NCBI GenBank assembly: GCA_003248075.1
Contig: QJYK01000268.1
Location: forward strand, 1 to 40,178
From: Gemmatimonadota bacterium
GTDB taxonomy: Bacteria; Gemmatimonadota; Gemmatimonadetes; Longimicrobiales; Gaopeijiaceae
Length of the DNA stretch: 40,178 nt
Direction of reading: 5' to 3'
The notes beneath the pieces were generated by a model, which worked only from the letters and a program-made list of their open reading frames with translations, had not been told where the DNA came from and did no database searches. Shown here one piece after another: positions 1 through 40,178 of this stretch; position 1 is the first letter of the stretch, and every line of letters starts with the position of its first letter. The position numbers and the translations under genes are program-made.

Positions 1-2
1 AC

Positions 3-911
3 GCCGTGAACGGCCTGAGCTTCGACGTCAGGCGGGGGGAGACCCTCGGGCTGGTCGGCGAGTCGGGGTGCGGCAAGACGACGGCGGCCATGGCGATCCT
101 CCGCCTCGTGGAGCCGACATCGGGGTCGGTACGCTTCGACGGTGCGGAGGTCACCACGATGGATCGACCCACGCTGAAGCACCTCAGGCGGCGCGTCCAG
201 CTCGTCTTCCAGGACTCCGCGGGTGCCCTGGATCCCCGGCTCACGGTGGGGGCGACCCTGCGTGAGGTGCTCCTGGTTCACGGGTACGACCCCGGCCGCT
301 CGGAGGATCGCGTGCGGGACCTGCTCGAGCAGGTCGGGCTGTCGACTTCGGAGGTCGTTCGGTATCCGCACGAGCTCAGCGGAGGCCAGCGTCAGCGACT
401 CGGAATCGCTCGCGCATTGGCCGTGGAGCCGGAGCTGCTCCTCCTCGACGAGCCCGTGAGCGCACTCGACGTGTCGGTGCGCGCCCAGATCGTCAACCTG
501 CTTCACGACCTGAGGGAGCGGCTTCGACTCACGTATGTGTTCATCGCGCACGACCTCGCCCTGGTCAGGCATCTGTGCGACCGTGTGGTCGTGATGTACG
601 CCGGGCGCACGATGGAGATCGCCCACGCTCGCGATGTGGAGCGAAGGGCCCTTCATCCGTACACTCGTGAGTTGCTCGCCGCCGTTCCGCGCGTCGACGG
701 CTCCGGTCGACGACGCCAGGCTGCGGAGGGGACGACCGCGATCACGGCCCCTGGGCCGCCGAGGCCTGGCGGATGCCCGTGGTCGGAGCGGTGCGCACAC
801 CCGCGCAAGGACGACTCGTGCCTGACGGTGCTACCCCCTCTCGAGCGGGCGTCCGACGACCATCAGGTGGCGTGCCTCAAGGCGCTTTCGGGGGCGGAAT
901 CCGGGGCTTGA
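3..911 (+). CDS. Oligopeptide/dipeptide ABC transporter ATP-binding protein (5'-truncated)
   Basis: ATPase subunit of a peptide (Opp/Dpp-type) importer; it hydrolyses ATP on the cytoplasmic side to drive uptake by two permeases that should lie upstream, outside the window. The reading frame is already open at the left edge, and the first residues (AVNGLSFDV) are internal to the fold, so the true start is missing. All nucleotide-binding motifs are visible in order: Walker A GESGCGKTT, Q-loop VFQD, signature LSGGQRQR, Walker B LLLLDEPVSALD and the switch histidine in IAHDL. The C-terminal part carries the oligopeptide-type extension (LHPYTRELLAAVP, then PGGCPWSERC with paired cysteines), which separates it from other ABC ATPases. 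It is OppF/DppF-like; choosing between F and D paralogues is not possible here. The stop codon overlaps a candidate promoter for the next gene. Confidence 0.93.
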   Translation, partial: AVNGLSFDVRRGETLGLVGESGCGKTTAAMAILRLVEPTSGSVRFDGAEVTTMDRPTLKHLRRRVQLVFQDSAGALDPRLTVGATLREVLLVHGYDPGRSEDRVRDLLEQVGLSTSEVVRYPHELSGGQRQRLGIARALAVEPELLLLDEPVSALDVSVRAQIVNLLHDLRERLRLTYVFIAHDLALVRHLCDRVVVMYAGRTMEIAHARDVERRALHPYTRELLAAVPRVDGSGRRRQAAEGTTAITAPGPPRPGGCPWSERCAHPRKDDSCLTVLPPLERASDDHQVACLKALSGAESGA

Positions 912-937
912 CACCTGTCGAGGGCGCGACCCATTAT
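908..937 (+). promoter_or_regulatory. Candidate sigma-70-type promoter for the ExbB-like gene
   Basis: A perfect TTGACA (908-913) is followed after 18 bases by CATTAT (932-937), giving a leader of about 85 bases before the TTG start at 1028. The -35 element overlaps the stop codon of the upstream ABC gene. Seen in sequence only; promoter activity is inferred. Confidence 0.4.
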
Positions 938-1027
938 CCGTCCCTCTCGTGAACCATCCGCTCGTCCGATCTGGCGGGAGCGGATGCTGCGAAAACCAGA
1001 CGTGGCAAACTTGCTGGAGGTGTCCCC

Positions 1028-1726
1028 TTGCTGGCGATGCGACTTCACGCGCTGCTGCTGCAGATTCCCGGCGTGGACACGCCGGAGCTCACCATACAGG
1101 AGCAGATTGCTAAGAACTGGGCAGACACCGGCTTCATGCGCTGGCCCCTGGCTCTTTGTCTGGTCCTGGGGGTCATTGTCATCATCATCAAGTTCGTCGA
1201 CCTCACGGCGAAGGCGTCCCGCACGCGCCGGATCCTCAAGGACGTCGACGAGCTCCTGGTCCAGCGCCGCATCAAGGAGGCGTTGGAGCTGACCCGTGAT
1301 ACCAACTCGCCTGCCGCGAACATTCTCTACGCGGGGCTGGAGCGTCAGGACGAGGGCACGGACCGTGTGATGAAGGCGATCGAGAACCAGGGCCTGATCG
1401 AGATGAGCAAGCTCGAAAAGGGCCTCGTCATCCTCGCTACGCTCACCAACATCGCGCCTCTCCTCGGCTTCCTTGGCACCGTGATCGGCATGATCATCGC
1501 CTTCCAGTCGATCGAGGCTGCGGGCGAAGTGGAGGCGACGCTGGTGGCCGGCGGTATCAAGGTCGCGCTGCTGACCACCGCCGCGGGGCTCATGATCGCC
1601 ATCCCGGTGTCGATCGGTCACAACTACTTCGTGTCCCGGATCGATGCGCTGGTCATCGACATGGAGGAATCCGCGCAAAAGATGGTCGACACCCTGCACG
1701 CGATCGAGGCGGGCCGGGCCGGCTGA
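1028..1726 (+). CDS. MotA/TolQ/ExbB-family proton channel protein
   Basis: Inner-membrane protein of the family that couples the proton gradient to work at the outer membrane (TonB-ExbBD) or envelope (TolQR). Of 232 residues, three hydrophobic segments fit the family: about 39-56, 130-160 and 172-200, with a cytoplasmic loop between the first two. The second contains the conserved stretch LLGFLGTVIGMIIAF and the third LTTAAGLMIAIPV. The start is TTG at 1028, because GGAGG at 1016-1020 lies seven bases before it; the next ATG at 1037 would be too far away. No ExbD/TolR or TonB gene follows; instead a strong terminator closes the unit, so the channel appears to be made alone here and its partner must be elsewhere. 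ExbB versus TolQ cannot be decided. Confidence 0.88.
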   Translation: MLAMRLHALLLQIPGVDTPELTIQEQIAKNWADTGFMRWPLALCLVLGVIVIIIKFVDLTAKASRTRRILKDVDELLVQRRIKEALELTRDTNSPAANILYAGLERQDEGTDRVMKAIENQGLIEMSKLEKGLVILATLTNIAPLLGFLGTVIGMIIAFQSIEAAGEVEATLVAGGIKVALLTTAAGLMIAIPVSIGHNYFVSRIDALVIDMEESAQKMVDTLHAIEAGRAG

Positions 1727-1748
1727 CGCCTCGCTCGACCGCGTAGAG

Positions 1749-1789
1749 GCCGCCCTCCGACCTTCGCGTCGGAGGGCGGCTTTCGTTTT
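1749..1789 (+). terminator. Rho-independent terminator after the ExbB-like gene
   Basis: A perfect 12-base-pair stem (1749-1760 with 1769-1780, GCCGCCCTCCGA paired to TCGGAGGGCGGC) with an 8-base loop is followed by a T-rich run TTTCGTTTT. It is the clearest intrinsic terminator in the window and marks the ExbB-like gene as monocistronic or last in its unit. Confidence 0.88.
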
Positions 1790-1864
1790 CCCCTGGCGGA
1801 CGGCCGCACGCGGGACCACGATTGAAGTAGGACCACAGCTTCAAGACTCCCCGAGCCTTCGTAG

Positions 1865-4183
1865 ATGAAGCGAGCGCGGCCTCTTCCTTCAACAGGACTC
1901 GTATTGGCGTTGTCCGTGAGCCCCGTGCTCATCGGGCAAGCCGAGCCGGCGGCCCACCCGCCGGCGGCGGACGAAGCCCTGGATGAGATCTCGGTTGGGC
2001 GGTTCTGGCACGCCGCGCGCATCCTTCGCAAAGAGGGTGCCGAGCGTGGATCACCCGACCGCGTGCTTCTGCTCGCCCGCGCCGAGGCGGGCTGGCGGAA
2101 TTGGTCCGCGGTGGTCGACCTCCTCGATGGACGCCCGTGGCTGCCTGTCCAGGATGGAGGGGAGGGCCTAGTGCTTCTGGGCCACGCCCTGGAGGCGGAG
2201 GGACGATGGCCGGCGGCGGCGGAGCGGTACGAGGATTTCCTGGGTCGGCTCTCCGAGGAGGATACACGCAGGTCAGCGCTGCTGGCCCGGCTCGCCCGCG
2301 TCCGTGCAGGCGCCGGGAACATGGCTGGGGCGCTCGAGGCGCTCGATGCCATTCCTTCCCGCGATGTGACGGTCAGGAGCTGGGCTGCGGTCGAGCTCGC
2401 CGAGTCGCCCTCCCAGCGTGCCGATACCTCGACCCTGCTGCGGCTGCACGAGAGGATTGTGGACGCCCAGGCACGCGCCGCGACCTGGAGACAGGTGCCC
2501 GACGCCCGACTCGCGGCCCATGATTCGCTCGGCGCGGAGCGCGGGTTCAGGGATGCGCTTGCCACGGTCAGGGGTGATCGCAGGGCGGAGGCCTCAGCGG
2601 AGGTCGGGCTGCTGGCGCTTGCACGAGGAGACACGGCAGAAGCCCGGGAGCTGCTGGGCAACGGTGCCACACATGGATCCTTGACCAGTCGAGGTCGGGC
2701 CGCGGCCGCCCTGATCGGGATGGGCGGCATCGGCTTGGAGACCTCCCTGGACCTCGGCAGCATTCTCGATCGATCGGGGGACGGTGCGAGCGCCCTGCGC
2801 GCCTACGATCGGGCGGCCAGGCTCGCGCCGGGAGGGGCGGCAGAGCTGCCGGGCTGGGCGCGACTCGCCAGGGCGCGGCTGATGGCCACCGTGCGTGTCC
2901 GACAGGATGAGGCCGTCGAGGAGTTCAGGGCGATTCACGCTTCGAGCCCGGGCGACGCCCTGGGTGGCCGCAACCTCGAGGCCTGGATGGCGCTCCGACG
3001 ACGACAGGGTCGGACCGGCGATGTGAGCACGCTGCGGGGCTGGCTCCTCGATCGGTTCCCCGGGAGCCCCCAGGCGGCCGAGGTGCTCTGGGAGCGGGGC
3101 AGCTCGGCGGAATCGAGAGGTGACCTCGACGGTGCGCTCACGGAGTATTCTCGGCTGGCGGCGGCGGCTCCCTCGCTGGCTCGGTCGGGTCAGGCGCGCA
3201 TGAGGGCCGGGCAGATCCATTTCGGTGAGGGGCGCTTCAACGAAGCGGCGGAGGTATACGAGGCCTATCTGTCGGATTTCCCGGACGGACGTCGCTGGGA
3301 GGAGGCCTCGTACTGGGCGGCTCGCGCGCGCCTCGAGGCCGGCGACTCGGCGGCTACCCGTCGGTGGATCGAAAACATCCGTGCCCGGGAGCCGGTCTCC
3401 TACTACGCCGTGATGGGGTCGGCGCTGCTCGGCGAGAGCTACCACGTCGAGCTTTCGACGGGTGCCCGCTCGGAGGTGCCCGGCTGGCTCACGGAAGGTC
3501 TGCGCCGCCTGGATCTGCTCGCCGACGCCGGCCTCGAGCGAGGAGCGGCTGCCGAAGAGTCACGCCTGATCGGGCGCGCCAAGGGCTCGTCGTCGGTGAC
3601 CCTCGCATTGGCCGAGGCGCTCATCGGTCGGGGGCGGACCGTCGCCGGTATCAACCTCGGATGGGGATTACGGAATGGTGGCCGGACGTGGGACCGACGC
3701 CTGGTCCAGGTGGTCTACCCCTTCCCCTACCGGGAGCTGGTGCGCCGAGAGGCCGAAGAGTGGGGGGTCGACCCCATCATGCTGGCGGCGCTCATCCGTC
3801 AGGAATCGGCTTTCGAGGCGGACATCGTCAGCACCGCCGGTGCAGTGGGGTTGATGCAGGTCATGCCCTCCACCGGGCGTGAGCTCGCACAGGCATACGG
3901 GCCCGCGCCCTTCGCGGCAGCCAGCCTGCGGACCCCCGAGGTCAACCTCCACCTGGGGGCGGCGTTCTTCGTCCAGATGAACGGGCGGTACGACGGGATG
4001 CTTCCGCTGGTCCTGTCGGCGTACAACGCGGGACCCACGCGGGCGACCCGATGGCGCCGTTTCCCCGAGGCGTCGGACCCGGTGCGGTTCACGGAGCGCA
4101 TCCCCATCGACGAAACGCGAGGGTACGTCAAGAACGTGCGCCGGAACTTCGGCCTGTATCAGGTCCTGTACGGGCAGCAGTAG
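1865..4183 (+). CDS. Secreted lytic murein transglycosylase with helical-repeat N-terminus (Slt70-like)
   Basis: Predicted periplasmic enzyme that cleaves the MurNAc-GlcNAc bond of peptidoglycan to form 1,6-anhydro ends. The 772-residue product begins with a signal peptide (MKRARPLP, then a hydrophobic stretch, and a likely cut after LIGQA). It continues as a long alpha-helical tetratricopeptide-like region (roughly residues 30-600), for example ALTEYSRLAAAAPSLARSG and NEAAEVYEAYLSDFPDGRR. The C-terminal SLT domain (about 625-760) has the family hallmarks: catalytic glutamate E647 in RQESAF, GLMQVMPSTG and the AYNAGP motif. Size and order match soluble Slt70-type enzymes, although a few of that family act only as scaffolds. 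The ATG at 1865 has no strong Shine-Dalgarno sequence but gives a proper signal peptide. It stands alone after a terminator. Confidence 0.9.
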   Translation: MKRARPLPSTGLVLALSVSPVLIGQAEPAAHPPAADEALDEISVGRFWHAARILRKEGAERGSPDRVLLLARAEAGWRNWSAVVDLLDGRPWLPVQDGGEGLVLLGHALEAEGRWPAAAERYEDFLGRLSEEDTRRSALLARLARVRAGAGNMAGALEALDAIPSRDVTVRSWAAVELAESPSQRADTSTLLRLHERIVDAQARAATWRQVPDARLAAHDSLGAERGFRDALATVRGDRRAEASAEVGLLALARGDTAEARELLGNGATHGSLTSRGRAAAALIGMGGIGLETSLDLGSILDRSGDGASALRAYDRAARLAPGGAAELPGWARLARARLMATVRVRQDEAVEEFRAIHASSPGDALGGRNLEAWMALRRRQGRTGDVSTLRGWLLDRFPGSPQAAEVLWERGSSAESRGDLDGALTEYSRLAAAAPSLARSGQARMRAGQIHFGEGRFNEAAEVYEAYLSDFPDGRRWEEASYWAARARLEAGDSAATRRWIENIRAREPVSYYAVMGSALLGESYHVELSTGARSEVPGWLTEGLRRLDLLADAGLERGAAAEESRLIGRAKGSSSVTLALAEALIGRGRTVAGINLGWGLRNGGRTWDRRLVQVVYPFPYRELVRREAEEWGVDPIMLAALIRQESAFEADIVSTAGAVGLMQVMPSTGRELAQAYGPAPFAAASLRTPEVNLHLGAAFFVQMNGRYDGMLPLVLSAYNAGPTRATRWRRFPEASDPVRFTERIPIDETRGYVKNVRRNFGLYQVLYGQQ

Positions 4184-4258
4184 GGGCACGACGGCCTCCC
4201 CACCGGCGCTTGCCTGGCCCGAGATGCGGCGTCGTTGAAGCACGCCGCAGGGCACTCC

Positions 4259-4288
4259 TTGCGCACCCCTCCGCCGGGGGTCTAAGGT
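4259..4288 (+). promoter_or_regulatory. Weak candidate promoter for the cold-shock gene
   Basis: TTGCGC (4259-4264) and TAAGGT (4283-4288) are separated by 18 bases and would give a leader of about 50 bases before the ATG at 4344. The match is partial, so this is only a suggestion. Confidence 0.28.
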
Positions 4289-4343
4289 CTTCCTCGCCGT
4301 GCCGCGAGGACGGCCGTGCGTGACCCAGCTGGAGGTGCAAGGC

Positions 4344-4541
4344 ATGAAGGGAACCGTCAAGTGGTTCAACGACTCGAAGGGATACGGCTTCATCGAGCGG
4401 CCTTCGGGTGACGACGTGTTTGTCCACTTCTCCGCGATCGTCGGCGGTGGCTATCGCACCCTCTCGGAGGGGGACCCGGTGGAATTCGAAGTCAGGCAAA
4501 CGGATCAGGGCCTCCAGGCCGAGAACGTCAGCAGGGCCTGA
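4344..4541 (+). CDS. Cold-shock domain protein (CspA family)
   Basis: A 65-residue single-domain nucleic-acid-binding protein of the Csp family, which binds single-stranded RNA/DNA and melts RNA secondary structure. Nearly the whole protein is the OB-fold: it starts [17 protein letters not shown], containing the RNP1 motif KGYGFI, followed by RNP2 DVFVHFSAI and the ending VEFEV...[10 protein letters not shown]. The start is ATG 4344, with GGAGG at 4331-4335 eight bases upstream; a longer in-frame reading from 4299 adds residues unlike the family and bypasses this ribosome-binding site. A GC-rich hairpin follows the stop. Whether it is cold-induced or constitutive cannot be read from the sequence. 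Confidence 0.95.
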
Positions 4542-4567
4542 CCGGACGAACTGCCCGCGAGGGCTGT

Positions 4568-4599
4568 GACGCCCCGCGATCGCTAGGTCGCGGGGCGTC
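4568..4599 (+). terminator. Hairpin terminator candidate after the cold-shock gene
   Basis: A perfect 12-base-pair inverted repeat (4568-4579 with 4588-4599, GACGCCCCGCGA paired to TCGCGGGGCGTC) has an 8-base loop. It lacks a T-run, so termination may be inefficient or need other factors. It argues against the most upstream possible start of polA at 4600. Confidence 0.55.
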
Positions 4600-4698
4600 G
4601 TGCATGTCCCGTCGCCGCCCTCCCCCCGCATCCCTATCTTGCAGCACCTCGCGTCCGGCCGTGACCGGGCACCGCGACTCCCACACGACGCCATCACG

Positions 4699-7482
4699 TT
4701 GGAAATCCCTGGAAAGACCGCGCCACGCATTTTCCTCGTTGACGCCTATGCGCTCATCTACCGGTCCTATTTCGCATTCATCAACCGCCCTCTGACGAAC
4801 GCGCGGGGCGAGAACACTTCGGCCCCTTTCGGCTTCACGAATTTCCTGCTGGACATTCGCGACAAGCTCGCGCCCGACTATCTCGCTGTGGTTTTCGATG
4901 CGGGCGACAGCTTCCGCGAACAGATCTACCCGGAGTACAAGGCCACGCGGGAGAAGATGCCGGACGATCTTCGCGCGAGCATCGGACGGATTCGAGATAT
5001 CGTCGCAGGGTTCCACGACGCGGTGGTGGAGCTTCCCGGGTATGAGGCGGACGACGTCATCGGTACTCTGGCCGTCAAGGCGCGCGCGGCAGGCCTCGAG
5101 GCGGTCATCGTCTCCGGCGACAAGGACTTCTATCAGCTGGTCGGGCCGGGGATCCATCTCATGAACCCAGGCCGGGGCGGACCGACCGGAGTGGCTGCCG
5201 AGTGGGTCAGCGAGGACAACGCATCCGAAAAATTCGGAATCTCCCCGTCCCAGGTGGCGGATTATCTGGCTCTCGTGGGGGATTCGTCCGACAATGTCCC
5301 CGGCGCGAGGGGTATCGGTCCGAAAACCGCGGTCAAGCTGCTGCGAGACTTCGGATCGCTGGATGAGCTTCTCGGGCGAACTTCGGAAGTGTCTCCAACG
5401 CGGGCGCGCGCCTCCCTAGAGGAGCACGCCGAAGACGTGCGCCTGTCGCGACGGCTGGTCACGATCATGACGGACCTCCCGGTCGAGCTCGATCTCGACC
5501 GGTTGAGAGTGCAGGAGCCGGACGCTGCCCGACTGCGTGACATCTTCGTGGAGCTGGAGTTCCGTCGCCTGGGCGAGCGCTTCGCGGGGGTGGCGTCGCA
5601 GGTGATCGGCTCGACGGGGGCCGGGGAGTCGCCGGAGCTCGCGCGCTACGGGGTCGTCGACTCCGTCGAAGCGATGCGGGTTGTTGTCGATCGCGTGCGG
5701 GCGGCCGGCCGTGTGGCGTTGAGCACCGAGGGCTCGGATCCGCATCCGCTGCGTGGCGATCTGGTGGGGATGGCCCTGGCCGTCGCGCCCGAGGAGGCTT
5801 GGTACCTGCCGTTCGCCCACGAGGCCTCGTTCACCCTCACCTTCGAGGGGGAGGACCCCGGCGAGACCCGCAACCTTCCGGGGCTGGACGCATCTGCGAT
5901 GCGGCCCCTGGTGGCGATGTTGGAGGATCCGACCGTCCACAAGATCGGGCACGACCTCAAGCGGACGTCGCTGGCGTTGGCGAGGAGCGGAGTCCGACTC
6001 GGTGGCTCGACCTTCGACACGATGGTCGCGAGCTACGTGCTCGATCCCGGGCGGCGTGGACACGACCTGGAGATGCTGTCGCTCGAGATGTTCGCTCGGA
6101 AGGCGCGAAGCTACGCCGACACGGTCGGGTCGGGCAGGAGCCGCGTGGGGTTCGCCGAGGTGCCCGTGGAACGGGCGCGAGCCTACGTGTGCGAGTGCGC
6201 CGAGCTGGCTCTGCGGCTCGAGGAGCGATTCCTGCCGGACCTGGAGGCGGGGGATCTGCTGAGGCTCTTCACGGATCTGGAGATGCCGCTGGTGCCCGTG
6301 CTGGCCAAGATGGAGCTCGAGGGGATCGGTATCGACACGGACTTCTTCCGCGGAATGAGGGGGAAGCTCAAGACCGAGCTGGATCACGTCCAGGACGACA
6401 TCCACCGCATCGCGGGCGCGGACTTCAACCTCAACTCCACGCCTCAGCTCCGGCAGGTCCTGTTCGAGAAGTTGGGTCTGCCGGTGCTGAAGCGAACCAA
6501 GACGGGCCCCTCCACGGACGCATCCGTTCTGGAGGAGCTCGCGGCAGAGGGCCACCAGCTGCCCAAGCTGCTCATGGAATACCGTGAGCTCGAGAAGCTG
6601 CGCAGCACCTACGTGGAGGCTCTTCCGCAGCTGGTGAATCCCCGAACGGGGCGAATCCACACGAGCTTCAACCAGGCGGTGGCGGCCACCGGGAGGCTCT
6701 CGTCCAGTGATCCGAATCTGCAGAACATTCCGATTCGCACCGAGCTCGGTCGCGAGATACGAAAGGGCTTCGTCGCAGACCCGGGCTCGATCTTCCTGAG
6801 CGTGGACTATTCCCAGATCGAGCTGCGCATTCTGGCCCACTTCTCGGGCGACGAGGCGTTCGTGACCGCGTTCACCAAGGGCATCGACGTTCACCGTCAG
6901 ACCGCCTCGGTGATCTTCGACGTGCCGGTGGATGAAGTGACGCCGGCGATGCGGGGTCAGGCCAAGACCGTGAACTTCGCGACGCTGTACGGTCAGGGGG
7001 CGTTCTCGCTCGCACGTCAGCTCGGCATCACCCGCGACGAGGCCCGGGCCTTCATCGACACCTACTTCGAGCGCTTCGCGGGGGTCCGCAGGTATCTCGA
7101 TGAGCAGGTCGAGAAGGCCAGAGAGCTGGGTTACGTCGAAACGCTCCTGGGCAGACGTCGCTACGTGCCGGAGCTACAGGCGCGAAACTGGGGCGTGCGA
7201 CAGTTCGGCGAGCGTGTCGCCCAGAACACGCCGATCCAGGGCACGGCGGCTGACCTGATGAAGCGGGCGATGATCGACGTGCAGGGTGCGATCGAGGAGC
7301 GGGGCGGTGGTGCGCTCCTGCTGCTCCAGGTACACGACGAGCTCTTGCTCGAGGTACCGGAGGCGGAGCTGCAGCCTGTGCGCGAGCTCGTGGTAGGGTG
7401 CATGGAAGGCGCGATCGATCTTCGCGTGCCGTTGGTCGCCGAGTGGGGTGTGGGGCGGAACTGGTACGAATGCAAATCGTAG
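4699..7482 (+). CDS. polA: DNA polymerase I
   Basis: Repair and Okazaki-fragment polymerase. The N-terminal 5' nuclease looks intact: metal-binding acidic residues occur in FLVDAYALIYRSY, VVFDAGDSFRE, YEADDVIGTLA, SGDKDFYQLV and GDSSDNVPGARGIGPKTA. The polymerase part has motif A with D703 (VDYSQIELRILAHFS), the O-helix KTVNFATLYGQGAF and motif C with H879-D880-E881 (QVHDELLLEVP). The middle 3'-5' exonuclease domain is degenerate: the positions of E. coli D355, D424 and D501 read S342, T423 and C500, and only the E357 equivalent (E344) remains, so proofreading is probably absent. The start is uncertain. TTG 4699 gives 927 residues, the usual family length, but has no good ribosome-binding site. 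The frame is open back to 4600, which directly abuts the cspA hairpin. Confidence 0.96.
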   Translation: MEIPGKTAPRIFLVDAYALIYRSYFAFINRPLTNARGENTSAPFGFTNFLLDIRDKLAPDYLAVVFDAGDSFREQIYPEYKATREKMPDDLRASIGRIRDIVAGFHDAVVELPGYEADDVIGTLAVKARAAGLEAVIVSGDKDFYQLVGPGIHLMNPGRGGPTGVAAEWVSEDNASEKFGISPSQVADYLALVGDSSDNVPGARGIGPKTAVKLLRDFGSLDELLGRTSEVSPTRARASLEEHAEDVRLSRRLVTIMTDLPVELDLDRLRVQEPDAARLRDIFVELEFRRLGERFAGVASQVIGSTGAGESPELARYGVVDSVEAMRVVVDRVRAAGRVALSTEGSDPHPLRGDLVGMALAVAPEEAWYLPFAHEASFTLTFEGEDPGETRNLPGLDASAMRPLVAMLEDPTVHKIGHDLKRTSLALARSGVRLGGSTFDTMVASYVLDPGRRGHDLEMLSLEMFARKARSYADTVGSGRSRVGFAEVPVERARAYVCECAELALRLEERFLPDLEAGDLLRLFTDLEMPLVPVLAKMELEGIGIDTDFFRGMRGKLKTELDHVQDDIHRIAGADFNLNSTPQLRQVLFEKLGLPVLKRTKTGPSTDASVLEELAAEGHQLPKLLMEYRELEKLRSTYVEALPQLVNPRTGRIHTSFNQAVAATGRLSSSDPNLQNIPIRTELGREIRKGFVADPGSIFLSVDYSQIELRILAHFSGDEAFVTAFTKGIDVHRQTASVIFDVPVDEVTPAMRGQAKTVNFATLYGQGAFSLARQLGITRDEARAFIDTYFERFAGVRRYLDEQVEKARELGYVETLLGRRRYVPELQARNWGVRQFGERVAQNTPIQGTAADLMKRAMIDVQGAIEERGGGALLLLQVHDELLLEVPEAELQPVRELVVGCMEGAIDLRVPLVAEWGVGRNWYECKS

Positions 7483-7612
7483 GCACCCGGTCCCATCTCA
7501 GGCGGTCCCAGGCGGCCATTCGGACGCCCTCCCGGTGGCGTGAATCTTCCCTCGCGGGGCGCCGGGGCACGCCGCTCACGGTGCGCAGAATCCTGTACCG
7601 GAGGGAATCCAT

Positions 7613-7978
7613 ATGAGCCGGTCCGTCAACAAGATCATTCTCGTGGGCAACGTCGGGCGTGACCCGGACATCCAGCAGACCAAGAACGGCACGAAGGTGG
7701 CCCACCTGTCCCTCGCCACGAACCGGCGCGTGCCTGCGGGGCCGGAACCTCACGAGCGGACGGACTGGCACCGTCTGACCATGTGGAACAAGCTTGCGCA
7801 GTTCGCGGAGGACTACATCCGCACGGGAGACCGCGTGTACGTGGAGGGACGGCTGGAGTACGACTCCTACGAGCGCGACGGCGTGTCGATCCCCACCGCG
7901 GACGTCCACGTCCGGGAGGTGGTCCTGCTCACCCCGAGAAGCGACGTGGACGAGGACGCCCTGGACGAGGCGGCCTAG
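7613..7978 (+). CDS. ssb: Single-stranded DNA-binding protein (short SSB)
   Basis: Binds single-stranded DNA during replication and repair. The 121-residue product is almost only an OB-fold: MSRSVNKIILVGNVGRDPD at the start, then VAHLSLATNR, TDWHRLTMWNKLAQFAEDYI and GDRVYVEGRLEYDSYERDG, all typical SSB positions. The usual glycine/proline-rich linker and the acidic tip ending in DDIPF-like residues are missing; it stops at DVDEDALDEAA, which is acidic but lacks the terminal Pro-Phe that partners recognise. The ATG at 7613 has GGAGGG at 7600-7605, seven bases upstream. It lies 130 bases after polA in the same direction and converges on a barrel-protein gene across a GC-rich hairpin. It may be a second, specialised SSB. 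Confidence 0.92.
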   Translation: MSRSVNKIILVGNVGRDPDIQQTKNGTKVAHLSLATNRRVPAGPEPHERTDWHRLTMWNKLAQFAEDYIRTGDRVYVEGRLEYDSYERDGVSIPTADVHVREVVLLTPRSDVDEDALDEAA

Positions 7979-8005
7979 GGCCCCCTATGCGGCTCGGACC
8001 TACGC

Positions 8006-8046
8006 GGCCGCGGGCGGGGGCGTCGAACGGGCGCCCCGCCCCGGCC
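8006..8046. terminator. GC-rich hairpin between convergent genes
   Basis: GGGCGGGGGCG (8012-8022) pairs, with one bulged G, with CGCCCCGCCC (8032-8041), and GGCC at 8006-8009 and 8043-8046 can extend the stem. It lies exactly between the convergent ssb stop and the stop of the minus-strand barrel gene, which suggests a bidirectional terminator. There is no T-run. Confidence 0.42.
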
Positions 8047-10085
8047 TAAAGGAACGGTCGAAGCCGGGGCTCGACGGAGAGAATCACCTCCCAGCGCCCG
8101 TCCCGAAGGCCACGAGCGAAATCGAGGCGGAGGACCTCCCAGGCCAGCGAGAAGCCGGAGCCCGCCGACAGCCGCGGCCCGTCGGTGTCACCGGTGCTCC
8201 AGCCGATCGGAAGGTGGTCGGTGTCGGCGAGGTGGGTGGCGCCGACCGCGGCGAACGTCCGGAGCCCGAGCCAGGGGCGGATCAGGGGATAGGTCCCCTC
8301 CGCGCGCAGGAGCCAGAAGGCCCTCCCCTGAAACCCTCGCACACCGTAGCCGGGGAGCGTGCCTGCGCCGCCGATCAGGAAGCGAGCCTGGGGCGGGGCT
8401 CCGGCTGACGTCCAGCCCGCATCCCCGCGGATGCTGCCACGTGGATTGGCACCACCCGGTCCCAACTCCCATTCGGCGGAGCCGAGCAGGGTCGCGAACC
8501 GGCGGCCGTCGAGGGCGGCTGCCGACGCGGAAACGCCCCCCCTGCCGCGCCACGGGAGTCGAACGGGCGCGGACACCCGGAACGCGGCGAGGACCCCATC
8601 GTCGACGGGAAGAACGGGACGGAAGTCGCCGTCGACCGAGAGCGACGCGGATCGATGTTGTTCGAGAATGAGATCCAGCTCGAGGCCCGAGCCGGGCTGC
8701 GGCCCCCGTAGACCCAGGCGGGCGCCGCGAGCGAAGAAGGGATCCAGGAAGTCCTCATCGAAGAACATGCCGCTCAGCGTCCCCAGGAGCCGCGCATTGG
8801 CCGGGAGCGGCCCGATGTCCCGCAACTGGTCCCAGTACGCCTCGAAGACCGGTACGACACGATTCGGTGGGCCGACTGCAGAGAAGGAAAGGGAAGGCCT
8901 TTTCCGGGAGAACGCGTACCCTCCTGCGAGGCGCAGCTCGGAGGCCGTACCCGCTCGGAGGTTGAGGCCCGCGCCCAGGAAGAGGCCCTCGGCGCGGTCG
9001 TAACGAAGCACGTCCGAGGCCGAGGGGAGGTGTAACCGAAGCGGCGCGAGCCCGCTCAATGCCCGGTTCGCCACGATCTCACGCGCGCGGGCGCGCACCT
9101 CCTCGAGGGGAGGCGGGGTGGAGAGGCCCTCTTCCTCGAGGTCGTCGAAGAGCCCCCGTTCGAATGGAAACGCCCGCCGCTCGGCCTCGGGTGCGGCGGT
9201 CACACGCGGGCGGGGGAACGAGGCTTCGGGGCTCTGGTCGTTGAACTCGTACCCGTCGATCTCGAAGCGACCCCGGATCACGCTGCCGGCCAGAAAGTCG
9301 AGTTGTGGCATCTCTCTCCGCAATTCGACCTGCTGGTGGTACGGCAGCCAGTGCCTGGACTCCCAGAGGGAGTTGTCGAGGGAGATGCGGATATAGTCGA
9401 GGTAAGGATCGACGTACGAAGAGGGCGTGAACGTGAAGAGCATTCGTACGATCGCGGCGTTGGCACGGTCGACGTAGACCGAGCCGATGAAGCCCGGACG
9501 GTCGGGATCCTTGGGGCGCACACGCACCTCGTAGACCCTCACCTCCCGATCGTCTCCACCGTAGCGGATGCTCAACGAGTCGGAGAGGCTGTAGTCGTAG
9601 ACCGAAGGTCCGCCGGACGCCATCGGGTGGACGACCTCGGACACCTCGTCGCCGTCCCCGAGCCGGATGCGGTCCCCGAAATCGTCCTGTACCACGGTGA
9701 GATGGTCGAGGTGGTAGCGGATGTTGGTGGGCAGGAGCTTCTCGTCCCTGAGGCCCAGGATCCGCTGGCTGGTGCGGCTCGGGGCCTGCCACGCGATCTC
9801 CAGTGCGATCTGGTCCGCCTTGACGAGCGTGCGCTCGTCCGAGTCGGGCCGGTCGACGAAGAAGTACACGTACCCTCGGGCCTGGGCGCGGTAGGACCGG
9901 AAGGTGGAATCGACCACCACGGACTGCCTGAGCTGACGTGCTCGCCCGACGAGCTCCATAACGCGCTCGTCGTTCCATTCCTCCGGTGCCTGCCCGAGGC
10001 CGACTGCGGGGGTCGCCAAGCTCGCCGCCCAAAACCCCGAGGCCCACACCAGTGAGGCACGGCAGAGGGGTGTGGGAGGCTTCAA
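8046..10085 (-). CDS. Secreted protein with C-terminal Omp85-like outer-membrane beta-barrel
   Basis: Predicted outer-membrane protein of unknown function, 679 residues. I place the start at TTG 10085: GGGAG lies about seven bases upstream, and this start yields a clean signal peptide (MKPPTPLCRASLVWASGFWA, then cleavage near VGLGQA). Residues about 35-300 form a beta-rich soluble domain with alternating charged and hydrophobic strands (FRSYRAQARGYVYFFVD, IGSVYVDRANAAIVRMLFTF), reminiscent of lipoprotein-carrier or DUF5686-like folds. The C-terminal half is a run of amphipathic strands with the Omp85 loop-6 signature VRGF near residue 582 (GTLPGYGVRGFQG) and ends in a hydrophobic strand with Phe-Leu. 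The frame is open further upstream into the sigma-factor gene, but that part has no protein character. It follows the sigma-factor gene by about 90 bases. A role in lipid or protein transport is only inferred from the barrel type. Confidence 0.78.
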   Translation of the reverse strand: MKPPTPLCRASLVWASGFWAASLATPAVGLGQAPEEWNDERVMELVGRARQLRQSVVVDSTFRSYRAQARGYVYFFVDRPDSDERTLVKADQIALEIAWQAPSRTSQRILGLRDEKLLPTNIRYHLDHLTVVQDDFGDRIRLGDGDEVSEVVHPMASGGPSVYDYSLSDSLSIRYGGDDREVRVYEVRVRPKDPDRPGFIGSVYVDRANAAIVRMLFTFTPSSYVDPYLDYIRISLDNSLWESRHWLPYHQQVELRREMPQLDFLAGSVIRGRFEIDGYEFNDQSPEASFPRPRVTAAPEAERRAFPFERGLFDDLEEEGLSTPPPLEEVRARAREIVANRALSGLAPLRLHLPSASDVLRYDRAEGLFLGAGLNLRAGTASELRLAGGYAFSRKRPSLSFSAVGPPNRVVPVFEAYWDQLRDIGPLPANARLLGTLSGMFFDEDFLDPFFARGARLGLRGPQPGSGLELDLILEQHRSASLSVDGDFRPVLPVDDGVLAAFRVSAPVRLPWRGRGGVSASAAALDGRRFATLLGSAEWELGPGGANPRGSIRGDAGWTSAGAPPQARFLIGGAGTLPGYGVRGFQGRAFWLLRAEGTYPLIRPWLGLRTFAAVGATHLADTDHLPIGWSTGDTDGPRLSAGSGFSLAWEVLRLDFARGLRDGRWEVILSVEPRLRPFL

Positions 10086-10156
10086 CCGGGGCTCCCGGGT
10101 GTTGGGAGGGTCGCGGGGTGGTACGCCTCCCGCGTAGGACCGGTTCCCCGAGAGGT

Positions 10157-10174
10157 GCGCCGCGGACGCGGCGC
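10157..10174 (-). terminator. Small hairpin after the sigma-factor stop
   Basis: GCGCCGCG (10157-10164) and CGCGGCGC (10167-10174) form a perfect inverted repeat only two bases beyond the sigma-factor stop codon. The two-base centre means a few pairs must open to form a loop, and there is no T-run. It could attenuate transcription into the barrel gene; weak evidence. Confidence 0.25.
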
Positions 10175-10176
10175 GA

Positions 10177-11037
10177 TCAGTTAGCGGTCCAGAAGCCCGA
10201 GAGCGAGTCTCCGTGGGGGCTTTCGCGCAGCTTCTCGAACGCTCGGTTCCGGATCTGCCGGATCCGCTCGCGGGTGACGCCGAGCAGCGACCCGATCTCC
10301 TCGAGCGTCCGCTCCTCACCGTCGTCGAGCCCGTAGTACAGGTACAGGATCTTGCGCTCCCGTTCGGTGAGGTAGGTCTCGAACATGTGCTCCAGGAACT
10401 CACGCCGTGCCATGGCTTCGACGTCTTCCTCGATGTCCGATCCCTCGGCTCCGGAGAAGCGCTCCCCGAAGCTGGCGCTGTCCCGGTCTCCGCGGTCGAT
10501 GGGCGCATCGAGGCTGAGCTCCGAGGCCGCCACACGGCGCAGCGCCCGGATCGTGTCCAGGGGCTCGCCCATCTCCTCGGCGATCTCCTGGTCCGTGGGC
10601 GAGCGACCCAGCTGCTGGGTGAGCAGCGTGTCCGTCCGACTCAGTCGCGCGAGATTGGAGTTCTGGTTGAGCGGGATGCGAACCGAGCGTGTCTGCTCCG
10701 CCAAGGCCTGGAGCACGGTCTGACGGATCCACCACACGGCGTAGGAGATGAACTTCACGCCCTTGTCCGGATCGAACTTCTTGACCGCCTTCAGGAGCCC
10801 TTCGTTGCCGATGCAGACGAGCTCGGCGAGCCCGAGGCCACGCCCCTGGTACTTCTTCACGTACGAGATGACGAAGCGGAGGTTGGCGGTCACCAAGCGC
10901 TCCGCGGCCTCCTTGTCGCCCTCGCGGGCCCGGCGGGCGAGCTCACGCTCCTCCCGGGGATCCTGAATGAGGGGATATTTCTCCACGTCCTGCAGGTACT
11001 GGTCGAACGAATCCAGGCCACGTGAGGGAGAGAACAT
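10177..11037 (-). CDS. RNA polymerase sigma-70 family factor, short RpoD type
   Basis: Promoter-recognition subunit of RNA polymerase, 286 residues. Region 1.2 (about 9-42, starting DSFDQYLQDVEKYPLI) is followed by region 2 with LVTANLRFVISYVKKYQGRG and FISYAVWWIRQ (core binding and -10 recognition), region 3 (about 125-200) and region 4 with the helix-turn-helix TLEEIGSLLGVTRERIRQI near the C-terminus. Region 1.1 is absent, as in the short primary sigma factors known from Bacteroidota and relatives; the QTRSVRIPLNQN motif after region 2 is also typical of that group. It therefore may be the housekeeping factor or an RpoS/SigA-like paralogue; the window cannot decide. ATG 11037 is preceded by GAGGAA at 11 bases. 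It has its own near-consensus promoter at 11172-11199. Confidence 0.95.
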   Translation of the reverse strand: MFSPSRGLDSFDQYLQDVEKYPLIQDPREERELARRAREGDKEAAERLVTANLRFVISYVKKYQGRGLGLAELVCIGNEGLLKAVKKFDPDKGVKFISYAVWWIRQTVLQALAEQTRSVRIPLNQNSNLARLSRTDTLLTQQLGRSPTDQEIAEEMGEPLDTIRALRRVAASELSLDAPIDRGDRDSASFGERFSGAEGSDIEEDVEAMARREFLEHMFETYLTERERKILYLYYGLDDGEERTLEEIGSLLGVTRERIRQIRNRAFEKLRESPHGDSLSGFWTAN

Positions 11038-11171
11038 CCGTTTGTTCGTTCCTCGACTTAGGACTCAGGGGACCCGACCGGAGGCTTCGCATGGAGCCCC
11101 GCGTGACTCCACGATCTGCTCCCTGTCGGCAGGAGGTGGTCTTTCCGGTTGGGCGGCGGGGCGAGCGTCAA

Positions 11172-11199
11172 GTTATAAAAGCCTGTTTCCGGGTGTCAA
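11172..11199 (-). promoter_or_regulatory. Near-consensus sigma-70 promoter of the sigma-factor gene
   Basis: Read on the minus strand, TTGACA (11194-11199) and TATAAC (11172-11177) are separated by 16 bases: the -35 is perfect and the -10 matches in five of six positions. Transcription would start near 11165 and leave a leader of about 125 bases. The surrounding AT-rich patch stands out against the GC-rich background. Confidence 0.72.
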
Positions 11200-11260
11200 A
11201 GGTTTTGTGCGGATTCGGAAACATTTGTTGCCTCCCAGTCGGGCGACCGCGGCGGAACGA

Positions 11261-12262
11261 CTACCCTGTCTGCGGGGCCCGGTTCCCGGAAAACTCCTGG
11301 AACTCGGCCTTGAGGCTCTCTGTTCCCGGCCCACCGAGACCGAAGTAGAGGTTGCAGGGGGCCACGCCTTTCAGTGGCACCCGCCGAAAGAAGGCGCTCT
11401 GTGACACCCCGAGGACAGTCAGGCGGTCCAGATGTACTTTCCGGGCTCTTCGCCAGCGCCGGTACAGGAAGAGCCGCGCACCGCCCCGGACCACCACCCA
11501 GCCGGTCACGAACAGCTGGGCGCCCGGCAGTCGGTGGGCTCCGGCTACGGCGCCCCTCGGCCTTCCACTCGCGGGCGTCACGTCCGCCGCCAACGCCTCG
11601 CGCACCCACCCGGGAAATGCCTCGGGGTCGTCCCACCGGGGCTGACCGATGGTCGTCCACGCCCGGGACCAGATCAGCCTCACCGCGAACGCGAACGCCC
11701 GTATCTGCGATCCGGCCACGCGCCCGCCCGCGAGCAGCGCGAGGCATCCCAACGCGAAGGCCCATTCGGGATGGTCGAGCGTGAGCACCACGGTGCCCAG
11801 CACGAGGACGTCTTCGAGGAGGGCGACGAGAAGCAGGTTGGGATGACTCGCCCCATCGAACCAGAACAGGACGCCCCCACCCGTACGCACCGCGTGGGCT
11901 CCCGAAGCGAGCGCGGCCGCGACAGCCGCTCCCGCCACGACCGACTCGGCCGGCCGCCCATCCAGGAGCAACAGGCACAGGAGCGCGCCGGAGAGAGGCC
12001 GAATGATCGCGTGGAAGGCGTTCCACACGAGCGCGGCCGTGCGCCAGCGCTCTGCGAGTCCCTCGAGCAGGTAGGCGCCTCCGACGATCGTCAGGATCGA
12101 CGGCGAGGCCAGGTCCCCGAGCGCGCCGGGCAACACCTCCCACCAGCCGACGTGGGAAGCGAGCCCGAGGAGAAACAGCGTCAGGTAGAGGTCGATCCCC
12201 GCCGCGAGGGCGAGAGGTACGAGCGAGAGCAACTCGGTCGGGATCGCCTGCAGCCAGCTCAC
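11261..12262 (-). CDS. DUF4126-family membrane protein with C-terminal extension
   Basis: Integral membrane protein of unknown function, 333 residues. The first about 190 residues match the DUF4126 pattern: LALAAGIDLYLTLFLLGLAS, a conserved AFHAIIRPLSGALL segment and several further hydrophobic helices (VVAGAAVAAALASGAHAVR, LVALLEDVLVLGTVVLTL). A soluble tail of roughly 120 residues follows, rich in Trp, Arg and Pro, which I do not recognise. The start is GTG 12262, sixteen bases after the stop of the metal-exporter gene; it gives VSWLQAIPTELLSLVPL at the N-terminus, right where the family begins. The open frame extends further upstream, but that part overlaps the exporter gene and is not protein-like. 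Close packing suggests one transcript with the two upstream minus-strand genes. Confidence 0.75.
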   Translation of the reverse strand: MSWLQAIPTELLSLVPLALAAGIDLYLTLFLLGLASHVGWWEVLPGALGDLASPSILTIVGGAYLLEGLAERWRTAALVWNAFHAIIRPLSGALLCLLLLDGRPAESVVAGAAVAAALASGAHAVRTGGGVLFWFDGASHPNLLLVALLEDVLVLGTVVLTLDHPEWAFALGCLALLAGGRVAGSQIRAFAFAVRLIWSRAWTTIGQPRWDDPEAFPGWVREALAADVTPASGRPRGAVAGAHRLPGAQLFVTGWVVVRGGARLFLYRRWRRARKVHLDRLTVLGVSQSAFFRRVPLKGVAPCNLYFGLGGPGTESLKAEFQEFSGNRAPQTG

Positions 12263-12278
12263 GCCTGCACGTCCCGGC

Positions 12279-13184
12279 TCAACCCCACGGCTCCACGTGG
12301 ACCACCACCTCGCGGGCGCCGAGAGCCTCGGCGATCCTCCGCTCCGCCTCGTCTGCGATCTCGTGCGCCCGCTGCACGTCGAGGTCACGGTCGACGGCGA
12401 TGGTGAGCTCGGCAAAGCGGTCGCCGCGGCGACCGCGCGAGCGGATGCCATACGCCGACCTGACCCCGTGCACGGTCATGGCCAGGGTCTCGATGCGACC
12501 AGGGTCGACCGCTCGGGAGTCGACCAGGACGGGGACCGTCTCACGCACGATCTGCCATCCGGTCAAGGCGATGATCGAGGCCACGAGGATCGTGGCGACA
12601 GGATCTGCGATGGGATACCCGAAGCGTGTAGCGACCAGGCCGGCGAGCACGGCCACGGTGGTCAGAACGTCCGAGCGCGTGTGTGCCGCATCGGCGAGCA
12701 GGAGATCGCTGGCGAGGCGTCGGCCCACCCGCGCCTCGTAGCGCGCGATCGCGAAGCCGGCCACGGCAGAGAAGCTCATCAGCGCGATGGCGATCCCCGG
12801 GACGTCCGCCGAGGGCCCCTGGCCCGACATCAGCCGGATGATCGCCTGCTGCACCAGCTCGAAGACGGTCACCGACAGCACGCCGACCAGCGCGAGGGCA
12901 CCCAGCGTCTCGAACTTGTGGTGTCCGTACGGGTGGTCCTCGTCCGGCTCCAGCGCCGCCAGCCGCGCCAAAGCGAGGGCGAAGATGTTGTTGGTGGCGT
13001 CGAGGGACGAATGGAAGATCTCGGCGACGACCGAAAGGGCATGCGCCAGCCCCCACACGGTGATCTTCACCACGAGCACGCCGATGTTGAGCCAGAGCAC
13101 GCTGCGGAGGACCCGGCGGACTCTTTCGGCTCGATCCCGTGGCGGACCCGCGGAGCGGCCTTCCACGTTCGACGCGGCGCTCAT
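12279..13184 (-). CDS. Cation diffusion facilitator (Zn2+-type metal exporter)
   Basis: Inner-membrane proton-coupled exporter of divalent metals, 301 residues. Six hydrophobic helices are followed by a cytoplasmic metal-binding domain (from about 225, ending VVVHVEPWG). The transport site reads H58xxxD62 in helix 2 (FHSSLDATNN) and H168xxxD172 in helix 5 (DAAHTRSDVL); two His-Asp pairs are the arrangement of zinc-selective ZnT-type members, whereas bacterial YiiP has DxxxD in helix 2. The loop motif DEDHPYGHHKFETLGA is also diagnostic. The ATG at 13184 overlaps the stop of the upstream Omp85-like gene as ATGA, so the two are translationally coupled. Zinc specificity is an inference from the four residues. 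Confidence 0.93.
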   Translation of the reverse strand: MSAASNVEGRSAGPPRDRAERVRRVLRSVLWLNIGVLVVKITVWGLAHALSVVAEIFHSSLDATNNIFALALARLAALEPDEDHPYGHHKFETLGALALVGVLSVTVFELVQQAIIRLMSGQGPSADVPGIAIALMSFSAVAGFAIARYEARVGRRLASDLLLADAAHTRSDVLTTVAVLAGLVATRFGYPIADPVATILVASIIALTGWQIVRETVPVLVDSRAVDPGRIETLAMTVHGVRSAYGIRSRGRRGDRFAELTIAVDRDLDVQRAHEIADEAERRIAEALGAREVVVHVEPWG

Positions 13185-14983
13185 CGCCGCCTGTCCGCCG
13201 TGAATCGGTCCGGCCCGATGTCGTTCCTGCGACTGCGCGCCACCTGAGGGTGCACGAATCCGTAAAGGAGGCCGAGCGGCTCGTGAAGAGTGACCCGGAA
13301 GATCGGCGAGCGCGTGTTCTCGAGTCCCAACGGGACCGCAACGTCGAAGCGGGCGACCCCTCGGGTACCTTCCGGAAAGCCGACGCGGAGGCCGATTCCC
13401 ACGGTTCCCTTCCAGCGTGAGTCCGTGCCGAAAGGTACCGCCCCCGCCCAGACCCGACCCGACTCCGCGAAGATGGTGAGGCCCAGGTCCATGACGTCGG
13501 GGACGGGCCAACGAAGGAAAATGCGATCCTCGATGGTCGCCAGAACGCGGCGGGCCCCGGGAAAGTCTTCGTCGCGAAGTCCGCGCAGGGCCTCGCGCCC
13601 GCCGAGGGTCAGCTGGAACGGGACGGTCGTGGACCACCCGCCCGCTCCGGCGATCCTCACCACGAACGTGTGACCCGGCATCCGTCTGGATCGGAGATAG
13701 GCCAGGACGTCGGCCTCGCCCAGCACGTCGTGCCAACCCTGCTGCGCGGCCGGCCCCGACAGCACCTGCCGACCCTCGATGCTCGCCCGGAGGAAGACGT
13801 AGCTCGAGCCCGGATCGTGGCCGGCGAACACCCGAAGGCGCGAGAACAAGTCGTCGCCTCGGCTCCCCCCCCCGGACAGGCCGTCCACGCCGCGGCCCAG
13901 CGTCAGCCCCAGCTCCGTTCCCAACTGGATGTCCTGGACCCCGTTGAGGTTGTCCAAACCGGAGGCGCGCCGGAATCGTAGATTGCGCTGTCCAACGAAG
14001 ACGTTCACGCGGGTGGCCGCGCGGCTGGCCACCTGGTCGACGATCCTCTCGCCGATGTCGGACTGGGCCGGCTCCGCGTTCGCGAAGTCGTTACCCCGCG
14101 CCAGCTCGAGCCCGTCGGGGAACCCCGCGTACTCCACCTCTTCCCGAGAGACCCCCATGCCGAGGAGGGTGAGGTTGCCGGGCCGCCCCAGGCGTCCGGC
14201 GAACGAGAGCTCGAAGCGCTCGTCCTGAAGCGGCAGGAGCAGGTGGGTGGACTCGCCCAGCTCGCCGCCGGTCGAGTACGGGAAGAGATCGTCGCGCTTG
14301 CCGTAGACCTGGCGGAACGCGAAGCGGCCGACTTCTCCCACGAAGGGATAGGCCATGGTCTCGTCGAGGAAGGAGCCCACCCGCGTGCGGCCGGCCGACA
14401 ACCCCACGTCCGTCCGACTCCCGAGCAGGCGCGGGAGTTGGATCTCGCCGCCGACGTCCCGGCGCTCCTTCCGCTGGCGAAGAAAGGCGGAGCCGAGGAT
14501 GCCCTCGCCCGCGAGGTTCTCCTCTGTGATGGACAGGCTCTCGATGTCGACCCCGTCGTCGAAGGACACGCCGACGTTCACCTTGGTCGTCCACTCGTCC
14601 TGGGTGTCGACCACCACCTGCTTCGACCCGTCGGGTGTGTCGACCGCGAAGACGTCCGCGCGCGAGAAGAAGCCGTACCCCCGGAGGATTCGCCCGGACT
14701 CCTCGATGAGGAGCGGGTCGAAACAGTCGCCCTCCCGGAAGAGTAGCTCGCGTCGGATGAATCCTTCGCGCGTTTTGACGTGGAGGGCGTTCGCGATTCG
14801 GTAGACGCCGCCGAAGATGCCCAGCCCTTCGAGCTGATCCGGGTCCCAGATCGAGTGGTTGTCGACGAACACGTCCGAGATCGGCCCCTGGGCGCAGGGC
14901 ATCGTCCCGGCTCCGGCATCCGCCTGGGCGGCCAGCGACCCCGAGGTCCCCACCCACGCCGCGAGGACGGCGGCCGCGGCCAT
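13181..14983 (-). CDS. Omp85/BamA-TamA-like outer-membrane protein with one POTRA domain
   Basis: Predicted outer-membrane barrel, 600 residues. After an N-terminal export segment ending about SLAAQA there is a single POTRA-like domain (about 34-130: [12 protein letters not shown], then [16 protein letters not shown] and [12 protein letters not shown]) and then a 16-strand-type barrel. The Omp85 loop-6 motif appears as LRGLRD at 466-471 within [18 protein letters not shown]. BamA has five POTRA domains and TamA three, so this is a short relative resembling surface-antigen/TPS-type proteins; the substrate is unknown. An unusual basic tail of about 30 residues follows the last predicted strand. 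The ATG at 14983 gives a signal without a positive charge, so a start slightly upstream is possible. It is first in a minus-strand unit, overlapping the metal-exporter gene by four bases. Confidence 0.82.
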
Positions 14984-15077
14984 GGCTCTGGGGCCTGCGA
15001 GCGTGGTGGCTCGAATGGGGTCCTCCGAAGGCCGAGGTCGGCTTGGGGTGAGGGTAATCTACCTGCGTGCGGGGGGT

Positions 15078-15107
15078 TTGACATGGCCTCCGCCGCCTCT
15101 CTAACGT
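15078..15107 (+). promoter_or_regulatory. Candidate promoter of the malic-enzyme gene
   Basis: A perfect TTGACA (15078-15083) is followed after 18 bases by TAACGT (15102-15107), which matches TATAAT at only three positions. It would produce a leader of about 30 bases before ATG 15145. It sits in the 160-base gap between divergent genes. Confidence 0.4.
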
Positions 15108-15144
15108 CCAGGCTCCTCCACGATCCCGACGAACGGAAACCCCC

Positions 15145-17412
<2,268 letters not shown>

Positions 17413-17444
17413 CGACAGGCTCGAACCGACGTCACGAGCCGTCG
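17413..17444 (+). terminator. Hairpin directly after the malic-enzyme stop
   Basis: GGCTCG (17418-17423) pairs with CGAGCC (17435-17440) over an 11-base loop, and CGAC (17413-17416) with GTCG (17441-17444) extends the stem past a single bulged A. No T-run follows. It may terminate or partly separate the malic-enzyme and PEP-carboxykinase messages. Confidence 0.35.
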
Positions 17445-17523
17445 CCGACGATGCCGACCACACAGCGCGAGCCGTTGAGCAGAGAGCGGCCCGGCGCATG
17501 ATCTAGAAGGGGGATGCACCCGG

Positions 17524-19104
17524 ATGTCCACCCGTTTCGGCCTGGATGAGCATGGTCTCGAGCCGAGGGGGGAGGTGTATTGGAACCTCTCTCCAGCCCG
17601 CCTTTACGAAGACGCGTTCGCCAGGGGCGATGGGCGTCTCGCGCACATGGGCGCGATCGCCGCGACCACGGTGCCGCACACGGGTCGCTCCCCGAACGAC
17701 AAGTTCATCGTGCGTGACGAGACTACGGAGGGCGTCGTCGACTGGGGCGCTGTCAACGTCCCCATGACGCCGGAGCACTATGACGCACTCCGCGCGGACG
17801 TCGTGACGTATTTGGACGGGCAGGACCTCTACGTGCGAGACGCGCGCGCCGGTGCGGACGACGCTTTCGGGATCAACGTGCGGGTGGTCAGCGAGAGCCC
17901 GTGGCACTCGTTGTTCGCCTACAACATGTTCCTGCGCCCGTCGGCCGAGGAGCTGGCGACCCTGCGGCCCGACTTCACCGTCCTGCATGCTCCCCACCTG
18001 AAGGCAGACCCCGCACGACACGGGACCCGCTCGGAGACGTTCATCGTGGCGAACTTCTCCGCCCGCGAGGTCCTCATCGGGGGCACGCGCTACGCCGGCG
18101 AGATAAAGAAATCGATCTTCTCGGTGCTGAACCACATTCTGCCCGATCGTGGTGTCTTCCCCATGCACTGCTCGGCGAACATCGGGCCCGACGGTGACGT
18201 CGCACTCTTCTTCGGGCTGTCGGGGACGGGGAAGACGACGTTGTCCGCCGATCCCGAGCGTGGCCTGATCGGGGACGACGAGCACGGATGGAGCGTGAAC
18301 GGCGTCTTCAACTTCGAGGGTGGCTGCTACGCGAAGACCATAAACCTTTCCAGGGAAGGCGAGCCCGAGATCTACCAAGCCACCCAGATGTTCGGGACGA
18401 TACTCGAGAACGTCGTCCTCGACGAGGACACGCGCGAGATCGATTTCGAGGACGGCTCGATCACCGAGAACACCAGGGCATCCTATCCGATCGAGTACAT
18501 CCCGAACGCCGTCCTCGCAGGCAGGGGCGGCGTGCCCAGGAACGTGGTATTCCTCACGGCCGACGCGTACGGGGTTCTCCCCCCGATCTCCAGGCTGACG
18601 CCGGAGCAGGCGATGTACCACTTCCTGTCTGGCTACACCGCGAAGCTCGCCGGGACGGAAAGGGGGGTCACCGAGCCCCGGGCGGCGTTCAGCACCTGCT
18701 TCGGCGCCCCCTTCCTACCCCGTCACCCGAGCGTCTACGCCGGGATGCTCGGAGACAAGCTGCGTGAGGGAGCCGTTAAGGTTTGGCTGGTGAACACCGG
18801 TTGGACGGGAGGGCCTTTCGGCACCGGGAAGCGCATGTCGCTGCGCCACACGCGTGCCATGGTCAAGGCGGCTTTGGCGGGCAGTCTCGACGATGTCCCG
18901 ACCGCGACGGACCCCGTGTTCGGCCTTCACGTACCCACAGCCGTGCCTGGAGTACCCGACGAGGTGCTGGAGCCGCGTGCGACCTGGGTGGATCGGGAAG
19001 CGTACGACGCGCAGGCCGCGAAGCTCGCCGACATGTTCAAGAAGAACTTCGAGCGCTTCGCGGCTCAGGTACCCGACGCGGTGCGCGCGGCGGGTCCGCG
19101 CTGA
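17524..19104 (+). CDS. pckA: Phosphoenolpyruvate carboxykinase (ATP)
   Basis: Converts oxaloacetate and ATP to phosphoenolpyruvate, CO2 and ADP, the entry step of gluconeogenesis; it can run in reverse as an anaplerotic reaction. The 526-residue length is typical for the ATP-dependent family. Visible hallmarks are the substrate-binding [10 protein letters not shown], the metal- and oxaloacetate-site region [15 protein letters not shown], the P-loop [14 protein letters not shown] from residue 231, and the [19 protein letters not shown] segment. ATG 17524 follows an AAGGGGG patch about ten bases upstream. It lies 111 bases after the malic-enzyme gene, and only ten bases separate its stop from the TTG start of a chromate-type transporter, suggesting co-translation of that pair. 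Confidence 0.97.
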
Positions 19105-19114
19105 CCTCTACCCG

Positions 19115-20302
19115 TTGAGCGACAGTCGGTCGAGCGCGGAGGACCCCGCCCAGCACCGAGATCAATCGGCTCCGTCGCATGCGGAGCTGATCGCGACGTA
19201 CCTCAAGATCTCCCTGCTCGGGTTCGGGGGCCCCAACGCGCACCTCGCGCTCATGCTCGACGAGGTCGTCGAGCGGAAGCGGTGGCTGACGCGTGAGCGG
19301 TTTCTCGAGATCATGTCGCTCACGAACCTGCTGCCCGGGCCGAACTCGAGCGAGGTCGCCATACACGTAGGGTACACGCAGCGTGGCTGGACCGGCGCGC
19401 TCGCTACCGGACTGACGTTCCTTCTGCCCACCTTCGTGATGGTGACCGCGTTGGCCGCGGCCTATTTCCGGTACGGGACGCTGCCTCAGGTCGGTGCGTT
19501 GTTCTGGGGGCTCCAGCCGGTGATCGTCGCCATCGTTCTATCCGCGGGGTGGAAGATCGGGCGCGCCGGCGTGAGAACCCCGATCCAGGCGGTGTTGGCT
19601 GTCGCCGGCGCGGTCGTATCGGTCTTCTCGGGCCATGCGATCATCGTGGCGATGCTGTTCGGAGGTGCCGTCACCTGGGGGTGGCACAAGGGAATCGCCG
19701 AGGAGCCTCCCGGGCACGAGGCGGAGAGACGCTCCGGCTGGCTCGCCACCCCGGTCGTCGCCGTCGCGGGGTCCGTCAGCACGCTCGGCTCGGTCTTCCT
19801 GACGCACCTGTGGATCGGGTCCGTGCTCTTCGGCGGCGGATACGTGCTGGTCGCGCTTCTCGAGCCCTGGGCGGTCGGCCGCTACGGTTGGGTCACGAGC
19901 GCTCAGTTCCTGGACGGCGTGGCGCTCACGCAGGCCGTTCCCGGGCCGATCTCGACGCTGTCGGCGTTCGTAGGCTATGCGGCGGCGGGCGTCCCGGGCG
20001 CAATCCTCGGGACCGCCGGTATCTACCTGCCTGCGTTCGTCTCCGTGCTCCTCGTGGCGCCCCGGATGGAGAGGCTCCGGGAGCAAGCGGCGGTCCGGCG
20101 GGCCCTGGTCGGGGTGGTGGCCGTGGTAGCGGGCGCCGTGGTCGGCGTCGGGATATCGCTCGCCGGCGCGGGTGTCCGCGACCCGTGGGGCGGTGCGGTC
20201 GCTTTGGCGGCACTCGCCCTCGCGATTCGGTGGAAGGTGCCCGCTCTATGGCTCGTGGCGGGAGGACTGGGGATGGGGGTGCTCCGACTCGCTGTCGCCT
20301 GA
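19115..20302 (+). CDS. chrA: Chromate transporter family protein, two-domain (ChrA type)
   Basis: Inner-membrane protein of the CHR superfamily; ChrA members export chromate, though many homologues have no tested substrate. Both repeated CHR domains are present in 395 residues. The first, about 20-190, has ISLLGFGGPNAHLALM, RERFLEIMSLTNLLPGPNS and the following GYTQRGWTGAL. The second, about 210-390, has VLFGGGYVLVALLEPWAV and FLDGVALTQAVPGPISTL. The PGP-containing motifs in each half are diagnostic. The start is TTG 19115, the only plausible start ahead of the first domain; its ribosome-binding site is poor, so translation may depend on ribosomes finishing pckA ten bases upstream. It converges with a minus-strand operon after 37 bases. 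The true substrate is open; sulfate-like oxyanions are an alternative. Confidence 0.86.
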   Translation: MSDSRSSAEDPAQHRDQSAPSHAELIATYLKISLLGFGGPNAHLALMLDEVVERKRWLTRERFLEIMSLTNLLPGPNSSEVAIHVGYTQRGWTGALATGLTFLLPTFVMVTALAAAYFRYGTLPQVGALFWGLQPVIVAIVLSAGWKIGRAGVRTPIQAVLAVAGAVVSVFSGHAIIVAMLFGGAVTWGWHKGIAEEPPGHEAERRSGWLATPVVAVAGSVSTLGSVFLTHLWIGSVLFGGGYVLVALLEPWAVGRYGWVTSAQFLDGVALTQAVPGPISTLSAFVGYAAAGVPGAILGTAGIYLPAFVSVLLVAPRMERLREQAAVRRALVGVVAVVAGAVVGVGISLAGAGVRDPWGGAVALAALALAIRWKVPALWLVAGGLGMGVLRLAVA

Positions 20303-20339
20303 AGGGCGAGGGCTGACGGGGCTCCCTCCGACGGGCCGC

Positions 20340-21473
20340 TCAGGCCACTTGTCGTCGTTTGGTCACCGCGGTCACCGCGAGACCCGACAGGAGCATCACG
20401 ACCAGCGTGCCGGCCAGAGCCCCGCGGGGCAACCCGGGCCCGGCCCGATCGGAGCCACCGATGTTCTCGCGCGTCCACCCCATGACCCACGGGCCCAGCG
20501 ACGTTTCGAAGGCATTCTCGAAGGCGGTGCGTACCTCGGTACGCGACTGCCAGAAGCGCGAGAACCGCTCAGGCCCAAAGGCGCCTTCGAGGTCGGCGAG
20601 GAGGTAGTCGTCTGCGGCGCCGAAGACGGACGCGAACCTGGAGCCCCGCCCTCCGATCAGGGGCGAGGCCGCGATGACGAGGGCCTCCTCCGTGGTCATG
20701 TTCTCGGCGGTCCGGGGATCGAGGAATGCGACCGCGCATGCCTCCGCCACCCCGGCGAGGCAACGGTCGGGCACGAGAGACAGCGCCGTGCCCCGTATCT
20801 CGACGAGCGCTCGGGTGCCGTGCCCCGGCGGTGGTCGAAGAACGTCGTCCGAGGTAGCCTGGGCGAAGCCGATCCCTCCGGACTTGAGCCAGGTCAGGAT
20901 GTGCGGACCGGGAAGACCGTGGCGTGCCGCGAATCGGCACACGCCGAGGACATCGACCCCATCCGAGGTCCGGAGCGTGCCGGTCCCCACCCTACCCGTC
21001 CCCGAGATGACCCGAAGGCAATAGGGGATTCCGTCCAGCGAGCCCATGTAGGTGTCCTGGAGCATGGGAGAATCGGCGCGGCGGGGCAGCAGGAAGACGC
21101 CGATCGCCGCCCGCCTCGGTGCGCGGCCAAGCGCCCTTTCCACCGCGTCACGCAGGAGGTCGCGCGCGCCGTCGTCGGCGAGCGGCGCCGCAGGACCGCG
21201 CGGTCGGATAGTCGACTCCGCCCGGCCGTCCGCGACCACGGCGCCCGGGCCCGCCGAGGCCACGAGGGGGGCCAAAGAGTCGGAGAGAGCGCGCCGCCGG
21301 AGGACTCCCTCGGTGATGCGCATCTCCCGGCCCAGCTCACGGAGCCGAGCCTGCTCCGGGAGCTCTTCGAGTGCCCCGGGAAGCCCCGGTGGCTCAGGGG
21401 GGAGCTTCGCCAGAGCGATCAGCGTCATTCCCCCGAACACGAGGCCAAGCCAGCTCTTCATCCCAATCGCCAT
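20340..21473 (-). CDS. Membrane-anchored protein of unknown function, last gene of the GntR-ABC operon
   Basis: I do not recognise a named family. The 377-residue product has a hydrophobic N-terminus (MAIGMKSWLGLVFGGMTLIA), a long extracytoplasmic part and a C-terminal membrane helix (TLVVMLLSGLAVTAV) followed by basic TKRRQ, so it is probably anchored in the inner membrane facing the periplasm. ATG 21473 has AGGAG six bases upstream and overlaps the preceding gene by 16 bases; an ATG at 21461 forming ATGA is the alternative. Shared features with the upstream gene are SLAPLV near the N-terminus, a CLxGxxxxC cysteine motif (CLAGVAEAC) and, before the last helix, an SR-aromatic patch (FSRFWQSR) with an alpha-helical tail, so the two look like diverged tandem paralogues. 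The FxRFW region resembles the end of peptidase-MA-like proteins, but I saw no HExxH. Confidence 0.68.
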   Translation of the reverse strand: MAIGMKSWLGLVFGGMTLIALAKLPPEPPGLPGALEELPEQARLRELGREMRITEGVLRRRALSDSLAPLVASAGPGAVVADGRAESTIRPRGPAAPLADDGARDLLRDAVERALGRAPRRAAIGVFLLPRRADSPMLQDTYMGSLDGIPYCLRVISGTGRVGTGTLRTSDGVDVLGVCRFAARHGLPGPHILTWLKSGGIGFAQATSDDVLRPPPGHGTRALVEIRGTALSLVPDRCLAGVAEACAVAFLDPRTAENMTTEEALVIAASPLIGGRGSRFASVFGAADDYLLADLEGAFGPERFSRFWQSRTEVRTAFENAFETSLGPWVMGWTRENIGGSDRAGPGLPRGALAGTLVVMLLSGLAVTAVTKRRQVA

Positions 21474-22597
21474 CTCGTGCTCCTGGTGGCAAGTGCGGCA
21501 AGGACCCCGACCCACACCAGCGCGAGCAGGATGCTGGGATCGAGAATCCGCATCGGTTCGGCACGGCTCTCGACCACCCGTGCCCGCCAGAGGGCGGCGA
21601 GGGTATGGGCCTCGAGCCCGGATGCCGCGCGTAACGCCTCGCCCGGCGCGGCACTGCGATCGGCGACCATGCGTGACCACGCTCCTCGGCCGCCCACGCC
21701 GAGGGCGAGCCATGCCAGGTATGCGCGCGGCCCGACCTGTTGAAACGGGTCACCGCCGCCCCCCGGGCCAAGCCGCTCTTCGAGCAGCGCGTCGCAATCC
21801 GCGACCAGCGCCCGCTGCAGGCAACCTGCGAAGCGGGGGTCCGTGCTCCGCCTCGTCGCGGGCGATCGAGCCAGCCACGCGCGCGCCAGCTCGATCCGTT
21901 CCTCGGGCGAGTACCAGTCGTCGAGGGGGAAGGGGTCGTCGGTCAAATCCGCTCCCAGCGCGTCCCAGCAGCGCCGTGCATCTCCCCCCAGACATTGGCG
22001 CGTGCTCTCCGCCCCCGCGAGCGCCGTCGCCCGGTAGATGCCCGAGGGATCTGCGGGGGCCCGGAGCTCGCCGTTGATCCAGCCTCCCAGGGGTGTGCCG
22101 GCGATTTCGGCGCCGAGCATCGCCGCGATCTGCTGGCGGACGGACCGCTCCACCGCGCGCCGCGATCTCCAGGGCCGCAGCTCGACACGACGCACGGGCT
22201 GGTCGCTGGCGACCGGCACTTCCTCATTCGAATTCGGCCATGCGAAGGTGAAGTACTCCACCGACGCTCGCGCTGGCTCGTCGATGAACGATGCGTACTC
22301 GTTGTCCCACACAGCGCCGAAGATCCTGCGTGCCGTCTCCGCCTGCCCTCGCCGCGCGATCACCCGGAGCGGTCCGACCGTGATGGTGTCCGTTCGCAGT
22401 GAGCTCTCGGCAACGAGGCGTGCCGCGCGCTCGGCCATGGCGGCTTGCGAGGCCGCTCTGGCGGCCTCGACCAGCGGAGCCAGCGAGTCACGCCGTTCCC
22501 TCAGCTCCTGGTCCGTCTGGCGCGCCGCCGCCCCCGGCGGGCTCAGGAAGCAGATGAGCAGCGCGGCGCCGAGCGCCCTTCGCTTCGCGCTAGACAT
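21458..22597 (-). CDS. Secreted, C-terminally anchored protein of unknown function in the GntR-ABC operon
   Basis: No named family recognised. The 379-residue product starts with a classic signal peptide (MSSAKRRALGAALLICFLSP, cleavage near GAAARQ), then an Ala/Arg-rich helical stretch (ELRERRDSLAPLVEAARAA), a mixed domain, and a final membrane helix (ILLALVWVGVLAALA) with a basic end. Six cysteines are visible downstream of the signal, four of them arranged as CLGGDARRC and CLQRALVADC, which suggests disulfides in the periplasm. ATG 22597 overlaps the permease stop by eight bases, and its own 3' end overlaps the next gene. Its overall plan and motifs match the downstream protein. An accessory or substrate-handling role with the ABC exporter is an inference from operon position only. 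Confidence 0.7.
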   Translation of the reverse strand: MSSAKRRALGAALLICFLSPPGAAARQTDQELRERRDSLAPLVEAARAASQAAMAERAARLVAESSLRTDTITVGPLRVIARRGQAETARRIFGAVWDNEYASFIDEPARASVEYFTFAWPNSNEEVPVASDQPVRRVELRPWRSRRAVERSVRQQIAAMLGAEIAGTPLGGWINGELRAPADPSGIYRATALAGAESTRQCLGGDARRCWDALGADLTDDPFPLDDWYSPEERIELARAWLARSPATRRSTDPRFAGCLQRALVADCDALLEERLGPGGGGDPFQQVGPRAYLAWLALGVGGRGAWSRMVADRSAAPGEALRAASGLEAHTLAALWRARVVESRAEPMRILDPSILLALVWVGVLAALATRSTRWRLG

Positions 22598-23294
22598 CGA
22601 TCAACATCCACTTGCCGGTGAAGACCTCGAACGGCCCGGGCATGCGTGCAAGGGCCTCGCCGACGGCGCCCACCAGATCGACCCGGGCAAACGACTCGAA
22701 GCCGAGGGCGGTCAGGATCTGGGGGACGAGGTTCCCGAAGAGGACGAAAGCCAGCGCCGCGGAGACGATCCACAGCGTGGTCCTCACCGTTCCGGCCGCC
22801 GCGGCGAAGAAGGCCGCGTAGGCGAGGAGGATAGCCGCCAGGAAGCGCAGGGCCAGCGCCGTCGGATAGGCGTGCAGTCCGCTGGGCAGCGTCACCGATG
22901 CCGAAGCGAGCAGGGCCCCGCCCCAGAGCGCGACCGCGGGAAGAATCGCGATGGCGGCCCCAGCCCCCATCTTCAGTAGCGCGTACTGCCATCGAGGAAC
23001 GGGGAGGGACAGCGCATAGACGTGCTTGGCCTGATGGTCCCAGTTCCAGGCGCTGAGCGCCAGGAAGATGCCGGTGGCCGCGGCCAACCCCGGGAAGAAC
23101 GGGGTCCAGAAGGCGTAGCTCGCGATGACACGATACGCCATGACGGGCCCCGCGGCCGCACCGGTCGCACCGGACATATCGGGCCCCCCCAGCCCCTGCA
23201 CCACCAGGAGTGGAAGCCCGAAGGCAGCGAGCAGGAACGGGATCAGGGCGAATCTGACCTGCTTCCAGTGGACGAAGAGCATCGGCTGATACAT
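22590..23294 (-). CDS. ABC-2 type transporter permease
   Basis: Membrane subunit of an ABC exporter, 234 residues, with about six hydrophobic helices: ALIPFLLAAFGLPLLVV, PFFPGLAAATGIFLALSAW, AAIAILPAVALWGGALLA, FLAAILLAYAAFFAAAAG and TLWIVSAALAFVLFGNLV among them. The segment DHQAKHVYALSLPVPRWQY after the second or third helix is a coupling-helix-like loop seen in ABC-2 permeases. It begins three bases after the ATPase stop (TGA-GCC-ATG) and overlaps the next gene by eight, so it is part of a tight operon with the GntR regulator and the ATPase. One permease gene implies a homodimer. The substrate is unknown; YtrA-type operons in Firmicutes respond to cell-wall antibiotics. Confidence 0.83.
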   Translation of the reverse strand: MYQPMLFVHWKQVRFALIPFLLAAFGLPLLVVQGLGGPDMSGATGAAAGPVMAYRVIASYAFWTPFFPGLAAATGIFLALSAWNWDHQAKHVYALSLPVPRWQYALLKMGAGAAIAILPAVALWGGALLASASVTLPSGLHAYPTALALRFLAAILLAYAAFFAAAAGTVRTTLWIVSAALAFVLFGNLVPQILTALGFESFARVDLVGAVGEALARMPGPFEVFTGKWMLIDV

Positions 23295-23297
23295 GGC

Positions 23298-24209
23298 TCA
23301 GCTCCGTTCGGATGAGTCCGGTCTCGACGAGCGGAGGAGCTCCACGAAGCTCTCCTCCAGATCGAGGTCGACGACGTCACGAAGGGTCACGCCGACCCCT
23401 TCGAAGTACTGGCGCATCGGGTCCCGCCACCCTTGGACCACCCAGGTCTCGGAAGGTCCGGAGCCGTTCGCGTGCTTCCGCGAGAGGACGGTGAAGGGCG
23501 GGTCCAGGGGTAGCTGCGGCGGCCCGGAGAGGCGGATCCGCTTGATGCCGTTCTTGAAGTGTGTCATCGGCAGCTCGGTCACGAGCCTGCCCCGATCCAT
23601 GACACCGACCCAATCGCAGATGCGCTCGAGCTCGTGGACCAGATGGCTGGAGATGAAGACGGTGGCGCCGGTCTCGCCCACGTAGTCCAGCACTGCTGTG
23701 AGGACGTCTCTGCGCACCACGGGGTCCAGTCCGTCGGTCGGCTCGTCGAGCACGAGCAGGTCCGGACGCTGGGCCAGGGCGAGGAGCATGAGCAGCTTCC
23801 CGGTCTCGCCCTTGGACATGCGCGCGATCTTGCGGGTCGGGTCCAGTCCGAGCCGGTCCACGAGCTCCCCGGCCCATCCACCGTCCCACATGGGAAAAAA
23901 GGATGCGTGGTAGCGGAGCTGCTCGGCCACGGTGAGGGCAGGATAGACATGCGGGCGCTCGGGAACGTAGCCGACCCGGGCGAGGATCCTCGGCATGTCC
24001 CCGGGCACGCTCATGCCCAGTAGGCGGATCTCGCCCGAGTCCGGCCTCAGCATGCCCATGAAGGCTCTGATGGTCGTCGTCTTGCCGGATCCGTTCGGGC
24101 CGAGGAAGCCGTAGATGGACCCCATCGGGACGCGCAGGCTGAGCTCCTTCAGCGCGAAGGAACGGTCCGCCCTCCACGACACGTGGGACAACTCGATGGC
24201 GCTATTCAC
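23298..24209 (-). CDS. ABC transporter ATP-binding protein (YtrB/BcrA-like)
   Basis: ATPase of the operon's ABC exporter, 303 residues. Motifs in order: Walker A GPNGSGKTT (37-45), Q-loop region VGYVPERP, a signature variant SKGETGK (132-138) in place of LSGGQ, Walker B LLVLDEPTDGLDP (from 151) and the switch histidine in FISSHLVHELER. The SKGxxxK form of the signature is usual in the BcrA/YtrB/EcsA-type exporters. A C-terminal domain of about 90 residues after the nucleotide-binding fold is typical of that group. The start is GTG 24209, which overlaps the GntR stop by eight bases and has AGGAG nine bases upstream. Longer upstream readings of this frame lie inside the GntR gene and are not protein-like. 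Confidence 0.92.
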   Translation of the reverse strand: MNSAIELSHVSWRADRSFALKELSLRVPMGSIYGFLGPNGSGKTTTIRAFMGMLRPDSGEIRLLGMSVPGDMPRILARVGYVPERPHVYPALTVAEQLRYHASFFPMWDGGWAGELVDRLGLDPTRKIARMSKGETGKLLMLLALAQRPDLLVLDEPTDGLDPVVRRDVLTAVLDYVGETGATVFISSHLVHELERICDWVGVMDRGRLVTELPMTHFKNGIKRIRLSGPPQLPLDPPFTVLSRKHANGSGPSETWVVQGWRDPMRQYFEGVGVTLRDVVDLDLEESFVELLRSSRPDSSERS

Positions 24210-24585
24210 GGATTTCGACTCCTGTCTCCACCTGGAAAGCCCTCGATAGATCGTCGACGCCGATGCCTCGTCGCGCCGCGTCCTCCAGCAGTCGTCGGAT
24301 GAGCTCCCGTGCCTGGACGGCGCGCTCCTCCCGGCGCAGCAGCGGTGAGACCTCCTGCACGAAGGTGCCCTGGCCGTGACGCATCTCAACGAATCCGTCG
24401 GCCGCGAGGTCTCGATATGCCTGGACCACGGTGGCCGGGTTGATACGCAGCTCCCTGGCGAGCCCGCGAACGGAGGGGAGCGCTTCCCCTGCAGCGAGCT
24501 CGCCCGAGGCGACCGCGACGCGCACGCATGCGGCGATCTGCTCGTAGAGCGGTACGGGGCTGCGAGGGTCGATGGACGAGAACAC
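24202..24585 (-). CDS. GntR-family transcriptional regulator, YtrA subfamily
   Basis: Probable repressor of its own operon. The 127-residue size, with a winged helix-turn-helix (about 10-75) and only a short helical tail, is the YtrA layout; other GntR families carry large effector domains. The DNA-binding part is clear: PVPLYEQIAACVRVAV, LPSVRGLARELRINPATVVQAYRDL and the wing GFVEMRHGQGTFV. ATG 24585 starts a five-gene run (regulator, ATPase, permease, two anchored proteins) with overlaps or gaps of only three bases. In YtrA systems the regulator binds an inverted repeat containing AGTGTA and TACACT; exactly such half-sites lie 86 bases upstream at 24671-24702. The inducing signal cannot be read from the sequence. 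Confidence 0.92.
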   Translation of the reverse strand: MFSSIDPRSPVPLYEQIAACVRVAVASGELAAGEALPSVRGLARELRINPATVVQAYRDLAADGFVEMRHGQGTFVQEVSPLLRREERAVQARELIRRLLEDAARRGIGVDDLSRAFQVETGVEIRE

Positions 24586-24670
24586 GGATTCAGCCCCCTG
24601 CGGCTCTGGCCGGCACAGGGTCGACGCGCTTCGGTGACGATGTCTTCGGACGGTCGCTCATTCAGGCACC

Positions 24671-24702
24671 AGTGTATCGGTGTATCGGTCCTATAATACA
24701 CT
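24671..24702. promoter_or_regulatory. Putative YtrA/GntR operator in the divergent control region
   Basis: Two direct half-sites, AGTGTATCG (24671-24679) and GTGTATCG (24680-24687), face one inverted half-site ATACACT (24696-24702). The second half-site and the inverted one give GGTGTA-N12-TACACT; the first gives AGTGTA-N20-TACACT. Between them lies TATAAT (24692-24697) on the plus strand, which reads TATTAT on the minus strand one base on, so bound protein would block either -10 element. The match to the YtrA motif is from memory of the Bacillus subtilis system. Confidence 0.66.
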
Positions 24703-24752
24703 GAACCAGGTGGCTCCCGCCGGTCAACAGTTTCGTTCGCGGGCCCGTCGCC

Positions 24753-24781
24753 TTGTTCGGTCCGGTGCGGTGCGCTTAAAT
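24753..24781 (+). promoter_or_regulatory. Candidate promoter for the Ser/Thr kinase gene, leaderless geometry
   Basis: TTGTTC (24753-24758) and TTAAAT (24776-24781) are 17 bases apart. Initiation six to nine bases downstream would fall at 24788-24791, that is, at or just before the ATG at 24791, which has no Shine-Dalgarno sequence. The message may therefore be leaderless. Confidence 0.42.
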
Positions 24782-24790
24782 ACCCACATC

Positions 24791-26014
24791 ATGGAACGAG
24801 ACCCACTCGACAGCCCGGAGGCGACTCCAGGGCCCGATCGGCCGCTCGAGGAGCTGCGCGAAGCATTGGGCGCCGACTTCGAGATCGTCCGCAAGCTCGG
24901 CGAAGGCACGATGTCCAACGTCTGGCTGGCACGTGACCGCGCCCTGGGCGTGCTGGTCGCCATCAAGGTCATGCGCGTCGGGCGCATGGCCGACGAGACC
25001 GCGCGTCGCCGTTTCGAGCGCGAGGCGCGCGCCGCCGCGAGCCTGTCCGAGCACCCCAACGTCGTGGCGGTGCACCGTTTCGGGCGCCTGCCAGACCAGA
25101 CACCCTATCTGGTCATGCAGTTCGTGAAGGGTCGCACGATGGAGGAGCGGCTCAAGGCGGAGGGGCGCCTGCCCGTGGCGGAAGCCACCGGTGTTCTGCT
25201 GGACGTGGCATCCGCGCTGGAGCTGGCGCACGGGAAGGGCATCGTCCACCGGGACCTTCGGCCCGCCAACGTCCTGTGGGATGAAGAGCGTCGGCGCGCG
25301 CTGCTGACCGATTTCGGTATCGCCGCGATCCTCGCGACGTCGGGCGAAGAGGTCACTCGGCTGACCAAGACCGGGCAGCTCATCGGCGATCCCCGGTACC
25401 TGAGCCCGGAGCAGCTCCTCGACAAGGACCTAACGGAGCTGGCCGACATCTACCTGCTCGGAGTGCTCGGCTACGAGCTCCTCACGGGTGAGGGCCCCTA
25501 TCAGGTGAGGACCCTGATGGAGGGAGTGTCCGCTCACCTCAGCCAGGAGCCGAGGGACCTCCGGACGCTGCGTCCCGACGTACCCGCGCACGTGGCCGAC
25601 CTCCTGCGTCGCTGCTTGTCGCGCGAGCCCAACCACCGTCCGAGCGCGGCGGACGTGGCCAGGACCCTGCGCAGCGGCGTCGCCACGGCGACCTCTTCCT
25701 CCTCCTCCGTCGAGTCGGACGACGTCGCCATGCTCCTGCGGCGCCGCGTCCCTCAGGTCGTCGGCCTCGCCATCGCCGGCAGCGTCGCCCTCATCGGCCT
25801 GGCCAGCGACCTGGAGGGCAAGGGCCGTCTCCCGGTATACGCGGTGGACGTCGCCCTGGTCACTTCGGCCGCGCTGGTGCTGGCGTCGGGAATCCTGGCC
25901 TGGTTCCATGGTGAGCGCGGTCGCCAGCGGGCGCCGGTGATCGAGTACTGGCTTCTGGGCGCGGTCGGCGCCGCGTGGCTGCTCATCAGCACCTGGATCG
26001 CGATCACCGAGTGA
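24791..26014 (+). CDS. Hanks-type serine/threonine protein kinase with C-terminal membrane helices
   Basis: Membrane-bound protein kinase, 407 residues. The catalytic domain (about 25-290) has the glycine loop LGEGTMSNVWLARD, the ATP-anchoring lysine in VAIKVM, catalytic loop H153-R-D-L-R-P-A-N160, DFG from D174, activation segment GDPRYLSPEQ and the helix-F motif ADIYLLGVLGYELLTGEGPY. The usual lysine after HRDL is arginine (R157); this occurs in active kinases such as the Src family, so activity is still likely. After a Ser-rich linker, three hydrophobic segments close the protein (VVGLAIAGSVALIGLA, VALVTSAALVLASGILAW, WLLGAVGAAWLLIST), with no obvious sensor domain. ATG 24791 lies far enough from any ribosome-binding site to suggest leaderless translation. 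It is transcribed divergently from the GntR-ABC operon and shares its control region. Confidence 0.92.
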   Translation: MERDPLDSPEATPGPDRPLEELREALGADFEIVRKLGEGTMSNVWLARDRALGVLVAIKVMRVGRMADETARRRFEREARAAASLSEHPNVVAVHRFGRLPDQTPYLVMQFVKGRTMEERLKAEGRLPVAEATGVLLDVASALELAHGKGIVHRDLRPANVLWDEERRRALLTDFGIAAILATSGEEVTRLTKTGQLIGDPRYLSPEQLLDKDLTELADIYLLGVLGYELLTGEGPYQVRTLMEGVSAHLSQEPRDLRTLRPDVPAHVADLLRRCLSREPNHRPSAADVARTLRSGVATATSSSSSVESDDVAMLLRRRVPQVVGLAIAGSVALIGLASDLEGKGRLPVYAVDVALVTSAALVLASGILAWFHGERGRQRAPVIEYWLLGAVGAAWLLISTWIAITE

Positions 26015-26020
26015 GTGTTC

Positions 26021-26051
26021 CCGCGGGCGGTCGCTGTGGCGAGGCCCGCGG
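26021..26051 (+). terminator. Hairpin after the kinase gene
   Basis: CCGCGGGC (26021-26028) and GCCCGCGG (26044-26051) form a perfect 8-base-pair stem with a 15-base loop, seven bases after the kinase stop. There is no T-run, so it may be a weak terminator between the kinase and the peptidase gene. Confidence 0.35.
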
Positions 26052-26096
26052 ACTACGTTGTGCCCCCGAACGCGACCCCCCAAAGGAAACGTCTCG

Positions 26097-27473
26097 ATGA
26101 AGGCCCTTCGAAGCGCCGGAGTCCTCGCGGCTACGCTCGCACTACCCCTCGCGCTCTCGGGCCAGGTCCCGGTCGAGGTTCCGGCGGGCGCACCGGCGCG
26201 CTACCACGACCTTCCCCCGGTGCGTCGGCAGGCGGAGGAGATGCAGGTGTGGGTCGAGGCCCGCGTGACCCGCGTGCTGCCCGCGCTCATGGCGGAGTAC
26301 GGGGTCGACATGTGGATCCTGTCGATGCGGGAGTACGGCGAGGATCCCGTCTTCTGGTCCATCATCTCCGAGACGACGTTCGCCGCGCGGCGGCGCTCCA
26401 TCTACGTGTTCACCCGCCAGGCCGACGGGAGCGTGGAGCGGCTGGCTTTGGGCGGGAGCGACCAAGGCGGGCTTTTCCGCATCTACCGCTCGCCTCATCC
26501 GACGCCCACCGGTCGCCCGGCCGAGCTGTGGGGTGACGAGCAGTGGCGTCTTCTGAACGAGATCGTCACGGATCGGGACCCCAGTACCATCGTTTTGAAC
26601 ATCGACGACACCTGGGCGTTCGCCGATGGTCTGGGCGCTGGTGAGCGCGAGGCGCTGGAGAGGGCTCTGGGTCCGCGGTACCTGGCGCGGGTGAAGCGCG
26701 AGCCTCGGCTGGCCACCGACTACATCTCGGTACGCGTCCCGGAGATGATGCCCCGCTATCGGGAGATCGAGGAGACCGTACACGCGATCATCTCGGAAGC
26801 GTTCTCCAACTCCGTGATCACCCCCGGCGTCACGACCACCGAGGACGTGGTCTGGTGGCTCCGCCAGAGGGTCGTGGACCTGGGGATGACGACGTGGTTC
26901 CAACCTTCTGTGGCTGTGCAGCGCGCAGGGGAGGTGCCCGCCGAAGGCCCGGTCGTCATCCAGCGCGGCGACATGCTGTGGACCGACTTCGGCGTCATCG
27001 CGATGCGCCTGAAGACCGATACCCAGCACAACGGGTATGTCCTGCGCGAGGGTGAGACGGACGTTCCCGACGGCCTCAAGGCCTGCCTGCGCGCCAGCAA
27101 CCGCATGCAGGACATCCAGCTGCAGGAGATGCATCCGGGGCGCACCGGGAACGAAGCGCTCCACGCCGCCTTGGCCCGTATGCGGGAGGAGGGGATCACC
27201 GGCTCGCTCTACTCCCATCCCATCGGCGACCACGGCCACGGCGCGGGACCGCTCATCGGGCTCTGGGACCGGCAAGAGGGCGTGCCCGGCCGAGGCGACG
27301 CGAAGATCCGCCCCTCCACGTGGTTCTCGATCGAGCTGCAGGCGACGGTGCCGGTGGCGGAGTTCGGTGGGAAGGGCGTGTCGTGCCGCCAGGAGGAGGA
27401 GGCGTATCTCGACGCCAAGGGCGACCGACATTGGGTTTTCCGTCGGCAGGACAAGTTCCACCTGGTTTGGTGA
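26097..27473 (+). CDS. Secreted M24-family metallopeptidase (Xaa-Pro aminopeptidase-like)
   Basis: Predicted exported peptidase of the creatinase/prolidase fold, 458 residues, which typically removes residues next to proline. A signal peptide (MKALRSAGVLAATLALPLAL, cut near SGQ) precedes a creatinase N-terminal domain (about 30-210) and a C-terminal pita-bread domain. Candidate metal ligands follow the family order: aspartate in LWTDFGV, the second in LKTDTQHNGY, histidine in SHPIGDHGHGAGP, glutamate in FSIELQATVPV and the last in CRQEEEAYL. The spacing is close to that of secreted proteobacterial and gemmatimonadal homologues. ATG 26097 follows AAAGGA at 26082-26087. It is followed by 206 bases in which I see no gene, RNA or clear terminator, only an 11-base direct repeat (CATCGACGATC at 27511 and 27610). 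Confidence 0.87.
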   Translation: MKALRSAGVLAATLALPLALSGQVPVEVPAGAPARYHDLPPVRRQAEEMQVWVEARVTRVLPALMAEYGVDMWILSMREYGEDPVFWSIISETTFAARRRSIYVFTRQADGSVERLALGGSDQGGLFRIYRSPHPTPTGRPAELWGDEQWRLLNEIVTDRDPSTIVLNIDDTWAFADGLGAGEREALERALGPRYLARVKREPRLATDYISVRVPEMMPRYREIEETVHAIISEAFSNSVITPGVTTTEDVVWWLRQRVVDLGMTTWFQPSVAVQRAGEVPAEGPVVIQRGDMLWTDFGVIAMRLKTDTQHNGYVLREGETDVPDGLKACLRASNRMQDIQLQEMHPGRTGNEALHAALARMREEGITGSLYSHPIGDHGHGAGPLIGLWDRQEGVPGRGDAKIRPSTWFSIELQATVPVAEFGGKGVSCRQEEEAYLDAKGDRHWVFRRQDKFHLVW

Positions 27474-27679
27474 GCGCCCCGGGGGTGACGCTCGAGCTCC
27501 GCTGCAACCCCATCGACGATCCGCCGCGGAGCCCGCCGGAGTCGCGGGCGTGCGGGGCCCGCCGTCGCCGACCGCGGGACATCTGCCGGGCGAGCGCCGC
27601 CCAATGGCGCATCGACGATCGGACCGGCATCTTGGCAGGCCCGCTCGCACTCGCTCCTACCTGATCGAAACCCCGCACT

Positions 27680-29098
27680 TTGGCATCCCGACCCCCCGCT
27701 CGTGGCCGGCCGTTCGATCGACGCATCGTCGACGGCCCCATCCCCGGGGCCGTTTGGCGTCTGGCGTGGCCGACGATGCTCCAGAACGTGATCGGTGGCC
27801 TCCAGGGCATCATCGATCATGCCATGGTCGGCCACTACGTGGGATTCGTCGGCAACGCGGCCATCGGTGTCGCGTGGCAGATCTTCCTCGTGGTCATCGT
27901 CTTCATCACGTCGGTCTTCACCGGGATGGGCGTGCTCGTGGCCCGCTTCACCGGCGCGAACGAGCCGGAGAAGGTGAACCGAACCGTGTACCAGGCGTTC
28001 CTGACCGCGGCGGGGCTTTCGCTCGGAGTCATGGCGCCTCTGGGGTACGTGTTCTCACCGCAGCTCCTGGGGCTCATCAACGCCGCGCCCGAGGTGCAAG
28101 CGGAGGCACTTCCCTACCTGCGGATCATGTTCGTCTTCTCCTTCGGCATGATGATGTTCTTCATGACCGGGGGCGCGTTCCGATCCGCCGGTGACGCGCG
28201 CACGCCGCTGCGCCTGGGCGTCCTCATGACGGTACTGAACATCATCCTGAACGTCGTCCTCATCCGCGGCGTGGGTCCGATACCGGCGTTCGGTACCAAG
28301 GGCGCGGCGATGGGCACCGTCATCTCCGGCGGCGTGATCAGCCTCATCGTCTTCTGGCTGCTGTTCAGTCACAAGGCAGTGGTCGCGTTCCACCGAGGCA
28401 TGAGCTGGCGTCTGGACCTCACGATCATCAAACAGCTGTTCCGCTTCGGACTCCCGACCGGGATCCAGGGAGTGGCGATGAACGTCGGCGGTGTGTTCCT
28501 GCTACGATTCATCGGCTCCCTCGAGCAGAGCGCGGAGGCCCAGGCGGCGTACGCCATCAGCTACGTCGAGCTGTTCTCGCTCATCACCTGGACGTCCGTA
28601 GGTCTCATGGGCGCCACCGCGGCCGTGGCCGGACAGAACCTCGGTGCAGGCAGACCGGACCGGACGACCAAGGCGGTCAAGGTGGCGAACGCCATCGGCC
28701 TGGGCGTCGCAGTCGCGGTCGGGGGGTGCTTCGTCGTCATGCCCCGACTGCTGCTCGGGATCTTCGGCATGGAGGACCCCGCGGTCCTGCAGCTGGGCGA
28801 GCAGCTCCTCGGGTATCTCGCCGTGTCGGGTCTGTTCATCACGACCGCGCTGACCTACACCGGCGGCCTGCAGGGGACGGGTGACACCAAGAGCCCGCTC
28901 TACATCTCCATCATCTCGCAGCTCGTCGTGCCCCTCGGCATGTGCGCGATCATCCAGGCGCTCAGAGGCCTTCAGCCCGGCGACATCTGGCTGGCGATCG
29001 TCCTCGGTCACCTGACCCGGGCCACGCTCAGCGTCCTCCGTTTCCGCCAGGAGAAGTGGAGGGGGATCGAGGTCGACATAGGGCCGGCCCGGGCCTAG
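27680..29098 (+). CDS. MATE-family multidrug/cation efflux protein
   Basis: Inner-membrane exporter driven by sodium or proton gradients, 472 residues with about twelve hydrophobic helices in two similar halves. Typical MATE features are the first helix region AWPTMLQNVIGGLQGIIDHAMVG, FTGMGVLVARFTGA, AGDARTPLRLGVLMTVLNII and, in the second half, GLMGATAAVAGQNLGAG and GGLQGTGDTKSPLYIS. The start is TTG 27680, with a basic N-terminus of about 20 residues and no good ribosome-binding site; the next in-frame ATG falls inside the first helix, so TTG is preferred. It converges with the ADOP permease gene across 89 bases. The substrate cannot be predicted. Confidence 0.93.
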   Translation: MASRPPARGRPFDRRIVDGPIPGAVWRLAWPTMLQNVIGGLQGIIDHAMVGHYVGFVGNAAIGVAWQIFLVVIVFITSVFTGMGVLVARFTGANEPEKVNRTVYQAFLTAAGLSLGVMAPLGYVFSPQLLGLINAAPEVQAEALPYLRIMFVFSFGMMMFFMTGGAFRSAGDARTPLRLGVLMTVLNIILNVVLIRGVGPIPAFGTKGAAMGTVISGGVISLIVFWLLFSHKAVVAFHRGMSWRLDLTIIKQLFRFGLPTGIQGVAMNVGGVFLLRFIGSLEQSAEAQAAYAISYVELFSLITWTSVGLMGATAAVAGQNLGAGRPDRTTKAVKVANAIGLGVAVAVGGCFVVMPRLLLGIFGMEDPAVLQLGEQLLGYLAVSGLFITTALTYTGGLQGTGDTKSPLYISIISQLVVPLGMCAIIQALRGLQPGDIWLAIVLGHLTRATLSVLRFRQEKWRGIEVDIGPARA

Positions 29099-29187
29099 GC
29101 GGGCTCACGAGGTGCGGGGGCGAACGACTCGGCTGCCTTCCGGCGTCCGTCGGTGACGACCGCCCTCGAGACCGCGAGCGCTGAGCC

Positions 29188-31845
29188 TCACGTCTCCGCG
29201 CGCATCGCCTCCACGGGATCGACGCGGGTGGCCCGGCGCGCCGGCAGGTAGGCCGCGCCGAGCGCCACGAGGAACAACATCGCGGGCGCGAACGCCAACG
29301 CCACGGGATCGCGGGCGCCCACCTGGAAGAGCTGTCCGGAGAGCGCACGTCCCGCGAGGAGCGATCCTCCGACGCCGAGCGCGGTTCCGAGCGCGGTGAG
29401 CACCATGGCCTGACGCAGGACGAGGGCGAGGATCCGCCCGCGCGGCGCCCCCAGGGCGAGGCGGAGCCCCAGCTCCCGCGTGCGGCGTGTGACCACGTAG
29501 GACATGAGCCCGCCGATTCCCACGGCGCCCAGGACCAGGGCGAGCCCCGTGAAGACCGCGACGAGGATCGTGAGGAAGCGCTCGTCCGTGACCGACCGGC
29601 TGAGGACGGCCGGCAGGGTCGCCATCGCAACCACCGGCAGCGACGGGTCCAACTGCGCGATCACCCCACGTGCGGTGGACAGCGCCAGCGACGGGTCCAG
29701 GTCGCTGCGCACGACGAGGGTCGAGAGGCGCGTGGCGAGCCCCCCATAGATCGCGCCTGCCTGGGCGCGTGGCACGTACATGAAGGCACCGATGCCGGCA
29801 TCGTATCCGCCGTGCCGGACGTCGCCTACCACTCCGACGACGGTCAGCTCGGGGTTCCCGTTCTGCGGCATGCCGAGCTGGAGGCGCTCACCCAGCGGGC
29901 TCTCGCCCTTCCAGTACTGTTGGGCCATCGCGCGGCTCACGATCGCCACGGCCGGAGCGTCTGCCCGGTCGGTGACTTCGAACGCGCGGCCCTCCAACAG
30001 GGGGATTCCCATCGCCTCGAAGTAGCCGGGGCTCGCGACCTGGTATGCGGCGTTCCAGAAGTCGCCGTCCGCGATGGGGCGGTCGAGCGGCCTCATGGAC
30101 TCGATGCCGGCTCCCCGCACGAAGGGGAGTGCCCGGATGGCTCCAGCCGCCCGGATGCCGCGCAGGGCAACCAGGCGGGCATCCAGCCGTTCATGGAAGG
30201 CGGCCACGGCCTCCGCGTCCGGATACGCGGTCGCGTCCAGGGCGAACTCCATGGTCACCACCCCCTCGGGGTCGAAGCCGGGGTCCACCGAGCGCAGCTT
30301 GCCGAAGCTACGGATCATGAGCGCGGACGCTGCGACCAGGGTGACCGACAGCGCGACCTCGAGCACCACGAGGCTCCTCCGCAGCGACAGCCCGGAGCGG
30401 CTACCGGTGTCGGTGCGGCCGCCGTCGCGCAGGAGACGCAGCGGATCTCCGCGTGAGGCCGCGAGCGCCGGCGTTACGCCGAACAGGAGCGCGCACGCGA
30501 CCGTCAGAGTCGCGGCGAATGCAAGCACCAGTGGGTCCATGTGGAGCCCACCGACGGCGTGCACCACGGCGGGACCGGCGCGCTGGACGCTCCCGATCGC
30601 GAGACCCGCGAGGACCACGCCGGCTCCTGCTCCGATCAGGGACACGAGCGCACTCTCGAGGAGGTAGGCACGCGACACGCCGGAAAGCCCTGCCCCGAGG
30701 GCCACGCGGATCCCGGTCTCCTGCTGGCGCTGCTCTGCGCGGACCACGAAGAGTGCGGCCACGTTGGCGCACGCGATGAGGAGCACGAGCGCGACGGCGC
30801 CCAGGAGCACGAGGAGCGCGTTGCGCACGTCGCCGACCATGGCGTCGCGGAGTGGCCGCAGCGTCAGGGGGTGCGTCGGGCTGGGCCCGTGAACTCCGGG
30901 CCGCTCCAGAGCCCAGCGGGCGAGGAGCTCCTCGTTCCCCGCGCGCGCGGCCTCGAGCGTCGTGCCCGGGCGCAAGCGGCCCACCATGGTCAGGTAGTGG
31001 CTGGAGCGCCCGGCAGGGTTCGCCCGGTCGATCGGGTTGGGGCGCAGGAGATCGACCGGGGAGCCGGGGAAGACGAAATCCCCCGGGAGCACGCCCACCA
31101 CCTGGTAGGGACTGCCGTCCAGGAGGATGTCCCGGCCGAGCACGCCCGGGTCGGACCCGAACGCCCGGCGCCACAGGCCGTCGGTGAGCACGACCACGCC
31201 GTCGTGCCCGGGCTCGTCTTCGCCCGGAGCCAAGCCGCGCCCCAGCGCCGGAGCGACCCCCAGCACCGAGAGGAAGTCTGCCGAGACCGACGCGGCCGGA
31301 ACCCGCGTGGGTTCGGAGGCACCACCCAGGTTGACGCTCCCGGACCAGTACCCCGCCAGCCCGGAAAGCGCGGGATGCGCGGCACGGACCTCCAGGAACT
31401 CGGGCTCCGAGGCGGCGATCGGGCGCTCCCCGCGTTCGCTGCGGAAGCTGAGGACCACCTCGAGGAGCTCGTTCGGCGCCCGGTAGGGCAGCGGCCGCAC
31501 CAGCACGCCCTCGACCACGCTGAAGATCGCGGTGCTCGCTCCGATCGCCAGCGCCAGTGTGATCGTCGTCGCGAGCGTGAAGAACGGGCTGTGCCTGAGC
31601 GCCCTCACGGCCAGCCGTAGCTCGAGCCCCGCCGCGCTCCCCCCTGGATCCCTCCTCCACATCCCCACCGCGTCCTCCGCCGCGTCGAGGGCCATTCGCC
31701 CCCTGATGATCATTCGTGCGAGCGCTCCCGCGCCGGTCTCGACCGCGAGCCGGTCCTGGAAGGCGGCCTCGGCCTGCCATTCACGGAGCCAGTCGCCCCG
31801 CCTTCTCCCGGGGACGAGCCGGGCCAGGATCGCGAGCACGCGCAC
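29188..31845 (-). CDS. ADOP-family ABC permease (duplicated MacB/FtsX)
   Basis: Large membrane permease of the acidobacterial duplicated orphan permease type, 885 residues, without an ATPase gene beside it. An N-terminal cytoplasmic segment (LVPGRRRGDWLREWQAEAAF) typical of ADOP proteins precedes the first membrane helix (FTLATTITLALAIGASTAIF). Then come a MacB-like periplasmic domain, a three-helix FtsX unit (LLVLLGAVALVLLIACANVA onward), a further helix, a second periplasmic domain and a final FtsX unit (ILVAVFTGLALVLGAVGIGG, LALVLRQAMVLTALGTALG, LAFAPAMLFLVALGAAYL). The protein ends PARRATRVDPVEAMRAE, the usual closing motif. The GTG at 31845 lies 11 bases after the PadR stop, so both are one unit. 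The partner ATPase must be encoded elsewhere; substrates are unknown, with MacB-like lipoprotein or peptide export as a guess. Confidence 0.93.
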   Translation of the reverse strand: MRVLAILARLVPGRRRGDWLREWQAEAAFQDRLAVETGAGALARMIIRGRMALDAAEDAVGMWRRDPGGSAAGLELRLAVRALRHSPFFTLATTITLALAIGASTAIFSVVEGVLVRPLPYRAPNELLEVVLSFRSERGERPIAASEPEFLEVRAAHPALSGLAGYWSGSVNLGGASEPTRVPAASVSADFLSVLGVAPALGRGLAPGEDEPGHDGVVVLTDGLWRRAFGSDPGVLGRDILLDGSPYQVVGVLPGDFVFPGSPVDLLRPNPIDRANPAGRSSHYLTMVGRLRPGTTLEAARAGNEELLARWALERPGVHGPSPTHPLTLRPLRDAMVGDVRNALLVLLGAVALVLLIACANVAALFVVRAEQRQQETGIRVALGAGLSGVSRAYLLESALVSLIGAGAGVVLAGLAIGSVQRAGPAVVHAVGGLHMDPLVLAFAATLTVACALLFGVTPALAASRGDPLRLLRDGGRTDTGSRSGLSLRRSLVVLEVALSVTLVAASALMIRSFGKLRSVDPGFDPEGVVTMEFALDATAYPDAEAVAAFHERLDARLVALRGIRAAGAIRALPFVRGAGIESMRPLDRPIADGDFWNAAYQVASPGYFEAMGIPLLEGRAFEVTDRADAPAVAIVSRAMAQQYWKGESPLGERLQLGMPQNGNPELTVVGVVGDVRHGGYDAGIGAFMYVPRAQAGAIYGGLATRLSTLVVRSDLDPSLALSTARGVIAQLDPSLPVVAMATLPAVLSRSVTDERFLTILVAVFTGLALVLGAVGIGGLMSYVVTRRTRELGLRLALGAPRGRILALVLRQAMVLTALGTALGVGGSLLAGRALSGQLFQVGARDPVALAFAPAMLFLVALGAAYLPARRATRVDPVEAMRAET

Positions 31846-31856
31846 CTCGCCTGGCG

Positions 31857-32171
31857 TCAGCGTGCGTCCGGCACGATGACGTCGGTGACGCCGCGCGGCT
31901 GGGGAAAGCGGCCACGGGCCTCCGCGACCGCCCCGTCCGCGTCGCTGGAAAGGCGGTAGTAACGGCGGCTCGGCCGCCCCTCCGCGCGGGCAAGTGCCGC
32001 GTCCTCCCAGGCGCCCTCGGCGAGGCCGGCCTCCTCCAGCCGGTGCAGGATCTGATAGACGCTGCCGGGGCGGACCCCGGTCACCGACGCGATATCGAAG
32101 CCGTAGCGATAGCCAGCGGCCAGAGCCTGCAGGACCATCCCGGTCGGATACGTCATGCGGATCCGCGACAT
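31857..32171 (-). CDS. PadR-family transcriptional regulator
   Basis: Small winged-helix repressor, 104 residues, of the type that usually precedes ADOP permeases. The fold is visible: MVLQALAAGYRYGFDIASVTGV, the recognition region GSVYQILHRLEEAGLAE and the wing GRPSRRYYRLSSDA; a short C-terminal helix makes it a minimal, subfamily-2-like PadR. ATG 32171 has AGGGG seven bases upstream. Its promoter overlaps a perfect palindrome at 32212-32229, so autorepression of the padR-ADOP unit is the simplest reading. The inducing ligand is not known. It is transcribed away from the EVE-domain gene, and the palindrome lies in the gap between them. Confidence 0.92.
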   Translation of the reverse strand: MSRIRMTYPTGMVLQALAAGYRYGFDIASVTGVRPGSVYQILHRLEEAGLAEGAWEDAALARAEGRPSRRYYRLSSDADGAVAEARGRFPQPRGVTDVIVPDAR

Positions 32172-32207
32172 CGTGCCACCCCTCGTTCGGGACGCTCAGC
32201 TTATGTC

Positions 32208-32237
32208 AGTATATACCTATGTAGGTATAGGGTGCAA
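32208..32237 (-). promoter_or_regulatory. PadR promoter with palindromic operator in the spacer
   Basis: On the minus strand, TTGCAC (32232-32237) and TATACT (32208-32213) are 18 bases apart. The spacer contains the palindrome TATACCTA-TG-TAGGTATA (32212-32229, perfect 8-base arms), which also overlaps the -10. This is an ideal position for repression by the homodimeric PadR encoded 37 bases downstream. Confidence 0.72.
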
Positions 32238-32346
32238 GGTGCCCGTCCTCCCCCGGGTGCGTCGCGCGGCGGCAAGGTCGCGCACGATGGCGACCGATCC
32301 CATTATGTCCGTCCCCTCATCTCTCCCGGCGGGAAGGCGACCGAGG

Positions 32347-32808
32347 ATGGCCAAGAGATACTGGCTCATGAAGTCCGAGCCTGACGTCTATTCGATCGAG
32401 GACCTCGAGCGGGACCGGTCCACCCATTGGGACGGCGTCCGCAACTACAAGGCGCGTAACAACATGCGCGACATGAGGATCGGAGACGAAGTCCTGTACT
32501 ACCACAGCAATGCCAATCCGCCGGGTGTCGTGGGTGTGGCGCGCGTGTGCCGTGAGGCGTACCCGGACCCGTCGCAGTTCGACAAGAAGAGCAAGTACTA
32601 CGATGCGAAGTCAAAGCCCGAGGATCCGAGGTGGTCCCTCGTGGACATCGAGTTCGCGGCGAAGCTGCCGAAGGTCGTGAGCCTGGAGGATGTGAAGCGC
32701 GACACGGCGCTCGCCGAGATGGAGCTCGTGCGGTACGGCCGGCTCTCCGTCCAGGCGGTCACCAAGGCGGAGTTCGACCGCGTGAAGAAGATGGCTGGAT
32801 CGAAGTGA
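32347..32808 (+). CDS. EVE-domain protein (THYN1-like)
   Basis: A single-domain protein of 153 residues from the EVE family (PUA-like fold), whose members bind modified bases such as 5-methylcytosine derivatives, in some cases fused to restriction enzymes. Family positions are clear: MAKRYWLMKSEPDVYSIEDL, HWDGVRNYKARNNMRDM, GDEVLYYHSNANPPGVVG, then YYDAKSKPEDPRWSLVDIEF and a closing LSVQAVTKAEFDRV. ATG 32347 is chosen because the family begins there and GGGAAGG lies nine bases upstream; the frame is open further back but without family similarity. Here it stands alone, so a housekeeping role with modified DNA or RNA is as likely as defence. It is 26 bases from the following peptidase gene. 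Confidence 0.93.
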   Translation: MAKRYWLMKSEPDVYSIEDLERDRSTHWDGVRNYKARNNMRDMRIGDEVLYYHSNANPPGVVGVARVCREAYPDPSQFDKKSKYYDAKSKPEDPRWSLVDIEFAAKLPKVVSLEDVKRDTALAEMELVRYGRLSVQAVTKAEFDRVKKMAGSK

Positions 32809-32834
32809 AGACCCCAACGAGAGAGGGCAGGTCA

Positions 32835-34430
32835 ATGAGCTCGTCCGTCGTTCGCTGCACTCGAGTCGTGCTGGCCGCGCTCCTGCTGCTGCCGGTCCCG
32901 TCCTCGTCGCAGACGCTCGCCCAGGATGATCCCGTGCTTCGGCAGATCTGGGACATCGCCGTCAACCGGTCACGGATCGAGCCGCTCGCGCAGGCACTCC
33001 TGGACTCCATCGGCCCTCGGCTGACGGCTTCTCCCGGCATGGAGCGCGCCCAAGCCTGGGCGGTGGGCAGGCTGGCGTCCTGGGGCTACGAGGCACGAAC
33101 GGAACGGTACGGGACCTGGGAGGGGTGGGAGCGGGGCCCGAGCCACATCGACCTGATCGCCCCTCGAGTGCGCTCGCTGGAGGGGCGGATCCTCGCCTGG
33201 AGCCCCGGAACCGCAGGACGGCCGGTCGAGGGCGGAGTCACGTATCTGCCCACCATCGCTTCGCCCGGAGACTGGCAGGCCTTCCTGGGCACGGTACGGG
33301 GAAAATGGGTGTTGATGTCTTATCCGCAGCCGACGTGTCGAGCGGAGTCCCAGTGGGACGAGTTCGGGATGCCCGGCTCGTTCGAGCGTCTCGACCAGGC
33401 GCGGCGCGCTGGCCAGGCTGCCTGGGACGCGAGCCTTGCGGCCACCGGCTCGCAGGATTCGCGTCGCCGCGACCTGCACAACGCCCTGGAGCAGGCGGGG
33501 GCAGCCGGCATCGTGACGTCGCTGTGGACCGGAGCCTATGGGACGACGCGCGTGTTCAACTCCTACACGCGACGCGTACCCACCTTCGAGCTGAGCTGTG
33601 AGGACTATGGGCTCGTCTACCGCATGGCCGCCAATGGTCAGGGCCCGATCCTGCGCTTGACCGCCGAGTCGCGGAACCTCGGGGAGGTTCCGGTCTTCAA
33701 CGTCCTCGCCTCGAAGCGAGGCACGGAGCTCCCCGACGAGTACGTGATGCTGTCCGCCCACTTTGACTCGTGGGAGGGTGGCTCCGGCGCGACGGACAAC
33801 GGCACCGGCTCCCTGCTCATGCTCGAGGCCATGAGGATCCTTTCGGAGGCCTATCCCAACCCGAAGCGAACCATCCTGTTGGGGCTTTGGAGCGGCGAGG
33901 AACAGGGGCTGAACGGATCCCACGCCTTCGTGGAGGACCACCCCGAGGTGGTCGCGGGGCTGCAGGCCCTGTTCAACCAGGACAACGGCACGGGTAGAGT
34001 CGTTCGGGTAGGCGCTTCCGGCTTCACCGAGGCGTCGGGCTCCATCGCGCGCTGGCTCGCGCGCGTGCCTGCAGAGGTGACGCAGTTCATCGAGACCGAC
34101 TTCCCGGGCCAGCCCTCCGGGGGCGGCACCGACCACGCCTCCTTCGTGTGCATCGGCGCGCCGGGCTTCGGCCTCGGTGCCCTCGGCTGGGGTTACGGCG
34201 ACCACACCTGGCATACCCATCGAGACACCTTCGACAAGCTCGTCTTCGACGACCTGCGCAACAACGCGGTGCTGGTGGCGTCGCTCGTGTATCTCGCCTC
34301 GGAGGACGGTGAGCGCGTCAGCCGAGTGCGGCGCACATCGTTCCCGGTGAGCCCCTTCAGCGGGCGGCCGGGCTCATGGCCGGCATGCAATCCGGCGCAA
34401 CGCACGTCCCGCGGCAGTGAGCGCATGTGA
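32835..34430 (+). CDS. Secreted M28-family zinc aminopeptidase
   Basis: Predicted exported metallopeptidase, 531 residues, of the M28 (aminopeptidase Y/S) family with two zinc ions. A signal peptide (MSSSVVRCTRVVLAALLLLP, cut near SSSQT) is followed by an N-terminal lid and a PA-type insert (about 120-290) and then the catalytic domain. Zinc and catalytic residues appear in order: histidine and aspartate in SAHFDSWEGGSGATDNGTG, the Glu-Glu pair in WSGEEQGLNGS, the aspartate in FNQDNGTG and the last histidine in WHTHRDTFDKL. ATG 32835 follows an AGGGCAGG patch. The C-terminus of about 45 residues is Arg/Ser/Pro-rich and lacks clear structure. The P1-type peptidase gene begins 16 bases later, so the two are probably co-expressed for peptide scavenging. 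Confidence 0.92.
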   Translation: MSSSVVRCTRVVLAALLLLPVPSSSQTLAQDDPVLRQIWDIAVNRSRIEPLAQALLDSIGPRLTASPGMERAQAWAVGRLASWGYEARTERYGTWEGWERGPSHIDLIAPRVRSLEGRILAWSPGTAGRPVEGGVTYLPTIASPGDWQAFLGTVRGKWVLMSYPQPTCRAESQWDEFGMPGSFERLDQARRAGQAAWDASLAATGSQDSRRRDLHNALEQAGAAGIVTSLWTGAYGTTRVFNSYTRRVPTFELSCEDYGLVYRMAANGQGPILRLTAESRNLGEVPVFNVLASKRGTELPDEYVMLSAHFDSWEGGSGATDNGTGSLLMLEAMRILSEAYPNPKRTILLGLWSGEEQGLNGSHAFVEDHPEVVAGLQALFNQDNGTGRVVRVGASGFTEASGSIARWLARVPAEVTQFIETDFPGQPSGGGTDHASFVCIGAPGFGLGALGWGYGDHTWHTHRDTFDKLVFDDLRNNAVLVASLVYLASEDGERVSRVRRTSFPVSPFSGRPGSWPACNPAQRTSRGSERM

Positions 34431-34446
34431 GCACGGAGGGGTTCGA

Positions 34447-35700
34447 ATGAGGGAGCTTGCCATCGCCGTCGCCGCGTTGGTGCTGTGTGCCACCGGCGCA
34501 AGGAGCCAGCGTGTGCCGGACGCGCGGGCGCTGGGTGTACGCCTCGAGGGATCACCGGGGCGCCACGACGCGATCACCGACGTCGCGGGGGTCGAAGTCG
34601 GACACGCGACGCTGATCAGCGGAGAAGGGCTCCTGGTGGTGGGAGAGGGGCCTGTGCGGACGGGCGTGACGGCGATCCTGCCTCGTGGGAGGGAGGCCGG
34701 CGATTCGGCGTTTGCGGCCTGGTTCAGCCTGAACGGCAACGGAGAGATGACCGGAACCACCTGGATCGACGAGGGCGGTATCCTGGAGAGCCCGATCCTG
34801 ATCACCAACACGCACAGCGTGGGGGTCGTCCGCGACGCCGTGATCGACTGGATGAAGCGGCGTGATCCGACGTTCCTGTGGGCGCTTCCAGTCGTCGCCG
34901 AGACCTACGACGGCAGCCTGAACGACATCAACGGGTTCCACGTCCGCCCGCAGCACGTCTTCGAGGCGCTGGACGGAGCCCGCTCGGGCCCGGTCCTCCA
35001 GGGGGCCGTGGGGGGCGGCACCGGGATGATCTGTCACCGCTTCAAGGGAGGGATCGGCACCGCTTCGCGCGTGCTTCTGCAGGGAGAGGGCGGCTACACG
35101 GTGGGCGTTCTCGTGCAGTGCAACCAGGGTGCCCGGGCGGACCTGCGCATCGGCGGATTGCCGGTGGGAGAGCTGCTGGCCGAGCCCGTTCCCTGTTACG
35201 CCGACCGGTCGATCCCGGCCGAGGCGCGCTTCAGGGGCGTGCCGTTCTGCGCGGACTCCGGCGGGGGTGCGGACGCGACGGGCACCGCGGAGCCTCCCCC
35301 GGAGGGGGCGGGCTCCATCATCATCGTGCTCGCGACGGACGCGCCGCTCCTTCCCACGCAGATCGAGCGTCTGGTCAAACGGACCGCGCTGGGTTTGGCG
35401 CGCATCGGCGGAATGGGCTACAACGGGTCCGGCGACATCTTCGTCGGGTTCAGCACGGCCAACCGGAGGGCGGCCGCCGAGCGCGGAAGCGTCGTCGGTC
35501 TGGAGATGCTTCCGAACGACCGGATCAACCCGTTGATCGTAGCCTCCGTACAGGCGACCGAGGAGGCCATCCTGAACGCGATGCTCGCGGCGGAGAGCCT
35601 GACCGGAATCAATGGGTATCGGGTGCCCGCTCTTCCACACGATCGTCTGCGGCAGATCATGAGCGGATCCGATGCGGCGCGCGGAAGGGAGATCCGATGA
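34447..35700 (+). CDS. P1-family (DmpA-like) self-processing aminopeptidase, secreted
   Basis: Member of the Ntn-like S58/DmpA family, which cuts itself to expose an N-terminal serine and then acts as an aminopeptidase on D-amino-acid or beta-peptides. The 417-residue product has a signal peptide (MRELAIAVAALVLCATGA) followed by the family start DAITDVAGVEVGHATL. Other landmarks are GVTAILPRG, ITNTHSVGVVRDAVIDW, GAVGGGTGMICHRFKGGIG and the putative self-cleavage site between G327 and S328 in MGYNGSGDIFVGFSTAN. ATG 34447 has GGAGGG six bases upstream. Its stop overlaps the start of the dehydrogenase gene as ATGA, so they are translationally coupled. The natural substrate is not known. Confidence 0.92.
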   Translation: MRELAIAVAALVLCATGARSQRVPDARALGVRLEGSPGRHDAITDVAGVEVGHATLISGEGLLVVGEGPVRTGVTAILPRGREAGDSAFAAWFSLNGNGEMTGTTWIDEGGILESPILITNTHSVGVVRDAVIDWMKRRDPTFLWALPVVAETYDGSLNDINGFHVRPQHVFEALDGARSGPVLQGAVGGGTGMICHRFKGGIGTASRVLLQGEGGYTVGVLVQCNQGARADLRIGGLPVGELLAEPVPCYADRSIPAEARFRGVPFCADSGGGADATGTAEPPPEGAGSIIIVLATDAPLLPTQIERLVKRTALGLARIGGMGYNGSGDIFVGFSTANRRAAAERGSVVGLEMLPNDRINPLIVASVQATEEAILNAMLAAESLTGINGYRVPALPHDRLRQIMSGSDAARGREIR

Positions 35701-37145
35701 GCGAGCTGATCCGGAACTACGTTGCGGGCCGCTGGACCTTGGCCTCCGGCCCCGCGACGCTCCCCGTCACCGATCCCTCGTCAGGGGAGGAGATCGGCAG
35801 AACGCCCCTTTCGACCCGCGCGGACATCGACGCGGCCGTGCAGGCGGCGCGGACGGCGTTCCCGATGTGGCGCACTACGCCGGCCGTCGAGCGGGCGCGT
35901 GTCCTCTTCCGTCTGAAGGCGCTTCTCGACGAGAACAAGGAAGCGCTGGCGCGCTCGGTGACACGGGAGCACGGGAAGATCCTCCCGGAGACGCTCGGCG
36001 AGGTGCAGCGTGGGATCGAGAACGTCGAGCACGCGTGTGGGATACCCGCACTCATGCTCGGTGACACGCTCGAGGACATCGCGCCCGGCATCGACTGCGA
36101 GACCGTGCGCCAACCCATCGGCGTGTTCGGGATCGTCACGCCCTACAACTTCCCGGTGATGATCCCGCTCTGGTTCTGGCCGTACGCGGTCGCGACCGGA
36201 AACACCGTGGTGCTCAAGCCGAGCGAGCAGGACCCCCTCACGCACCAGAGGATCGTCGAGCTGGCCCAGGAGGCTGGGCTTCCGTCGGGGGTGCTCAACG
36301 TCGTCCACGGCGGTCGGGAGGCCGTGGAGGCGATCTGCGATCACCCCGACATCGTCGGGGTGTCCTTCGTGGGGTCGAGCGAGGTGGCCAGAGCCGTGTA
36401 CACCCGGGCCTCGGCGGCCGGGAAGCGGGTGCAGGCTCTCGGGGGGGCGAAGAACCACCTCATCGTGCTGCCCGACGCGGACCTCGAGGTCACGCTCGAT
36501 GCCTGCACGGCCTCGGTGTTCGGGTCGTCGGGCCAGCGCTGCCTCGCCGGGAGCTTCGTCGTCGGTGTGGGGGAAGCCTGGGCCCCCCTGAGGGAGCGAA
36601 TGCTCGATCGTGCGTCTTCACTGCGCTTGGGGAATGGCCTGGAGCGGGAAACCGACATGGGGCCCGTGATCTCGGCCCGCCACCGCGATCGTGTGCGCGG
36701 ATTCATCGATCAGGGAGAACGCGACGGCGTGAGCCTGACCCTGGACGGACGGGGCGCGACCGTTCCAGGGCGCGAGGGCGGCTTCTGGGTCGGCCCCACC
36801 GTGTTCGAGGACGTACCGCACGACACGTCGCTCGGCACCGAGGAGATCTTCGGCCCCGTCGCCTGTCTGAACCGCGCGAAGGACCTGGACGAGGCGGTGT
36901 CCTTCATGCGGTCGAGCCGCTACGGGAACGCCTGCTCGATCTTCACCACGAGCGGTCGTGCGGCGCGCGAGTTCCGGTACCGGGCGGGAATCAGCATGAT
37001 CGGCGTCAACATCGGAGTGGCGGCCCCGATGGCGATGTTCCCCTTCGGAGGATCGAAGGGGTCCTTCTACGGCGACCTGAAGGCTCAGGGGCGCGACGCG
37101 ATCGGCTTCTTCACCGATGCCCGGGTAGTGATCTCGCGCTGGTAG
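35697..37145 (+). CDS. mmsA: CoA-acylating methylmalonate-semialdehyde dehydrogenase
   Basis: Oxidises methylmalonate or malonate semialdehyde with NAD+ and CoA to propionyl- or acetyl-CoA, in valine, thymine and beta-alanine or inositol breakdown. The 482 residues match the family: NYVAGRW at the start, TPYNFPVMIPLWFWPYA, GNTVVLKPSEQDP, the glycine-rich SFVGSSEVARAVY and the active cysteine C282 in SSGQRCLAGS. LGGAKNH replaces the general-base glutamate of ordinary aldehyde dehydrogenases, which is the signature of the CoA-acylating branch. The ATG overlaps the peptidase stop by four bases with AGGGAG upstream. Beta-alanine released from beta-peptides could feed this enzyme after transamination, but that link is speculation. 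Confidence 0.94.
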   Translation: MSELIRNYVAGRWTLASGPATLPVTDPSSGEEIGRTPLSTRADIDAAVQAARTAFPMWRTTPAVERARVLFRLKALLDENKEALARSVTREHGKILPETLGEVQRGIENVEHACGIPALMLGDTLEDIAPGIDCETVRQPIGVFGIVTPYNFPVMIPLWFWPYAVATGNTVVLKPSEQDPLTHQRIVELAQEAGLPSGVLNVVHGGREAVEAICDHPDIVGVSFVGSSEVARAVYTRASAAGKRVQALGGAKNHLIVLPDADLEVTLDACTASVFGSSGQRCLAGSFVVGVGEAWAPLRERMLDRASSLRLGNGLERETDMGPVISARHRDRVRGFIDQGERDGVSLTLDGRGATVPGREGGFWVGPTVFEDVPHDTSLGTEEIFGPVACLNRAKDLDEAVSFMRSSRYGNACSIFTTSGRAAREFRYRAGISMIGVNIGVAAPMAMFPFGGSKGSFYGDLKAQGRDAIGFFTDARVVISRW

Positions 37146-37289
37146 GGGAAGGGCCCTGGTCGTAGCGAGCGATGAAGTCGCGCATCACGTTCGTGAAGGT
37201 TGAGGACGAGACGTGAGCCGAGTTCCGCGGCAGCTCCATGGGACGATTCGATTGCCCAGGCCCCGGGCCGGACCCATCATGGCAACGCC

Positions 37290-39854
37290 ATGTCGGACAC
37301 GATCCCCCGCCTGAACGCAGCCCTCGAAGGCCGCTACCGGATCGAGCGTGAGCTCGGTGAGGGCGGGATGGCGAGAGTCTATCTCGCGGAGGACGTGAAG
37401 CACGGGCGGATGGTCGCGCTCAAGGTTCTGAAGCCGGAGCTCGCGGCCGTGGTCGGTGCCGAGAGGTTCCTCGCCGAGATCGAGACCACGGCGAAGCTCC
37501 AGCACCCCCACGTCCTTCCGCTGCACGACTCCGGCGAGGCGGACGGGCTTCTGTTCTACGTGATGCCGTTCGTCGAGGGCGAGAGCCTGCGGGACCGCCT
37601 CGATCGTGAGCACCAGCTACCGGTCGACGTTGCCGTCCGGATCGCGACGAGCCTGGCCGAAGCGCTCGACTACGCGCACCGGCACGGCGTGATCCACCGG
37701 GACATCAAGCCGGCGAACGTGGGGATCGCGCTCGCGATCGGTGCCGGTGGAGGCGGGAGGCTCACCGAGACGGGTCTGTCGCTGGGCACGCCCCATTACA
37801 TGAGCCCCGAGCAGGTGACGGGCGATCGGCGTGTCGGTCCGTCGTCCGACATCTGGGCCCTGGGTTGTGTGCTGTACGAGATGCTGGTGGGTGAGCCGCC
37901 GTACACGGGGGGAACTCCGCAGGCGCTCCTGGGCCGGATCATCGCGGACGAGGCTCCGTCCGCGAGCTCGGGACGTCGTGCGGTCCCCGGCCACGTCGAT
38001 GGGGCGATCCGCAGGGCACTCGAGAAGCTGCCGGCGGATCGGTTCGCCGGCGCGGACGACTTCGCGAAGGCGCTCGGAGATCCCGGCTTCCGTCACGGCG
38101 CCGGGGCGGCTGCGGCGGCCGACGCCTCCCGCGGGCGGACCTTTGCACGCGCGACTGCGGCTCTTGGCTGGATCGTGGCGATTGCGGCAGCCGTCGCGCT
38201 GCTGAACCGGCCTCGCGAGCCGCTGGATCTCGCCGCGTCGATCAATCTGCCGGGAGGAGCGTTTCTGCCACAGCTGGAGATCACGTCGGTTCTGGACGTG
38301 TCGCCCGACGGGACGACGGTGGCCTTCATCGCCAAGAGCCAGGCCGGAGAGCGTCAACTCTACCTCCGTCGGCTGGACGGCTTCGAGACGATCGTGGTCC
38401 GCGGCAGCACCGGGGCACGTTCGGTGGCCTTCTCGCCCGACGGGGAGTCGGTGGCCTTCGGCGTGGAGGGCGAGGTACGGACGGTCGCGGTGAGTGGCGG
38501 GCCTCACCGGACGGTGTGCGCCGCGGGCTGCAGAATGGAGATCGGCACATGGACGCCCGCCGACACGATCATCTACGGGAACATCTACACGGGCCTGTCA
38601 CAGGTGGCGGCGTCGGCGGGCGCCGGGAGGCGCCTGACCATGGTCGACCTGGCCGGAGGCGAGTTCGCCCACGTGTGGCCGGAGGCTCTACCGGGTGGCG
38701 GGATCCTGTATGGCGTTCTCTTCGAGACGGGAGAAGAGGAGATCCGGTTTCTCTCCGACGGTGTGTCCCGATCGGTCCTTCAGGGCGCGCGCCAGGCGCG
38801 CTACGCCAATGGGAGGCTGTTCTACGTGGTCGGCTCCTCCCTCTTCTCCGTTGCCTTCGATCCGGACCGGGGGACGACGATCGGAGAGTCCGTCGAGATC
38901 GTGGGCGACCTCTGGCTGAACGGCGATTTCGGCAAGGCGGCGGCGTTCGCCGTCGGGGGAGACGGGACGCTGGTTTACGTGCCCGCGAGCGAGAGCACGT
39001 CCAACGCTCTCGTGCGGGTGAGCCGCGACGGCGATCCCACCGTCGTGGTGGCGGGGCAACGGCAATTCCTGTTCCCGAAGCTGTCACCGGTGGACAGCAC
39101 GCTGCTGTTGTTCGGTGACCGTGGTGACCTCTGGACGTTGGACGTCGCGTCGAAGGCCGAGCCGCTTCAGCTAACGGTCAGCGGTGTGGACCTCGCCCCG
39201 GTCGGGTCGCCCGACGGGCGCGTATTCTATCAGAGCCGTCAGGGCGGGGTTGGCAACCTATTCGTGACATCTGCGGACGGGCGGGACGACCCACGACGGT
39301 TTCTGACTTCGGAGCAGGATCAGTTCCCCAATACGGTCACACCGGACGGTGGCACGCTCGTATTCGGGGAGGCCGGGGACATCTGGACCGTGCGGCTCGA
39401 GGCGGGCGCGGAGCCGACGCTTCTGCTCGGAGACGAGTTCACGACCCATATCGGCGGTGTGTCGCCCGACGGGCGCTGGCTGGTGTATGTGTCCGGCCGC
39501 AGCGGAAGAGACGAGATATACGTGGACGCTTTCCCCGACCTCGGACACCGCCGGCGTGTGTCGATCGCTGGAGGCACCGAGCCGGTGTGGTCGCCTGCCG
39601 GGGGCGAGCTCTTCTTCCGTGACGGGGATCGAATGATGGTGGTGGCCTATCGCGGGCCGACGGCGAATGGCGAGTTTGACGCCGACCGAGCCCGTGTGCT
39701 GTTCGAGAGACGCTACCAGCACTGCTGCCGCGGTCTGGCCCAGTACGCTGTGGCAGCGGACGGCCGGAGCCTCTTCATGGTTCGGGTCGGGGAGGCCCGT
39801 GAGATCCGCGTCTGGCGTGGCTGGGAGGAACAGGCCGCTCCAGGGTCACGATGA
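37290..39854 (+). CDS. Serine/threonine kinase-like protein with C-terminal beta-propeller; DFG segment missing
   Basis: Membrane protein of 854 residues: kinase domain (about 20-275), one membrane helix (about 288-306, LGWIVAIAAAVALLN) and a periplasmic TolB/WD40-like propeller (from about 315) with repeated blades such as VLDVSPDGTTVAFIAK, SVAFSPDGESVAFGV and IGGVSPDGRWLVYVSG. The kinase part has LGEGGMARVYLAED, VALKVLKPE, catalytic loop HRDIKPAN (136-143), GTPHYMSPEQ and SDIWALGCVLYEMLVGEPPY. After N143-V144 it jumps straight to GIALAIG: roughly twelve residues, including the Asp-Phe of DFG, are absent while the frame is kept. Without the Mg-binding aspartate it is probably inactive or a pseudokinase, unless the sequence is in error. 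ATG 37290 lacks a clear ribosome-binding site but starts as homologues do. It overlaps the amidohydrolase gene by four bases. Confidence 0.9.
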   Translation: MSDTIPRLNAALEGRYRIERELGEGGMARVYLAEDVKHGRMVALKVLKPELAAVVGAERFLAEIETTAKLQHPHVLPLHDSGEADGLLFYVMPFVEGESLRDRLDREHQLPVDVAVRIATSLAEALDYAHRHGVIHRDIKPANVGIALAIGAGGGGRLTETGLSLGTPHYMSPEQVTGDRRVGPSSDIWALGCVLYEMLVGEPPYTGGTPQALLGRIIADEAPSASSGRRAVPGHVDGAIRRALEKLPADRFAGADDFAKALGDPGFRHGAGAAAAADASRGRTFARATAALGWIVAIAAAVALLNRPREPLDLAASINLPGGAFLPQLEITSVLDVSPDGTTVAFIAKSQAGERQLYLRRLDGFETIVVRGSTGARSVAFSPDGESVAFGVEGEVRTVAVSGGPHRTVCAAGCRMEIGTWTPADTIIYGNIYTGLSQVAASAGAGRRLTMVDLAGGEFAHVWPEALPGGGILYGVLFETGEEEIRFLSDGVSRSVLQGARQARYANGRLFYVVGSSLFSVAFDPDRGTTIGESVEIVGDLWLNGDFGKAAAFAVGGDGTLVYVPASESTSNALVRVSRDGDPTVVVAGQRQFLFPKLSPVDSTLLLFGDRGDLWTLDVASKAEPLQLTVSGVDLAPVGSPDGRVFYQSRQGGVGNLFVTSADGRDDPRRFLTSEQDQFPNTVTPDGGTLVFGEAGDIWTVRLEAGAEPTLLLGDEFTTHIGGVSPDGRWLVYVSGRSGRDEIYVDAFPDLGHRRRVSIAGGTEPVWSPAGGELFFRDGDRMMVVAYRGPTANGEFDADRARVLFERRYQHCCRGLAQYAVAADGRSLFMVRVGEAREIRVWRGWEEQAAPGSR

Positions 39855-40178
39855 GGGTCGAGGAAGCCATGACCGAAATGCGCCGCGGTCCAGTCTGGAG
39901 GGCCATCTGCATCACCGGGATCCTGAGCCTGGTCGCCCCTGCGGCCGTCGACGCCCAGGCTTCGGGATCCCTGACCGCAGCGCGGGCGAGCGCCATGGCG
40001 CCACGACCCTCCTCCTTCGCTCCCGCCGTGGAGCGGTTCATCACGGTACGCGCTCCGGTAGTGGCGATCAGGAACGTCGTACTGGTGGACGGGACCGGAG
40101 CCGCCGCCCGCGCCGGCATGACCGTGATCGTGGAGGGGGACCGGATCGCTGCGGTGGGCCCGGAGCCGAGCGTGACCG
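39851..40178 (+). CDS. Secreted amidohydrolase, N-terminal part (runs off the window)
   Basis: The first 109 codons of a gene that continues beyond the right edge. A basic N-terminus and a hydrophobic export segment (WRAICITGILSLVAPAA, cut near VDAQA) precede a spacer and then the typical amidohydrolase entry strand pair IRNVVLVDGTG and MTVIVEGDRIAAVGP, as in imidazolonepropionase- or prolidase-like secreted enzymes. The metal-binding HxH motif would lie past the window, so substrate class cannot be told. ATG 39851 overlaps the kinase stop (ATGA); an alternative ATG at 39869 has GAGG five bases upstream, and another lies at 39878. Confidence 0.8.
   Translation, partial: MRVEEAMTEMRRGPVWRAICITGILSLVAPAAVDAQASGSLTAARASAMAPRPSSFAPAVERFITVRAPVVAIRNVVLVDGTGAAARAGMTVIVEGDRIAAVGPEPSVT

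Follow-up and report, generated by a model that had tools for sequence, protein, structure and literature searches.

A 36-base in-frame gap removes the DFG aspartate from one receptor-type kinase of a Gemmatimonadota bacterium

We find that one receptor-type Ser/Thr kinase gene of a Gemmatimonadota bacterium has lost 36 bases at its active site, cleanly and in frame, and that this loss is unique among the 225 kinase domains compared, while the remainder of the gene is intact. The gene lies at positions 37290-39854 of the window, by which we mean the whole 40,178-nucleotide stretch analysed (contig QJYK01000268.1). The junction is a real feature of the assembly and was correctly described in a preliminary description of the window, which reported both a clean loss of some 12 codons and intact flanking kinase motifs. 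It most likely marks a recent inactivation, with a minority chance that an emerging pseudokinase has been encountered.

The gene and its deletion junction

The gene belongs to a receptor-type kinase family that is hugely amplified in Gemmatimonadota. Its members join a cytosolic PknB-like kinase, one transmembrane helix and an outer beta-propeller sensor in a single chain, and all three parts are present here (Table 1). Pfam recovers the kinase domain (PF00069, 4.8e-40, 138 bits against a cut-off of 31.7) and the PD40 repeats (PF07676, 1.1e-13), and the fold, the PF00069 match and the retained beta3 Lys, alphaC Glu, HRD Asp and catalytic Asn together identify a Hanks-type (PknB-like) Ser/Thr kinase. 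Compared with the propellers of eight paralogues and relatives, this one is 27-32% identical.

Table 1 Features of the kinase–propeller gene, with positions in the window
Feature	Position	Strand	Remarks
Kinase–TM–PD40-propeller gene	37290-39854	+	854 aa, reading frame unbroken
PknB-like Ser/Thr kinase domain, residues about 13-265	37326..38084	+	74-80% identity to close paralogues outside the gap
Beta3 ATP-binding Lys45 (VALK)	37422..37424	+	Retained
Catalytic loop HRDIKPANV (Asp138, Asn143)	37695..37721	+	Unbroken
Deletion junction	37721..37722	+	36 bases gone = 12 codons, LLxDGxPVxxDF in relatives; Gly kept
Rest of activation segment, GIAL...GTPHYMSPE	37722..37811	+	Conserved
Putative single transmembrane helix, residues 288-306	38151..38207	+	Hydropathy
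C-terminal PD40/TolB-like beta-propeller	38325..39824	+	Pfam PD40; no large deletion

At the junction, HRDIKPANV runs straight into GIALAIGAGGGGRLTETGLSLGTPHYMSPEQ. The Val codon GTG (37719-37721) abuts the Gly codon GGG (37722-37724), the letters reading ...CCG GCG AAC GTG / GGG ATC GCG CTC... (KPANV/GIAL, at 37721/37722), and both frame and coordinates are correct. What has gone is the beta7-beta8 hairpin together with the Asp-Phe of DFG, whereas the Gly of that motif stays, as do the beta3 Lys, the alphaC Glu, HRD, the catalytic-loop Lys and Asn, the SPE Glu and the F-helix Asp. For comparison we aligned the domain to 224 others, all full and distinct, drawn from its own genome, the genome of the same genus and other Gemmatimonadota. 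Between the residue that follows the catalytic Asn (N+1) and the DFG Gly, 213 of these 224 have 12 residues and the other 11 have 13-16, against none here, and the DFG Asp is kept in all 224. Relatives sharing the gap, which the preliminary description named as support for a real pseudokinase, are therefore absent from this set (0/224). Moreover, the gap exceeds what chance would give, because in-frame gaps of at least 8 residues within the kinase core occur in just one other of the 225 domains, in the C-lobe and away from the active site.

One close paralogue is an intact sister gene, L004 (contig C320), which has the same layout and a kinase domain 78% identical outside the gap, and which carries NILLQDGKPVVSDFG where the deleted protein has none of these 12 residues (N+1 to DFG Gly). 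The comparator originally chosen, at 24791-26014 of the window, does have intact HRD and DFG (HRDLRPANVLWDEERRRALLTDFG), yet it is a distant kinase (36% identity) with C-terminal hydrophobic stretches and no PD40 propeller detected by Pfam, and far closer paralogues, 76-82% identical in the kinase domain, lie elsewhere in the genome.

Predicted fold, activity and known counterparts

The AlphaFold2 model of the deleted domain (75 aligned sequences) retains a bilobal fold, with a pLDDT of 88 and a pTM of 0.86, although the beta7-beta8 strands are absent and residues 146-165 fall under 50 pLDDT. With an equivalent alignment the sister L004 reaches 89.6 pLDDT and 0.89 pTM; its beta7 (141-144) and beta8 (147-150) are present, and its activation loop is similarly disordered. 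A single 36-base in-frame deletion would thus have taken out the hairpin that bears the DFG Asp, and on these models what is left should adopt roughly the bilobal kinase fold. However, AlphaFold2 tends to be lenient towards deletions, and consequently its model is weak evidence of real folding.

Since the DFG Asp is gone, the catalytic Mg2+ could no longer be held, and phosphotransfer, and with it the kinase activity of the protein, is predicted to be lost. Under the usual sequence definition, by which a pseudokinase lacks at least one of the beta3 Lys, the HRD Asp and the DFG Asp (PMC12599244), the protein is a predicted pseudokinase. The pseudokinase reading that had been put forward for it stands to this extent, whereas its second part, that fold and propeller have been selected for a binding role, finds no such backing: the gap is common to no relative, and two broken copies of the family are equally undecayed (see below).

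The nearest solved relatives are the kinase domains of Mycobacterium tuberculosis PknB, PknA and PknE (about 35% identity, TM-score about 0.7). PknB possesses the beta7-beta8 hairpin and the DFG Asp, both of which the present protein lacks, and it bears PASTA domains rather than a PD40 propeller. Closer in layout is PknD of the same species, which likewise joins a kinase, a transmembrane segment and an extracellular beta-propeller sensor (PMC2877116), but which is an active kinase with a propeller of a different type; by analogy with such receptors, the propeller described here probably senses something outside the membrane while the kinase module signals inside. A deletion within the DFG motif is known from most members of ActPs2, a bacterial pseudokinase family (PMC12599244). 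ActPs2 proteins, however, also show beta3 Lys to Arg and HRD Asp to Asn replacements, large inserts and an actinobacterial range, whereas in the present case DFG alone is lost, and in one gene alone; of the ActPs2 features (beta3 Arg, HRN, DFG deletion) the DFG loss agrees, while Lys and HRD are intact. The literature on in-frame variants that delete DFG mostly concerns cancer kinases.

Age of the deletion and competing explanations

The explanation we favour, with modest confidence, is that a deletion has recently inactivated this gene within a redundant kinase family; it would then be a spare copy with a loss-of-function lesion and not a long-selected pseudokinase. Arguing for this are the uniqueness of the gap (1/225), the lack of a syntenic orthologue, the presence of other fresh lesions and the high redundancy of the family, which has about 90-120 members in the genome. 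Arguing against it are an 854-residue frame that is otherwise perfect, given that a random deletion of this size stays in frame a third of the time, and the fact that an established, constrained pseudokinase would look alike at a single locus.

The distribution of the gap bears directly on this choice. A DNA pattern for the junction (HRDxKPxN-x-GxA), which detects only the exact gap length and the codons that the pattern allows, matched this gene and no other, whether in the genome that carries it or in the 154 genomes covered for the order. Three further matches among 395 genomes of the phylum (L201-L203) were rejected, as an ordinary DFG lies downstream in each. Searching 59 relatives for orthologues at E<=1e-200 returned the gene itself alone, and no syntenic orthologue was found in the only same-genus genome, where an aminotransferase gene, and no kinase, comes after the counterpart of the neighbouring aldehyde dehydrogenase (77% DNA identity). 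A conserved pseudokinase family would be recognised by a loss common to orthologues; here the loss is unique in 225 domains, with no true match at the exact gap length among the 154 order and 395 phylum genomes. Because it is common to no relative, a freshly broken spare copy is likelier than an established signalling part.

What remains of the domain bears on the age of the event. The kinase tree places the gene beside L004 as its sister (support 0.77) and gives it a terminal branch of ordinary length (0.196, rank 103 of 140). Relative to L004, dN/dS is 0.137/0.745, or about 0.18, the synonymous distance being near saturation at this codon usage and hence a minimum. The deleted domain departs from the family majority at 23 positions, compared with 19 in L004, and these counts, taken with dN/dS, show no sign of relaxation before what would be a late event. 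Furthermore, at 64 invariant sites (98% or higher conservation across 163 relatives) the domain shows no change, where neutral evolution over the full length of its branch predicts about 52; should neutrality have begun with the deletion, the time elapsed is less than about 0.021 synonymous substitutions per site. The recency suspected at the outset is borne out to the extent that either the deletion is recent or constraint still acts on the domain.

A clean remainder cannot separate these two possibilities, because broken copies of the family elsewhere in this genome show just as little decay. One (L159, contig C288) has a frameshift with an internal TAG and 2 of 66 invariant sites changed, and another (L152, contig C8, 9901-11088) has an in-frame TAA within the kinase and 0 of 64 changed. 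We consequently do not take the lack of decay as proof of a pseudokinase. The background of this kinase family in this genome includes recent lesions, or assembly errors that resemble them.

The foremost alternative, though an unlikely one, is a selected pseudokinase, that is, a dead but folded kinase and propeller acting as a decoy or allosteric partner of active paralogues. It would account for a clean, in-frame junction in a domain that keeps its other catalytic and structural residues and is modelled confidently outside the activation segment, and ActPs2 provides a precedent. Against it, besides the isolation of the gap and the undecayed broken sisters, the active-site motifs show no visible compensating changes.

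Somewhat further down in likelihood we place a sequencing or assembly error, under which the organism's own gene would have an ordinary DFG. The genome is fragmented (344 contigs) and rich in paralogues, and stretches of at least 30 (fewer than 40) bases to the left of the junction are shared with homologous loci among those compared. Nevertheless, exact matches that reach the junction stop at 21 bases on the left and 15 on the right, no stretch of at least 16 bases across it occurs in any other compared locus, and the breakpoint shows no microhomology on comparison with homologues. A chimera of paralogues was also rejected, both halves being best or near best matched by L004. As judged from the junction itself, an assembly error has no mechanism.

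Also improbable, slightly more so than an error, is the origin of a pseudokinase receptor in one step, by which loss of the beta7-beta8 and Asp-Phe hairpin would have yielded a folded dominant-negative or scaffolding receptor among about a hundred active sisters. If the gene is real and maintained, it would be a nascent bacterial pseudokinase whose close active sisters could serve as controls, and would show that a kinase fold can survive loss of this hairpin; should it be no more than a fresh lesion, it would exemplify the birth-and-death turnover of receptor kinases in an extreme expansion. That the protein is still an active kinase, by way of another metal ligand or mechanism, is highly improbable, for although Lys45, the alphaC Glu, Asp138 and Asn143 are kept and the literature credits some pseudokinases with atypical activity, the catalytic loop has lost its entire beta7-beta8 support and the first 15 residues past the junction include no acidic residue.

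Kinase expansion in the genus

The expansion of these kinases is extreme in the genus, with at least 61 PF00069 matches scored among 121 candidates in the genome that carries this gene (G000) and 55 in another (G001), compared with 0-21 in other genera of the taxonomic family. One homologous kinase domain (L175, contig C2, reverse-strand frame 1661-4225) has a 13-residue gap in its C-lobe, with unbroken active-site motifs. Across the paralogues of G000, kinase modules reach 97% amino acid identity, while their propellers share only about 20-30%. In a pair of genes on contig C38 (L169; 177-2978 and 6486-9194), identity at the codon level reaches 0.79 for the kinase, against 0.55 by chance, and lies below chance for the propeller, a pattern which suggests that kinase modules have undergone gene conversion or been swapped beneath diversified sensors.
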